From contig NZ_CP040871.1 of assembly GCF_006337105.1 (NCBI RefSeq), positions 1,674,001-1,738,000 on the forward strand: a stretch of 64,000 bases of DNA, written 5' to 3'. This document shows, piece after piece, positions 1 to 64,000 of this stretch (within the stretch, counting starts at the first letter, position 1; each line of letters starts with the position of its first letter). The stretch comes from Thermomonas aquatica (GTDB taxonomy: Bacteria > Pseudomonadota > Gammaproteobacteria > Xanthomonadales > Xanthomonadaceae). The notes under the pieces were generated by a model. The model was not told the origin of the DNA. It saw nothing but the letters and a program-made list of their open reading frames with translations, and did no database searches. The translations under genes and the position numbers were made by a program.

Positions 1-267
1 GCCATCGGTGCCCCAGTCTTCGGTCATCGGGTCTTCGACCGTCGGCGGGAACTGCAGGTGGAAGCCGCGGCTGGCGAGGTTGGCGCGCACCACCTCGGGG
101 TTTTCCCGGGCCAGCCTGCGTTCCGGAACCAGGTCGACCTCCAGCACGAACTGCAGCGTGCCCAGCTGGGTGCGCAACGGTTCCGGCAGGCCGGCGAAGT
201 CGTCGCGCTTGGCGAGGTAGAGGTAGGTATCGGCCTTTTTCAGGCTCTTGTAGACGTAGGCGAGCAT
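1..267 (-). CDS. YcgL domain protein (3' end beyond window)
   Basis: The reading frame opens at an ATG at 267 and runs off the left edge with no stop, so only the first 89 residues are seen. The N-terminus starts MLAYVYKSLKKADTYLYL and continues with LPEPLRTQLGTLQFVLEV and ENPEVVRANLASRGFHLQFP. These match the small cytosolic YcgL family (DUF709, about 80-100 residues), whose biochemical function is not established. It is co-directional with cydAB downstream but separated by about 90 bases (its start is at 267, cydB stop at 354), so a shared transcript is possible but not shown. Confidence 0.85.
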   Translation of the reverse strand, partial: MLAYVYKSLKKADTYLYLAKRDDFAGLPEPLRTQLGTLQFVLEVDLVPERRLARENPEVVRANLASRGFHLQFPPTVEDPMTEDWGTDG

Positions 268-353
268 CGCGATCCGGGGGAACCGGCCTGACGGAATCGC
301 GGTGATTGTGCGGGAAAGCGCGGTGCGACGGAACCGCGCATTCACTGCCCGGA

Positions 354-1361
354 CTAGTGGTAGCCGGAATCCGCCGCGACTTTCCCGGCGAACACCCGGT
401 ACGACCACCACGTGTAGCCCAGGATCACCGGCAGCAGCAGCACCAGCCCGACCAGCACGAACATCTGCGAGGACGGCGACGCCGCGGCCTGCCAGATGGT
501 CAGCGACGGCGGCACCAGGTACGGCCAGATCCCCAGCACCAGCCCGGCGAAACCGAGCCCGAAGAAGCACAGGGTCAGCACGAACGGGCGCGCATCGCGG
601 CCCTGCGCCATCACCGCGCGCCACAGGGCGAACGCCACCGCCAGCACCAGCAGCGGCACCGGCGACAGCCACCAGAAATTCCCGCCATCGAACCAGCGCG
701 CCATGATCCGGCTGTCCAGGAACGGCAGCCAGGCGCTGACCAGGCCCATGAACACCACCACCACCAGCACCAGCGGCCGCGCCAGGCTGCGCGCCACGTG
801 TTGCAGCGCGCCCTCGGTCTTGAGGATCAGCCAGCACGCGCCAAGCAACGCGTAACCGAACACCACCGCCGCGCCGGTCAGCATCGAGAACGGGCTGAAG
901 AAGCCGAGCATGCCGCCGATGTACTTGCCCGCCTGCATCGGCATGCCTTCGACCACCGCGCCCAGGATCACGCCCTGCCAGAACGCCGCGCACAGCGAGC
1001 CCAGCGCGAACGCCCAACCCCACAGGAACTTGCTGCGCTGGGCCTTGAAGCGGAATTCGAACGCCACCCCGCGGAACACCAGCGCGATCAGCATCAGCAA
1101 CACCGGCAGGTACAGCGCCGACAGGATCAGCGCATAGGCCTTGGGGAACGCCGCCAGCAAGGCCACGCCGCCGAGCACCAGCCAGGTCTCGTTGCCGTCC
1201 CAGATCGGCGCGGCGGTGTTCATCATGTGGTCGAGCTGGTCCTCGTCCTCGGCGAACGGGGCAAGGATGCCGAGGCCCAGCACGAAGCCGTCCAGCAGCA
1301 CGTACATCAACACGCCGAAGCCGATCACGCCGAACCAGATCACCGGCAGCCAGTACTCCAT
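354..1361 (-). CDS. cydB: Cytochrome bd-type quinol oxidase subunit II
   Basis: 335 residues. With CydA it forms a quinol:oxygen oxidoreductase in the inner membrane. The start MEYWLPVIWFGVIGFGVLMY, the GNETWLVLGG motif near residue 56 and eight or so hydrophobic segments are typical of CydB of the cyanide-insensitive (CIO/CioB) branch. The start codon overlaps the cydA stop (ATGA at 1358-1361), which indicates translational coupling. The C-terminus ends SGYH just before the TAG. No CydX-like small ORF was recognised downstream before the YcgL gene. Confidence 0.95.
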   Translation of the reverse strand: MEYWLPVIWFGVIGFGVLMYVLLDGFVLGLGILAPFAEDEDQLDHMMNTAAPIWDGNETWLVLGGVALLAAFPKAYALILSALYLPVLLMLIALVFRGVAFEFRFKAQRSKFLWGWAFALGSLCAAFWQGVILGAVVEGMPMQAGKYIGGMLGFFSPFSMLTGAAVVFGYALLGACWLILKTEGALQHVARSLARPLVLVVVVFMGLVSAWLPFLDSRIMARWFDGGNFWWLSPVPLLVLAVAFALWRAVMAQGRDARPFVLTLCFFGLGFAGLVLGIWPYLVPPSLTIWQAAASPSSQMFVLVGLVLLLPVILGYTWWSYRVFAGKVAADSGYH

Positions 1362-2794
1362 CACGCGCCCCCTTCGATCTTCTCGTCCGGCAGCGACAAC
1401 GGCCGCGCCGGGGTCTTTCCGCCACCCGCCATGTCCTTCGGCGGCTGCTTGACCGGGCCCTTGCGCAGCAGCTTCTGCAGGTACCAGATGCCGGCGCCGA
1501 ACACGAAGGCGTAGGCCGACGCGTAGATGACGAGCGACGACAACACCGCCGCCGCCTGGATGTTGGGGCTGACCGAATCGGCGGTGCGCAACACGCCGTA
1601 CACCGTGTACGGCTGGCGCCCGATCTCCACCACATACCAGCCGGCCAGCAGGGCGATGAAGCCCGATGGCGCCAGCAGCCGCCAGCCATCCTGCAGCCAG
1701 CGTCCGCCGCGCGTCGTGGCATCGAACAGCCAGCCGCGCTTCCACGCCCACAGCGAGGCCAGCACCAGCAGCAGCATCGCCATGCCCAGTCCCACCATCA
1801 CCCGGAATGCATAGAACACCGGCTTCACCGGCGGGCGCTCATCGCGCGGGACCGAGGTCAGCGGCTGGATGTCGCCGTCCAGGGTATGGGTCAGGATCAG
1901 GCTGCCGAGCCGGGGGATCGCGAGCTCGTAATCGTTGCGTTCCTCGCGCTCGTTCGGCACCGCGAACACGACCAGCGGCACGCCGTGGCCGGGCGGTTCG
2001 CTGCGCCAGTGCGCTTCCATCGCCGCCACCTTGACCGGCTGGTGCTCGCGCGCATTGAGGCCGTGCAAGTCGCCGACGAACACCTGCAGCGGCACCGCGA
2101 TCGCCGCGAACGCCACCGCGTGCTTGAGCATCCGCTTGCCGGCCTCGACATGCTCGCCGCGGCGCAGGTACCAGGCGCTCACCCCGCCGATCACGAAGCA
2201 GGTGGTGATGAACGCGGCCAGCACCATGTGCGCCAGCCGGTACGGGAACGAGGGGTTGAACACGATCGCCCACCAGCTTTCCGGCTGGAACACGCCCTGC
2301 GCATCGAGGCTGTAGCCCTGCGGCGTCTGCATCCAGCTGTTGGCCGAGATGATCCAGAACGTGGAGATCAGGGTGCCGATGGCGACCATCAGGGTCGCGA
2401 AGAAGTGCAGGCGGTCGGAGACCTTCTTCCAGCCGAACAGCATCACGCCAAGGAAACCGGCTTCGAGGAAGAACGCGGTCAGCACTTCATAGCTGAGCAG
2501 CGGGCCGAGGATGTTGCCGGCCTTCTCGCTGAGCACCGCCCAGTTGGTGCCGAACTGGAAGCTCATCACGATCCCGCTGACCACGCCCATGCCGAACGAG
2601 ACCGCGAAGATCTTCAGCCAGAAGAAGTAGAGGTCGCGCCAGAGGTCGTCCTTCGTGCGCAGCCAGCGCCATTCGATGAAGGCCAGCCAGCTGGCCAGGC
2701 CGATGGTGAAGGCCGGGAACAGGATGTGGAACGAGATCACCAAGCCGAACTGGACTCGCGAGAGGAAAAGCGGCGACAGCAGCCCTGCATCCAC
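1361..2794 (-). CDS. cydA: Cytochrome bd-type quinol oxidase subunit I
   Basis: 477 residues from a GTG start at 2794. The start is chosen because a GGAG lies seven bases upstream and family members begin about 10 residues before LSRVQFGLVISFHILFPAF; an ATG at 2884 would add 30 residues of unfamiliar sequence. Haem-ligand regions FHILFPAF and YRLAHM, the quinol-side GDLHG, and the GRQP motif near the C-terminus are visible. The Q-loop is short, as in cyanide-insensitive oxidases. It is the first gene of a cydAB pair and is divergent from the S9 peptidase; a 5' leader of up to 166 bases separates them. Confidence 0.93.
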   Translation of the reverse strand: MDAGLLSPLFLSRVQFGLVISFHILFPAFTIGLASWLAFIEWRWLRTKDDLWRDLYFFWLKIFAVSFGMGVVSGIVMSFQFGTNWAVLSEKAGNILGPLLSYEVLTAFFLEAGFLGVMLFGWKKVSDRLHFFATLMVAIGTLISTFWIISANSWMQTPQGYSLDAQGVFQPESWWAIVFNPSFPYRLAHMVLAAFITTCFVIGGVSAWYLRRGEHVEAGKRMLKHAVAFAAIAVPLQVFVGDLHGLNAREHQPVKVAAMEAHWRSEPPGHGVPLVVFAVPNEREERNDYELAIPRLGSLILTHTLDGDIQPLTSVPRDERPPVKPVFYAFRVMVGLGMAMLLLVLASLWAWKRGWLFDATTRGGRWLQDGWRLLAPSGFIALLAGWYVVEIGRQPYTVYGVLRTADSVSPNIQAAAVLSSLVIYASAYAFVFGAGIWYLQKLLRKGPVKQPPKDMAGGGKTPARPLSLPDEKIEGGA

Positions 2795-2960
2795 GCATGC
2801 GCTCCGCGGCGCGCGGGAAGGCGCCGCGTGGCGAATTGTCCCATGCGCGCGCTGGAGCATCCATTCGAAATGTTCGATGGACATGCTCGATGGGACTTCC
2901 GGCGCATGCGTGGCGTGCGGCGGCTGCTACCCTGCCGGGACTTCGTTCCCGGACCACCCC

Positions 2961-5324
2961 ATGCGCCTTGCCCCGCTCGCCTTCGGCCTGTTGCTGGCCA
3001 CCACCGCCGGCCACGCCGCCACCCCGATCAGCCTCGAGCAGGCGATGGCCGATCCGGACTGGATCGGCCCGCCGGTGGAAGACGCCTGGTGGCGCTGGGA
3101 CGGCAAGGCCGCGCAGTACACGCTGAAGCGCAAGGGCGCGAGCATCCGCGACACCTGGCAGGTCGGCATCGATGGTGGTGCAACACCGGCAATCATCGAA
3201 GGCAGCGCGCGCGCCGACCTCGATGTCGCCGGCGCGCTGATCGACGCCGCCGGCACGCGCAGCGCCTTCGTCCGCAACGGCGACGTGTTCGTGCGCGACC
3301 TGCGCAGCGGCGCGCTGACCCAGCTCACCCGCGGCAACGAAGGCGAATCGCGCCTGCTGTGGAGCCGCGATGGCGCACTCGTCTGGCGCGGCGGCGATGC
3401 CTGGTACCGCTGGGATGGCCGCGGCATCGTGCAGGCCGCGCAACTCAAGGCCGACGACGCGCCGGGCCAGCCGCCCAAGCCCGACGACCTGCGCGACCGC
3501 CAGCTGCGCCTGATCGAAACACTGAAGGACGATCACGCCCGCCGCAACGCCGCGCGCGAACAGGACGAGGCCTGGCGCAAGGCCGATCCCACCCGCGCCG
3601 CCGCGCCGATCTACCTGGGCAAGGGCGTCGATATCGTCGATTCCGCGCTGTCGCCGGACGGGCGCTGGCTGCTGGTCGCCACCACCGAAAAGGGCGCGGA
3701 CGCCGGGCAGGCCGGCAAGATGCCGAAGTACGTCACCGAATCCGGCTACGAGGAATTCGAGGACGTGCGCACCCGCGTCGGCCGCAACGACCCGCTGCCG
3801 CAGAAGCTGTGGCTGGCGGAAATTTCCACCGGCAAGGTCAGCGAGCTGAAATTCGACGCCCTGCCCGGCATCGCCGTCGACCCGCTGGCGGCCATGCGCA
3901 AGGCCGCCGGCAAGGACGCGTTGAAGGGCAACCGCGCGGTGCAGGTCGCCACCAGCGGCGACAACGGCGATGCGCCGGCCCTGCTGTGGAGCGGCGACAG
4001 CCGCAACGCGGCGGTGATGGTGCGCGCGATCGACAACAAGGACCGCTGGATCGCCACCGTCGATCTCGCGAACGCGAAGCTGCAGCCGCGCCACCGGCTG
4101 ACCGATCCGGCCTGGATCAACTGGGGCTTCAACGACTTCGGCTGGCTGGCCGATGGCCGCACGCTCTGGTACCTCAGCGAGGAAAGCGGCTACTCGCATC
4201 TGTACACACTCGATGGCGCCAGCAAGGCGCAGCTGACCGACGGCAAATGGGAAACCTCGTCGGTGGTGCCCGCGCGCGACGGCAGCGCGTTCTACTTCCT
4301 GTGCAACCGCGCGCAGCCGGGCGATTACGAAGTCTGCCGCGTGCCCGCGCGCGGCGGCGCCACGCGCGAACTGACCTCGCTCGATGGCGTGGAAAGTTTC
4401 CGCGTGTCGCCGGACGGATCGAAACTCCTGGTGCGCAATTCGTCCGCCTACCTGCCACCGCAGGCTTACGTGGTCGATGCGGACGGCGGCAGCGCACGGC
4501 AACTCACCGATACGCGTACTACCGAATTCAAGGCGCGCGACTGGATCCAGCCGCAGATCGTGCAAGTCCCGTCGAAGCACGGCGCCGGCACCATCTGGGG
4601 CAAGTACTACGCACCCGCCGCGATGGAACCGGGCAAGCAATACCCGATCGTGATGTTCGTGCACGGCGCCGGCTACCTGCAGAACGTCAGCGCGCGCTAT
4701 CCGAACTATTTCCGCGAGCAGATGTTCCACAACCTGCTGGTGAACGAGGGCTACATCGTCCTCGATCTCGACTACCGCGCCAGCGAGGGCTATGGCCGCG
4801 ACTGGCGCACCGCGATCTACCGCTGGATGGGCAAGCCGGAGCTGGAGGATTACCTGGATGGCCTGGACTGGCTGGTCGAGACCAAGCAGGGCGACCGCGA
4901 CCGCGCCGGCATCTACGGCGGCAGCTATGGCGGCTTCATGACCTTCGCCGCGCTGTTCCAGAAGCCCGGCGTGTTCAAGGCCGGCGCCGCGCTGCGCCCG
5001 GTCAGCGACTGGTCGCAGTACAACCACGAATACACCAGCAACATCCTCAACACGCCGGAGCTCGATCCCGAGGCCTACAAGCGCTCCAGCCCGCTTGAAT
5101 ACGCGAGCGGCCTGCAGGACCACCTGCTGATCGCGCACGGCATGATCGACGACAACGTGTTCTTCAAGGACTCGGTGATGCTCACCCAGAAGCTGATCGA
5201 GCTGCGCAAGGACAAGTGGGAAATCGCGCCATATCCGCTGGAACGCCACGGCTTCACCCATCCGGATGCCTGGTACGACGAGTACCGCCGCATCCACGAA
5301 TTGTTCGAACGCACCTTGAAGTAA
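2961..5324 (+). CDS. S9 family peptidase, DPP IV-like, exported
   Basis: 787 residues. Residues 1-20 form a Sec signal peptide ending GHAA, so the enzyme is probably periplasmic. An N-terminal beta-propeller (DPPIV_N type, about residues 80-540) precedes an alpha/beta hydrolase domain. Catalytic triad candidates are Ser655 in GGSYGGF, Asp730 in HGMIDDN and His763 in ERHGF, spaced as in dipeptidyl peptidase IV. It likely trims dipeptides, perhaps X-Pro, from peptides. The ATG at 2961 is chosen because it begins the signal peptide; the same frame stays open upstream to 2655 inside cydA, which is a shadow. The next gene starts nine bases after the stop. Confidence 0.93.
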   Translation: MRLAPLAFGLLLATTAGHAATPISLEQAMADPDWIGPPVEDAWWRWDGKAAQYTLKRKGASIRDTWQVGIDGGATPAIIEGSARADLDVAGALIDAAGTRSAFVRNGDVFVRDLRSGALTQLTRGNEGESRLLWSRDGALVWRGGDAWYRWDGRGIVQAAQLKADDAPGQPPKPDDLRDRQLRLIETLKDDHARRNAAREQDEAWRKADPTRAAAPIYLGKGVDIVDSALSPDGRWLLVATTEKGADAGQAGKMPKYVTESGYEEFEDVRTRVGRNDPLPQKLWLAEISTGKVSELKFDALPGIAVDPLAAMRKAAGKDALKGNRAVQVATSGDNGDAPALLWSGDSRNAAVMVRAIDNKDRWIATVDLANAKLQPRHRLTDPAWINWGFNDFGWLADGRTLWYLSEESGYSHLYTLDGASKAQLTDGKWETSSVVPARDGSAFYFLCNRAQPGDYEVCRVPARGGATRELTSLDGVESFRVSPDGSKLLVRNSSAYLPPQAYVVDADGGSARQLTDTRTTEFKARDWIQPQIVQVPSKHGAGTIWGKYYAPAAMEPGKQYPIVMFVHGAGYLQNVSARYPNYFREQMFHNLLVNEGYIVLDLDYRASEGYGRDWRTAIYRWMGKPELEDYLDGLDWLVETKQGDRDRAGIYGGSYGGFMTFAALFQKPGVFKAGAALRPVSDWSQYNHEYTSNILNTPELDPEAYKRSSPLEYASGLQDHLLIAHGMIDDNVFFKDSVMLTQKLIELRKDKWEIAPYPLERHGFTHPDAWYDEYRRIHELFERTLK

Positions 5325-5333
5325 GTCCCGCCC

Positions 5334-6977
5334 ATGCTCCGCATCACCGACCTCAAGCTGCCGCTGGACCACGACGAGGCCGCGCTCGCCGCGGCGATCC
5401 TCGCCCGGCTCGGCATCGCCGCCGATGAACTGGCCGGCTACCGCATCGCCAGGCGCGGCTACGATGCGCGCAAGCGCGGCGCGATCATGCTGATCTACTC
5501 CATCGACGTGGAGACGCCGCGCGCGGCGGACCTGCTGCAGCGCCTGCCGCAGGATCCCGCCGCGCCGGGCGGCAAGGTCATGCCGACGCCGGACACCGCC
5601 TACAAGTTCGTCGCGCAGGCACCAGCGCGATTGCCGCTGCGCCCGCTGGTGGTCGGCATGGGCCCCTGCGGCCTGTTCGCCGGGCTGGTGCTGGCGCAGA
5701 TGGGCTTCAAGCCGATCATCCTGGAACGCGGCAAGGCGGTGCGCGAACGCACCGTCGACACCTTCGGCCTGTGGCGGCGCAAGGTGCTGGATCCGGAGTC
5801 CAACGTGCAGTTCGGCGAAGGCGGCGCCGGCACGTTCTCCGACGGCAAGCTGTACAGCCAGATCAGCGACAAGCAGCACCACGGCCGCAAGGTGCTGGAG
5901 GAATTCGTCGCCGCCGGCGCGCCGGAGGAAATCCTGTACGTCAGCAAGCCGCACATCGGCACCTTCCGGCTGGTGTCGATGGTCGAGCACATGCGCGCGA
6001 CCATCGAATCGCTGGGCGGCGAGGTCCGCTTCGGCAACCGCGTCGACGACGTGCTGGTCGAGATCGATGCGGATGGCGTGCGCCACCTGCGCGGCGTCAC
6101 CCTGGCCGATGGCGAGGAACTGCGCGCCGACCACGTGGTGCTGGCGCTCGGCCACAGCGCGCGCGACACCTTCGCGATGCTGCATGCACGCGGCGTGTTC
6201 GTCGAAGCCAAGCCGTTCTCGCTCGGCTTCCGCATCGAGCATCCGCAATCGCTGATCGACCAGGCCCGCTTCGGCCCGCAGGCCGGCCATGCCCTGCTCG
6301 GCGCGGCCGACTACAAGCTGGTCCACCACGCCCGCAACGGGCGTTCGGTGTACAGCTTCTGCATGTGCCCCGGCGGCACCGTGGTCGCCGCCACCAGCGA
6401 GCCAGGCCGGGTGGTCACCAACGGCATGAGCCAGTACTCGCGCAACGAGCGCAATGCGAACGCGGGGATCGTGGTGGGGATCTCGCCGGAAGACTTCGCG
6501 CCGTATGGCGAAGGCCCGCTGGCGGGCATCGCCCTGCAGCGGCATTGGGAATCGCAGGCCTTCGTGCTGGGCGGCGGCGACTACCTGGCGCCGGCGCAAC
6601 TGGTCGGCGACTTCATCCGCAATCGCCCATCAACCGGATTCGGTGCGGTGCAGCCGTCATACACGCCGGGCGTGACCTTGGGCTCGCTGGACGAAGCGCT
6701 GCCGCGTTATGCCATCGACGCGATCCGCGAAGCGCTGCCCGCCTTCGGCCGCCAGATCCGCGGCTTCGACATGCACGACGCCGTGCTGACCGGGGTGGAG
6801 ACGCGCACTTCGTCGCCGCTGCGCATCACTCGCGGCGGGGACGGCCACAGCGTCAACACGCGCGGACTGTTCCCGGCCGGCGAAGGTGCGGGTTATGCCG
6901 GCGGCATCATGTCGGCCGGCGTGGACGGGATCAAGGCCGCCGAAGCGGTCGCGCGCAGCATCGTCGCCGCAGGCTGA
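5334..6977 (+). CDS. NAD(P)/FAD-dependent oxidoreductase (COG2509-type)
   Basis: 547 residues, cytosolic. The N-terminal about 90 residues form a small domain (MLRITDLKLPLDHDE...), followed by a Rossmann dinucleotide fold with the GMGPCGLFAGL motif near residue 107 and an LERG acidic/FAD ribose region. FGEGGAGTFSDGKLYS and FPAGEGAGYAGGIMSAGVDG near the C-terminus are signatures of the uncharacterised FAD-dependent dehydrogenase family found widely in bacteria. Substrate is unknown. It follows the S9 peptidase closely on the same strand (9-base gap), so the two are probably cotranscribed, though no functional link is obvious. Confidence 0.9.
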   Translation: MLRITDLKLPLDHDEAALAAAILARLGIAADELAGYRIARRGYDARKRGAIMLIYSIDVETPRAADLLQRLPQDPAAPGGKVMPTPDTAYKFVAQAPARLPLRPLVVGMGPCGLFAGLVLAQMGFKPIILERGKAVRERTVDTFGLWRRKVLDPESNVQFGEGGAGTFSDGKLYSQISDKQHHGRKVLEEFVAAGAPEEILYVSKPHIGTFRLVSMVEHMRATIESLGGEVRFGNRVDDVLVEIDADGVRHLRGVTLADGEELRADHVVLALGHSARDTFAMLHARGVFVEAKPFSLGFRIEHPQSLIDQARFGPQAGHALLGAADYKLVHHARNGRSVYSFCMCPGGTVVAATSEPGRVVTNGMSQYSRNERNANAGIVVGISPEDFAPYGEGPLAGIALQRHWESQAFVLGGGDYLAPAQLVGDFIRNRPSTGFGAVQPSYTPGVTLGSLDEALPRYAIDAIREALPAFGRQIRGFDMHDAVLTGVETRTSSPLRITRGGDGHSVNTRGLFPAGEGAGYAGGIMSAGVDGIKAAEAVARSIVAAG

Positions 6978-6987
6978 TCGTCTAGCC

Positions 6988-8265
6988 TCAGCGCTCGAGG
7001 ATCGCCACCACGCCCATGCCGCCGGCGGTGCAGATCGACACCAGGCAACGGCCGCCGCCGCGCTGCTTCAGTTCCTTCGCCGCGGTGGCGACGATGCGCG
7101 CACCGGTGGCGGCGAACGGGTGGCCGGCCGCCAGCGAGGAACCGTTCGGGTTGATCTTGGCGGGATCGATCCTGCCCAACGGCGCATCCAGGCCCAGGCG
7201 ATTCCTGCAGTATTCCTCGCTTTCCCACGCGCGCAGGGTGCACAGCACCTGCGCGGCGAAGGCTTCGTGGATTTCGTAGAAATCGAAATCCTGCAGGCTG
7301 AGGTTGTTGCGCTTGAGCATCTCGGCCACGGCCACGGTCGGTGCCATCAGCAGGCCTTCGCCGTGCACGAAATCCACCGCCGCCACCTGCGCATCGCGCA
7401 GATGGCACAGCACTTCATGGCCATGCGCCGCCGCCCATTCGTCGGTGGACAGCAGGCAGGCGGAGGCGCCATCGGTCAGCGGCGTCGAATTGCCGGCGGT
7501 CAGGGTGCCGCGGCCGGAGGTCTTGTCGAACGCCGGCTTCAGCGTCGCCAGCTTCTCGATGCTGGTGTCCGGGCGCATGTTGTTGTCGCGCGAGACGCCG
7601 CGGAAGCTGACCACCAGGTCGTCGAAGAAGCCGCGCTCGTAGGCCGCCGCCAGCTTGTGGTGCGAGGCCACCGCCAGTTCGTCCTGCGAATCGCGGGAGA
7701 TGTTCCACTCCTTGGCCATGTCCTCGCAGTGCTGGCCCATCGACTTGCCGGTGCGCGGCTCGGCCACGCCGGGGAAATCCGGCTTGAGCTCGGACAGCTT
7801 GAAACCCTTGAACGCGGCCAGCTTCTGCCCGGTGGTCTTGGCCGCGGCGGCCTTCAGCAGGCGCCGGCGCAGGGCCTGGCCGTACACGATCGGCACGTCG
7901 GAGGTGGTGTCGGAACCGCCGCCGATGCCGGATTCGATCTGCCCGGTGCTGATCTTGCCGGCGATGTGGACGATGGTGTCGAGCGAGGTGCCGCAGGCGC
8001 GCTGCAGGGTGATGCCCGGGGTCAGCGGCGACAGCCCGGAGGACAACGCGGCCTCGCGGCCGAGGTTCCAGTCCGAGGAATGCTTGATCACCGCGCCCAT
8101 CGCCACTTCGCCGAGCTGCTGGCCGTGCAGGCCGAACTTCTCCACCAGCGCGCCCAGCGTGCGCACCGACATGCCGAGGTTGCCGACGTCGGCATAGGCC
8201 GTGTTCTGCCGGCAGAACGGGATGCGGACGCCGCCGAGGATGGCGACAGGACGACCGTACAGCAT
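6988..8265 (-). CDS. fadI: Acetyl-CoA C-acyltransferase, FadI-like thiolase
   Basis: 425 residues. It catalyses the thiolytic last step of fatty-acid beta-oxidation (3-ketoacyl-CoA + CoA to acyl-CoA + acetyl-CoA). The nucleophilic Cys sits in QRACGTS, the catalytic His in YEIHEAFA, and the acid/base Cys in CTAGGMG near the C-terminus, with NGSSLAAGHPFAATGA between them. Length (about 425-435) and sequence style fit FadI rather than the shorter FadA. No fadJ partner is adjacent; the gene converges with the FAD oxidoreductase (10-base gap) and is divergent from the hypothetical gene at 8347. Confidence 0.93.
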   Translation of the reverse strand: MLYGRPVAILGGVRIPFCRQNTAYADVGNLGMSVRTLGALVEKFGLHGQQLGEVAMGAVIKHSSDWNLGREAALSSGLSPLTPGITLQRACGTSLDTIVHIAGKISTGQIESGIGGGSDTTSDVPIVYGQALRRRLLKAAAAKTTGQKLAAFKGFKLSELKPDFPGVAEPRTGKSMGQHCEDMAKEWNISRDSQDELAVASHHKLAAAYERGFFDDLVVSFRGVSRDNNMRPDTSIEKLATLKPAFDKTSGRGTLTAGNSTPLTDGASACLLSTDEWAAAHGHEVLCHLRDAQVAAVDFVHGEGLLMAPTVAVAEMLKRNNLSLQDFDFYEIHEAFAAQVLCTLRAWESEEYCRNRLGLDAPLGRIDPAKINPNGSSLAAGHPFAATGARIVATAAKELKQRGGGRCLVSICTAGGMGVVAILER

Positions 8266-8346
8266 CAGGCACCTCGGGCTTGCCCATGGGGGCGGGCATA
8301 ATGGCCGCAGTGTAGCGCCGCAATATCGAGCGGGAACTCAGGATCG

Positions 8347-9228
8347 ATGATCGACCCAAACCAGACGGTATTCCGCGGCGTGGTGGCGCTCGAACTGCGC
8401 GACGGCACGCCGCCGCAGCGCGCCGCGCTTAACGCCGCAGCCGCCGGCGACCTCACCGCCCTGCTCGGCCGCGACCTGTCTGCGCTGGTGCCCGCCGTGC
8501 GCGATTGCGACCTGGGGCTGATGGCCGCGCATTTCGATCCCGCCGAGGCCCTGCGCCCGGGTTGGCCGCTGCATCGGCGGGTCAGCGAACTGTTGCGGCA
8601 TTCGCCCAGGCAGGCGGCCGCGGGGCAGGCGGGGGTTGCGCGGATGATCGGCTTCGGCGCCGATGCGCAGGGCGAGGTGCCGATGCCGCTGCAGGCCGAT
8701 GCGCACCTCGCCGGCGGCGGATTGCGGATCCTGCCGTTCGTGTTGCGCGGGGATGCCGTCGCCGAAGCGGGCGCGCAACTCGAGGAACTGCTGCTCGATC
8801 GCGGCATGGCCGCCGCCGACACCGCGCTGGCGCTGCAGGACGGCCTCGGCGCGCAGGTCGAACACGCGCGCTGCCTCAGCCTGCTCGACCTCGCCGCGAT
8901 CACCGCCATGCAGTACCGGAATGTCGGCCTGGCGCCGCTGTGGAGCCTGGTCGAAGCCGCCCTGCTGGAACCCGACATCGAGGAATGGCTCGACCTGCCG
9001 CCGGAACCGCTGGCGCGTTATGTCGATGGCGAAGTCCGCATCGCGCTGCTGGATCCCGCGGCCTGGCGCCAGCGCTATGCCGCGGGCGAGGGCGACGGCG
9101 CCCGGCTGGAGCGCGGTTTCGAACTGTTCCAGGCGCGCCAGCGCCAGTTCGCCGCGGTGCTGGACGCGCACGACGTGCCGGTGCAGTTCGTGCACTGCGC
9201 CGATGGTGGCGCCGACTGCCTGCGCTAG
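8347..9228 (+). CDS. Hypothetical protein, cytosolic
   Basis: 293 residues, acidic and Ala/Leu-rich, with no signal peptide and no membrane segment. I do not recognise a domain or catalytic motif. Coding character is good: strong G/C preference at third positions through the whole frame, ATG at 8347, stop TAG at 9226-9228, followed by a hairpin. Helical, amphipathic stretches (residues 130-230) suggest an all-alpha cytosolic protein. It stands alone, divergent from fadI with an 81-base intergenic region, and converges with the adhesin gene. Confidence 0.7.
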   Translation: MIDPNQTVFRGVVALELRDGTPPQRAALNAAAAGDLTALLGRDLSALVPAVRDCDLGLMAAHFDPAEALRPGWPLHRRVSELLRHSPRQAAAGQAGVARMIGFGADAQGEVPMPLQADAHLAGGGLRILPFVLRGDAVAEAGAQLEELLLDRGMAAADTALALQDGLGAQVEHARCLSLLDLAAITAMQYRNVGLAPLWSLVEAALLEPDIEEWLDLPPEPLARYVDGEVRIALLDPAAWRQRYAAGEGDGARLERGFELFQARQRQFAAVLDAHDVPVQFVHCADGGADCLR

Positions 9229-9250
9229 CGTCTGCTTGATCCGCACGAAC

Positions 9251-9283
9251 ACGGAAACGGCGCGGTCGCCCGCGCCGTTCCGT
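9251..9283. terminator. GC-rich hairpin between convergent genes
   Basis: The arm at 9251-9265 (ACGGAAACGGCGCGG) pairs with 9270-9283 (CCGCGCCGTTCCGT) with a single bulged A and a 4-base loop. It lies between the convergent stops of the hypothetical gene (9228) and the adhesin (9306), the usual place of a bidirectional terminator. There is no strong T-tract on either side, so efficiency is uncertain. Confidence 0.6.
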
Positions 9284-9305
9284 TTCGTGCATCGCGTGGA
9301 ATCCG

Positions 9306-11822
9306 TTACAGGTCGATGCCGAAGCCGCCGCCGACCGAGGATTCGCCGCTGCTGAAGCTCGCGCCCAGCGAGAACGAACCGCGGTCGCCGATGCGCTTGC
9401 CGTAGCCGATCGACACCGCGCCCTGGCTGCCCTGCGCGCCCACGCCGATCGCGATCCGGCCCTTCGCCGAAGTGCCGTTGGCCGCGTTCACCGCCATGTG
9501 GGTCATCGCGCTGCCCATCGCGCCGATCTGGTCGATGCGCCTGTCGGTCTGCGCGAAGCGGCGATCCACCTGTTGCTGGTACTGGGTGAAGCTGTCGTTC
9601 CAGGCCGCGAACTTGGCGTCGGTGTAGGACTTCGCCGAGGTCAAGGTCTGCGTGGCGGTGGTGTCGGTGTAGGCCTTCGAAGCGGTCAAGGTGGCCGCGT
9701 CGCCGGCCGTGGCATGTGCCTTGGCGGCGGCCAAGGTCTCAGCATCGCCGGCATCGGCATGGGCACTGGCGGCATCGAGGGTCGCGGCATCGCCGGCATC
9801 GGCGTAGTCCTTCGCCGCATCCAGGGTGGCCGCATCGCCGGCATCGACATAGGCCGGATCCGCGCCATCGATGCCATCCGCACCGGCCGGGCCCTGCGGG
9901 CCAGTGGGACCGGCAGGACCTTGCGGGCCGGCCGGACCGGCCGGGCCTTGGTCTCCCGCCGGGCCTTGCGGACCGGCGGGGCCGGCCGGGCCCTGCGGGC
10001 CGGGCTCGCCCTGCGGGCCTTGCGGGCCACCGACATTGGCGGCCAACCAGGTCAGCTGCGAATCCACTGCGGCGAACGCCGCCGCCACCGTGTTGTAGCT
10101 GCTGCCCTGGATGCTGAAGCTCGGCGCGGCGAACATACCGCCGGCAAAACCGGCGCCGCCGCCGAACCAGTTCACCAGCGTGGTCAACTGACCCACGTTC
10201 ACCGCATCGGTATCGCCGATGCCGGCGGCGACGTGGATCAAGCGCGCATCGAGATCGCTGCCGTAGACAACGCCGTCCATGTCCCGGTCGGTGGACGAAT
10301 GCCCGAACGACACCACGCCGGAAACGCCGGCCACCGCCTGGTAGCCGATCGCCGTGCTGTGGTCGGCGATGGCCTGGCTCTGCGCACCGAACGCGCTGCT
10401 GTTGTCGCCGACGGCGCTGTTCCAGTAGCCGAATGCGCTGCTGCCGTCACCGTTCGCCTTGTTGGAGCTGCCGAAGGCATTGGCGTTTTCCCCGCTGGCG
10501 GTGTTGTGCACGCCATAGGCCTGGGCGTAGCCGCCGCCGACCGTGTTGCCGTTGCCGAATGCATTGCCATCGACGCCGGTGACGGTATTGAGGCTGCCGA
10601 ACGCATTCGCGCCATAGTAGGTATTGGGCGCGGCGATCACCTCGTTGTACGAACCAAACGCATTGCTCGCCGCTCCGCCCGCGGTATTGTTCGAACCCAC
10701 GGCACTGCTCCAGTCGCCGCTGGCGGTGTTGCTGTAGCCGAATGCGCTGCCTTGCTCGCCGCTCGCGGCGCCGCCGACACCCACGGCGACCGCATCGGCG
10801 CCGGTCGCGCCATCGTTGGCGTAGTTGCCGGCGGTACTGTCGGTGGAGTTGACGCTGAAGAAGTGCAACGGTTCGCCGCCGCCGATGCCGGCGATGGCCG
10901 CATTCAACTGGCCCAGGTTCACCGCGTCGGTCAGGTTGGTGCCGGCCGCGACATGCGTCAGGCGGGCATTGATCTCGCTGCCGAACGCATTGCCGAACAG
11001 GTCCAGGTCCGTCGCCGAATGACCGAACGATACCGTACCCGCCACGCCGGCAACGGCTTGGTAACCCAGCGCCGTGCTGCGCACAGCCAGCGCCTGCGAC
11101 TGGTAGCCGAACGCGCTGGAATAGTCGGCGGTGGCTGTATTCGCATTGCCAAAGGCCGTGCTGTAGTCGCCGAAGGCGCGGTTGTCACGGCCGACTGCAG
11201 CGCTGTAGTTGCCGAAGGCGATCTCCCCCTTGCCGAAGGCCACACTTTCCGTGCCGTCGGCACTGTTGCCCACCCCGACCGCACTGGCGAGTAGTCCGTT
11301 AGCAACCAGACCGGCGCCCAACGCCACCGAGAAAGCACCGCTGGCTCTCGCGGTCTCGTTTGCATCCACCGTGCCATCGCCGTTCCGGTCGAACCAACCC
11401 GCGAGCACAAGACTGTGGAAACCGTTGGCCGTGCCATGGAAGCCCATGGACACGCTGGAATTGCCGCTGGCCAGATTGCCGACGCCGAACGCGCTGCTGT
11501 ATTCCCCACCAGCCTGATTGGCGTAACCGAAGGCACTGCTCCAGGTGCCGATCGCCACATTCCATAAACCAAAGGCGCTGCTGGCAGGGCCACTGGCGTT
11601 ATTGTTCCGGCCAAAGGCGCTCGCGGAGGACGCACAGGTGGCGTTCTCGAAGCCGCTCTCGCTTCCCTGATCAGTGGATTGCGGGGGCGCGGTCGGATTG
11701 CCATTGGCATCCAAGCAAACCGGATCGGCGGCCAAGACCGGCATCGACAACGCCCCAAGCAGCGCCAGGGTCAAGAGGGACAGGGCCGGCACGCGCCGAC
11801 GGCGATTGGCTTGCTTGTTCAT
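9306..11822 (-). CDS. YadA-like trimeric autotransporter adhesin with collagen-like stalk
   Basis: 838 residues. Residues 1-32 form a signal peptide with a basic N-region and [13 protein letters not shown] core. The passenger is built of YadA-head repeats (SSAFG/NxAxGxxSxAFG units) in two successive blocks, each ending in a neck-like element ([11 protein letters not shown] near residue 350, DAVNVGQL later). A 17-triplet Gly-X-Y stretch follows, then Ala-rich heptad-like [11 protein letters not shown] repeats and a C-terminal YadA anchor domain ending GGGFGIDL. A trimer inserted in the outer membrane is expected. The start is placed at [10 protein letters not shown] because it begins the signal peptide. 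Odd features are a canonical EF-hand-type loop inside the head and the collagen stretch. Confidence 0.92.
9876..10028 (-). repeat. Collagen-like Gly-X-Y repeat, 17 triplets
   Basis: Seventeen uninterrupted in-frame Gly-X-Y triplets, mostly GPQ and GPA with single GEP, GDQ, GPT and GAD units, in the stalk of the adhesin. The DNA is a low-complexity GGCCCTGCGGGCC-type repeat and is therefore prone to copy-number slippage. A collagen-like triple helix is compatible with the trimeric state of YadA-type proteins. Confidence 0.93.
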
Positions 11823-11953
11823 TGCTCCCCACCTCGAAATGACCGCGGCGAAATGTCGGTCTTGGATGGGTATGCGGATACGGAGGCCGAATCCGTTCAC
11901 GCCCGGCCCGGATTGCGCCTTGACGCGCCTATGCGACACTCCCGTCCGGCCCA

Positions 11954-12532
11954 ATGCATGCCGAGCGACGCACGGTGGAACCCGCGCCCCCGACCGAAGT
12001 GACCCGCCTGCTGGCGCGCGCGCGCGCCGGCGACCCGCAGGCGATGGGTGCGGCCTATTCGGCCGTGTACGACGAACTCAAGCGCGCCGCGCGGCTGCAG
12101 CTGCGGCGCATGAACGATGCCTACCAGACCACCGCGCTGGTGCACGAGGCCTACCTCAAGCTGGGCGGCGCGCAGCTGGCGGCGCAGGATCGCAACCACC
12201 TGCTGGCGCTGTCGGCGCGGGCGATGCGCCAGGTGCTGGTCGACGACGCGCGCGCGCGCAAGGCCGACAAGCGCGGCGGCGGCCAGGACGCGCTGACCCT
12301 GGGCGCACTCGCCGGTGCCGGCGAGGCCGCGGCGGTGGAAGTGCTGAAGCTGGACGAACTGCTGGAATCGCTGCACCGGCTCGACGAGCGCGCCGCGCGG
12401 ATCGTCGAGCTGCGCTACTTCGGCGGTTACACCGAAACGGAAGTCGCCGGCATGCTCGACATCAGCGAGAGCACGCTGCGCCGCGACTGGCGGCGCGCCC
12501 GCGCGTTCCTGATGAAGGAGATGGCGGCATGA
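11954..12532 (+). CDS. ECF-type RNA polymerase sigma factor (TIGR02999-like)
   Basis: 192 residues. Region 2 is around residues 18-90 and carries the [13 protein letters not shown] signature of the TIGR02999/ECF43-like group; region 4 ([19 protein letters not shown], then [21 protein letters not shown]) is an intact helix-turn-helix. The stop overlaps the start of a Ser/Thr kinase (ATGA at 12529), and no anti-sigma factor is adjacent. In related groups the sigma factor is activated by phosphorylation of a Thr in region 2.2 by the neighbouring kinase; Thr59 and Thr60 are the matching candidates here (inference). The ATG at 11954 gives 131 bases to the divergent adhesin start. Confidence 0.9.
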
Positions 12533-15414
12533 ACGACACCGCCCTCGAACGCCAGCGGCGCGCGATGGCCGCGTTCGACGCCGTGGTCGAACTCGACGGC
12601 GCGGCGCGCGAACAACGCCTGCGCGAACTGTGCGGCGACGACGCGGCGCTGCTCGGGGACGTCCGCGCGATGCTGGCCGCGGACGCGCGCGAAGGCCAGC
12701 CGTTCCGCGGCGATGCCGCGGCCTGGGGCGATGCGCTGGCACGCGACGCCAGCGATGCGGCGGCGCACGACCCGATGCTCGGCCGCAGCATCGGCGCCTG
12801 GAAGGTCGTCGGGGTGATCGGCCGCGGCGGCATGGGCGCGGTGTACGCGGTCGAACGCGGCGACGGCGCCTATGCGCAGCAGGCCGCGCTCAAGCTGATC
12901 CGCGCCAGCGCGGATTCGCAGGCCGCGCGCGAGCGCTTCCTGCGCGAGCGGCAGATCCTGGCCGGGCTGCAACACCCGAACATCGCCACCCTGCTGGACG
13001 GCGGCTTCAGCGCCGAGGGCGAGCCCTATTTCGTGATGGAACGCATCGACGGCGTGCCGATCGACCGCTGGTGCGACGAACGCAGGCTCGGCCTGCGCGA
13101 GCGCATCGTGCTGTTCCTGCAGGTGCTCGACGCGGTGCGCTACGCGCATCGCAACCTGGTGGTGCACCGCGACCTGAAGCCGTCCAACCTGCTGGTCGAT
13201 GCCGAAGGCCGGGTCAAACTGCTCGATTTCGGCATCGCCAAGCAGTTGGAGGGCGGCGATGTCACCGCCACCCACGACCGCGCACTGACCTTCGAATACG
13301 CCAGCCCGGAACAGCTGCACGACGCGCCGATCACCACCGCCACCGACCTGTGGCAGCTGGGGGTGATCCTGCATCGGCTGCTGTCCGGCGCGCATCCGTT
13401 CGGCCTGACCCGCGACACCCCGGTGGCCAGCCAGCTGCAACAGCTGGAACGCGAACCGGAACCGCTGACCCGCGCCGCCGCGCAGGCCAGCCCGGAACTG
13501 GCCGCGCAGCGCGGCGGCATGAGTCCGGCCGCGCTGGCGCACGCGTTGCGCGGCAACCTCGCCGCCATCGTGCAGGCCTGCCTGCGCCGCGACCCGGAAC
13601 AGCGTTACGCCTCCGCCGATGCGCTGGCCAACGACCTCAAGGCATGGCTGGACGACCGTCCGATCGCCGCCGTGCCGCTGTCGCGCGGCGAACGGGCGCA
13701 GCTGTGGTTGCGGCGCAACCGGCTGCTGGCGGCGTCGATCGGCGCGGTGGCGATCGCCTTGATTGCGGGCACCGGCATCGCGCTGTGGCAGGCGAACGAG
13801 GCGCGCGAACAGGCGCGCATCGCCCAGCGCGAGAGTGAAAGCGCACGGGCATCGTTGCAATTCCTCACCGACACGCTCGCCGCCGCATCGCCGGAGCAGG
13901 CGATGAGCAAGGACGTCAGCGTGCGCCAGTTGCTGGACCAGGCGCGGCTCCAGCTCGACCGGAAATCGCTGCCGCCGGCGGTGAAGCAGCCCGTGCAGCG
14001 CATGCTGGGACGGCTGTACACCTCGCTGGGCGAACCCAAGATCGCCGCGCCGCTGCTTGAACAAGGGCTGCGCGGCGTGGCGCCCTCCGGGCGCGAGGAG
14101 GCATTGGCGCTGGCCGGGGACCTGGACGAGTACTCCAGTGCGCTGGGCCTGCTGGAGCGTGGCAAGGAATCCTTGGCGGCGGCGCAGCGCGCGGCAGCCT
14201 TGCGCAACCGCTTCGCGCCCGGCGATCCGGTGCAGCAACTGCACATCCACGACCAGCTCGGTTTCGCGCAATACCGCAACGGCAACGAGAAGCAGGCAGA
14301 GCAGGAATGGCTGCAGGTGCTCGCGCTGGCGCGCACGCTGAAGAACCCGCCGCGCGACGTGGTGATCAACAGCAGCCAGACCTTGTCCTCGATGCTGTCG
14401 TTCAACGGCGACTACAAGCGCGCGCTCGAGATCGTCGACCAGGGCATCGCCTTCGCCGACCGCAGCGGCGTTCCCGCCGATTCGCCGCTGCGCATCAACC
14501 TGCTGCGATCGCGCGCGGAAGCCCTGCTCAAGCTGGGCGATGCCCAAGGCGCGGAACCGGTGATCCGGCGCGCGATCGCCCTGCAGGAAAAGACCACCAG
14601 CGCCAGCGGCAACCACATGGCGGTATTGCAGAACGCGCTCGGCATGGCGCTCAACGACCTGGGCCGTTACCGCGAGGCCCTGGCAGCGATAGCGGCCGGC
14701 GAGGCGATGGGAAACAACGCGACGGCAGACACCATCGAACGGGCGATTTCACTCAGCAACCGCGCCAGCGTGTACGAAAGCGCCGGCGACTACCCGATGG
14801 CGGTCCGTCTTGGCCAGCAGGCGCTGGCGAAGCTGGATACCGCGGGCATTGCCGCGGACAGCCAGCAACACCGGATGATGGAACGCAATTACGTGCGCAG
14901 CCTGGGACTGTCCGGGCAGCGGCAAGCGGCGTTGGCGCGCATGCAGGCCCTGCGCGAACGCGCCCGCAAGCTGGACGGCGAGGACTCCGCGGAATATGCG
15001 TTGACCACCTGGCAGCTGGTGGTGATGAGCCGGCACATGCACGACCCGGCGCGCGGCCTGCCCTTGCTGGCAGAGGCGCGCCTGCGTTGGGCCAAGCTGG
15101 TGCCGGAAGCGCATCCCGTGTTCTTGCATGCGTTGCGCGCGGAAGCCGCGTTCGCCCGCGACAGCGGCGACTTTGCGCACGCCGAAACCGCAGAACGCGA
15201 GGCCATCCGCAGGTTGGAAGCAGGCGGCGCGTTGCCGGTCGACATGGCCTGTGCCCGCGCCGAGCTGGCGGCGATCCTGTCCGACCGTGGCGACAAGGCC
15301 GCAGCACGCGCGCTGCTGGAACAGGCCCTGCCGGTCCTGCGCGAGACCCTATTGCCGCAGGAAACCAGCCGCGCCGACGCCGAAGCCTTGGCGCAGCAGC
15401 TCGGCCTGCACTGA
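12529..15414 (+). CDS. Membrane Ser/Thr protein kinase with TPR-like sensor domain
   Basis: 961 residues. The cytosolic Hanks-type kinase domain (about residues 90-375) has the glycine loop GRGGMGAVY, Lys122 in AALKLI, catalytic Asp215 in HRDLKPSN, DFG Asp233 and the ASPEQ element, so it should be active. One membrane helix spans about residues 399-420. The remaining about 540 residues are helical TPR-like repeats on the far (periplasmic) side, probably sensory or scaffolding. Translational coupling to the sigma factor strongly suggests that the pair is a signalling module. No RBS other than the overlap is needed. Confidence 0.92.
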   Translation: MNDTALERQRRAMAAFDAVVELDGAAREQRLRELCGDDAALLGDVRAMLAADAREGQPFRGDAAAWGDALARDASDAAAHDPMLGRSIGAWKVVGVIGRGGMGAVYAVERGDGAYAQQAALKLIRASADSQAARERFLRERQILAGLQHPNIATLLDGGFSAEGEPYFVMERIDGVPIDRWCDERRLGLRERIVLFLQVLDAVRYAHRNLVVHRDLKPSNLLVDAEGRVKLLDFGIAKQLEGGDVTATHDRALTFEYASPEQLHDAPITTATDLWQLGVILHRLLSGAHPFGLTRDTPVASQLQQLEREPEPLTRAAAQASPELAAQRGGMSPAALAHALRGNLAAIVQACLRRDPEQRYASADALANDLKAWLDDRPIAAVPLSRGERAQLWLRRNRLLAASIGAVAIALIAGTGIALWQANEAREQARIAQRESESARASLQFLTDTLAAASPEQAMSKDVSVRQLLDQARLQLDRKSLPPAVKQPVQRMLGRLYTSLGEPKIAAPLLEQGLRGVAPSGREEALALAGDLDEYSSALGLLERGKESLAAAQRAAALRNRFAPGDPVQQLHIHDQLGFAQYRNGNEKQAEQEWLQVLALARTLKNPPRDVVINSSQTLSSMLSFNGDYKRALEIVDQGIAFADRSGVPADSPLRINLLRSRAEALLKLGDAQGAEPVIRRAIALQEKTTSASGNHMAVLQNALGMALNDLGRYREALAAIAAGEAMGNNATADTIERAISLSNRASVYESAGDYPMAVRLGQQALAKLDTAGIAADSQQHRMMERNYVRSLGLSGQRQAALARMQALRERARKLDGEDSAEYALTTWQLVVMSRHMHDPARGLPLLAEARLRWAKLVPEAHPVFLHALRAEAAFARDSGDFAHAETAEREAIRRLEAGGALPVDMACARAELAAILSDRGDKAAARALLEQALPVLRETLLPQETSRADAEALAQQLGLH

Positions 15415-15618
15415 GGCGCCAGCGCGGCTTTTCCCGGTGCGTGGCCCTGGCGAGATCCGGCGATTGCGCCAGCACGATGGGCAGCGCGTCGAACAGCCGG
15501 TTTTGGTGGCGGCGTCCGCCGCGTTGCCGCTCCAGACATCGCCGATGCCGCCGACGTAAGACTGCGCATGGACGCAAGGCGCGACCAGCAGCAGGACGAA
15601 CAGGGCGTGGTTGCACAT
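15349..15618 (-). pseudogene. Possible small exported protein, apparently frameshifted
   Basis: From the ATG at 15618 the first 40 codons look coding: third positions are almost all G/C and the product begins with a good signal peptide (MCNHALFVLLLVAPCVHAQ) followed by SYVGGIGDVWSGNAADAATK. Around 15500 coding character jumps to another frame (LFDALPIVLAQSPDLARA), while the original frame reads Cys/Arg-rich nonsense to 15349 and runs over the kinase 3' end. Either a frameshifted remnant or a sequencing indel. It is the last member of the overlapping lipoprotein cluster. Function unknown. Confidence 0.35.
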
Positions 15619-15649
15619 GCAATGTGTGCGTGGCTGCGGACGACGACGC

Positions 15650-15886
15650 TCATTGCAGCTTGAACGCGCCGGTCAGGGTCACCCCGTAGATCGCGCCGTC
15701 GCGGCCGATCCGCCAGGCCGGGCCTTGCGATCCGTCGCGGCGCGGATCGGGCTCGATGCCCCAGCCGCCGTCGAAATCCAGGTTGTGGCCGGGCAGCGTG
15801 GTCGTCCACAGCAGCGTGCCGACGGTGCAGGCGGAAGCACAAACGAAGCGCCTGGGCTTGCGGCTTGGTGCGCCCCGGAGGTTCAT
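15650..15886 (-). CDS. Small hypothetical protein of the lipoprotein cluster
   Basis: 78 residues from the ATG at 15886, which overlaps the stop of the upstream lipoprotein gene (CAATGA). Codon use is strongly GC3-biased, supporting translation. The N-terminus has basic residues (SRKPRR) before a weakly hydrophobic stretch, so export is possible but not clear; the C-terminus reads DGAIYGVTLTGAFKLQ. No family recognised. The stop is again embedded in CAATGA. It could be the surviving part of a longer protein. Confidence 0.5.
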   Translation of the reverse strand: MNLRGAPSRKPRRFVCASACTVGTLLWTTTLPGHNLDFDGGWGIEPDPRRDGSQGPAWRIGRDGAIYGVTLTGAFKLQ

Positions 15887-16479
15887 TGCGCGCACGGCTG
15901 CGTTGGCGTCACGGTGAACTTCTCGCTACCGGAGGTCGTGCGCGAAATCGTTCCTGCCGTCGTGGTGCCGCCGCCTTCGGTGGTCATCGTGCCGGGCTTG
16001 TCCTGGCCGTCGGCGAACTCGATGTGGTAGCGCCCGCCGGCCTTCCAGCTCAGGCCGGGGATGTTCGGCGTGCGCACGAACTTGTAGGTGCCGTCCGCGC
16101 CGCCGCTGAACTCGACGCCGAACAGCTTGCCGTCCAGCACGAACTTCTGCCCGATGTCGCATACGACCTGGTCGACCGGATCGCCGCTGCCGCCGGCGAA
16201 GCGGTAGGCGCGGGGCGCGGCTGTCGTCGCCATGCCGCCGCAACGCGGCAGCTTGTCTTGTTCGTTCGCGCGCGGATCGTCGCTGCACTTGCGCTGCTCC
16301 TGCCGCGCTGCGGCGGCTGGCGCTGGCGCGGCGACGGGATGCGGCGAAGTCGCGCCGGGCTGCCCATCGCGTTTCGACGAGCACGCCGCCAATCCGAGCG
16401 CCGCGCTCGCAACGACCGCGCATGTCGAAAGCGCCAGCCGCCTGCGCATCAGCGGTTCCGATTCGTTGCCGGCATTCAT
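15883..16479 (-). CDS. Putative lipoprotein, paralogue of the upstream one
   Basis: 198 residues starting MNAGNESEPLMRRR, with a hydrophobic segment ending in the lipobox LAAC, so a lipid-anchored exported protein is expected. After an Ala/Pro linker comes a motif shared with the upstream gene product (RQE, Cys, Asp, PRA, then PRCGG), followed by a beta-rich C-terminal domain with Cys residues that could form disulfides. The start is fixed by the ATGA overlap with the upstream stop. An internal ATG 10 codons later (MRRRLALS) is an alternative start. Function unknown. Confidence 0.75.
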   Translation of the reverse strand: MNAGNESEPLMRRRLALSTCAVVASAALGLAACSSKRDGQPGATSPHPVAAPAPAAAARQEQRKCSDDPRANEQDKLPRCGGMATTAAPRAYRFAGGSGDPVDQVVCDIGQKFVLDGKLFGVEFSGGADGTYKFVRTPNIPGLSWKAGGRYHIEFADGQDKPGTMTTEGGGTTTAGTISRTTSGSEKFTVTPTQPCAQ

Positions 16480-17033
16480 TGTTCGCAGTCCTCGATCCGG
16501 GTCCAGGTGGACGTGAAATTCTGTTTGCGCGCGCCCGTGCACACGCCGCGACCTGCCGCCTGGCCGCATACGGCGGCATTGGCGATGAAGGTACCGGTCA
16601 TCCTGTCCCCGGGACCGCTCAGCGTGTAGTCGTAGGCGGTATCGGCGATGCCCCCGCCACCGGCGAAGTGCCAGGACACCTTGCCGCTGCGCTCGTCGGC
16701 CGGCGTGAACGACATCGTGACCATGCCGCGGCCGATCTTGCCGCTGAACGGCTTGCTGATGTCGCAGGCGGTGATGGATTCGCCGTTGTCGAGGGCGATG
16801 CGGTACGCGTGCGAAGGCGCGGGCGGCGGCGCGCCGCTGCCGCCGCAGCGCGGACGCGTGTCGTCCTCGCCGGCTCGCGGCTCATCGGTGCATGTTTCTT
16901 CCTGCCGCGCGGATGCAAGCCCGACAACATCAGCTGCAGGCGATGGCGCGTCTTCCTCTCGCCCGCGCTCCGGCGAACATGCCGCCAGCACCAGCAGGGC
17001 GAGTGGTAGCAAAGGGCGAAGCGAAGCGGGCAT
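16476..17033 (-). CDS. Putative lipoprotein, first gene of cluster
   Basis: 185 residues from MPASLRPLLPLALLVLAACS, a lipoprotein signal with lipobox LAAC. The mature part has the same PRA...PRCGG element as its neighbour, then a beta-rich domain with several Cys (TACDIS, AAVCGQ, GVCTG, EDC). The ATG at 17033 is preferred over 17063 because it begins the signal peptide. The stop overlaps the next start in CAATGA. Located just downstream of sodC on the same strand (73 bases), so it could share that transcript. Function unknown. Confidence 0.75.
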   Translation of the reverse strand: MPASLRPLLPLALLVLAACSPERGREEDAPSPAADVVGLASARQEETCTDEPRAGEDDTRPRCGGSGAPPPAPSHAYRIALDNGESITACDISKPFSGKIGRGMVTMSFTPADERSGKVSWHFAGGGGIADTAYDYTLSGPGDRMTGTFIANAAVCGQAAGRGVCTGARKQNFTSTWTRIEDCEQ

Positions 17034-17106
17034 GGCGGTTTCCGATCGGGCCGTTTTCCCCAATAGCGGAAAACGGCCGCGAAACCAGCCACGCCGCCAC
17101 GACGGG

Positions 17107-17670
17107 CTACTGCACGACGCTGATCACCCCGCACGCCACCCGCGCGCCGGCATTGCCGGTCGGCTGGCTGGTGTAGTCGTCTGCCGCCGCATGCACGATC
17201 ACCGCGCGGCCGGCGATGTCGTTGGCCGCACCGCCGCCGAGGGTGACGCCACTGACGTGCGCATCGATCCTGGCCACGCCCTTGGCATCGGCGACGATGT
17301 TGTCGGTATCGCCGGCATGGTGCGCGCCGTGGCCGGCGCGGCCGTGCGCCTGCGCGCCGGGATTGAAGTGGCCGCCGGCGCTGCTGGCATCGGCCGCGCT
17401 GCAATCGCCCTTCTCGTGGATGTGGAAGCCGCGCACGTCGCCCGGCTTGAGGCCGCCGACTTCGCCGGTGATGTGCACGCCGTCGCCCATCGGCACGATG
17501 ACCAGCTTGCCGCTGACCAGCGAACCGGAGGCGGAGGCGAGGTTGACCTCGGCCTTCTGCGCGGCGCTCGCCGCAGGCTTCGCTGCTGGTGCCGATGGCG
17601 TGCTTGCGCAGGCGGCGAGCAATGAACAGGCGATCGCGAAACTCAGTCCGCGTACGTGTGCATGGGTCAT
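17107..17670 (-). CDS. sodC: Cu/Zn superoxide dismutase, exported
   Basis: 187 residues. It dismutates superoxide in the periplasm. A signal sequence with lipobox-like LLAACA precedes an Ala-rich linker, so it may be lipid-anchored. Metal-ligand motifs GFHIHEKGDC, GGHFNP and HGRAGHGAHHAGD, the VIVHAAADD segment and the C-terminal GARVACGVI (disulfide Cys) are all present. The start at 17670 has a strong AAGGAG eight bases upstream; the longer frame from 17745 is rejected. It lies between ntrC and the lipoprotein cluster, all on the minus strand. Confidence 0.95.
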   Translation of the reverse strand: MTHAHVRGLSFAIACSLLAACASTPSAPAAKPAASAAQKAEVNLASASGSLVSGKLVIVPMGDGVHITGEVGGLKPGDVRGFHIHEKGDCSAADASSAGGHFNPGAQAHGRAGHGAHHAGDTDNIVADAKGVARIDAHVSGVTLGGGAANDIAGRAVIVHAAADDYTSQPTGNAGARVACGVISVVQ

Positions 17671-17744
17671 CTCGATACTCCTTGCTGATGCGTTGCCAGC
17701 GTTCGACCACCACCATTGACGCAGGTTCAAGCCCGGTGCGGCCA

Positions 17745-19146
<1,402 letters not shown>

Positions 19147-19154
<8 letters not shown>

Positions 19155-20199
19155 CGACGGATTCCTGTTCGCCGTGCGCTTCGTACTGGATCGGCAGCAG
19201 CAGGGTGAACACGGTGTGGCCGGGGCGCGACCGATACGCCAGCGAGCCGCGATGCTCGCGCGCCACCTGCTGCGCGAGCGCGAGGCCAAGCCCGGTGCCG
19301 TCGGCGCGGCCGCTCACCAGCGGCAGGAACACCTGCTCGGCCAGTTCCGGCGGGATGCCGTGGCCGTCGTCGACGATCTCCAGCCGCAACGCCAGCGCAT
19401 GCGCGGCGTCGAAGATGCGCGCGCCGTGCTCGACCCGGGTGCGCAGCTGCACCGTGCCGGCGCCGGCTTCGATCGCATTGCGCACCAGGTTCCACAGCGC
19501 CTGGGTCAGGCGATCCGCATCGCCCGGGAATTCCGGCAACGACGGGTCGTAATCGCGCACCAGCCTGGTCGCCCAACCGGCGTCGCTTTCCGCCAGCCGC
19601 AGCACGCGCTCCAGCACCGCATGGATGTTGACCGGCTCGAACGCGCGCGGCGGCGCCGGCGACAGCAGGCGGTCGACCAGCGCGGCCAGTCGCTCCACTT
19701 CGGCCTCGATCAGGCCGGTCAGCTCACGGGTGTCGCCATCGCCGCGCCGCGCCAGCAATTGCGCCGCGCCCTTGATCCCGGCCAACGGATTGCGCAGCTC
19801 GTGGGCGAGGCCTTTCAGCGAGGCGCTCAGCGCGGACGGCAGCAGCTGCGCCGGATCCTCGCCGGGGAATTCGTCGACCACATGCGCTTCCAGCCAGAAA
19901 CCGCCGGCGTCGCGCGGGGCCAGCCACAGGTCGGCGAAGCGCAGCTCGTCGCTGCCGGGGAAGGCCAGCGCCACCCGGCGCAGGCGCAGCGACGCCTCCA
20001 GCGACGGCTGCAACGCCCGCGCCAGCGCCGTCGTCTCGCGCTCCAGCGCGGCCGCCGGCGTCCCCAGCAGGCGCCGGCGGCCGACCCCGAGCCAGCGTCC
20101 GGCGGCCTGGTTGGCCTCGACGATCGCGCCCGCCGCGTCCAGCCGCAGCAACGGGGTGACCAGCTCGTCGAGGGCGTCGGCGGGGGAATCGAGGGGCAT
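19147..20199 (-). CDS. ntrB: Nitrogen sensor histidine kinase NtrB
   Basis: 350 residues, soluble. A PAS-like domain at the N-terminus (about residues 10-70), the phospho-accepting His in LAHELRNPLAGIKG at about residue 133, N-box LVRNAIEAG, G1 DDGHGIPPE and G2 GTGLGLALA are all present. It phosphorylates NtrC under nitrogen limitation and, with PII protein, dephosphorylates it under nitrogen excess; the PII partner is probably GlnK at 44278. First gene of ntrBC. A perfect NtrC-type palindrome overlaps its start codon, which suggests autoregulation. Confidence 0.95.
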
Positions 20200-20217
20200 T
20201 GCACTAATTTAGTGCAA
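20199..20217. promoter_or_regulatory. NtrC-type operator overlapping ntrB start
   Basis: TTGCACTAATTTAGTGCAA is a perfect 9-1-9 inverted repeat and matches the enterobacterial NtrC pattern TGCAC-N7-GTGCA exactly. It begins at the last base of the ntrB initiation codon, so bound NtrC would sit on the leader or promoter of ntrBC and could repress it. Confidence 0.8.
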
Positions 20218-20285
20218 ATCCGGCGAGGCGGCATCGGGGCGTGGTCGCGATCGTTCCGACGAACGGTCGTCGCCGCTATTGCCTG

Positions 20286-20318
20286 ATTACATGTAATGAA
20301 ATAAGTTCATTGCATGAA
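20286..20318 (+). promoter_or_regulatory. Two palindromes at the yjfI start (possible operator)
   Basis: ATTACATGTAAT (20286-20297) is a perfect 12-base palindrome, and TTCAT-TGC-ATGAA (20306-20318) is an inverted repeat that includes the yjfI start codon. This AT-rich stretch stands out in a GC-rich region immediately before the seven-gene operon and is a plausible binding site for its regulator. No clear sigma-54 element was found here. Confidence 0.45.
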
Positions 20319-20940
20319 ATCTGTCCTGCAACGCTCTTCGACGCAGCACGTGCGTGCGTTCCGCGAGCGCATGCGGGAGCAGGGGCTGGTCAAGAAGGAC
20401 GTCTGGATCCGCCCGGAGCACGCGGCCGAACTGGCCGCGATCGAAAAGGCGATGCGCGAGGCGCGCGACCCGGCCGAGTCCAACCCGTCCGAGGACGTCA
20501 AGGGCCCGGGCTGGACCCTGCCGACCATCCGCCATGCGCTGGCGCAGACCAGCGCGGTACGCGACGGATCGATCGAGCTGGAAACCATCGAAGGCGCCGA
20601 ACCCAGCCTGCACCTGGTGATGCGCGAGTACGGCGAGCTGTCGATCTTCATCGCGGTCGGCGGCGAGCAGATCATCGTCGAGGCCTTCCTGTGGCCGCTG
20701 GCGCAGGTGCGCGATCCGGCCGCGTTCAACGCGCACGTGCTGGCCACCCACAAGCTGCTGCCGCTGTCGACCATCGCCATCCAGTCGATCGCCGGGGTGC
20801 CGAGCTACACCATGTTCGGTTCGCTGGACACCCATTCCAGCCTCGCCAACCTGATGTTCGAGATCGAGACGCTGGCGGAGAACGTGATCCAGGCCAGCGA
20901 TGCCTATGCGCCCTACCTCGACGCGGGGACGCACGGATGA
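20314..20940 (+). CDS. yjfI: YjfI family protein (DUF2170)
   Basis: 208 residues, soluble. An N-terminal basic helical part (MKSVLQRSSTQHVRAFRERM, KKDVWIRPEH) precedes the DUF2170 domain (about residues 65-200; LPTIRHALAQT, LVMREYGELSIFIAVGGEQI). In E. coli yjfI stands directly before yjfJ, a PspA paralogue; the same order is seen here. First gene of a seven-gene operon; its stop overlaps the pspA start (ATGA). Function is unknown, but the steady pairing with PspA-like proteins suggests a role in envelope stress. Alternative starts further downstream are unlikely given the conserved N-terminus. Confidence 0.88.
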   Translation: MKSVLQRSSTQHVRAFRERMREQGLVKKDVWIRPEHAAELAAIEKAMREARDPAESNPSEDVKGPGWTLPTIRHALAQTSAVRDGSIELETIEGAEPSLHLVMREYGELSIFIAVGGEQIIVEAFLWPLAQVRDPAAFNAHVLATHKLLPLSTIAIQSIAGVPSYTMFGSLDTHSSLANLMFEIETLAENVIQASDAYAPYLDAGTHG

Positions 20941-21632
20941 CATTCCCCTGGCGCAAATTGTTCCAGTCGATCCAGGACGATATCGAGGGCCTCGGCGATG
21001 CCGTGTTCGGCGACCGCGCCGAGCGCCTGCTGGACGACGAGATCCGCGGCGTGGACGAACTGCTGCACAACACGCGCAACGACCATGCGGCGGCGAAGGC
21101 GCGGCGGATCGATGCGCAGCAGCATGCGCAACGGCTGAAGGCGGAGATCCGCGCGGCCGAAGCCGAGGTCGAAGCGCAACTGAAGCGCCGCCGCAGCACC
21201 GCCGCGCGCGATGCCGCCGGCGACGTGGTGCGCCTGCAATCGCAGCTTGCCGAGATGCAGGCCGACGCCACCGAGATGGACGCGCAGGAGGCGAAGTTCG
21301 CCCAGCTGCAGTCGCAGCTGGAGCATCGCCTGCGCCGGCTCAAGCACCAGCTCGACACCCATCGCGCAACCGCCAGCCTGCAGCGCGCGCAGGCCGCGGT
21401 GGCGCGCCGGCAACCGGGCGATGCGCCCTATCCGGAACCCGCGCCGGCATCGGCGCAGCGCATGCGCCGCCCCGCCCGCGCCGGCGCGCATGCAACGCAG
21501 GCGGATGCCGCGCGTCCGGATACCGCCCGCAACGACGATCCGGTGGCCGAGGTGATCGACCGCATCGCCCGCCGCATCAAGCCCAAGCCTTCCACCAGCA
21601 CGCCCAGCACCGAACAGGCCCGCCGCCGATGA
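20937..21632 (+). CDS. PspA/IM30 (ESCRT-III-like) protein, YjfJ type
   Basis: 231 residues. It starts with an amphipathic helix (MTFPWRKLFQSIQDDIEGLG) and continues as a long coiled coil (residues 45-165, rich in Ala/Arg/Glu/Gln), the build of PspA/Vipp1/IM30 proteins that assemble on the inner leaflet of the cytoplasmic membrane. The C-terminal about 60 residues are low-complexity Pro/Ala/Arg with a short helix DPVAEVIDRIARRIK. Both ends overlap neighbours (ATGA at 20937 and 21629), showing tight translational coupling with yjfI and yqiJ. No PspF, PspB or PspC is encoded in the window. Confidence 0.82.
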   Translation: MTFPWRKLFQSIQDDIEGLGDAVFGDRAERLLDDEIRGVDELLHNTRNDHAAAKARRIDAQQHAQRLKAEIRAAEAEVEAQLKRRRSTAARDAAGDVVRLQSQLAEMQADATEMDAQEAKFAQLQSQLEHRLRRLKHQLDTHRATASLQRAQAAVARRQPGDAPYPEPAPASAQRMRRPARAGAHATQADAARPDTARNDDPVAEVIDRIARRIKPKPSTSTPSTEQARRR

Positions 21633-22291
21633 CCGAGTTCTATACCACCGCGCTGACCTTCCCCACGTTGCTGTACAGCATCCTGCTGGCGTTCTGCGTG
21701 GTGTACTGGCTGCTGGCCGCGACCGGACTGGTGGACAACGACACCATCCACGGCCTGCTGCACCACCACGACGGCCTCGACGGCATCCACACGCACCACC
21801 ACCACGACGGCGCGGCCGACAACGCCGGCATGATCGCCAGGCTCGGCCTGTCCGGCGTGCCGTTCATGCTGATCCTCAGCGTGCTGGTGTTCTTCGGCTG
21901 GCTGATCACCTATTTCGCGCAGTTGCTGGTCCTGCAATACCTGCCGGATTCGCTGCGCGTGCTCGCCGGCATCGGCGTGCTGGTCGCGGCCCTGCTGCCC
22001 GGGCTGGTGCTGACCTCGCTGCTGCTGCGCCCGGTCGCCAGGTTGATCATGAAGCTGCGCCCGCCGGTGCCGCCGTCGGTGCTCGGCAAGGCCGGCAACG
22101 TGATCTCGCCGCAGGTCACCGAAACCGAAGGCCGCGCCGAATTCGCCGACGGCGGCGCCGGCCTGATCCTGCAGGTGCGCGCCCCGCCGGGCACCACCTT
22201 CCATCGCGGCGACCGCGTGGTGCTGCTGTCCTTCGACGAACAGTCCCACGCCTACGCCGTGATCGCCGAATCCGAGTTCCTTTCCCGCTGA
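21629..22291 (+). CDS. yqiJ: YqiJ/NfeD-like membrane protein with His-rich loop
   Basis: 220 residues. Three hydrophobic segments (about 12-33, 74-96 and 107-128) are followed by a C-terminal OB-fold-like domain (GKAGNVISPQVTETEGRAEF, then FHRGDRVVLLSFDEQ) as in the NfeD/YqiJ partners of flotillins. Between the first two helices, residues 41-59 hold nine histidines (HGLLHHHDGL, THHHHD), suggestive of metal binding. It precedes yqiK as in E. coli yqiJ-yqiK. Start overlaps the pspA stop. Confidence 0.85.
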   Translation: MTEFYTTALTFPTLLYSILLAFCVVYWLLAATGLVDNDTIHGLLHHHDGLDGIHTHHHHDGAADNAGMIARLGLSGVPFMLILSVLVFFGWLITYFAQLLVLQYLPDSLRVLAGIGVLVAALLPGLVLTSLLLRPVARLIMKLRPPVPPSVLGKAGNVISPQVTETEGRAEFADGGAGLILQVRAPPGTTFHRGDRVVLLSFDEQSHAYAVIAESEFLSR

Positions 22292-22321
22292 GCACCACCG
22301 AGTTTCGCCAAGGAGTAGTCC

Positions 22322-24292
22322 ATGTCCATGTCCCTCATCGCGCCGTTCCTCATCGGCCTCGCCGTCCTGCTGGTGCTGATCTTCGGCCTGATCGGCCTGT
22401 TCAAGGCCTTCTACCGCAAGGTCGAGCAGGGCACCGCCCTGATCGTCAACGACATGAGCACCACGCCGAAGGTGCATTTCACCGGCGCGCTGATCATCCC
22501 GGTGCTCTACAAGGCCGAGGAAATGCAGATCAGCCTGATCAACCTGGAGATCGACCGCCGCGGCAAGGAAGGCCTGATCTGCAAGGACAACATGCGCGCC
22601 GACATCCGCGTCAACTTCTACCTGCGCGTGAATGAAAAGGCGGAAGACGTGCTGAAGGTGGCGAAGACCGTCGGCGCCGCCCGCGCCTCCGACAAGAACG
22701 CGGTCGATGCGCTGTTCAACGCCAAGTTCTCCGAGGCGCTGAAGACCGTCGGCAAGCGCTTCGACTTCGTCGACCTGTTCGAGAAGCGCCAGGAATTCCG
22801 CGACGCCATCGTCGACGTGATCGGCAAGGACCTCAACGGCTACGTGCTGGAGGACGTGGCGATCGACTACCTGGAGCAGACCAAGAAGGCCGAGCTCGAC
22901 CCCAACAACATCATGGACGCCGAGGGCATCCGCAAGATCACCGAGCTGACCGCCGCGCAGAACATCCAGACCAACATCTTCGAGCAGGACGAGAAGCTGC
23001 GCATCACCGAGAAGAACGTGAGCGCGCGCGAAGCCCTGCTGGCGATGGAACGCCAGCAGGCCGAGGCCGAGGCGCGGCAGAAGCGCGAGATCGCGGTGAT
23101 CACCGCGCGCGAACAGGCCGAGGCGGCCAAGGTCGGCGAAGAGCAGCGCCTGATCTCCGAGCGCGCGCGCCTGGAGGCGGAGGAGCAGATCAAGATCCGC
23201 GAGCAGGAGCAGCTGCGCCAGGTGGAAGTGGCCGAGCAGAACCGCCGCCGCGCGGTGGCCATCGAACTGGAGCGCGTCGAGCGCGCCGCGCAGATGGAGA
23301 AGGTCACCACCGACAAGGAAGTGCAGCTGCAGGGCGTGGAGCGCGACAAGGCGGTCGAGGCCGGCAAGATGGAAGTGGCCAACACCATCCGCGAACGCAC
23401 CCTGGTCGAGCAGACCGTCGCCGTCGCCCAGGAGAAGATCAAGGAAACCCGCGAGGTCTCCGAGGCCGATCGCGCCAAGCAGGTCACCGTGCTCAACGCC
23501 GAGGCCGATGCGCAGCAGGTGCTGGTCAAGGAAGTGAAGGCGGCCGAGGCGGCGGAAACCGCGGCCAAGCACCGCGCCAACGAGATGACCCTGCTGGCCG
23601 AGGCCGAGCTGGTCGCCGCCGGCAAGCAGGCCGAGGCCAAGAAGATGCTGGCCGAAGGCGTGCGCGCGGAAACCGCCGCACCCGGCCTGGCCGAAGCGCA
23701 GGTGCAGGAAGCCACCGCCGCCGCGATCGAGAAGGTCGGCGTGGCCGAAGCGCGCGTGATCGAAGCCAAGGCCGACGCCAACTACAAGCAGGGCAACGCC
23801 GATGCGCGCGTGCTGGCCGAGAAGCTGGAAGCCGAAGCCTCCGGCGCCGGCAAGATGGGCCAGGCCAAGGCCGATGCCACCAAGGCGATGGGCGAGGCCG
23901 AGGCCGACGCGATCGGCAAGAAGATGTCGGCCGAGGCGGAGGGCCTGACCGGCAAGTTCGAGGCGATGGGCAAGATGTCGGCCGACGCGCGTGCGCACGA
24001 AGAATTCCGCATGCAGCTGGAAGCCGCGCTCAAGCAGGCGCTGGCCTCGCTCGACGCCGGCAAGGAAGTCTCGCGCGAGAACGCCGAGGTGCTGGCCACC
24101 GCGCTGCAGAACGCCAACATCGAACTGATCGGCGGCGACGGCGGCGTGTTCGATGCGCTGACCAAGGGCGTGTCGATCGGCAAGGCGCTGGACGGCATCA
24201 CCGGCCAGAGCCAGGTGCTGCAGCAGTTGCTCGGCAAGCTGGCCGGGATCGCGCCGGCCAAGCTGCCGGCGCCGGACGACGCCGAAGCCTGA
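22322..24292 (+). CDS. yqiK: Flotillin family protein YqiK
   Basis: 656 residues. One N-terminal membrane helix (about 5-28), an SPFH/Band-7 domain (about 30-230; VEQGTALIVND, IDVIGKDLNGYVLEDVAIDYL) and a long Ala/Glu-rich coiled coil (about 240-600), ending in a flotillin-type tail. Flotillins oligomerise in membrane microdomains and are often encoded beside NfeD-like proteins, here yqiJ 30 bases upstream. An AGGAG-type site (AAGGAGTAGTCC) lies before ATG 22322; a second ATG at 22328 is an alternative. Part of the same operon as pspA and telA. Confidence 0.93.
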   Translation: MSMSLIAPFLIGLAVLLVLIFGLIGLFKAFYRKVEQGTALIVNDMSTTPKVHFTGALIIPVLYKAEEMQISLINLEIDRRGKEGLICKDNMRADIRVNFYLRVNEKAEDVLKVAKTVGAARASDKNAVDALFNAKFSEALKTVGKRFDFVDLFEKRQEFRDAIVDVIGKDLNGYVLEDVAIDYLEQTKKAELDPNNIMDAEGIRKITELTAAQNIQTNIFEQDEKLRITEKNVSAREALLAMERQQAEAEARQKREIAVITAREQAEAAKVGEEQRLISERARLEAEEQIKIREQEQLRQVEVAEQNRRRAVAIELERVERAAQMEKVTTDKEVQLQGVERDKAVEAGKMEVANTIRERTLVEQTVAVAQEKIKETREVSEADRAKQVTVLNAEADAQQVLVKEVKAAEAAETAAKHRANEMTLLAEAELVAAGKQAEAKKMLAEGVRAETAAPGLAEAQVQEATAAAIEKVGVAEARVIEAKADANYKQGNADARVLAEKLEAEASGAGKMGQAKADATKAMGEAEADAIGKKMSAEAEGLTGKFEAMGKMSADARAHEEFRMQLEAALKQALASLDAGKEVSRENAEVLATALQNANIELIGGDGGVFDALTKGVSIGKALDGITGQSQVLQQLLGKLAGIAPAKLPAPDDAEA

Positions 24293-24298
24293 GCCCGA

Positions 24299-24325
24299 GA
24301 TGCCCCGGCGTGATGCCGGGGCATC
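24299..24325 (+). terminator. Strong hairpin inside the operon
   Basis: GATGCCCCGGC (24299-24309) pairs perfectly with GCCGGGGCATC (24315-24325) around a 5-base loop, seven bases after the yqiK stop. There is no T-tract, so it may be a partial terminator or an mRNA-stabilising processing element that sets a lower level for the downstream ATPase. The gap to the next gene is 87 bases, the largest in the operon. Confidence 0.55.
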
Positions 24326-24379
24326 CCGACGCACTCGATCGCCGAACCACGCATCACTGATGCACGCACGGAACGCACG

Positions 24380-27300
24380 ATGACCAATCCCGCCAACGTC
24401 GCCGCCAACAACGCGGACACCAGCACCAACGACGCCGTCGCCCAGGGCGGCGCCTACGAGGTGCTGCGCAAGCGCTTGGCGGAGCAGGGCGTGCGCCTGC
24501 GCGGCATCGCCGATGCGCTCAACGCGCAACGCCTGCAGGAATTCGGCGACTCCAAAATGGAGATCGCCGGGCGCTTCCGCATCCGCAGCGAGCAGAACGC
24601 GGTCGGCCGCGACATCGTCCAGGTCGGCGACCTGCTGCTGTTCGGCTACAACGTGTTCCTCGGCCTGAAGTCGACCACCGCGGTCAGCGACGTGTTCGGC
24701 CTGTACCGGCTGGTCGAGACCGCGGAAGGCTACGACGTCACCCCGGTCGATCCGGCGCACAGCTTCCTCGCCGATCCGGCCTTCGTCCGCGACTTCACCG
24801 AGCTGTACGCGTACTACAAGGAAGCGCGCCTGCTGCAGCTGCTGGTCAAGGACAGCAAGCTGCTGGCCGCGTTCCAGATCGGCGCCGAGGCCAAGGACGT
24901 GCGCGTGTTCCGCTGGAACCTGTCCAGCACCGGCGAAGTCGGCTACATCGACGCGCGCGGCGAGCGCGACATCAGCCTGCCGCCGCCGTTCGACTTCGAA
25001 TGGATCCGCGCGGGCAAGGACATGGAGGTCAGCGGCCGTTTCCCGCACCTCAACATCCTCGACACCCTGTTCGTCGAGACCACCGGCGGCGACCTCACGA
25101 TCAAGGCCGAGAACAACACCGAGACCGGCGTCGGCGTGTACAGCGAGCCGGTCGAGGACGGCACCCAGTCGCTGGACGACGCGCAGTTCTACTTCGCCAA
25201 GGTCGGCTCGCTGGTGCTGCTGAAGGTGCTGCCCTACCGCGAGACCGGCTGGCGCGGGCTCGTGTTCAACACCCTGACCGGCAAGGTCACCCGCCTCGAC
25301 GCCATCGTCCAGGCCTGCATCCAGCTGCCGGAAGACCACGGCATCATCTTCCCCGGCGGCTATTACCTGCAGAACGGCGAACACAAGGCGTTCGACACCG
25401 CCATCGCCGGCATGCAGTACAAGCGCGCGATCCGCTCGCCGAACGGCGAGGACGTGATGTACGTGTTCTACGAGCGCGCCTCCGGCATGGCCGCGCTGCT
25501 GGTCTACAACATGATCCAGCGCCGGCTGCTGCCGCCGACCCTGGCGCACGGCTACGCGCGCCTGGCCGACGGCCGCATGGTGCTGTTCAACGCCGAGAAC
25601 GACGACCCGACCCGCGTCCACCACATGCAGGTGTGGAAGACGCCGTTCGTGTCCGAGGAATTCGCCGCCAGCCGGCCGCCGAGCACCACGTATCTCGGCC
25701 GCATCGGCAATGCCGAACTGGTGCGCGCGATTTCCAACCTGTACGACCTCGCCCGCGACATCGAGCGCGAGGACGTGTCGGCATCGCGCTACGAATTGCT
25801 GGCGCACGCGACCCGGCGCCTGTTCGACGCCCACCACTGGATCGACGACGAGCACAGCGGCGGGCTCGCCACCCTGCTGCGGCAGGTCGCCGCCACCGGC
25901 GAGTCGGTGCTGGACGAATTCCAGAAGGTGCTGGAGATCCGCCGCCAGGCCGACGAGGCCTTGCGCCAGGCGCAGTCCGACCACCGCGCGCTGCTCGGCC
26001 GCCTGCAGCCCGAGGCCTGGTCGCAGGTGCAGGAGTACGTCGACGCGCTGAACGCGATCTCCGCATTGCGCGGCCGCCTGCTCACCATCCGCGACTACCG
26101 CTACATCGATACCGCCGCGATCGACGCGATGGCGCAGTCGCTGTCCGCCGCGCACGACGGCGTCGGCGCCGCGACCGGCGCGTTCCTGTCCTCGGCGAAG
26201 GCGCTGGCCCCGTTCGAACAGCGCCTCGCCGCGCTCGACGAACAGGCCGGCAAGGCGACCACCGCGAAGCAGCTCGCCGAGCACATCGCCGGCATGCAGG
26301 CGATGTCCGCCGACCTCGACATGCTGTCGGAGCTGATGGCCTCGCTGAAGGTCGACGACGCGACCCAACGCACGCAGGTCGTCGAAGCGCTGTCAGGCCT
26401 GTATGCACGCCTCAACCAGGCCAAGGCGCGCGCCGACCTGCGCCGCAAGACCCTGGGGTCGGCCGAATCGGTGGCCCAGTTCGGCGCGCAGTTCACCCTG
26501 TTCGCGCAGTCGATCGCCAGTGCCCTGGGCATGGCCAACACGCCGGAAAAGGCCGACGAGCAGCTGTCGCGGCTGATGGTGCAGCTGGAGGAACTGGAGA
26601 GCCAGTTCGGCGAACACGAACAATTCCTCGGCGACATCCTGTCCAAGCGCGAGGAATTGCTGGAGGCGTTCGAATCCCACAAGCAGGCCCTGCTCGACGA
26701 GCGCCAGCGCAAGGCGCAGTCGGTGTTCGACGCCGCCCAGCGCATCCTCGAAGGCCTCGGCCGCCGCACTGAACGCTTCGCCACCCCCGACGAGCTCAAC
26801 GCCTTCTTCGCCGGCGACGCGCTGATCCTCAAGCTGCGCGAATTGGCGGAGCGCCTGCGCGAGCTGAAGGACTCGGTCAAGGCCGACGACGTCGAGGCGC
26901 GGATCAAGTCCGCGCGCGACCAGGCGGTGCGCGCCCTGCGCGACCGCAGCGAGCTGTTCGAGGATGGCGGCAACGTCATCAAGCTGGGGCCGCGCCACCG
27001 CTTCAGCGTCAATACCCAGGCGCTCGACCTCACCCTGTTGCCGCGCGGCGACCACCTGGCCGTGCACCTGACCGGTACCGATTTCATGGAGCCGCTGCAC
27101 GAGCCCGCGCTGGACGAACTGCGGCCGTACTGGGCGGTGGCGCTGGAGTCCGAATCGCCGACGCTCTATCGCGGCGAATACCTCGCCGGGCAGTTGTTGC
27201 AGGACGCCGCCGCCGGCCGCGAGGGGCTGTCGACCGATGCGCTGCAACGCGCCGCGCTGGACAGCGATGCGCTGGGCAAGCTGGTGCGCGACTATGCCGC

Positions 27301-29710
27301 GCCGCGCTACCGCGACGGCTACGAGAAAGGCATCCACGACTTCGATGCGGCCAAGCTGCTGCAATTGCTGCTGTCGCTGCAGCGCGGCGCCGGCCCGCTG
27401 ATCCATCATCCGGCCTCGCGTGCGCTGGCGGTGTCGTACTGGGCTTCGCTGGAGGCGCCTGCGCGCGGCGCGTGGCTGGACCGCTTGCGCACCGCGCGGG
27501 CGATCGACGCGCTCTCGCCCGCGGGCACCGCGGTCGTCGCCGCGACCGCCGAATTGACCGCGGCCATCGATGCCCATCTGCGCGACACCGCCTTGCCGCT
27601 GGCCGCGGCGCGCCCGGCCACCGCCGCCGCCTTCCTGGTCGACTGTGCGCAGGGCGCGGCCATGCCGTTGCGCTTCACCGCCTATGCGCAGGCACTGGTC
27701 GAGGCGCTGGCGGCGAAACTCGCCGGCGACAGCGGCCGCGTGCTGCAAGCGGCGATGGCGCATTTGCAGGATCGGCCCGGCGCCGCATGGGCCTTGGCGC
27801 AACAGGCGTTCGCCGCGCTCGCCGCGCAAGCGGAACTGGCCGGCAACGCCGGCTACATCGACGAAGCGGTCGCGTTGTACCTGCACGGCAGGCAGCTCGA
27901 CCACGCGATCGAACGCGTCACCCTGCAGGGCAGCGTCGATGGCCTGCTCGGCACCCATCCGCGCATCGAAAACGGGCGCATGGCGCTGTCGATCGAGGAC
28001 TTCCTCGCCCGCCTGGAAGAACACCAACGCGCATTCGTGCCGGCGTGGCAGCGTTTCCAGAAACTGCGCGGCGAAGTCGTGCAGCGCGAACGCGAGGCGA
28101 TGCGCCTGTCCGAGTTCAAGGCGCGGCCGCTGACCAGCTTCGTGCGCAACAAGCTGATCAACGACGTCTACCTGCCGGTGATCGGCGACAACCTCGCCAA
28201 GCAGATGGGCACCGTCGGCGAGGACAAGCGCAGCGACCTGATGGGCCTGCTGATGATGATTTCGCCACCGGGCTACGGCAAGACCACGCTGATGGAATAC
28301 GTGGCGCACCGCCTGGGCCTGGTGTTCATGAAGGTCAACGGCCCCGCGCTCGGCCACGACGTGCGTTCGCTGGATCCGGCGCAGGCGCCGGACGCGACCT
28401 CGCGGCAGGAACTGGAGAAGCTCAACCTCGGCCTGGAGATGGGCAGCAACGTGATGCTGTACGTCGACGACATCCAGCACACCCATCCCGAATTCCTGCA
28501 GAAGTTCATCTCGCTGTGCGACGGCACCCGCCGCATCGAGGGCGTCTGGCGCGGCAAGACCAAGACCTACGACATGCGCGGCCGGAAGTTCGCGGTGGTG
28601 ATGGCCGGCAACCCGTACACCGAGTCCGGCGAGGTGTTCAAGATCCCGGACATGCTGGCCAACCGCGCCGACATCTACAACCTGGGCGACGTGCTCGGCG
28701 GCATGGAGGACGCGTTCCTGCTCAGCTACATCGAGAACAGCCTGACCTCCAACCCGGTGCTGGCGCCGATGGCCACCCGCGACATGGCCGACCTCTACCT
28801 GCTGGTCGAGAAGGCGCGCGGCAAGGACGTCTCCACCAATGCGCTGAAGCACGGCTACAGCGGCGCCGAGGTCAACGAGATCGTGGCGGTGCTGCAACGC
28901 CTCATGCAGGTGCGCGATGTGGTGTATCGCATCAACCAGCAGTACATCGCCAGCGCCGCGCAGGCGGACAAGTACCGGGTGGAACCGCCGTTCAAGCTGC
29001 AGGGCAGCTACCGCAACATGAACAAGCTGGCCGAGAAACTCTCGCCGGTGATGAACGATGCCGAAGTGCAGCAGTTGATCGGCGACCACTACCTCGGCGA
29101 GTCGCAATTGCTCACCACCGGCGCCGAGGAGAACCTGCTCAAGCTCGCCGAGCTGCGCGGCACGATGACCCCGCCGCAGCAGGCGCGCTGGACGCAGATC
29201 AAGGCCGACTTCCTGCGCAACAAGGCGATGGGCGCGGACGATGCCGATGTCGGCGGGCGCATGGTCGCGCAACTGGCGGACATCGCCGGCAACCTCGATG
29301 CGCTGCGTGCGCCGCCGATGGAGAAACCGGAAACGGCGCCGTGGCCGGCGGTGCTGGATGCCTTGCGTTCGCTGCAAGCGAAACCGCAAGCCGCGGTTCC
29401 GCAACAGGCCGCCCCGGATATCGAAGCGCTGCTCGCGGCGATGCAGGGCCAGCAGGCGCCGGTGATCGAGATCCTGCGCGCCACCCTGGCCCGCCAGGAC
29501 ATGCTCAACAGCGCCCTGCTGGAACTGGCCGACGTGCTCGCGCGGGCGCCCACGGCGGCGGCGCCCGCCATGCCGGGCGGCGAAGGCGATGCGCAATCCC
29601 GCCGCAACCCAGCGCGCGTGCGCACGCAACGCGAGATCGCCTTCGAACGCGAACTCGAGAAGCTGCGCTTCAAGCACGAGTCGGACGCGAAGGACGACAA
29701 GACCGAATGA
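24380..29710 (+). CDS. Giant AAA+ ATPase (database name 'DNA repair ATPase')
   Basis: 1776 residues, no signal or membrane segment. The first about 520 residues are beta-rich (a repeat-like FxxA/YxxV pattern that may be a propeller). About 540-930 is helical and coiled-coil. After an Ala-rich middle the AAA+ domain lies at about 1240-1480: Walker A GYGKT at 1298-1302, Walker B-like YVDDIQ with Asp1363-Asp1364, and an AGNP sensor-1-like element near 1410 as in MoxR/McrB-type ATPases. Homologues are usually named 'DNA repair ATPase' without, to my knowledge, direct evidence. Operon context with PspA, flotillin and TelA argues for an envelope or stress role. Its stop overlaps the next start. Confidence 0.85.
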   Translation: MTNPANVAANNADTSTNDAVAQGGAYEVLRKRLAEQGVRLRGIADALNAQRLQEFGDSKMEIAGRFRIRSEQNAVGRDIVQVGDLLLFGYNVFLGLKSTTAVSDVFGLYRLVETAEGYDVTPVDPAHSFLADPAFVRDFTELYAYYKEARLLQLLVKDSKLLAAFQIGAEAKDVRVFRWNLSSTGEVGYIDARGERDISLPPPFDFEWIRAGKDMEVSGRFPHLNILDTLFVETTGGDLTIKAENNTETGVGVYSEPVEDGTQSLDDAQFYFAKVGSLVLLKVLPYRETGWRGLVFNTLTGKVTRLDAIVQACIQLPEDHGIIFPGGYYLQNGEHKAFDTAIAGMQYKRAIRSPNGEDVMYVFYERASGMAALLVYNMIQRRLLPPTLAHGYARLADGRMVLFNAENDDPTRVHHMQVWKTPFVSEEFAASRPPSTTYLGRIGNAELVRAISNLYDLARDIEREDVSASRYELLAHATRRLFDAHHWIDDEHSGGLATLLRQVAATGESVLDEFQKVLEIRRQADEALRQAQSDHRALLGRLQPEAWSQVQEYVDALNAISALRGRLLTIRDYRYIDTAAIDAMAQSLSAAHDGVGAATGAFLSSAKALAPFEQRLAALDEQAGKATTAKQLAEHIAGMQAMSADLDMLSELMASLKVDDATQRTQVVEALSGLYARLNQAKARADLRRKTLGSAESVAQFGAQFTLFAQSIASALGMANTPEKADEQLSRLMVQLEELESQFGEHEQFLGDILSKREELLEAFESHKQALLDERQRKAQSVFDAAQRILEGLGRRTERFATPDELNAFFAGDALILKLRELAERLRELKDSVKADDVEARIKSARDQAVRALRDRSELFEDGGNVIKLGPRHRFSVNTQALDLTLLPRGDHLAVHLTGTDFMEPLHEPALDELRPYWAVALESESPTLYRGEYLAGQLLQDAAAGREGLSTDALQRAALDSDALGKLVRDYAAPRYRDGYEKGIHDFDAAKLLQLLLSLQRGAGPLIHHPASRALAVSYWASLEAPARGAWLDRLRTARAIDALSPAGTAVVAATAELTAAIDAHLRDTALPLAAARPATAAAFLVDCAQGAAMPLRFTAYAQALVEALAAKLAGDSGRVLQAAMAHLQDRPGAAWALAQQAFAALAAQAELAGNAGYIDEAVALYLHGRQLDHAIERVTLQGSVDGLLGTHPRIENGRMALSIEDFLARLEEHQRAFVPAWQRFQKLRGEVVQREREAMRLSEFKARPLTSFVRNKLINDVYLPVIGDNLAKQMGTVGEDKRSDLMGLLMMISPPGYGKTTLMEYVAHRLGLVFMKVNGPALGHDVRSLDPAQAPDATSRQELEKLNLGLEMGSNVMLYVDDIQHTHPEFLQKFISLCDGTRRIEGVWRGKTKTYDMRGRKFAVVMAGNPYTESGEVFKIPDMLANRADIYNLGDVLGGMEDAFLLSYIENSLTSNPVLAPMATRDMADLYLLVEKARGKDVSTNALKHGYSGAEVNEIVAVLQRLMQVRDVVYRINQQYIASAAQADKYRVEPPFKLQGSYRNMNKLAEKLSPVMNDAEVQQLIGDHYLGESQLLTTGAEENLLKLAELRGTMTPPQQARWTQIKADFLRNKAMGADDADVGGRMVAQLADIAGNLDALRAPPMEKPETAPWPAVLDALRSLQAKPQAAVPQQAAPDIEALLAAMQGQQAPVIEILRATLARQDMLNSALLELADVLARAPTAAAPAMPGGEGDAQSRRNPARVRTQREIAFERELEKLRFKHESDAKDDKTE

Positions 29711-30420
29711 CGCGCGATGCCGTCCCGCTCGACCTCGATGCGATCGCCGGCTTCGGCGACGGCATCGTGCGCGAGGCGCGGCATGCCGATGCGATCGCCG
29801 CGCTGGATGGCAGCCCGGTGCCGGCCTTGCTGGAAGCGGTGCAAGCCGTGCAGGCGGTGCTGCTGTCGGCGAACCCGCGGGCGTTGCGCGCGCGCGTCGG
29901 CTGGCTCGGCCGCTTGCTCGGGCGCGACCTGGTGCTGGATGCCGAAGGTCGCGTCCTGCGCGAACGCCTGCGCCAGCTGGTCCACGACGCCGACGCGAAA
30001 CTGGCCGCGTTCGCGCGCTTCGACGCGGCCATCGCCAGCCACGAACAGCGCCTGCTGGCCGCGATCGACGCGCTCGCCAGCGCCATCGCCGAACTCGATG
30101 CCGCCAGCGCGGCCGCGCAACCCGCAGCGCTCGCCGATGCCATCGAACGCCGCCGCCAGCACCTGCTGGTGCTGCAGCAGGCCTGGCGCATCGGCGCCTC
30201 GCAACTGGCAATGACCCGGCTCAACCACCGCCAGCTGGCGCAGCGCATCGCGCCGATGCTGCCGCTGGTGCAGGTCCTGCTCGAACAGGAGCGCGGTCTG
30301 CAGGCATCGCGCCGCGATGCCGATGCGCTGCAATCCGCCAACCGCGCGCTGGAAGCGGCGAATGCCGCGCTGGCCGGTTACAGTCCCCCACATCCCGCAG
30401 CACCGGAGCACGCCCCATGA
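29707..30420 (+). CDS. Hypothetical coiled-coil protein of the PspA/TelA operon
   Basis: 237 residues, Ala/Leu/Arg-rich and almost entirely helical (coiled coil about residues 75-215, ending QSANRALEAANAALAG), with no signal peptide. No family recognised. It is held between the AAA+ ATPase and telA by ATGA overlaps on both sides (29707 and 30417), so its dosage is coupled to both and it may be an adaptor between them. A membrane segment is absent; location is inferred as cytosolic. Confidence 0.75.
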   Translation: MTRDAVPLDLDAIAGFGDGIVREARHADAIAALDGSPVPALLEAVQAVQAVLLSANPRALRARVGWLGRLLGRDLVLDAEGRVLRERLRQLVHDADAKLAAFARFDAAIASHEQRLLAAIDALASAIAELDAASAAAQPAALADAIERRRQHLLVLQQAWRIGASQLAMTRLNHRQLAQRIAPMLPLVQVLLEQERGLQASRRDADALQSANRALEAANAALAGYSPPHPAAPEHAP

Positions 30421-31514
30421 CTTCGCAGAACGAACCCACCCTGTTGCCGGCGGCGCTCAGCGAACAGTCGCTCGCCGACCTTGGCCTGAGCACGCAGGAC
30501 ATCGACGCGATCAACCAAGCCAGCAAGGCGCTGCAGGACATCGCCCCCGGCAACCTCAGCGGCTACGGCCGCGACGCCACCAGCAAGACCAGCGCGTTCT
30601 CGGTGCAGCTGCTGGACAAGGTGCGCAACGCCGACCTCGATACCTCCGGCGACAAGCTCGGCGAGGTGGTGCGGATCGCGCGCAGCCTCAACCTCGACAG
30701 CTTCGCCGAACGCAGCAAGCTGCCGATCCTCGGCCCGCTGATCGACAAGCTGAAGGCGACCAAGGGCGAGCTGGTGCAGAAGTACAGCTCGACCAACAAG
30801 CAGATCGACCAGCTGATGGGCGACGTGTCGAAGACCCAGCAGGTGCAGCAGCAGCGCGTGCGCGAGTACGACCAGATGCATGCGCTGGTGCTGGACGAAC
30901 GCCGCGAACTCGGCATCCACGTCGCCGCCGGCCGGGTCCGCATCGCCGAGCTGGAACAGGAGCTGGCCGCGCTGGCCGGGATGGACGACCCCGCTTCGCG
31001 CACCCGCCGCAGCGAGCTCGACACCGCGCTGCGCCTGATCGACAAGCGCGTGTCCGACCTGCAGGTGCTGCAGCACGCCGCCGAGCAGACCCTGCCGATG
31101 ATCCGCCTGATCCAGGCCAACGCGATCCAGCTGATCGAGAAGTTCGCCGCGGTGCGCGACATCACCATCCCGATGTGGCGCAACCAGTTCGCGATCCAGC
31201 TGTCGCTGGCCGACCAGCGCAACGCCGTCGACCTCGCCAACGCCATCGACGATGCCAGCAACGAGCTGATGCGCAAGAACGCCGAACTGGTGCACGGCAC
31301 CTCGGTCGGTACCGCGCGCGCCAACCAGCGCTCGGTGATCGACATCGAGACCCTGCGCACGGTCAACGAGAGCCTGATCCGCACCGTCGAGGAAGTCCGC
31401 GAGATCCACCGCGAGGGCATGGCCAAGCGCAAGCAGCTGGGCGGCGAACTGGTGCAGATGCGCGACGATCTGGCCAAGCGGCTGGCGCTGCCGACGTCCG
31501 CACCGGCCGCCTGA
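30417..31514 (+). CDS. telA: Toxic anion resistance protein TelA family
   Basis: 365 residues, alpha-helical. The TelA domain (PF05816) is visible from about residue 55: LLDKVRNADLDTSGDKLGEVVRIARSL, LPILGPLIDK, and IPMWRNQFAIQLSL near residue 255, followed by NESLIRTVEEVREIHREG. TelA proteins were named for tellurite/toxic-anion resistance, but many lie in stress or membrane gene sets with ter or Psp-like genes. Last gene of the seven-gene operon; convergent with the sulfotransferase gene 14 bases away. Confidence 0.92.
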   Translation: MTSQNEPTLLPAALSEQSLADLGLSTQDIDAINQASKALQDIAPGNLSGYGRDATSKTSAFSVQLLDKVRNADLDTSGDKLGEVVRIARSLNLDSFAERSKLPILGPLIDKLKATKGELVQKYSSTNKQIDQLMGDVSKTQQVQQQRVREYDQMHALVLDERRELGIHVAAGRVRIAELEQELAALAGMDDPASRTRRSELDTALRLIDKRVSDLQVLQHAAEQTLPMIRLIQANAIQLIEKFAAVRDITIPMWRNQFAIQLSLADQRNAVDLANAIDDASNELMRKNAELVHGTSVGTARANQRSVIDIETLRTVNESLIRTVEEVREIHREGMAKRKQLGGELVQMRDDLAKRLALPTSAPAA

Positions 31515-31527
31515 AGCGGCCCGCGAC

Positions 31528-32325
31528 TCAGGCGGCGGTTTCGCCGCTCGCGCGCAGCGCGGCCTGCAGCTCGGGGTAATTCAGCACCAGCGCGTCCGGC
31601 GGCGCGCGCACGATCCTTTCGGTCGCCACCCGCACCGGCGCCGGCGCCAGCCCGAGGAAGGCGAATACGCGGTCGCACTGCGCCTGCGGATCGGCGGCCA
31701 GCTCTTCGTAGACGACCCGCAGCGAAGGATGGCCGGCGAAGGCGGCTTCGAATTCGCGTTCCCGGCGGCGGGTTTCGGCGATGTCGCGCAGGCAGTCGTC
31801 GATGTCGACCGCGAACGGCGCGACTTCGGGCAGGATCCCGCCCGCCGGGACGTTGGTGACCCCGGTCTGCTGCAGCACCACCCGGTGCGAGAGGTAGCGG
31901 CGCAGCAGGTCCCGGCGCCGCAGGAACACGATGCGCAAGTCCCGGTCGGCCTCGACCAGGGCGCGGATGCCGCTCCACTGCGGCTGCACCAGCTCGTCGA
32001 ACTTGAGCTTGAAGCCGGCCGCGGCCGCGCCGTGCGCGTCCAGGAAGCGGCGCATGCTTTCCCCGGGATGCTCGAAGCGCGCGCGCTGCAGCGCCTCGAA
32101 CGCAGCCGCGTCGTCCTCGCATGCGCGCGCCAACGGACCGTCCAGGCCGACCATGCGATCGCCCCAGACCTCGCCGTGCACGAGCAGCGCGGGATGGCTG
32201 CGCAAGGTGCGCACCAGCATCGTGCTGCCGGTGCGCGCGGCGCAGGCGATCATGAAACGGACGGGAGGCTGCGGCATCGGCCCGGCCTGCGCGGGAACAA
32301 GGATGGCCGGCAAGGATAGGGTCAT
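31528..32325 (-). CDS. Sulfotransferase family protein
   Basis: 265 residues. The CAARTGSTMLVRTLRSHP element near residue 27 is the 5'-PAPS phosphosulfate-binding loop of the sulfotransferase/Stf0-like fold; IVFLRRRDLLRRYLSHR in the middle is the 3'-phosphate-binding type of motif. It probably transfers sulfate from PAPS to an unknown acceptor. Start MTLSLPAIL at 32325 overlaps the amidase stop (ATGA), though an internal ATG before PQPPVRFMIACAAR is possible and would remove about 16 residues. No signal peptide; likely cytosolic. Confidence 0.82.
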   Translation of the reverse strand: MTLSLPAILVPAQAGPMPQPPVRFMIACAARTGSTMLVRTLRSHPALLVHGEVWGDRMVGLDGPLARACEDDAAAFEALQRARFEHPGESMRRFLDAHGAAAAGFKLKFDELVQPQWSGIRALVEADRDLRIVFLRRRDLLRRYLSHRVVLQQTGVTNVPAGGILPEVAPFAVDIDDCLRDIAETRRREREFEAAFAGHPSLRVVYEELAADPQAQCDRVFAFLGLAPAPVRVATERIVRAPPDALVLNYPELQAALRASGETAA

Positions 32326-33080
32326 CGTGCCGGCGGCGCGATCACCATCGCCGCCAAGGCATGCAGGATGCGCAGGTCTTCGCCATCGAACGCCGCATCC
32401 GGATCCTCGCCATCGTCGCGGCCGCGGTAATGGCGATGGAAGGCGCGCACCGCGGCGGCGCGATCCTTCAGCGGATAGCCGATCGCCGCCATCGCCAGCC
32501 ACGGGTCGAAGCCCGCCGGCGGGTCGACCAGCGATTCCGGCCGCGGCCAGAGGCCGAACCCGGCATCGGCCAGGCGCTGCCAGGGGAACAGCGAACCCGG
32601 GTCGCGCTTGCGGGTCGGCGCCAGGTCGGCATGGCCGATCACCTGCGTCCTCGGGATGTGCAGCCGCGAACACAGGTCTTCCAGCAGGCGCAGCAGCGCG
32701 GCGATCTGCGCCTCCGTATAGGGCTCGCCCACGTCGTTGTCGATCTCGATGCCGATCGACGCATCGTTGACGTCGGTGATCGTGCCCCAGGAACCGCCGC
32801 CGGCATGCCAGGCGCGATCGCCATCGGCCACCAGCTGGTAGATCCGGCCGTCGTCGCCGATCAGGTAGTGCGCGCTGACCTTGCCCTTGCTGTTGGCGGT
32901 GCGCAGCGTGTGCAGGCTCTCCTGCGCGGAACCCTGCTCGGTCGCGTGGACCACGATCAGCACCGGCCGCCGCGCCTCGAAGTTCGGCGACGGCACCCAT
33001 TCGGCGAGCGGGTTGCGCTGCGGGGCGTGCGCGCAGGCGGCGAGCAGGGACAGCGACAGGACGGCGACGAAGGTGCGCAT
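32322..33080 (-). CDS. N-acetylmuramoyl-L-alanine amidase lipoprotein (AmiD-like)
   Basis: 252 residues. A lipoprotein signal (MRTFVAVLSLSLLAACA) is followed by an amidase_2 domain: VLIVVHATEQG with the first Zn ligand His, SIGIEIDN, and VIGHADLAPTRKRDPG with the second His and the Asp/Lys region. Expected to cleave the MurNAc-L-Ala bond of peptidoglycan or its turnover products in the periplasm, as AmiD does. Translationally coupled to the sulfotransferase downstream. Divergent from gltB with a 131-base spacer. Confidence 0.9.
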   Translation of the reverse strand: MRTFVAVLSLSLLAACAHAPQRNPLAEWVPSPNFEARRPVLIVVHATEQGSAQESLHTLRTANSKGKVSAHYLIGDDGRIYQLVADGDRAWHAGGGSWGTITDVNDASIGIEIDNDVGEPYTEAQIAALLRLLEDLCSRLHIPRTQVIGHADLAPTRKRDPGSLFPWQRLADAGFGLWPRPESLVDPPAGFDPWLAMAAIGYPLKDRAAAVRAFHRHYRGRDDGEDPDAAFDGEDLRILHALAAMVIAPPAR

Positions 33081-33132
33081 GGCCCGATCTTATCGCCTCC
33101 GTCGTCGACGCCCGTCGCGGCGATTGGTTTCC

Positions 33133-33161
33133 TTCGCAACTACCGACCACAACTCTAAAAT
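33133..33161 (+). promoter_or_regulatory. Candidate sigma-70 promoter for gltBD
   Basis: TTCGCA (33133-33138) and TAAAAT (33156-33161) are separated by 17 bases and lie about 50 bases before the gltB start. The stretch is clearly AT-richer than its surroundings. No NtrC-type TGCAC-N7-GTGCA site was seen nearby. Prediction by eye only. Confidence 0.5.
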
Positions 33162-33211
33162 TTTGTTCTAGGCTCGGGTCATGTTGCAGTGCAGCGAACC
33201 CGGGAACCGCC

Positions 33212-39165
<5,954 letters not shown>

Positions 39166-39211
39166 GACCGCAACAACAGGAGCGGCAGCAAAGCTGCCTG
39201 CAGCGAACTGG

Positions 39212-39823
39212 TCAGGCTCGGCGCAATCGCTCCAGTTGGGCTTCGAGGAACGCGATGCGCCGGTCCTTCTCCTGCAGCGCGGCCAATACATGGTCGGCCT
39301 CGAAACGGGGCGGGATGTGCTGCGGGCAATTCGCGTCCCAGGCATGGACGGTGAACACCAGGACCTGCTCCGGCCTGGCCTTGTAGTCCGCGGGCATCAG
39401 CTGCGCGAGCAACGCCGGCGTGGCCTCCACCATGCGCGCCTCGCCCCAGATCTTCACCCGCCGGCGCTGGCGATAGTCGATCAGGAACAGGTGCGCCTTC
39501 GGGTTGTCGATCAGGTTGCCGCTGCTGATGTACTGGCGGTTGCCGGCGAAATCGACGAAACCAAGCGTAAGTGCGTCGAGCACGCGCAGGAAGCCGGGTG
39601 GACCGCCGCGGTGCTGGATGTACGGTTGCCCTTCGGCATTGACTGTGGCCAGGAACAGGCTGCGCTGCTCGCCGATGAAGTCGCGCAGTTCGTCGGTGAT
39701 CGTGGTTTCCCAGCCGCCCCGCGCCTCCATGTTGCGGTAGGCGCGGCGCGAACCCTTGCGCGTTTGCAGGGATTTCACCGTTGGCGTGAAGGCGATGTCG
39801 CTGCTGTAGCGCGTGGTGTCCAT
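39212..39823 (-). CDS. Pyridoxamine 5'-phosphate oxidase-family flavoprotein
   Basis: 203 residues, cytosolic. The fold is that of the PNPOx-like split barrel: ELRDFIGEQRSLFLATVNAEGQPYIQHRGGPPGFLRVLD is the typical FMN-binding core. The C-terminal tail is a helix (LAALQEKDRRIAFLEAQLERL). Substrate is unknown, and it is not the PdxH biosynthetic enzyme. It is the last of three minus-strand genes divergent from a LysR regulator, together likely a small regulated detoxification or redox group. Convergent with gltD. Confidence 0.85.
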   Translation of the reverse strand: MDTTRYSSDIAFTPTVKSLQTRKGSRRAYRNMEARGGWETTITDELRDFIGEQRSLFLATVNAEGQPYIQHRGGPPGFLRVLDALTLGFVDFAGNRQYISSGNLIDNPKAHLFLIDYRQRRRVKIWGEARMVEATPALLAQLMPADYKARPEQVLVFTVHAWDANCPQHIPPRFEADHVLAALQEKDRRIAFLEAQLERLRRA

Positions 39824-39830
39824 GCGTGCC

Positions 39831-40295
39831 TCAAAGTCCGAGTTCCGACAGCGAAGCCGCCGTCGCCGGTCGCGGGCCCAGTGGCCAGTGGAACAGCCGC
39901 TCGTCCTCGCGGATCGACAGGTCGTTGATGCTGGCGATACGGGTGCGCATCAGGCCATGCGCGTCGAATTCCCAGTTCTCGTTGCCGTAGCTGCGCGTCC
40001 ACGCGCCTCGTGCGTCCCGCCACTCGTAGGCGAAACGCACGGCAATGCGATTCTCCTGGAAGACCCACAGCTCCTTGGTGAGGCGGTATTCGCGCTCGCG
40101 CTGCCACTTGCGTTCCAGGAAGGCCGCGATGGCGTCGCGTCCTTGCAGGAACTCGCTGCGATTGCGCCAGCGGCTGTCCGCCGTGTAGGCCTGCGCGACC
40201 CGGGCCGGGTCGCGCGAGTTCCAGGCGTCCTCCGCCAGGCGCACCTTGCGCACGGCCGATTCCAGCGTGAACGGCGGCAGCGGTGGACGCTCCAT
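39831..40295 (-). CDS. Nuclear transport factor 2-like protein (DUF1348 family)
   Basis: 154 residues, cytosolic. The NTF2-like core is visible in [45 protein letters not shown] and [11 protein letters not shown], characteristic of DUF1348. Function unknown; the cone-shaped fold usually binds or converts small ligands. Start at MERPPLPPF (40295) sits four bases past the stop of the carboxymuconolactone-decarboxylase gene, and the PNPOx gene starts seven bases after its stop, so the three form one unit. Confidence 0.85.
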
Positions 40296-40299
40296 GGCC

Positions 40300-40851
40300 T
40301 CAGGCGGCCTCGCGCAAGGCGACCACCGGGAAATCGATCTCGGTCTTGGCCACTTCGTTGATGTAGTTGGTCCAGGTGTTGAGCGCCACGTGCTGCACGA
40401 TCTCGATGACCTGCGCATCGCTGTAACCGGCCGCCTTCACCGCCAGCACGTCGTCGGCGCCGACCTTGCCGCGGGCCTGCGTGACCTTGGCGGCGAACTG
40501 CACGGCGGCGGCGGCCTTCGGGTCGTTGGAGGTACCGCTGCGGTTGGCGGCGATCTCGGCGTCGTCGAGCTTGGCCAGGTGCTTGCCCAGGTAGGCATGC
40601 GCCGACAGGCAGTAGCCGCAGCCGTTGATCTCGGCCACCGCCAGTGCGATGCGCTCGCGGGTCGGCGCCGGCAGCGTGCCCTTGCCCAGCGCGCCGGACA
40701 TGCCGAGGTAACCCTCGAGCGCGGCCGGGCTGTTGGCGACCAAGCGGAACAGGTTGGGGACGGAACCGATCTGCTGCTGGACGGCCAGCAGCAGCGGCTG
40801 GGCGGCGGCGGGGGCGGAATCGATGCTGGCGGGGATGGCGATGCGGGACAT
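40300..40851 (-). CDS. Carboxymuconolactone decarboxylase / AhpD-like protein
   Basis: 183 residues, cytosolic, all-helical. The CMD/AhpD signature is in [25 protein letters not shown], with the CxxC redox pair (Cys-Gly-Tyr-Cys) and following His, which points to peroxidase/oxidoreductase chemistry (AhpD type) rather than ring-cleavage. First gene of the three-gene unit divergent from the LysR-type regulator at 40969, and probably controlled by it. Start MSRIAIPAS at 40851 is preferred over 40935, which would cross the operator repeats. Confidence 0.9.
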
Positions 40852-40938
40852 GTTTGTTTCTCCAGGGTGGCGGTGATGGGCGGGTGCCCGGTGGAGAAAG
40901 CGTAGATAGTTCCGCCATCTGCAACTAGACTGCAAAAT

Positions 40939-40965
40939 ATGGAATCACCCTTCCATGAAATGGAA
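40939..40965. promoter_or_regulatory. Triple TTCCAT/ATGGAA operator for the LysR regulator
   Basis: ATGGAA (40939-40944), TTCCAT (40951-40956) and ATGGAA (40960-40965) give two overlapping inverted repeats with 6- and 3-base spacers. The array lies directly before the LysR start and upstream of the divergent CMD gene, the expected place of a LysR operator. Confidence 0.65.
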
Positions 40966-40968
40966 TAA

Positions 40969-41868
40969 ATGATGGACCGACTCCAGGCGATGAATGTGTT
41001 CCTCAGCACCGTGGAGGCCGGCAGTCTTTCGGCCGCGGGCCGCAAGCTGGGCATGCCGCTGGCCACCGTGAGCCGCAACCTGTCGGAGCTGGAGGCCCAC
41101 CTGAAAGCGCGCCTGCTCAACCGCAGCACGCGCGGACTCGCGCTCACCGATGCGGGCCGCGACTACCTCGCCGCCTGCAAGCGCATCCTCGAAGATGTCG
41201 GCGAAGCCGAACGCACTGTCGCCGGCGAGTTTTCCGAACCGCGTGGCGAGCTGGTGATCACCGCACCGATCGTGTTCGGGCGAATCCACGTGTTGCCGGT
41301 GCTTGTCGACTTCCTCGCCGCCTACCCCGAAGTCGACGTACGCCTGGTGCAAGGCGATCGCGTCCTGCACCTGCTCGACGAACACGTGGACCTGGCCGTG
41401 CGCATCGGCGCGTTGCCGGACAGTCGCCTCATCGCCACGCGCCTGGGCGCCACCCGCCGCACCGTGTGCGCGAGCCCGGCGTACCTAGCCGCGCACGGCG
41501 TGCCGGACACGCCGGCACAACTCGGCGACCATCGCTGCATCAGCTTCGAGGCGATGAGCGCAGCCGAGTCCTGGCGTTTTCCGGCCAACGGGACCGAAAT
41601 CAACGTGCCGATGCATTCGCGCCTGGTGGTGAATACCGCCGAAGCGGCGATCAACGCCGCGATCGCTGGCGCCGGCCTCACCCGCGTGCTGTGCTACCAG
41701 ATCGACAGGGCCGAACGCAGCGGACAATTGCAGCGGGTACTGCGTGATTTCGAACCAGCAGCGCTGCCGATCAGCCTGGTCCACGCGGGCCAGCGGCGCC
41801 TGCCGTTGAAATTGCGCGCGTTCCTCGACTTCGCGACCCCGCGGTTGCGCGAGCGACTGGCCCGGTAG
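40969..41868 (+). CDS. LysR family transcriptional regulator
   Basis: 299 residues. N-terminal winged helix (residues 2-60; MDRLQAMNVFLSTVEAGSLSA, RKLGMPLATVSRNLSELE) and a type 2 periplasmic-binding-like effector domain (about 90-290; GELVITAPIVFGRIHVLPVL, LAVRIGALPDSRLIATRLG). It belongs to the group often found divergent from small oxidoreductase genes. It probably binds the repeat array in the 117-base intergenic region and controls the CMD-NTF2-PNPOx unit. Effector unknown. Two neighbouring ATGs (40969 and 40972). Confidence 0.93.
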   Translation: MMDRLQAMNVFLSTVEAGSLSAAGRKLGMPLATVSRNLSELEAHLKARLLNRSTRGLALTDAGRDYLAACKRILEDVGEAERTVAGEFSEPRGELVITAPIVFGRIHVLPVLVDFLAAYPEVDVRLVQGDRVLHLLDEHVDLAVRIGALPDSRLIATRLGATRRTVCASPAYLAAHGVPDTPAQLGDHRCISFEAMSAAESWRFPANGTEINVPMHSRLVVNTAEAAINAAIAGAGLTRVLCYQIDRAERSGQLQRVLRDFEPAALPISLVHAGQRRLPLKLRAFLDFATPRLRERLAR

Positions 41869-42071
41869 CCGTCCGCTTCGGGGCACGCCTTCAACGAGGC
41901 AACGCAACGCAACTTCCCGCGACGTGGATCACCCGCGCGGACATTGGCCAGTCGACCAGTTCGTTCAGGCCGAGCCCACAGCGCGCCATCGGACCGACCG
42001 GAACCGGATTCGGCGGGTTTGCGTCAGCCACCGGGCAAACGCGCATGATCGTCGTCCCATCGGAGACTGAG
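41869..42071. other. Intergenic, no gene recognised
   Basis: No coding feature supported. The stretch continues to 42677 as a lower-GC region with the degraded ORFs listed next. A minus-strand frame at 41891-42115 is open but lacks a start and codon signal I trust. Confidence 0.5.
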
Positions 42072-42386
42072 ATGACGCGATCCGTCCGTTCGAACGTGAT
42101 CGCCGTCCTGCTCACGCTCGTCGCGTTCGATGCCCGACCCGCATCGCTCGCGGAAGGGCATCCGTCCGAGGACGAAACGGCGGTGCTCGCGGCAATGGAC
42201 CGCTACCTGCTCGCCCCCTCGACGAACGACCTGCGGGCGATGGCAGCGATGCAGACGCCCGAGGGAATGACGTATCGGGCGCACACCACGGATGCAGGCG
42301 CGATCGAGCTCATCGTTCGAAGGACGCATGCGCCGAACTGCGCCCCGGAGACGCGTCGACCATTCGTCTCGAGGGTTGATGGTTGA
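42072..42386 (+). pseudogene. Exported NTF2/SnoaL-like protein, probably truncated
   Basis: 104 residues from ATG 42072. A signal peptide (MTRSVRSNVIAVLLTLVAF...) precedes DETAVLAAMDRYLLAPSTND and MAAMQTPEGMTYRAHTT, which resemble the first half of exported DUF4440/SnoaL-like proteins of about 150 residues. After residue 80 the sequence loses similarity in style and ends VSRVDG, and the rest of the fold is missing, so I read it as a truncated or frameshifted copy. Confidence 0.5.
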
Positions 42387-42559
42387 TGGTCCTTCGAGGC
42401 CCCTCGCGACTCATTCGCGTCGTTCCCCCTGATGCTCAAGGAAATGCCGGGTTCTTCGGGCGGATCGGCCGCGGGGATGTCTCGAATGATTGCCTCGAGT
42501 GGTTGGCCGGCCAGAAGAAGACGTCTGCATGGGTTCACAAGCAGGTCTCCATGCTCTAA
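42386..42559 (+). other. Short ORF overlapping the truncated gene's stop
   Basis: 57 codons starting at an ATG that shares its A with the preceding TGA (TGATG), ending TAA at 42557-42559. Product begins MVLRGPSRLIRVV; it has normal amino-acid balance but lower GC3 than the real genes nearby. It could be a reinitiated remnant of the preceding gene or chance. Nothing is recognised in it. Confidence 0.25.
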
Positions 42560-42582
42560 CTCTCCACGACACGTCACCCAAC

Positions 42583-42609
42583 AAAAAAACCGCACGGCGA
42601 ACCGTGCGG
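42583..42609 (-). terminator. Rho-independent terminator of the amtB operon
   Basis: On the minus strand CCGCACGG-TTCG-CCGTGCGG is followed by a run of seven T (42583-42589). It has a perfect 8-bp stem and 4-base loop, and lies about 70 bases after the amtB stop. Confidence 0.9.
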
Positions 42610-42677
42610 CTTCCCTTGAAGAATGCTTCTTTCGAAACCGGCGACGACGTCCCTGTCGTCGCCTTCCCCAAGACCGA

Positions 42678-44261
42678 TCAGGACTCGTACGCGGCTTCGC
42701 CGTGCGAACTGATGTCCAGGCCTTCGCGTTCCGCCTCTTCACTGACGCGCAGGCCGACCGTGTACTTCACGATCAGGAACGCGAGCAGCGCGACCACGCT
42801 GGACAGCACCACGGTGATCAGCACGCCCTGCGCCTGGATCCACACCTGCGCGGCGATGTCGTAGTCCGGCAACGCGGTCTCGGTGACGTAGTCCCACAGG
42901 CCCGCGCCGCCCAGCGCGGGCGCAGCGAACACGCCGGTGAGCAACGCGCCAGCGATGCCGCCGACGCCGTGCACGCCGAACACATCCAGCGAATCGTCCG
43001 CGCCGAGCAGGCGCTTCAGCCCGCTGACGCCCCACAGGCAAAGCGCGCCGGCGATCGCGCCCATCGCCAGCGCGCCCATCAGGCCCACCAGGCCCGCCGC
43101 CGGCGTGATGACCACCAATCCCGCCACCGCACCCGACGCCGCGCCGAGCAAAGACGGCTTGCCCTTGCCGATCCATTCCATCGTCAGCCACGCCACCACC
43201 GCCGCGGCCGTGGCCAGGAAGGTGTTGACGAAGGCGATCGCGGCCACGCCGCCGGCTTCCAGCGCGGAGCCGGCGTTGAAGCCGAACCAGCCGAACCACA
43301 GGATCGACGCGCCGACCATCGTCTGCGTGAGGTTGTGCGGCTTGATCGCCTCGCGGCCGAAGCCGATGCGCTTGCCGATCACGAACGCGCCAACGAGCCC
43401 CGCCACCGCGGCATTGATGTGCACCACCGTGCCGCCAGCGAAATCCAGCGCGCCCTTCGCCCACAGATAGCCCGACTTGGCCAGCACGCCATCGACGGCG
43501 TCGGTGCTGGTGAACGCATCCGGACCCGGGAAGAACCAGACCATGTGCGCCATCGGCAAGTAGGCGAAGGTGAACCACAGCACGGTGAACAGCATCACCC
43601 CGGCGAACTTCACCCGCTCCGCGAACGCGCCGACGATCAGCGCGCAGGTGATGCAGGCGAACGCGCCCTGGAACACGAAGAACGCGAGCTCGGGGATGTA
43701 CACGCCCTTGGTGAAGGTCGCCGCGATCGAGGCGGCATTCAATCCCGCGGCAAGCACGCGGTCGGTGCCGCCGATGAAGGCATTGCCCTCGGTGAAGGCC
43801 AGGCTGTAGCCGTACAGCGCCCACAGCACCGCCACCAGCGAGAACACCGCCAGGTTCTGGATCAGGATCGACAGCACGTTCTTCGACCGCACCAGGCCGC
43901 CGTAGAACAGCGCCAGCCCGGGCAAGGTCATGAAGATCACCAACGCGGCGGACACCAACACCCAAACGGTATCCGGCTTGCTGATGGTGGGTGCCGGCGC
44001 TTCGGCTTCCGTTTCGGCGGGTGCCGCTTCAGTCGGCACTGCTTCGGCAGGGGTGGTTGCCGCGGGTGCGGCGTCCGTGGCCGTCGCTGCATCGGCGGTT
44101 GCGGGTGCGGCTTCCGCAGGCGCCTCGGCCGCGGTCGGTGCAGCGGTCGCTTCCTGTGCCTTCACCGCCGGCATCGCAAGCGCCAGCGCGAGGGCGCACG
44201 CCGCGGCCATGCATGCGGCATGCAATCGGGTGCTCCACCCGGAGATCGCTGTCGTCTTCAT
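42678..44261 (-). CDS. amtB: Ammonium transporter AmtB
   Basis: 527 residues. It takes up ammonium through the inner membrane. After a signal-like segment (MKTTAISGWSTRL...LALALAMPAVKA) comes an Ala/Glu/Pro/Thr-rich spacer of about 55 residues, then 11 hydrophobic segments. Signatures include WVLVSAALVIFMTLPGLALFYGGLVRSKN, GGTVVHINAAVAGL and GVHGVGGIAGALLTGVFA (pore His region). Start MKTTAISG at 44261 is preferred over an upstream ATG in the same frame. It follows glnK by 16 bases, the usual partner order, and ends before a strong terminator. Confidence 0.97.
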   Translation of the reverse strand: MKTTAISGWSTRLHAACMAAACALALALAMPAVKAQEATAAPTAAEAPAEAAPATADAATATDAAPAATTPAEAVPTEAAPAETEAEAPAPTISKPDTVWVLVSAALVIFMTLPGLALFYGGLVRSKNVLSILIQNLAVFSLVAVLWALYGYSLAFTEGNAFIGGTDRVLAAGLNAASIAATFTKGVYIPELAFFVFQGAFACITCALIVGAFAERVKFAGVMLFTVLWFTFAYLPMAHMVWFFPGPDAFTSTDAVDGVLAKSGYLWAKGALDFAGGTVVHINAAVAGLVGAFVIGKRIGFGREAIKPHNLTQTMVGASILWFGWFGFNAGSALEAGGVAAIAFVNTFLATAAAVVAWLTMEWIGKGKPSLLGAASGAVAGLVVITPAAGLVGLMGALAMGAIAGALCLWGVSGLKRLLGADDSLDVFGVHGVGGIAGALLTGVFAAPALGGAGLWDYVTETALPDYDIAAQVWIQAQGVLITVVLSSVVALLAFLIVKYTVGLRVSEEAEREGLDISSHGEAAYES

Positions 44262-44277
44262 CGTTGTCTCCCCTGGG

Positions 44278-45431
<1,154 letters not shown>

Positions 45432-45601
45432 GACGCAGGCTCCTCATAAGCGGTAGCCCTCCCCGGTCATTTGTTTCGTACTCGTGCAATGCAGGAACTC
45501 CGTCGTGCCCTGCCTGCCGCGATCGTCGATCGCGCATGTCCTCCTTGCTTGATGGTGCGCGACGCCGCCGCGCATGGCCCGCCCCACTCCCTCCGCCAGC
45601 C

Positions 45602-45645
45602 AAAAGGCCCGGGAGGCGCGCACCCGTCGGTGCGCGCTCCCGGCC
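45602..45645 (-). terminator. glnA terminator
   Basis: On the minus strand, arm 45645-45629 pairs with 45624-45606 (GC-rich, two bulges, loop CGTC region) followed by TTTT at 45605-45602, about 90 bases after the glnA stop. The rest of the 303-base glnA-porin spacer (45432-45734) holds no supported gene, and I found no sigma-54 promoter in it. Confidence 0.75.
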
Positions 45646-45734
45646 TGTCCGATCCTCGCCGGGGAGGGAGCGAAGCGAGGATCAGCTCGCTTCGCCCCGA
45701 TGCATCGCCGCCGCTCGACGCGGCGGCGGCCGCA

Positions 45735-47144
45735 TCAGACGGTGTAGTACATCTGGTATTCCAGCGGGTGCGTGGCCGCGCGGAACTTGGTCACTTCCTG
45801 CATCTTCAGCGCGATGTAGCCGTCGATGAAGTCGTCGCTGAACACGCCGCCGGCCTTGAGGAAGTCGCGGTCCTTGTCCAGCGCTTCCAGCGCCTGGTCG
45901 AGCGAATGGCACACGGTCGGGATGTTCTTCTCCTCTTCCGGCGGCAGGTCGTACAGGTCCTTGTCGCTGGGCGCGCCCGGGTCGATCTGGTTCTTGATGC
46001 CGTCAAGGCCCGCCATCATCAGCGCGGCGAAGGTCAGGTAGCCGGACTGGATCGGGTCGGGGAAGCGCATCTCGATGCGGCGCGCCTTCGGGTTGGCCAC
46101 GTACGGGATGCGGCAGGACGCCGAACGGTTGCGCGCCGAGTAGGCCAGCATCACCGGCGCCTCGAAGCCCGGCACCAGGCGCTTGTAGCTGTTGGTGCCG
46201 GAATTGGTGAACGCGTTGATCGCGCGCGCGTGCTTGAAGATGCCGCCGATGTACCACAGCGCCATCTGCGACAGGCCGCCGTAACCGTCGCCGGAGAACA
46301 GGTTGACGCCGCCCTTGGCCAGCGACATGTGCACGTGCATGCCGCTGCCGTTGTCGCCGACGATCGGCTTCGGCATGAAGGTCGCGGTCTTGCCGTTGCG
46401 GTGGGCGACGTTCTTGATGATGTACTTCATCGTCAGCAGTTCGTCGGCCTTCTGCACCAGGGTGTTGAACTTGGTGCCGATCTCGCACTGGCCGGCGTTC
46501 GCCACTTCGTGGTGGTGCACCTCGACCTCGATGCCGACCTGTTCCAGCGTCTTGCACATCTCGGCGCGGATGTCGTGCAGCGAATCCAGCGGCGCGACCG
46601 GGAAGTAGCCGCCCTTCACCATCGGCCGGTAGCCGCTGTTGCCGCCTTCGTATTCCTTGCCGGAGTTCCAGTGCGCCTCTTCCGAATCGACATGGAAGAA
46701 GGTGTGGCCCATTTCATTGGAGAACCGCACCGAATCGAAGATGAAGAATTCCGGCTCCGGGCCGAAGAACGCGGTGTCGGCGATGCCGGCCGCCTTCAGG
46801 TAGGCCTCGGCGCGCTTGGCCACGCCGCGCGGGTCGCGGTCGTAGGCCTGCATGGTCGCCGGATCCAGGATGTCGCAGGTCAGGATCAGGGTCGGGTCGG
46901 CGGTGAACGGGTCGACGACCGCGGTCGACGGGTCCGGCAGCAGCACCATGTCGGACTCGTTGATGCCCTTCCAGCCGCTGATCGAGGAACCGTCGAACAT
47001 CTTGCCGTCCTCGAACAGGCTGGCGTCGATGATCGACTTGGGGAAGGTCACGTGGTGCTGCACGCCACGCATGTCGGTGAAGCGCAGATCGACGAATTCG
47101 ATCTTGTGGTCGCGGATCAGCTTTTCGACGTTTTCGAACGACAT
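45735..47144 (-). CDS. glnA: Glutamine synthetase type I
   Basis: 469 residues, the family length. It forms glutamine from glutamate, ammonia and ATP. Motifs MSFENVEKL at the start, [46 protein letters not shown] and [10 protein letters not shown] with the adenylylation Tyr near residue 397 are present, so activity is probably modified by GlnE. Start at 47144 is set by the consensus N-terminus; an ATG at 47273 in frame is rejected because it lies upstream of the promoter. Expression is expected to be sigma-54/NtrC dependent. Confidence 0.98.
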
Positions 47145-47188
47145 GGGAAACTCCGGGAGGAAGGGGATGAGCCGTTGCCAGTTTCTAT

Positions 47189-47204
47189 TGCAAAGCGCGT
47201 GCCA
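47189..47204 (-). promoter_or_regulatory. Sigma-54 promoter of glnA
   Basis: On the minus strand TGGCACGCGCTTTGCA matches the sigma-54 consensus TGGCAC-N5-TTGCA completely. It lies 45-60 bases upstream of the glnA start, which leaves a short leader with a GGAG near the ATG. Confidence 0.92.
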
Positions 47205-47255
47205 ACTACCAACTAATTGATTATCAAGTATTTTATCTGTAGCGTGAATTTCGAA

Positions 47256-47272
47256 TGCATTTCTTTGGTGCA
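47256..47272 (-). promoter_or_regulatory. NtrC-type site upstream of glnA
   Basis: TGCATTTCTTTGGTGCA fits TGCAC-N7-GTGCA at nine of ten defined positions (T for C at the fifth). It is about 50 bases upstream of the -24 element, consistent with an enhancer site that contacts sigma-54 RNA polymerase by DNA looping. Confidence 0.8.
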
Positions 47273-47349
47273 TTCATGATGGCATTTAGCACCGAAATGG
47301 CGATATTGCTTTGCGCTATCCTGCGCCGTCGCCCACACCGCGGTTCCGC

Positions 47350-48204
47350 ATGAACGACCTGCTCGCCGCATTGCTGCTCGGCATCATCGAAGGCATCACC
47401 GAATTCCTGCCGATCTCCAGCACCGGCCACCTGCTGATCGCCGAACGCTGGCTGGGCCAGCGCAGCGACCTGTTCAACATCGCGATCCAGGCCGGCGCGA
47501 TCCTCGCGGTGGTGCTGATCTACTGGAAGCGGCTGTGGGGCATGCTCACCGCGTTCCTCGGCCACGACGCGCCCGCCGCCTACGATCCGCTGGGCATCAC
47601 CGCCACGCCCGCGCAATCGCGCGACTACGCCTTCAAGTTGCTGGCCGCGTTCGGCGTGACCGCGGTCGGCGGCCTGCTGGTGAAGAAGCTCGGCTGGGAG
47701 CTGCCGGACACGGTGCGGCCGATCGCCTGGGCGCTGATCGTCGGCGCGTTCTGGATGGTGGCCGCCGAACAGCTAGCGGCGCAACGCGCAGGCCGCGAAG
47801 GCGAACGCAGCGCGATCTCGTGGACCACGGCGATCCTGGTCGGCATCGCGCAGGTGGTCGCCGGGGTGTTCCCCGGCACCTCGCGCAGCGCGGCCGCGAT
47901 CTTCGTCGCCCTGCTCGCCGGCACCACCAGCCGCGCCGCCGCCACCGAATTCGCGTTCGTGGTCGGCATCCCGACCATGTTCGCGGCGACCGGCTACGAA
48001 CTGCTGTCGATGCTCAAGGACGGCGGCATCGGCAACGAGGACTGGAGCGCGCTCGGCATCGCGTTCGTCGCCTCAGCGCTCACCGCCTTCGCCGCGGTGA
48101 AGTGGTTGTTGCGCTACATCCAGAGCCATCGCTTCACCGCGTTCGCGGTGTACCGTCTGGCGCTCGGCATCGTCCTGCTGCTGTGGCTGCCGGCCGGCAG
48201 CTGA
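47350..48204 (+). CDS. uppP: Undecaprenyl-diphosphatase UppP (BacA)
   Basis: 284 residues, about eight membrane segments. It recycles undecaprenyl pyrophosphate to the monophosphate used in cell-wall synthesis. The two signature regions are seen: EGITEFLPISSTGHL near residue 15 and FPGTSRSAAAIFVALLAG near residue 175. Start MNDLLAALLLGIIEG at 47350 is chosen over 47311, whose extra residues are Pro-rich and not family-like. It is divergent from glnA; the shared intergenic region contains the glnA promoter and NtrC site. Confidence 0.95.
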   Translation: MNDLLAALLLGIIEGITEFLPISSTGHLLIAERWLGQRSDLFNIAIQAGAILAVVLIYWKRLWGMLTAFLGHDAPAAYDPLGITATPAQSRDYAFKLLAAFGVTAVGGLLVKKLGWELPDTVRPIAWALIVGAFWMVAAEQLAAQRAGREGERSAISWTTAILVGIAQVVAGVFPGTSRSAAAIFVALLAGTTSRAAATEFAFVVGIPTMFAATGYELLSMLKDGGIGNEDWSALGIAFVASALTAFAAVKWLLRYIQSHRFTAFAVYRLALGIVLLLWLPAGS

Positions 48205-48272
48205 ACCAAATCCCGCCTGCCCCGATCCAACGCGCGCGCAGCCGCATGCGCGCCTGACCAAAGGACTCCACG

Positions 48273-49133
48273 ATGAAACGCCTGTTGCTGCTCGCCCTGC
48301 CGGCCTTGCTCGCCGGTTGCCCGAAACCGAAAACGGCCGACGAAACCGCAACCCCGCCCGCCAAGCCGGCCGAATCGGCCGCGCCCGCGGACGCTGCGGC
48401 CAGCCTGCCCAAGGTCGAGTTCAAGAACGCGGGCATGATCCGCACCGCGGGAACCCTGCCCAAGTACCAATGGCGGCTGGCGGCCGCCACCGACGCGAAG
48501 GGACATGCCATCGATGCCCTGCTGGTGCGTCCCGGACAGCCGGTCACGCTCGGTTTCAACGGCGGCAAGCTCGTCGTCGGCAATACCTGCAATGCGATGA
48601 CCGGCGGCTACAGGCTGGACGGGAAAGGCATCACGATCGACAAGCTCGCCTCGACCATGAAGGCGTGCGCCGATCCGAAGCTGATGGCGCTGGACCAGGA
48701 AGTCGGCAAGCGGCTGCAGGGCGTGCTGGAACCGCGCCTGTCCAAGGGCGATGCCCGCCAGCTGCAATTGAAGACCGCGGCCGGCGACCTGCTGGTCTTC
48801 ACCAGCGCGGAAACCGCCGCGAGCAAGTACGGCGCCGGCGAGCGCGTGTTCCTGGAAGTCGCGGCGCAGACCAAGCCCTGCAACCACCCGCTGATCCCGG
48901 GCAAGCAATGCCTGCAGGTGCGCGAACTGAAGTACGACGACAAGGGCCTGAAGTCCGGCACGCCCGGCGCGTTCGGGAACTTCTACGACGGCATCGAGGG
49001 CTATACCCACCAGGCCGGCGTGCGCAACGTGTTGCGGATCGACCGCTACACCCGCAAGGACGTCCCCGCGGACGCCTCCAGGTACGTCTACGTGCTGGAC
49101 CAGGTGGTGGAGTCCGACGCCTCCGGGAAGTGA
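48273..49133 (+). CDS. META and DUF4377 domain lipoprotein
   Basis: 286 residues. Lipoprotein signal MKRLLLLALPALLAGCPK with the lipobox Cys16, then a Pro/Ala/Glu linker. META domain at about 60-180 (YQWRLAAATD, LVVGNTCNAMTGGYRL, ASTMKACADPKLM), DUF4377 at about 190-286 (KPCNHPLIPGKQCLQVRELKYDDKG). Related proteins are exported and involved in heat- or stress-related envelope functions (HslJ-type META), though here function is not known. 68 bases after uppP, same strand. Confidence 0.9.
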   Translation: MKRLLLLALPALLAGCPKPKTADETATPPAKPAESAAPADAAASLPKVEFKNAGMIRTAGTLPKYQWRLAAATDAKGHAIDALLVRPGQPVTLGFNGGKLVVGNTCNAMTGGYRLDGKGITIDKLASTMKACADPKLMALDQEVGKRLQGVLEPRLSKGDARQLQLKTAAGDLLVFTSAETAASKYGAGERVFLEVAAQTKPCNHPLIPGKQCLQVRELKYDDKGLKSGTPGAFGNFYDGIEGYTHQAGVRNVLRIDRYTRKDVPADASRYVYVLDQVVESDASGK

Positions 49134-49212
49134 TCCGGCCGGATGACCATCAGCACGGGCCGTCCGCCGGCGGCCCGTGCCATGTTGCCCCCATCCCCAT
49201 GGAGTGCGCCAC

Positions 49213-50373
49213 GTGGCCTTGACCCGTCGATCGGTATTGCTGGGCATCGCGGCGACGGGCGCCATCGGGTTCGGGCGCGGCGCGTTCGCCGCGGCCACCG
49301 CGGACGGCTTGCCGGAGACGCTGCAGCGCATCCTCGGGGATGCCATCGCGCAGGGCGCAGCGCCCGGGATGCAGGCGGCGGCATGGCGCGACGGCGCGCC
49401 GCTATGGTCGCAGGCGGCGGGCAGCGCCAACCTGGAAACGCGGACGCCGGCCACCGTCGACAGCCTGTTCCGCATCGGCTCGTTGACCAAGCAGTTCGCC
49501 GCCGTGCTGGCCGCGCTGCTGGCCGAGCAGGGCGTGCTGGCGCTGGATGCGCCGGCCTCGCGCTACCTGCCATTCCTGCGCGCGCAGCCGGCCTTCAGCG
49601 TGCGCGAGCTGATCCACCACACCGCCGGCCTGCATGCCGACGACGAGGGCGGCCCGCTGCCCGGCGCGTTCAGCCAGCGCCGGCTGGCCGAGGCGATCGC
49701 CGCGCAACCCGTCCTGTTCGATTTCCCGCCAGGCAGCGCGTGGCAGTACAGCAACGCCAACTACCACGTGCTGGGCGCGATCCTGGAGGAAGCGTCCGGG
49801 CAACCGCTGGCCGAATTGGCGCAGGCACGGCTGTTCGCGCCGCTCGGGCTGCGCACGCTGGCCTTCGACCGCAGCGCGCAGATCGTGTCCGGCCGCGTGT
49901 CCGGCTATGGCTTCGGCGATGGCGAGCCACCGACGCTGCAGAACGCGCCCGGCCTCGATATCGAACAGGCCGGCGCCGCGGGCGCGATGCGCGGCACCGC
50001 CGACGACCTCTGCCGCTGGCACGCGGCCTTGCTCGGCGGGCGCGTGCTGAAACCCGCCAGCCTGCGCGCGGTGTTGGCACCGGCGCGGCTGCGCGACGGC
50101 CGGCTTGCCAGCGCGCACCGCGCGCGCGCCGAGGATGCGCCGATGGGCGCGACCGAATACGGCTTCGGCCTGCTGCTGGACCGCGCCACCCGCGACGGCA
50201 GCCTGATCGTGCAGCACAACGGTTTCATCGCGGGCTTCTCCGGCTACCTCGCTACCCACGTGCCGAGCCGGCTGACCGTGGCCTGCCTGTGCAATGCCGA
50301 TCCCAACCCGAACCTGCCGTTCCGCGCATTGCGGCGCGCGGTGTTCGCGGCGGTGCTGGCGCCGCCGCGCTGA
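49213..50373 (+). CDS. Serine hydrolase, beta-lactamase/transpeptidase-like, Tat-exported
   Basis: 386 residues from a GTG at 49213. A twin-arginine signal peptide LTRRSVLLGIAATGAIGF and an exported mature domain follow. The active-site Ser is in SLTKQF (SxxK), with YSNANY (YxN) and the C-terminal HNGFIAGFSGY in the third-motif position, as in class C beta-lactamase-related esterases and peptidases. The GTG is chosen over the ATG at 49177 because it has GGAG upstream and starts the Tat signal. Substrate unknown; not evidence of antibiotic resistance on its own. Confidence 0.88.
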   Translation: MALTRRSVLLGIAATGAIGFGRGAFAAATADGLPETLQRILGDAIAQGAAPGMQAAAWRDGAPLWSQAAGSANLETRTPATVDSLFRIGSLTKQFAAVLAALLAEQGVLALDAPASRYLPFLRAQPAFSVRELIHHTAGLHADDEGGPLPGAFSQRRLAEAIAAQPVLFDFPPGSAWQYSNANYHVLGAILEEASGQPLAELAQARLFAPLGLRTLAFDRSAQIVSGRVSGYGFGDGEPPTLQNAPGLDIEQAGAAGAMRGTADDLCRWHAALLGGRVLKPASLRAVLAPARLRDGRLASAHRARAEDAPMGATEYGFGLLLDRATRDGSLIVQHNGFIAGFSGYLATHVPSRLTVACLCNADPNPNLPFRALRRAVFAAVLAPPR

Positions 50374-50383
50374 AGCGGCGACG

Positions 50384-50983
50384 TCAACCGTTGAGGCTGT
50401 AGGTGCCGTAGGTGCTGGCTTCGGCCAGCACGTGGCCGTGCATCGCACGCAACACGTCGCCGGCGGTGAACGCGCCGGCGACGTCGAGCGCCGGCACGTC
50501 GAGGGCGAACAGGCGGAAGAAGTAGCGGTGCTCGCGCAGGTCGTGCGGCGGCGGGTACGGGCCGTCGTAGCCGAAGTACCGGCCGCTCATCTCCGCGTTC
50601 CCGGCGAACCAGCCGGTGTAGTCGTTCAGTCCGCGACGGCCGCCGGCATCGTGCCCCGGGCCCTTGCCGCCCTTGCTGATGCCATCGCTGCAACTACCGG
50701 CTTCGATCGAGCGCACGTCGGCGGGAATGTCGGCGACCGCCCAATGCACGAAATCCCCGCGCGGGTGCGCGACCGGGATCGGGGTGTCCGCGTCCGCGAC
50801 CAGCGCGCCATCGGTGGGCGCGTCGGTGTCGATGCACAGCAGCGCGAACGAACGCGTGCCGGCCGGCGCCTCGTCCCAGGCCAGGTGCGGATTGCGGTTG
50901 CCGCCGAAGCCGCCGGGCGCGCCCATCGCGAATTCGGCCGGGATCCGGCCGCGGTGCTCGAAACTGTCGCTGCGGATCTTCAT
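50384..50983 (-). CDS. YbhB/YbcL family Raf kinase inhibitor-like protein
   Basis: 199 residues, no signal peptide. PEBP fold: NPHLAWDEAPAGTRSFALLCIDTDAP and DFVHWAVADIPADVRSIEAG hold the conserved ligand-pocket residues; GYDGPYPPPHDLREHRYFF is the typical C-terminal part (with the GPYPP...HRYFF motif). Role in bacteria is uncertain. Convergent with the serine hydrolase (10 bases). First of a run of minus-strand genes. Confidence 0.93.
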   Translation of the reverse strand: MKIRSDSFEHRGRIPAEFAMGAPGGFGGNRNPHLAWDEAPAGTRSFALLCIDTDAPTDGALVADADTPIPVAHPRGDFVHWAVADIPADVRSIEAGSCSDGISKGGKGPGHDAGGRRGLNDYTGWFAGNAEMSGRYFGYDGPYPPPHDLREHRYFFRLFALDVPALDVAGAFTAGDVLRAMHGHVLAEASTYGTYSLNG

Positions 50984-51025
50984 GCCGGGCTCCTGCGGAC
51001 GATGCCGCGATTCTAAGCGCGGGCG

Positions 51026-52015
51026 CTACGACGCGGCGACGAGCCGCTGCGCCACCCAGCGTTCGGCATAGCCATCCAGCATCGCGCCTTCGATGAAACC
51101 GCAATGGCCGCCATGCGCGGCGAGCTCCACCTGCACGTTGGGGAAATCGACGATGCGCGCGAACTCGCCCACCGGGATCACCGGATCGTCGGCCGCCATC
51201 AGGATGTCGGCGGGGATCGGCAATGCGCGCAGGCGTTCGCCGGCCACCGAATAGCCCTCGAAGTAGTCGTCGAGGGTGGCGAAGTCGGTATGCCGCAGCA
51301 CCATCCACTCGGTCAGCGCGCGCATGCGCAGCTGCAGCACGTCGTCGGCGAAGCCGTGCGCCTGCGGGAACAGCGCGCGCTTGCGCGCCAGCGAATGCCG
51401 CCACTTGCGCTCGAAGTAGCGCAGGTAGATCGGCAGGCCGGTTTCCATCGCATCCATGGTGCGCGCCGGATCCAGCAAGGGGCAGACCGCGAGCACGCGT
51501 TGCAGCGGCAGGCCGTGGCTGCGCGCACGCAGCGCCAGGCGCAGGGCGAAGTTGCCGCCCAGCGAATAGCCGGCGGCGAACAGCGGCCGGGTCGGCCAGC
51601 GCGCGGCGATCGCGCGCACCGCATCGACGATCTCGTCGATCCGGTTGGAGTGGAAGATGCCTTCGTTGAGGTGGTGGCTGTCGCCGTGGTCGCGGAAATT
51701 CAGCCGGAACACCGCGAAGCCGGCATCCAGCAGGCGCGCCGCGGTCAGCCGCATGTAGTTGGAATCGACGCTGCCTTCCCAACCGTGCAGCAGTACCACC
51801 AGCCCCCGCGGGTCGGCCCCGGGGCTGACGCTGTGCACGCCCTGCAGGCGCACGCCATTGCCGACATCGAGCACCACCGCGTCATGCGTTGCACCCAGCC
51901 GATGCAGGCGCCGGCGCGCGCGGAGCGCGCGCAACGGGCTGGAGGACAGCACCGATTGCACATGCGGGCTGCGCAGCCAGCGCGGCGGGGTGAACTCGCT
52001 GCGTTGCAGGCTCAT
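51026..52015 (-). CDS. YheT-family alpha/beta hydrolase
   Basis: 329 residues, no signal peptide. The start MSLQRSEFTPPRWLRSPHVQS is typical of YheT; the oxyanion loop LVVLLHGWEGS, nucleophile in AAGYSLGGNFALRLA (GYSLGG) and a C-terminal His in ELAAHGGHCGF are visible, so the Ser-His-Asp triad looks complete. It probably hydrolyses an ester of medium-size lipid or carboxylate. Seven bases separate it from the acyltransferase gene upstream. Confidence 0.93.
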   Translation of the reverse strand: MSLQRSEFTPPRWLRSPHVQSVLSSSPLRALRARRRLHRLGATHDAVVLDVGNGVRLQGVHSVSPGADPRGLVVLLHGWEGSVDSNYMRLTAARLLDAGFAVFRLNFRDHGDSHHLNEGIFHSNRIDEIVDAVRAIAARWPTRPLFAAGYSLGGNFALRLALRARSHGLPLQRVLAVCPLLDPARTMDAMETGLPIYLRYFERKWRHSLARKRALFPQAHGFADDVLQLRMRALTEWMVLRHTDFATLDDYFEGYSVAGERLRALPIPADILMAADDPVIPVGEFARIVDFPNVQVELAAHGGHCGFIEGAMLDGYAERWVAQRLVAAS

Positions 52016-52022
52016 CGCACGC

Positions 52023-52799
52023 TCACGCGGCGGCCATCGCCTGCTCGATGCGCGCGCGCGCCAGGGTGGCGATCCGGCGCCGGCCTTCGTGCTCGGCATG
52101 CAGGATCGGCTCCAGGAAGCAGACCGTCACCGGCCGCACCGGTTCGCCGAGCAGGCGCACGAAATTGCCCATGAAGCTCTCGCCCGGGGCGAAGGCGACG
52201 ATGCTCTGCGCCTCGCAATGCGCGCCGAAGCACAGCGCCACCGGCTGCACCGGCGCATCGGCATCGACCGCGGCGGTGAAGATGCGCGCATGGAACGCGC
52301 CGAGTTCGCGGCCATCGCGGGTGCCGCCTTCGGGGAAGGCCGCCACCGCGTGGCCGTCGCGCAGGCGCGCGGACATCTCGGTCATCACGTCGGTCAGCGA
52401 ATTCGGATTGCCGCGCTGCAGGAAGATGCTTTCGCCGGCCGTCGCCAGCCAGCCGATCAACGGCCAGCCGCGGATCTCCGCCTTGGCGATGAAACCCATC
52501 ATGTGCTGCGAGTGCAGGGCGATGATGTCGACCCAGCTCAGGTGGTTGGCGACGAACATGGTGCCGCCGGGCAGCGGCGCGCCGACGCGGCGCACGCGCA
52601 TGCCGAACACCCACAGCAGGCCGCCGGCCCACCAGCGGATCGCGGCATGGCCCACTTTCTTCCCGCCGATGGTGTCGATCGCGATCAGCAGCAGGGTGAT
52701 CGGCAGGTGCACCAGCACATGCCAGGCGAGGATGGGCAGGCGGCAGAGCATGCGCAGGATGCGCAGCGGGGATCCGACGGCGGGGGACGTCGCGCTCAT
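52023..52799 (-). CDS. 1-acyl-sn-glycerol-3-phosphate acyltransferase-like protein
   Basis: 258 residues. A hydrophobic N-terminal segment (about 15-45) anchors it to the membrane. The PlsC-type catalytic motif HLSWVD (HX4D) is in FVANHLSWVDIIALHS, and the second motif FPEGGTRDG (usually FPEGTR, here with one extra Gly) follows. It probably acylates a lysophospholipid to make phosphatidic acid or a related lipid. Start MSATSPAVG. The position beside hydrolase and thioesterase genes suggests a lipid-remodelling group. Confidence 0.92.
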   Translation of the reverse strand: MSATSPAVGSPLRILRMLCRLPILAWHVLVHLPITLLLIAIDTIGGKKVGHAAIRWWAGGLLWVFGMRVRRVGAPLPGGTMFVANHLSWVDIIALHSQHMMGFIAKAEIRGWPLIGWLATAGESIFLQRGNPNSLTDVMTEMSARLRDGHAVAAFPEGGTRDGRELGAFHARIFTAAVDADAPVQPVALCFGAHCEAQSIVAFAPGESFMGNFVRLLGEPVRPVTVCFLEPILHAEHEGRRRIATLARARIEQAMAAA

Positions 52800-52846
52800 G
52801 GCCGAACCTTAGCGGAAGCGCGCTAGAGCGGTCAGCCTAGCCGCGC

Positions 52847-53293
52847 TCAGGCGCGGCCCGAGGCGGGCGGCTGCGGCAGCACCGAGAGGGTGATGCGGCT
52901 GATGCAGACCGGCTTGGCGGCCTCGTCCTCGATGCGGATTTCCCAGACCTGGGTGCTGCGGCCGAGATGGATCGGCCGCGCGGTGCCGGTGACGATGCCG
53001 CTGCGCACCGCGCGCAGGTGGTTGGCATTGATCTCCAGCCCGACCACCGCGTTGCCGCCGGCCATCAGCATGCCGGCGCTGCTGCCCAGGGTCTCGGCCA
53101 GCGCCACCGAGGCGCCGCCGTGCAGCAGGCCGTAGGGCTGGTGGGTGCGCGCGTCCACCGGCATGGTGGCGCGCAGGTAGCCGTCGCCGAGTTCGCTGAA
53201 CACGATCCCCAGCGACTGCATCAGGGTGCCGGCCGAGCGCGCGTTCAACGCCTCGAGGCTGGCCTCCGGCGGCCAGGCGAACCCGCTGGCCAA
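52847..53293 (-). CDS. Hotdog-fold thioesterase (PaaI/YigI type)
   Basis: 148 residues from an inferred TTG at 53293. The domain starts at LNARSAGTLMQSLGIVFSELG and has the active-site region QPYGLLHGGASVALAETLGSSAG. It hydrolyses aromatic or hydroxylated acyl-CoA thioesters in related enzymes. There is no ATG at a sensible place; the TTG lies five bases past the DUF1232 gene stop. TTG 53248 is an alternative that would drop 15 residues. Confidence 0.8.
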   Translation of the reverse strand: MASGFAWPPEASLEALNARSAGTLMQSLGIVFSELGDGYLRATMPVDARTHQPYGLLHGGASVALAETLGSSAGMLMAGGNAVVGLEINANHLRAVRSGIVTGTARPIHLGRSTQVWEIRIEDEAAKPVCISRITLSVLPQPPASGRA

Positions 53294-53297
53294 GGCC

Positions 53298-53912
53298 TCA
53301 GCCGAACTTGAACACGCCCGGGCGCCAGCCGCGGACGTAGGAACCGCGGCTGTGCGCATAACCGCTGCTGCTGCCGTAGCCGCTGCCGAAGTCGCGCTCG
53401 CGGCGCTGGTGCATGCGGTCGAGCAGTTCCTCGCGGCGGCCGTCCAGCCAGTCGGTGCGGCCCAGGGTGGCCGGGTCGATGCCGCGGCGGCCGGCTTCGT
53501 GCGCGCGGAAATCGCAGAAGTCGTCGTAGGCGTCCAGCTCGTGCTTGAGCTCGCGCACCGACAGCTCGATCATCACCGCGTCGTCGAGGAAGCCCAGCAC
53601 CTCGACATGGTCCGGGATCACGTCGTTCGGGTCGCAGAAGTAGGTCAGCGCGCCCAGCACCCGCTGCTTGTCGGCATCGGGCAGCGCCCAGGAGGCGTCG
53701 CGCACCATCGCGATCATGTCGTCCAGGCGCAGCAGGCGATCCTTGATGAAGTCCGGGATGTGCACCTTCTGCGCGTCGTCGAGCAGCGCCACCGATGCGG
53801 CGATGATCTCGTCCGCCGTCTTGCCCTCGGCCGCCTTCTTGGAGCGGTCCATCGCCGCGGTGAAGTGGGCGAGGTCGCGGTCGTTGAGCTCGAAGTTCAG
53901 GGTGATCGACAT
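53298..53912 (-). CDS. YkvA/DUF1232 domain protein
   Basis: 204 residues, no signal peptide. DUF1232 core (about residues 70-115: LGALTYFCDPNDVIPDHVEVLGFLDDAVMIELSVRELKHEL), with short helices around. The C-terminus is Gly/Ser/Tyr-rich (SGYGSSSGYAHSRGSY). Function unknown. Start MSITLNFEL (53912) is preferred to 53990, which would add an unlikely Arg-rich leader. Stop lies five bases before the thioesterase start. Confidence 0.88.
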   Translation of the reverse strand: MSITLNFELNDRDLAHFTAAMDRSKKAAEGKTADEIIAASVALLDDAQKVHIPDFIKDRLLRLDDMIAMVRDASWALPDADKQRVLGALTYFCDPNDVIPDHVEVLGFLDDAVMIELSVRELKHELDAYDDFCDFRAHEAGRRGIDPATLGRTDWLDGRREELLDRMHQRRERDFGSGYGSSSGYAHSRGSYVRGWRPGVFKFG

Positions 53913-54008
53913 GGCGGGGATCCGGGCGCGCGGAAAGAGAACCGGAAGCCTAGGGCGCGGGCTGCTGCGCGTCAATTGGACGCAAGCCATGCGCGGATGC
54001 GGCCGGCA

Positions 54009-55931
54009 TCACAGGATCGGCGATAGCCCCGAGCCGAACGCGGTGAACACGCGCACCCCCAGCCACTTCAGGCCCAGGTCCACTTCCGGGAAGTCGCCGA
54101 CCGGCCTGTGGCAACGCCGGAAGTCCTCGTCGAACGGCGAGGGCGGCGGCGGCGGACAGTCCGGACCCGGGACGAATTCGTAGCTGGTCGCGTACTTCAC
54201 CGGCCACAGGTCGAACACCGGCATCCGTTCCGACACCCGGGCCAGGGTGAATTCGATGCCGGGCAGCACCGGCGAGGAATCGCGGCGGCCGATCGTCCAG
54301 GCATTGCCCGGCGCCATGTCGCCGCGGATGCTGGCGGCCAGCGCCCGGGCGAAGGCGGGGTCGGCGATCACCACCGCGCTTTCGGTGTTGAGGCTGTCGC
54401 CGCGCGGGTCGAAGTTGTGGGTGCCGACCACCCCCACCCGCTCATCCACCACCATCGACTTGGCGTGCAGGCCCATGCGGATGCCGGCGCGCTGCAGCCG
54501 CACCGGCAGGCCGCCGGACGAGGCGAACGGCGAATTGCGCCCGGCCTCGCTGACCGGCGCGCTGCGCAGGCCGCGTTCGGCCAACCGGCGTTGGCGCAGG
54601 GTCGTGCGCCGCGGCACCGGCACGGCGACGGGCGCCTCGCCGAGGTCGGCGCCGAGCGGGCCGGCATCGAACGGGGCATCGGCCGGGAACGGCTTGAATT
54701 CGTGGATCTCGAAACCGAAGTCGCGCAGGTAGCGGCGCTTGTACTTGTACGAGACCGCATAGGCGAGGAAGGCGTCGGTCGCGGCCAGGCTGTTGGTCGA
54801 GACCCGTATCCGCGGCGGGTCCGCCTGCCGGTGCAGGCCGCGGAACAGGCGCTGCGCCGGTTTCGACAGCACCAGGTAGGGCGTCTGCAGCAGCACTTCG
54901 CTCTTCGCCGAGGCGATCAGTTGCTGCAGGGTGTTGCTGGCCTGCTCCGACTCCCGTCCCGCGCGGCCGCTGTGCTTGTCCGGCAGGTCGCCGATGAACT
55001 GCACGCCGGCCACCGGCAGCGCGGGCTCGACGAAGCGCGCGCGGATCAGCCCGGCATCGGCGCCCTGCGCCAGCAGCGCCTGCACCCGCTCCGGCTTGCG
55101 GTAGGGCTGGTGCGGCGGCGGCGGCACGCCGTGCTCGCGCAGGAGGCGGCCGACATCGCCCAGCCGCTCCGCCGGCACGCTCAGCGGCGACTGCCAGAAC
55201 GCCTGGAAATGCGCGGCCATGTCGCCCGCCACCGGGCCCGCGACCAGCAGGTCGCGGTCGCGGAAGTTGTAGGCGGCGTCCCAGTCGTAATAGTCGTCCT
55301 GGTAGTTGCGCCCGCCGGTGATGCCGACCAGGTCGTCGACCAGCAGCAGCTTGTTGTGCATGCGCCGGTTGAGCTTGCCCCAGCAGCACGCCGCGGCGAC
55401 CGCGTACATCGGCGTGGACAGGCGCGCGCGGTCCAGCACCGGGTTGTACACGCGCAGCTCGAAATTCGCGTGCACCGCCGCGAGCGCGGCCAGCGTCTCC
55501 ACTTGCTTCAGCGCCGACAGCTGGTCCATCAGCACCCGCACCTTGACCCCGCGGAAGGCGGCGGCCTGCAGTTCGTCGAGCACCAGCTGCGCGGAATCGT
55601 CCTCGTCGAAGATGTAGGTCTGCAGGTCGATGCTGCGGCGGGCCGCGCGGATCAGGTTGATCCGCGCCAGCAGCGCATCCGGGCCGCGATCGAGGATCCG
55701 CGCGTAGTGCCGGGGCGCGTCCGCGCTGGATTCGGCCAGCGCGCGTTCGCCGAGTTCGCGCAACGGCGATGCCAGCGCGCAGGCGTCGGCCTGCGCGCAA
55801 TCGACCTCGGTGCTGCGCGCCGCGATGGCGATCCGCGCCGCCTCGTCGCGTTGCGGCGGCGACAGGGTGGCGCAGCCGCCGAGCAGCAGTGCGGCCAGCG
55901 CGAGCAGCACGCGGCCGCGAATCGCCTTCAT
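54009..55931 (-). CDS. Phospholipase D / cardiolipin synthase-like lipoprotein
   Basis: 640 residues. Lipoprotein signal MKAIRGRVLLALAALLLGGC. Two HKD motifs make the catalytic pair: HNKLLLVDDLVGITGGRN (about residue 190) and HAKSMVVDERVGVVGTHNFD (about 485), as in cardiolipin-synthase-type PLDs. It probably transfers or hydrolyses phospholipid head groups at the envelope. The C-terminal 140 residues (Pro-rich PPPPPSPFDEDF) are an extension beyond the two-HKD core. Transcribed as the fifth gene of the minus-strand lipid group. Confidence 0.92.
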   Translation of the reverse strand: MKAIRGRVLLALAALLLGGCATLSPPQRDEAARIAIAARSTEVDCAQADACALASPLRELGERALAESSADAPRHYARILDRGPDALLARINLIRAARRSIDLQTYIFDEDDSAQLVLDELQAAAFRGVKVRVLMDQLSALKQVETLAALAAVHANFELRVYNPVLDRARLSTPMYAVAAACCWGKLNRRMHNKLLLVDDLVGITGGRNYQDDYYDWDAAYNFRDRDLLVAGPVAGDMAAHFQAFWQSPLSVPAERLGDVGRLLREHGVPPPPHQPYRKPERVQALLAQGADAGLIRARFVEPALPVAGVQFIGDLPDKHSGRAGRESEQASNTLQQLIASAKSEVLLQTPYLVLSKPAQRLFRGLHRQADPPRIRVSTNSLAATDAFLAYAVSYKYKRRYLRDFGFEIHEFKPFPADAPFDAGPLGADLGEAPVAVPVPRRTTLRQRRLAERGLRSAPVSEAGRNSPFASSGGLPVRLQRAGIRMGLHAKSMVVDERVGVVGTHNFDPRGDSLNTESAVVIADPAFARALAASIRGDMAPGNAWTIGRRDSSPVLPGIEFTLARVSERMPVFDLWPVKYATSYEFVPGPDCPPPPPSPFDEDFRRCHRPVGDFPEVDLGLKWLGVRVFTAFGSGLSPIL

Positions 55932-55950
55932 CCGTGCATGCCCTTGGAAA

Positions 55951-56424
55951 TCAGGGCCACCAGAATTGGGTGAGGGTGGCGATGCCCGGTTCGATGTTGA
56001 CGTCCACCGGCAGCCGCAGCACCGCGATCCCGCCCGGCGGCATGCCGCGGTAATCGCCGGTCTGGCCGCTGTGCATCAACGCGGCCAGTTGCTCCAGGCC
56101 GGGGTTGTGGCCGACCAGCAGCAGGCGTTCGGCATCGCGGTTGGCATCGGCCAGGGTGGCCAGGGTGCCGGGGCTGGCTTCGTAGATCGTGGCGTCCTCG
56201 TATATCTCGCCCTCGCCGATATCGCCCAGCGCGGCCAGCGTCTCGCGGGTGCGGGTCGCGTCCGAGCACAGCACGCGGTCGGGCCGCAGGCCGTGCTCGC
56301 GCAACCAGTCGCCGGCGGCCTGCGCTTCCGCGCGCCCGGTCGCGGACAGGCCGCGCGAATGGTCGTCCTGCCCGGCGGCAGCGGAATCGGCGTGGGCGTG
56401 GCGGAGCAGGATCAGTTCGCGCAT
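55951..56424 (-). CDS. sixA: SixA-like histidine phosphatase
   Basis: 157 residues, the SixA length. The phospho-accepting His is in LILLRHAHA near residue 8, with SDATRTRETLAAL and VGHNPGLEQLAALMHSG completing the histidine-phosphatase site. In E. coli SixA removes phosphate from an Hpt domain; the hybrid kinase encoded at 57137-60058 has an Hpt domain, so a functional link is possible (inference only). Confidence 0.88.
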   Translation of the reverse strand: MRELILLRHAHADSAAAGQDDHSRGLSATGRAEAQAAGDWLREHGLRPDRVLCSDATRTRETLAALGDIGEGEIYEDATIYEASPGTLATLADANRDAERLLLVGHNPGLEQLAALMHSGQTGDYRGMPPGGIAVLRLPVDVNIEPGIATLTQFWWP

Positions 56425-56446
56425 CGGAAGTCCTTTCGATGATGGA

Positions 56447-57076
56447 TCAATCTTTCTTCAGCCAGTGCAGCAACGGCACCCAGTCCGCCTGGTGCTCGCG
56501 CACCTGCGCCGAGTGGTAATCGAACAGGCTCTTGCCGAGGCCGGTGAGCACGACATAGGCCTGGCTGTCGCGCAGCTGCGCCACCAGCGGGAACGGCCAG
56601 CTGCGCAGGATTTCCAGCGCCTGCTGGCTGGCATTGGTATGCGGCTTCAACCGGTTCGCGACCAGGCCGACGCGCAGCTTGCCCTTGCGCACGCGCGGGT
56701 GCTTGCCCAGCGATTCGACGAAACGCACGGCGGCCTCGATGTCGAGCGCGGACGGCTGGATCGGCACGATCACCGCATCGGCGGTGTCGAGGAAATCCTC
56801 GAGCTCCTTCTCCATCGCCCCGGCCGGGGCATCCACCACCACCCGCTGGGTATCGTCCGGCAACTGCTTGCGCCAGGACTTGCGGGTGCCGTCCAGCGGC
56901 AACACCGCGCTGGCCATGTCGGCGCGGCGTTCGCACCAGCGGAACGCGGAGTGCTGCGGGTCGGCATCGACCAGTGCGGTGCGCAGGCCGGCGACCGCGG
57001 CTTCCGCCGCCAGATGGGTGGCGACCGTGGTCTTGCCCACGCCGCCCTTGGAACATGCGACCAGCCACGTCTTCAT
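56447..57076 (-). CDS. ParA family ATPase, orphan
   Basis: 209 residues. Deviant Walker A in ACSKGGVGKTT (residues 7-17) with VATHLAAEAA, and VVVDAPAGA for the nucleotide-sensing region. It has no ParB or centromere-like repeats next to it, so the term orphan ParA is right; it could position a protein complex, such as the hybrid kinase or its output. Start MKTWLVACSKGG at 57076; 22 bases to sixA and 60 bases from the kinase stop. Confidence 0.92.
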   Translation of the reverse strand: MKTWLVACSKGGVGKTTVATHLAAEAAVAGLRTALVDADPQHSAFRWCERRADMASAVLPLDGTRKSWRKQLPDDTQRVVVDAPAGAMEKELEDFLDTADAVIVPIQPSALDIEAAVRFVESLGKHPRVRKGKLRVGLVANRLKPHTNASQQALEILRSWPFPLVAQLRDSQAYVVLTGLGKSLFDYHSAQVREHQADWVPLLHWLKKD

Positions 57077-57136
57077 CGTGCGCTCCGCTGCAGGATGAGC
57101 GAAAGCGTACACGCGGCGGTCGCCGCCTGCATGGAT

Positions 57137-60058
57137 TCAGGCCGGACGGCGTTGCGCCACGTCCAGCCGCAGGCGCTCGACGGCGGTGACCACGTCCACC
57201 GACAGCGGCAGCACGCTGGCCCAGTCGCCGCCGCGGCCCGCGGTTTCCAGCACCGCCGCGGCCTCGGCCAGTTCCAGCGCGCCGACCAGCCTGGCCGCGC
57301 CCTTGATCTTGTGCGCCTGCCGGGTCATGCCCTGCAGGTCGCCGCTGGTGCGCAAATGCTCGAGCAGGGCCAGGTCCTCGCCGGTGCTGGCCAGGAAATC
57401 GGCGAGCAGCAGGTGCGTTTCCGCCATGTCGCCGCCGGTCAGGTCGGCCAGCACGCTGATGTCCAGCGCCGGCGGATGCGCCAGCTGCGGCAGCCCGGCT
57501 TCCCTCGCGACCACCTGCGCATTGTTGGCGGCCTGGATCGACGCGCCCTGCGCCGCCGGCACCGGCTGGTTGGCCGCGGTATGCGGCAACCAGCGCTGCA
57601 GGCAGGCGCCCATGGTCGCCACCCCCACCGGCTTGGCCATGTAGTCGTCCATGCCGGCGTCCAGGCAGCGTTCCGCCTCGCCCTTCAGCGCGGATGCGGT
57701 CAGCGCCACGATCGGCACCCGCGGCAGCCCGCGCCGCGCTTCTTCCGCGCGGATCGTGCGCGCCAGCTGGTAGCCGTCCATGCGCGGCATGTGCACGTCG
57801 CTGAGCAGCAGTGCGTAGCGGCCGCTGCGCCAGCGCTCCAGGCCCTCGATGCCGTCGTCCGCGGTCTCCGAGGCATAGCCGGCCAGCGCCAGCTGGCGCT
57901 GGATGACCTGGCGATTGGTGGCGTGGTCGTCCACCAGCAGCACCAGGCTGCGTTCGCGCTCGGCCTCGGCCACCGTCGGCAGGCGCCGCGGATTGAACCC
58001 GGCGACCTGCTTGCCGGGGCCCAGCGCCTCCGGCAGCTCCTCCGGCGGGGCGCGATGGAACTTGACCGCCAGCCGCATGCTGGTGCCGACCCCGGGCACC
58101 GATTCCATTTCGACGTCGCCGCCCATCAGTTCGGCCAACCGGCGGCTGATCGCCAGGCCCAGGCCGGTCCCGCCGAAGCGGCGGGTGGTATCGACTTCGG
58201 CCTGCGAGAACGGCTGGAACAGCCGCGCCTGCGCCTGTTCGCTGACCCCGATGCCGGTGTCGGTGACCCGCAGCACCAGCGCATCGCTGCCCATCGCGCC
58301 ATCGTCCGGATCGTGCCGGCGCAACTCCACCCCCGCGGTCACGCTGCCGCGCTCGGTGAACTTGATCGCGTTCGACAGGAAGTTGCCGATCACCTGGCGC
58401 ACCCTCACCGGATCCGCATAGTGCGCGGGCGCGATGCGCGGGTCGATCTCGCAGGTCAGGGTCAGCCCCTTGCTCGAGGCCGAGCCGGCATAGTTCGCGA
58501 CCACGCTGCGCATCAGCTCCGGCAGCGAGGTCGGGACCGGCTCGATCTCCATCCGCCCGGCTTCGATCTTCGAGAAATCGAGGATGTCGCCGATGATCCG
58601 CAGCAGGGTTTCCGCCGATGCCTGGATCACGTTGAGCGAACGCCGCTGCTCGCTGTCGAGCTCGGTGTGCGAGAGCACCTCGATCATGCCGGTGACGCCG
58701 ATCATCGGCGTGCGGATCTCGTGGCTCATCGCGGCCAGGAACGCGCTCTTGGCGTGGTTGGCCTCGCGCGCGCGCGATTCGCTGTCGCGCAACGCGCGCT
58801 CCAGCCGCTTCAGCACCGACAGGTCGGTGGCGACCGCGAGCAGGCCGACCATCGCGCCGGTGTCGTCGCGCATCGCCGACAACGCCAGCAGCACCGGCAG
58901 GGTGCGCCCGCGCTGGTGGCGCAGCACGAATTCGCGCGGCGGCTCGCGGTGCTGGGCCATCGCGCGCAACGCGGTCCAGTCGGCGGCGACCGGCTGTCCG
59001 TAGGCTTCGCTCAGGTGGTGCGACAAGGCCTTCAGCGCCTCCGGATCGAGGATCGCGTCGAGTTTTTCGCGCCCGAGCAGCGAACCGGCCGGCCAACCCA
59101 GCATCTGCTCGGCGAACGGATTGACCTGCGAGAAGGTGCCGTCCTCGTCGACCGCGAAGATCGCGGTCTGCGCCGCCTCCAGCAGCAGGCGCTGGAAATG
59201 TTCGCGGCGCTCCAGCGCGATCCGCACGCGGTCGTTGCTGACCAGCTGGTCGGTGAGCTGGGTCTCGATCCGCTGCGCGTGGCTGCGCATGCGCAGGAAG
59301 CTGTCCAGCACCTCGCCCAGTTCGCCGGTGGGCCGGTAGCGCGGCTGCGCGGTGTAATCGTGCTGCACCATCCTGCGCGACAGCTCGAGCAGGCTCTCCA
59401 CCCCGCGATAGCCGTTGCGCAGCACGCGCCGGCCGAACAGCGCCACCAGCAGGAAGCACGACAGGGACAGCGCGATGCGGGCGCGGCGGATCCAGGTGCC
59501 GCGGGTGATCTCGGCCTGCACCAGCGCGTCGGCGCGCAGCTGGCCGCGCGCGGCCACCGCCTGCAGGCGTTCGGCCAGCGGATCGATCGCCGGATACAGC
59601 TCGCCGTCGGCGAAGCGCCCGAGCGCGCGGATGTCCTTCGCCACCAGCGCGGCGCGCAGGCGCTCCACCGCGGCATCGGCGCGCGGGCGCGCCGACAGGG
59701 CCTGGACCAGCAGGGCGCGGTCGTCGCCGCTGAAATCGCTGGCCTGCAACGCGCGCCATTCGCTGTCGATGGTGGCGCGCGCGCGATCCACCGTCGCCAG
59801 CGCATCGCCCCAGTCGACCAGGTAATTGCGGGTGCGGAAGGTGGTGTTGACCACGTCCTGGCTGTAGGCATCGGACAGGCGGCGGATCCGGCGCATGCCG
59901 GCCAGCACGTCGTCCTTCATCGCCAGCATCGACCGCTGCGTGTAGTACTGGCCGACCTCGTCCAGCACCAGCACCAGCATGCCGGTGAGCAGGAACAGGC
60001 CGAACAGCCCCCACAGCTGGTGGCGGATGCCGAACTTCGACGGATCGAAGCGCATCAC
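57137..60058 (-). CDS. Hybrid sensor histidine kinase (PAS-HisKA-HATPase-REC-Hpt)
   Basis: 973 residues. Two membrane helices (about 14-33 and 194-209) flank a helical periplasmic sensor region of about 160 residues; then HAMP-like linker, PAS (about 290-410), HisKA with His446 in MSHEIRTPM, HATPase (GIGV, FGGTGLGLAIS), receiver with Asp754 (SDVHMPRMDG) and Hpt with His916 (AHKIKGAARL). All phosphorelay residues are intact. It starts five bases after the EAL regulator stop, so both are one operon and the regulator is the likely output. Confidence 0.95.
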   Translation of the reverse strand: MMRFDPSKFGIRHQLWGLFGLFLLTGMLVLVLDEVGQYYTQRSMLAMKDDVLAGMRRIRRLSDAYSQDVVNTTFRTRNYLVDWGDALATVDRARATIDSEWRALQASDFSGDDRALLVQALSARPRADAAVERLRAALVAKDIRALGRFADGELYPAIDPLAERLQAVAARGQLRADALVQAEITRGTWIRRARIALSLSCFLLVALFGRRVLRNGYRGVESLLELSRRMVQHDYTAQPRYRPTGELGEVLDSFLRMRSHAQRIETQLTDQLVSNDRVRIALERREHFQRLLLEAAQTAIFAVDEDGTFSQVNPFAEQMLGWPAGSLLGREKLDAILDPEALKALSHHLSEAYGQPVAADWTALRAMAQHREPPREFVLRHQRGRTLPVLLALSAMRDDTGAMVGLLAVATDLSVLKRLERALRDSESRAREANHAKSAFLAAMSHEIRTPMIGVTGMIEVLSHTELDSEQRRSLNVIQASAETLLRIIGDILDFSKIEAGRMEIEPVPTSLPELMRSVVANYAGSASSKGLTLTCEIDPRIAPAHYADPVRVRQVIGNFLSNAIKFTERGSVTAGVELRRHDPDDGAMGSDALVLRVTDTGIGVSEQAQARLFQPFSQAEVDTTRRFGGTGLGLAISRRLAELMGGDVEMESVPGVGTSMRLAVKFHRAPPEELPEALGPGKQVAGFNPRRLPTVAEAERERSLVLLVDDHATNRQVIQRQLALAGYASETADDGIEGLERWRSGRYALLLSDVHMPRMDGYQLARTIRAEEARRGLPRVPIVALTASALKGEAERCLDAGMDDYMAKPVGVATMGACLQRWLPHTAANQPVPAAQGASIQAANNAQVVAREAGLPQLAHPPALDISVLADLTGGDMAETHLLLADFLASTGEDLALLEHLRTSGDLQGMTRQAHKIKGAARLVGALELAEAAAVLETAGRGGDWASVLPLSVDVVTAVERLRLDVAQRRPA

Positions 60059-60062
60059 CGAT

Positions 60063-61259
60063 TCAGTGCACCGGCCGCCGCCAACGGTTCATCACGGCCT
60101 GCAACTCGCTGCCCGGCACCGGCCGCCCGATCAGGTAGCCCTGGGCGATGTCGCAGCCGAGTTCGGCCAGCATCTGCCAGTCCTCGATGCTCTCCACGCC
60201 CTCGGCGACCGTGGTCAGGCCCAGCTTGCGCGCCAGGTCCAGGCTGGCCTCGACCACCGCGCGCTTGCGCGGCTGCGCATGCGCGCCGAACACGAAACCC
60301 TGGTCGATCTTGAGTTCGGTGAACGGGATCTGCGCCAGTTGCGCCAGCGAGGAATAGCCGGTGCCGAAGTCGTCGATCGACAGGCCGAAGCCCTTCAGCC
60401 GCAGCCGTGCCAGCAGGCCCAGGCCGCGCGCGGCATCCGACATCACCGAGCTCTCGGTGATCTCCAGGATCACTTCCTCGGGCTCGATGTCGTGGCTTTC
60501 CACGATCGCCTGGTAGCGGTCCGCCGCGGAGGGATCGGCCAGCGCCATCGCCGACACGTTCACCGACAGCTTCAGCCGGTGCCCGCCATGGTCCCAGCGC
60601 TGCTTCCACTTGCAGGCCTCGTCCAGCATGCGGTCGGTCAGCGCGTTGGCCAAGCCTTCGCGTTCCATCATCGGCACGAAATGGTTCGGCCGCACCAGGC
60701 TGCCGTCGGCACGCTCCCAGCGCGCCAGCGCCTCCACCCCGATCACCTTGCCGTTGGCGAACTCCACCTGCGGCTGGAACCAGGCGGTGATCTCGCCGTT
60801 GCGCAGCGCCTCGGTGAGCGCCTCCACCCCGAACTCGGCCACCGCATCGTCCGGTTCCTCGCCGGAGTGCTGGTCGAAGCGGTTGAGCGCCGCTTCCAGC
60901 TTGTCGCGGGTCAGCGGCTTCTCGACGCTGCCGAGCACGCGCAGGCCATAGGCGCGGGCCATGGTCTGCACGGTGTTGAGCAGGGCCGGATCCAGCGCGC
61001 TGACCACCACCACCGCGCGCGCCAGCCGCTCCTGCGCGATGTGGCCGATGCATTCGATGCCGTCCATGCCCGGCATGTCCAGGTCCACCAGCACCACGTC
61101 GGGCGGCGCCGCCTGCTGCCGCAACACCTCCAGCGCATGCAGGCCGTCGGCGCCTTCCAGCACCTTGTCCACGCCGAGTTCGGCAAGCAGGCGCACCGCG
61201 ATCCGGCGCTGGAAGCCGTGATCCTCCACCACCATCACCTGCAGTTCCTTCAAGGCCAT
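60063..61259 (-). CDS. EAL-domain response regulator (c-di-GMP phosphodiesterase)
   Basis: 398 residues. Receiver domain at 1-120 with Asp59 in VLVDLDMPGMDG, then an EAL domain at about 140-398. The catalytic set looks complete: Glu176 in VEALARW, SVNVSAM, EITESSV, IDDFGTGYSS, LKIDQGF, AEGVES and QGYLIGRP. It should degrade c-di-GMP upon phosphorylation. Start MALKELQVMVVED. First gene in the operon, followed by the hybrid kinase. Confidence 0.95.
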   Translation of the reverse strand: MALKELQVMVVEDHGFQRRIAVRLLAELGVDKVLEGADGLHALEVLRQQAAPPDVVLVDLDMPGMDGIECIGHIAQERLARAVVVVSALDPALLNTVQTMARAYGLRVLGSVEKPLTRDKLEAALNRFDQHSGEEPDDAVAEFGVEALTEALRNGEITAWFQPQVEFANGKVIGVEALARWERADGSLVRPNHFVPMMEREGLANALTDRMLDEACKWKQRWDHGGHRLKLSVNVSAMALADPSAADRYQAIVESHDIEPEEVILEITESSVMSDAARGLGLLARLRLKGFGLSIDDFGTGYSSLAQLAQIPFTELKIDQGFVFGAHAQPRKRAVVEASLDLARKLGLTTVAEGVESIEDWQMLAELGCDIAQGYLIGRPVPGSELQAVMNRWRRPVH

Positions 61260-61485
61260 GCGGCGCTCCCCAGCGCGTCGGCGAAAGCCAAGCCTACCCC
61301 AGCCGCGCGATGCCCGTGCAAGTGATCCCGCCAACGGCGCTTTCCGGCGGCGGCTGGGCGGCCGACCGGAGGTGTTGGCCAAGTGCGGGCCATCCGCCGG
61401 GCGACCCGCACCCGGCTGCTAAAATGTCGAGTCTTTGCTCGAACGCCGCCCCCGCGGCGTTTTTCGCCTGTCCGGAACCCCCGCC
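61260..61485. other. Intergenic region before the IOR gene
   Basis: Between the divergent EAL regulator and IOR gene. It holds a TAAAAT element near 61420 and, at 61443-61464, the hairpin listed separately. No coding feature recognised. Confidence 0.6.
61443..61464 (+). terminator. Terminator-like hairpin in the IOR leader
   Basis: ACGCCGC (61443-61449) pairs with GCGGCGT (61454-61460) around a 4-base loop and is followed by a short T-run (61460-61464). It lies 22 bases before the ATG at 61486, in the leader of this gene. An attenuator is possible, or the TAAAAT near 61420 is not the promoter. Confidence 0.5.
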
Positions 61486-64000
61486 ATGACCAGCACCGCC
61501 GAACTCTCCTCGCCCTCGTCGGCGAACACCGCCCTGACCCGCAGCGTGGTCGACCCCGACTACACGCTGGAGGACAAGTACCGCCGCACCCAGGGCCGCA
61601 TCTACCTGAGCGGCGTGCAGGCGCTGGTGCGCCTGCCGCTGATGCAGAAGCTGCGCGACGAACGCGCCGGGCTGAACACCGCCGGCTTCATCAGCGGCTA
61701 CCGCGGTTCGCCGCTGGGCGGCTTCGACCTGGAGCTGTGGCGGGCATCGAGGCACCTGGAAGCCGCGAAGGTGAAGTTCACCCCCGGCCTCAACGAGGAC
61801 CTCGGCGCGACCATGGTCTGGGGCACCCAGCAGCCCGGCCTGTTCCCCGGCGCCACCGTCGATGGCGTGTTCGGCATGTGGTACGGCAAGGGCCCGGGCG
61901 TGGACCGCTGCGGCGACGTGTTCAAGCACGCCAACGCCGCCGGCACCTCGCGCAACGGCGGCGTGCTGGCGCTGGCCGCCGACGACCACAACTGCCGCAG
62001 CTCCACCTTGCCGCACGGCAGCGAACACGAATTCGTCAGCGCGATGATGCCGGTGCTCAACCCGGCCGGCGTGCAGGACATCCTCGACATGGGCCTGCTG
62101 GGCTGGGCGATGTCGCGCTTCACCGGGCGCTGGGTCGGCTTCAAGACCATCGCGGAAACGGTGGAATCCTCGGCCTCGGTCGATGTCGATCCGTTCGCCA
62201 TGCAGATCGTGCTGCCGGGCGATGCCGACTTCGAGATGCCGGCAGGCGGCCTCAATATCCGCTGGCCGGACCCGCCGCTGGACCAGGAGATGCGCCTGCA
62301 TCGCTACGCAGTGAAGGCCGCGCAGGCGTTCGCGCGTGCCAACGGCATTGACCGCATCGTGATCGACTCGCCGAACGCGCGGCTCGGCATCGTCACCACC
62401 GGCAAGTCGTATCTCGACGTGCTGCAGGCGCTGGAATACCTCGGCCTCGATGACACCGCCTGCCGCGACCTCGGCATCCGCGTGTACAAGGTCGGCATGA
62501 CCTGGCCGCTGGAGCCGCAGGGCATTCGCGCCTTCGCGCGCGGGCTGGAAGACATTCTCGTCGTCGAGGAAAAGCATTCCTTCATCGAATCGCAGATCAA
62601 GGAACTGTTCTACAACTTCGACGGCCAGCGCCCGAGCATCGTCGGCAAGTACGACGAAGCCGGCGAATGGATCCTGCCGTCCACCGGCGAACTCACACCG
62701 GCCCGCATCGCCGGGGTGATGGCCAAGCGCATCCAGCGCTTCCACGACAGCGAGCACATCCGCGATGTGCTGCGCTGGATGGAAAACAAGGAAGGCGAAC
62801 TCGCGCTGCCGCGCGCCAACTTCCCGCGCGTGCCGCACTACTGTTCGGGCTGCCCGCACAACACCTCGACGAAGGTGCCGGAAGGTTCGCGCGCGCAGGG
62901 CGGCATCGGGTGCCATTACATGGTGACCTGGATGGACCGCAGCACCGACACCTTCACCCACATGGGCGGCGAAGGCGTCACGTGGGCGGGGCAAGCGGCG
63001 TTCACCGACACCCCGCACATCTTCCAGAACCTCGGCGACGGCACCTATTTCCACAGCGGTTCGCTGGCGATCCGCCAGAACATCGCCGCCGGCGTCAACA
63101 TCACCTACAAGATCCTCTACAACGACGCGGTGGCGATGACCGGCGGCCAGCCGGTGGACGGCACCCTGACCGTGCCGCAGATCGCCCACCAGATGCGCAG
63201 CGAAGGCGTGCAGACGATCGCGCTGGTCAGCGACGACATCGACAAGTGGACCGATCCCTCGATCTTCCCGAGCGGCGTGACGTTCCACGACCGCCGCGAC
63301 CTCGATGCCGTGCAGAAGACGCTGCGCGAGGTGAAGGGCGTCTCGATCCTGATCTACGACCAGACCTGCGCCACCGAGAAGCGCCGCCGCCGCAAGCGCG
63401 GCAAGATCGTCGACCCGCAGAAGCGCGTGGTGGTCAATTCGCTGGTCTGCGAAGGCTGCGGCGATTGCGGGCAGAAGAGCTTCTGCGTCAGCGTGCTGCC
63501 GAAGGACACCGAGTTCGGCCGCAAGCGCGAGATCGACCAGAGCAACTGCAACAAGGACTACAGCTGCGTCGAGGGCTTCTGCCCGAGCTTCGTCACCGTG
63601 CACGGCGGCAAGCCGCGCAAGGGCAAGAAGGCGAATGCGGCGGATCGCTTGAACTCGCTGCCGGCACCGCAGATCCGCAGCGACCTGTCGCAGCCGTGGA
63701 ACATCCTGATCACCGGCGTCGGCGGTACCGGCGTGGTGACCATCGGCGCGCTGCTCGGCATGGCGGGGCACCTGGAAGGCAAGGGTTCCAGCGTGCTGGA
63801 TCAAACGGGTCTCGCGCAGAAGGGCGGCGCGGTGACCACGCATATCCGCATCGCCAAGTCGCCGGCCGACATCCACGCCGTGCGCATCGCCGCCGGCGAA
63901 GCCGACCTGGTGCTGGGCTGCGACATGGTGGTGGTCAACGACTACTGGGTGCTGTCGAAGATCCGCCCCGAGCGCAGCACTGTGGTGATGAACACCTACG
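61486..64000 (+). CDS. Indolepyruvate:ferredoxin oxidoreductase, fused (3' end beyond window)
   Basis: At least 838 residues; the frame is open at the window end. Start MTSTAELSSPS. The alpha-type part begins YRRTQGRIYLSGVQALVRLPL, with HYCSGCPHNTSTK and GGIGCHYM of the TPP-binding domain at about 455-490. A 4Fe-4S Cys-rich stretch follows (CEGCGDCGQKSFC, CNKDYSCVEGFCPSF). The gamma-type part with GVGGTGVVTIGALLG at the right edge shows an IorA/IorB-type fusion. It oxidatively decarboxylates aromatic or branched 2-oxoacids. Typical full length in this group is about 1150-1200 residues, so roughly a third is missing. Confidence 0.9.
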   Translation, partial: MTSTAELSSPSSANTALTRSVVDPDYTLEDKYRRTQGRIYLSGVQALVRLPLMQKLRDERAGLNTAGFISGYRGSPLGGFDLELWRASRHLEAAKVKFTPGLNEDLGATMVWGTQQPGLFPGATVDGVFGMWYGKGPGVDRCGDVFKHANAAGTSRNGGVLALAADDHNCRSSTLPHGSEHEFVSAMMPVLNPAGVQDILDMGLLGWAMSRFTGRWVGFKTIAETVESSASVDVDPFAMQIVLPGDADFEMPAGGLNIRWPDPPLDQEMRLHRYAVKAAQAFARANGIDRIVIDSPNARLGIVTTGKSYLDVLQALEYLGLDDTACRDLGIRVYKVGMTWPLEPQGIRAFARGLEDILVVEEKHSFIESQIKELFYNFDGQRPSIVGKYDEAGEWILPSTGELTPARIAGVMAKRIQRFHDSEHIRDVLRWMENKEGELALPRANFPRVPHYCSGCPHNTSTKVPEGSRAQGGIGCHYMVTWMDRSTDTFTHMGGEGVTWAGQAAFTDTPHIFQNLGDGTYFHSGSLAIRQNIAAGVNITYKILYNDAVAMTGGQPVDGTLTVPQIAHQMRSEGVQTIALVSDDIDKWTDPSIFPSGVTFHDRRDLDAVQKTLREVKGVSILIYDQTCATEKRRRRKRGKIVDPQKRVVVNSLVCEGCGDCGQKSFCVSVLPKDTEFGRKREIDQSNCNKDYSCVEGFCPSFVTVHGGKPRKGKKANAADRLNSLPAPQIRSDLSQPWNILITGVGGTGVVTIGALLGMAGHLEGKGSSVLDQTGLAQKGGAVTTHIRIAKSPADIHAVRIAAGEADLVLGCDMVVVNDYWVLSKIRPERSTVVMNTY

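Follow-up and report, generated by a model that had tools for sequence, protein, structure and literature searches.

A probable TelA-extended member of the bac-type DUF2170-PspA-YqiJ-flotillin-AAA+ operons, with a candidate DUF2170 autorepressor

The seven-gene operon in the window (the whole 64,000-nucleotide stretch of Thermomonas aquatica DNA analysed here) is, in our judgement, probably a TelA-extended member of the bac-type DUF2170-PspA-YqiJ-flotillin-AAA+ envelope-stress operon, in which DUF2170 would repress its own operon and PspA would have diverged after cc-TelA joined it. All seven open reading frames lie on the forward strand between 20314 and 31514 (Table 1), with ATGA overlaps at 4 of the 6 junctions and gaps of 30 and 87 bases at the others, which confirms the gene list of an earlier, sequence-only reading. 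These overlaps point to a single transcript.

Table 1. Genes of the operon and proposed promoter elements, with positions in the window.
Feature	Position	Strand	Basis or remark
Proposed -35 hexamer, TTGCCT	20279-20284	+	By eye, modelled on relatives, for example L002 (TTGACA-N17-TAAGTT)
Putative operator 1, TTACATGTAA	20287-20296	+	Inside the 17-base spacer
Proposed -10 hexamer, TAAGTT	20302-20307	+	By eye
Putative operator 2, TTGCATGAAA, imperfect	20310-20319	+	By eye; spans the start codon; spacing to operator 1, 23 bases
DUF2170 gene (BacA-like), 208 aa	20314-20940	+	PF09938, 154.1 bits
PspA/IM30-like gene, diverged	20937-21632	+	PF04012, 42.9 bits, cut-off 33.9
YqiJ-like membrane protein gene	21629-22291	+	Names of close relatives
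YqiK/flotillin-like gene	22322-24292	+	Names of close relatives
AAA+ gene, 1776 aa	24380-29710	+	DUF3686 632 bits, DUF7902, AAA_5
cc (coiled-coil gene), fast-evolving	29707-30420	+	
TelA gene	30417-31514	+	PF05816, 238.6 bits, cut-off 30

The YqiJ and YqiK labels were taken from relatives named 'YqiJ family protein' and 'uncharacterized membrane protein YqiK' or 'flotillin family protein'. Neither window protein had a Pfam match at E 0.1. Scans of four relatives per protein, extended to E 1, found neither YqiJ nor Band_7/flotillin; the hits obtained (0.15-0.3) were unrelated and due to chance. Against solved structures, the flotillin-like protein had no sequence relative (profile search included), and TelA had only chance coiled-coil matches by sequence (E 0.21-0.46). 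TelA and PspA of the window are each the sole match to their family in the genome. The coiled-coil protein, previously read as a scaffold, is probably a shortened TelA relative instead. Homology of PspA to TelA (profile comparison, E 0.3, probability <1) or to cc (E 0.063, probability <1) was rejected. A defence system was rejected as well, PADLOC giving only weak hits, all of them long coiled-coil proteins (the best were LmuB at 5.8e-05 with the ATPase and JetC at 4.8e-04 with PspA).

Conservation was assessed in the best 80 of 235 related loci. The complete seven-gene order recurs on one strand in 16/80 loci, so it is not due to chance; the first five genes only were found in 32/80. Another 24/80, as labelled, carried cc-TelA without DUF2170-PspA (of these, L003 and L011 are truncated on the upstream side, and L033 is broken), and 8/80 carried neither pair (L018 and L053 end at contig ends). 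DUF2170-PspA and cc-TelA are separable modules, and conservation is modular. The expectation of a recurring operon was borne out, its five-gene core being in print (Ravi et al., 2024, PMC11237479); the exact order is kept in some relatives and is not universal. The single envelope-stress machine that had been proposed stands as a recurring operon, but not as one of fixed membership, since the two modules are separable.

In the AAA tree (midpoint-rooted for display only), cc-TelA changes once (40 rows, SH-aLRT 100); within the cc-TelA group, one nested clade lacks DUF2170-PspA. Six rows of the tree that have no TelA lack DUF2170-PspA as well, so the pair can be lost independently of TelA. Genome-wide, PspA was matched in 0/20 TelA-only genomes searched, in 10/10 seven-gene relatives (once each, 25-75 bits, strongly diverged), in 14/14 five-gene genomes (best match 142-195 bits) and in 4/5 genomes with neither pair. 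The PspA/AAA distance ratio was 2.70 in seven-gene vs. 1.07 in five-gene loci, 2.5 times higher with TelA. At recent distances, omega was 0.208 for PspA vs. 0.140 for AAA in seven-gene pairs (9), and 0.121 vs. 0.057 in five-gene pairs (25 of 32). PspA in seven-gene loci is under purifying selection and, at recent distances, is not fast relative to AAA; a decaying pseudogene is ruled out by the omega of 0.208.

An evolutionary series is supported, the direction of which we infer from the midpoint root and the narrow TelA host range in this set. A single gain would have brought in the cc-TelA pair, whose carriers are nearly all Lysobacteraceae; after it PspA would have diverged, and one descendant clade would have been left without DUF2170-PspA and, where searched, without any PspA. 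The window looks like an intermediate, with TelA present and PspA diverged. Tentatively, cc-TelA may be taking the place of PspA and its repressor-chaperone as the partner of the flotillin/AAA+ machine that acts on the membrane. In this stepwise change, the window would be an intermediate and Stenotrophomonas with its relatives the finished state; the job of TelA would then resemble that of PspA. To our knowledge TelA, known for decades, lacks a mechanism. The series ties it to the PspA-flotillin machinery, and its steps can be tested one gene at a time. In Listeria, TelA is linked to nisin and tellurite tolerance (PMC12791056, citing Collins 2010).

The AAA+ protein was modelled over residues 1185-1691; the closest folds to this part are those of NorQ/CbbQ (MoxR group), Vps4 ranking lower, which does not favour an ESCRT-III/Vps4-style ATPase. 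Judging by their families, YqiJ and the flotillin may form a membrane platform, at which the NorQ/CbbQ-like AAA+ protein would remodel client complexes. We think it rather unlikely that the ATPase and a scaffold join an ESCRT-III-like PspA to the flotillin platform, with TelA as a further working part. The tight packing and the order recurring in 16 loci fit such an arrangement, as does the B. subtilis sigma-W regulon, in which pspA, yuaF-yuaG(floT) and xpaC-yaaN (TelA) stand together (PMC3498285), but cc-TelA is absent from the 32 loci with the first five genes only, PspA has no match in the 20 searched TelA-only genomes, the AAA+ fold points to NorQ/CbbQ, and the PspA distance ratio is raised where TelA is present. 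The TelA-extended operon of modular membership is preferred.

Control of the operon by DUF2170 is well supported by comparison of loci, and the protein is probably an autorepressor standing in for PspF. Residues ~1-50 are a MazE-like segment and residues 67-202 a CesT/YbjN-fold chaperone domain, whose fold matches are T3SS-chaperone/YbjN-like. The segment is common to long DUF2170 proteins and absent from the BacA crystal 8q8o; the published structure would be without the part likely to read DNA. With 45 of 49 proteins aligned, 8/15 invariant residues fall within residues 17-48. The segment is likened to MazE/ribbon-helix-helix repressors in how it would work, PF11455 (MazE-like) reaching 13.9 bits in the window, below the cut-off of 22; matches at E <=0.1 were found in 19/45 members and were weak (best 0.0037). 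The segment was modelled with modest confidence (block means ~50-73), and a fold search with the model gave no match of its own.

Palindromes of the form TnWCATGWnA were found upstream of 49/49 DUF2170 genes (88 sites; the window and 48 loci, together set 1, from which the pattern itself was derived) vs. a mean of 0.25 sites and a maximum of 3 in 500 mononucleotide shuffles. Of the 101 sites in the 80 loci (1.90 Mb), 87 fall in the 48 DUF2170 promoters, and operator 1 of the window is one of just 4 TNWCATGWNA matches in the 3.0 Mb genome. The position of operator 2 bears TTWCATGAAA or TTWCATGACA in 15/16 other seven-gene loci (at -4, or at -8/-16 where the estimated start differs), L025 being without it. 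For 58 further loci (set 2), the palindrome accompanied 28/31 segment-bearing DUF2170 genes (of the exceptions, 2 had no site in the scanned stretch and 1 had a CGCG form) and 0/24 segment-less genes. YqiJ-bearing loci without DUF2170 had the palindrome upstream of YqiJ in 0/29 cases, 2 of the 29 stretches being shortened, and no conserved palindrome was seen by eye upstream of YqiJ in TelA-only loci. Operator and segment vary together: L091, whose N-terminal segment is a variant, has TCACGCGTGA twice. CATG palindromes at DUF2170 were found in 27/31 sampled Pseudomonas loci (the genus of G190). By a simple scorer without control, CATG lies between the best-scoring hexamers in 37/49 promoters, the CATG so placed in L077 not being the operator; for the window, the hexamer scoring script chose a different -35/-10 pair from the one picked by eye. 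With the -10 hexamer placed by eye, transcription would start at or near the ATG, giving a leaderless transcript.

Segment and palindrome co-occur across loci, and binding is a prediction. Through a segment resembling MazE/ribbon-helix-helix proteins, joined to a CesT-type chaperone domain, DUF2170 would bind these palindromes and shut off its own operon. Usually there are two palindromes ~23 bases apart, of which one falls in the -35/-10 spacer. For sensing, the chaperone domain may bind PspA; a change in PspA state at a damaged membrane could alter or remove the repressor, and this partner switch would fill the PspA-PspF role without PspF. The model would explain directly, and in a form open to testing, how a widespread PspA system is switched without PspF. 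In a bacA mutant, BacB-F were raised 6.1- to 13.5-fold; the mutant carries a transposon within the first gene, which could itself account for the higher levels of the downstream proteins, and the bac authors go no further than suggesting negative control by BacA and propose a sigma-54 site (PMC10948618).

It is improbable that DUF2170 is merely a PspA chaperone and that a different protein occupies the palindromes: crystal 8q8o, the fold matches of the DUF2170 domain and the weak N-terminal family matches would suit this, but the palindrome follows the segment (28/31 vs. 0/24), is gone where DUF2170 is gone (0/29) and shifts with the variant segment of L091. Sigma-54 control as proposed for bac, perhaps via a divergent neighbouring NtrC-like activator, is very improbable, for although HisKA/HATPase and sigma-54 activator genes adjoin divergently and the bac authors propose a -24/-12 site, the three best sites in 300 upstream bases reach 7/12 without a GG/GC core (simple consensus scan), and NtrB/NtrC relatives occur in 0/80 other loci (E 1e-10, flanks examined), while the TelA control gave 40 matches; NtrBC as a conserved neighbour was rejected. 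DUF2170 autorepression is the preferred reading.

The P. aeruginosa bac operon (bacA-bacF) likewise has DUF2170 and then a PspA homologue at its head (PMC10948618; PMC2587700), and its six genes gave an RT-PCR product at every junction (PMC10948618). We infer the bacC-bacF products from gene order and relatives. After the ATPase, a rhomboid and a PLD-like gene follow in Pseudomonas alcaligenes (L040), whereas cc-TelA follows in the window; the published BacA construct is without the N-terminal segment that the window DUF2170 has. The CesT/Tir-PspA, flotillin, AAA+ and YqiJ operon of Ravi et al. (2024, PMC11237479) holds the same five families, and the window has DUF2170, PspA, YqiJ, YqiK and DUF3686 AAA+ in order on one strand (YqiJ and YqiK by relatives' names). 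A beta-propeller and coiled coil are ascribed to the AAA+ protein of this operon type in that paper, whose main text does not contain 'TelA', 'tellurite' or 'toxic anion'; its two mentions of 'repressor' concern other proteins, and an RHH factor is mentioned once, as the separate final gene of another operon type.

In the classical Psp system (PspF-PspABC), PspA is likewise central and control is tied to its own operon, and the window PspA is above its Pfam cut-off (Table 1). The classical system uses the sigma-54 activator PspF, whereas a repressor is proposed here. A Pfam scan of the operon found no PspF, PspB or PspC among the seven genes, and control does seem different, as the sequence-only reading held; the mechanism, a probable DUF2170 autorepressor with promoter operators, had not been foreseen. 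The B. subtilis sigma-W regulon co-regulates the PspA, flotillin, YuaF and TelA families (PMC3498285), YaaN being a TelA relative (PMC12791056), but its members form separate operons under an ECF sigma factor; DUF2170 and DUF3686 were not found in the Bacillus control genome. Our literature search gave three papers naming DUF2170, no paper naming DUF3686 and none combining three of TelA, PspA, Stenotrophomonas, Xanthomonadaceae and YqiK. The five-gene core is already in print; DUF2170 control and the evolution of TelA and PspA seem new.

The seven open reading frames proposed in the sequence-only reading, with their overlaps and gaps, were borne out by ORF calls and domain scans. The genome is one contig of 3,005,997 bases (the window being 1674001-1738000 of it), and when searched whole, the operon was its single source of PspA, TelA and DUF2170 matches. 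Named close relatives of the window YqiJ and cc (coiled-coil) proteins come from Thermomonas. The operon core is already known, since a DUF2170-type CesT/Tir protein and PspA with flotillin, YqiJ and a large AAA+ protein were described by Ravi et al. (2024, PMC11237479), and the six-gene bac operon of P. aeruginosa, with DUF2170 and PspA at its head, gave an RT-PCR product at every junction (PMC2587700, PMC10948618). In the main texts of open PMC papers, neither a repressor reading of DUF2170 nor a TelA module of the operon was found.

One common N-terminal segment opens all 49 DUF2170 proteins of set 1 (the window plus 48 loci with DUF2170), and R17, R19, G24, K27, W31, L40, E44 and R48 were invariant in the 45 of 49 that were aligned. 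The segment was matched weakly by Pfam MazE-like and by NCBIfam UrfF 'plasmid repression' (3.5e-4; 20.6 bits, cut-off 100). The AlphaFold2 model placed a helix at 9-22, an extended stretch and a helix at 34-49 (modest confidence), followed by the CesT fold. Crystallised BacA, the bac DUF2170, has 139 residues (PMC2587700, PMC10948618). It is without the segment, because the alignment to PDB 8q8o covers only DUF2170 residues 67-204; we infer the annotated BacA start to be internal.

The palindrome TnWCATGWnA, a putative operator, lay between -150 and +20 of the start in 49/49 set 1 DUF2170 genes, with at least two sites in 36 (88 sites observed vs 0.25 in shuffles), and at four places in the 3.0 Mb window genome. 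With start-codon sites set aside, the nearest site was at -26 to -29 in 37/49. Spacings (n = 39) were 22-24 in 28 and 13-14 in 8, seven of these 8 being Orbaceae loci. In 37/49 a CATG separated the top-scoring -35 hexamer from the top-scoring -10 hexamer, by a simple scorer without control. A further 58 loci, which may include set 1 species, were taken as the best 30 from each of two longer match lists: those with the segment (n = 31) carried CATG in 28, CGCG in 1 and no site in 2; those without it (n = 24) 0, 1 and 23; and with a weak segment (n = 3) there was one CATG and two had no site. By this comparison of sequences, segment and site co-occur.

At L132, the lone CGCG locus without an intact segment, the DUF2170 segment is broken and two TCACGCGTGA sites replace the CATG sites; its genome encodes a second DUF2170, which may control this locus. 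DUF2170 of loci L085-L089 has a different N-terminal type (e.g. ERTRAWREARRQAGFVKIEVW in L085) and the palindromes, by eye, also differ (e.g. TTCATGTTACGCGTAACATGAA in L088); in these loci the operator seems to vary in step with the segment.

Loci were sampled through the AAA+ protein (best 80 of 235 relatives) and comprised 32 five-gene (DUF2170 to AAA+), 16 seven-gene, 24 TelA-only (cc-TelA without DUF2170-PspA) and 8 with neither pair. L003, L011, L018 and L053 end at contig edges and L033 is broken; the ATPase tree had 78 rows (L018, L033 and L053 left out). On this tree one change suffices for TelA, and four are required for the DUF2170-PspA pair (L003 and L011 uncounted). The TelA-only clade (22 rows) sits inside the seven-gene grade (SH-aLRT 97), and the branch uniting it with the Lysobacter-Luteimonas seven-gene clade has SH-aLRT 85. 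The order five genes, seven, then TelA only is favoured, short of proof because the tree was quick, single-model, without bootstrap and midpoint-rooted. TelA-bearing loci are Lysobacteraceae by name, apart from unnamed MAGs and L017; the latter, labelled Bacillus subtilis, groups with Stenotrophomonas, and its assembly was probably mislabelled or mixed. Of 119 genomes sampled from the family, 10 had TelA, which lay about 6 kb from DUF3686 in 8/10 (positions compared by hand). The operon is patchy even inside the window's genus, since G637, G666 and G691 had no DUF3686, PspA, TelA or DUF2170 match.

A cc profile built without TelA rows matched TelA at best at 4.7e-10 (41 proteins, some matches only 0.04) and PspA at 0.052; hhalign of cc against TelA gave E 1.7e-4 over 63 columns with a probability of only 49. 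The cc protein is probably a shortened TelA relative, short of shown because coiled-coil bias is possible.

PspA (PF04012, whole genomes) was found in 0/20 TelA-only genomes (20 of 24; L003, L011, L017 and L033 left out), 10/10 seven-gene genomes (10 of 16, L009 among those left out; single matches of 25-75 bits, one below cut-off), 14/14 five-gene genomes (14 of 32; best match 142-195 bits) and 4/5 neither-pair genomes (L041 left out). Distances were expressed relative to AAA over non-independent pairs at 55-75% AAA identity. For PspA the ratio was 2.70 in seven-gene (122 pairs) vs 1.07 in five-gene loci (377 pairs); corresponding values were 1.52 vs 1.32 for DUF2170, 1.51 vs 1.80 for YqiJ and 0.89 vs 0.65 for flotillin. 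Seven-gene vs TelA-only ratios were 1.18 vs 1.01 for TelA and 3.59 vs 3.24 for cc. At recent distances seven-gene PspA had an omega of 0.208 (9 pairs) with no rise relative to AAA, which counts against fast divergence. Together with the raised PspA ratio, this omega indicates that seven-gene PspA is altered yet retained under selection.

The palindrome TTGCACTAATTTAGTGCAA at the kinase start resembles an NtrC box; none of the 80 other loci carried relatives of the window's NtrB-like and NtrC-like proteins in its flanking DNA.

Coordinates of neighbouring and variable features (L-numbers denote loci of relatives)
Feature	Location	Strand
NtrB-like kinase and NtrC-like sigma-54 activator, divergent	window 17745-20199	-
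19-base palindrome TTGCACTAATTTAGTGCAA at kinase start	window 20199-20217	
Sulfotransferase-domain ORF, downstream of operon	window 31528-33756	-
Glutamate synthase large subunit, downstream of operon	window 33212-37699	+
Rhomboid and PLD-like genes 3' of ATPase, Pseudomonas alcaligenes	L040 15229-16470	
Rhomboid and PLD-like genes 3' of ATPase, Pragia	L048 14904-16474	
Extra cc-like gene directly upstream of DUF2170	L016 4665-5351	
PIN7-domain gene, flotillin/ATPase interval	L050 9293-9892	

We propose that DUF2170 would bind the site and repress its own operon, whose transcription would start leaderless, and that its chaperone domain might further read the state of PspA. In a bacA transposon mutant BacB-F proteins were up 6.1- to 13.5-fold (PMC10948618); this rise fits a repressor, and the transposon insertion itself could also cause it. 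The proposed switch also fits a BacA-BacB interaction, called unpublished by its authors, and the case of ExsC, named in the same paper as both chaperone and regulator (PMC10948618).
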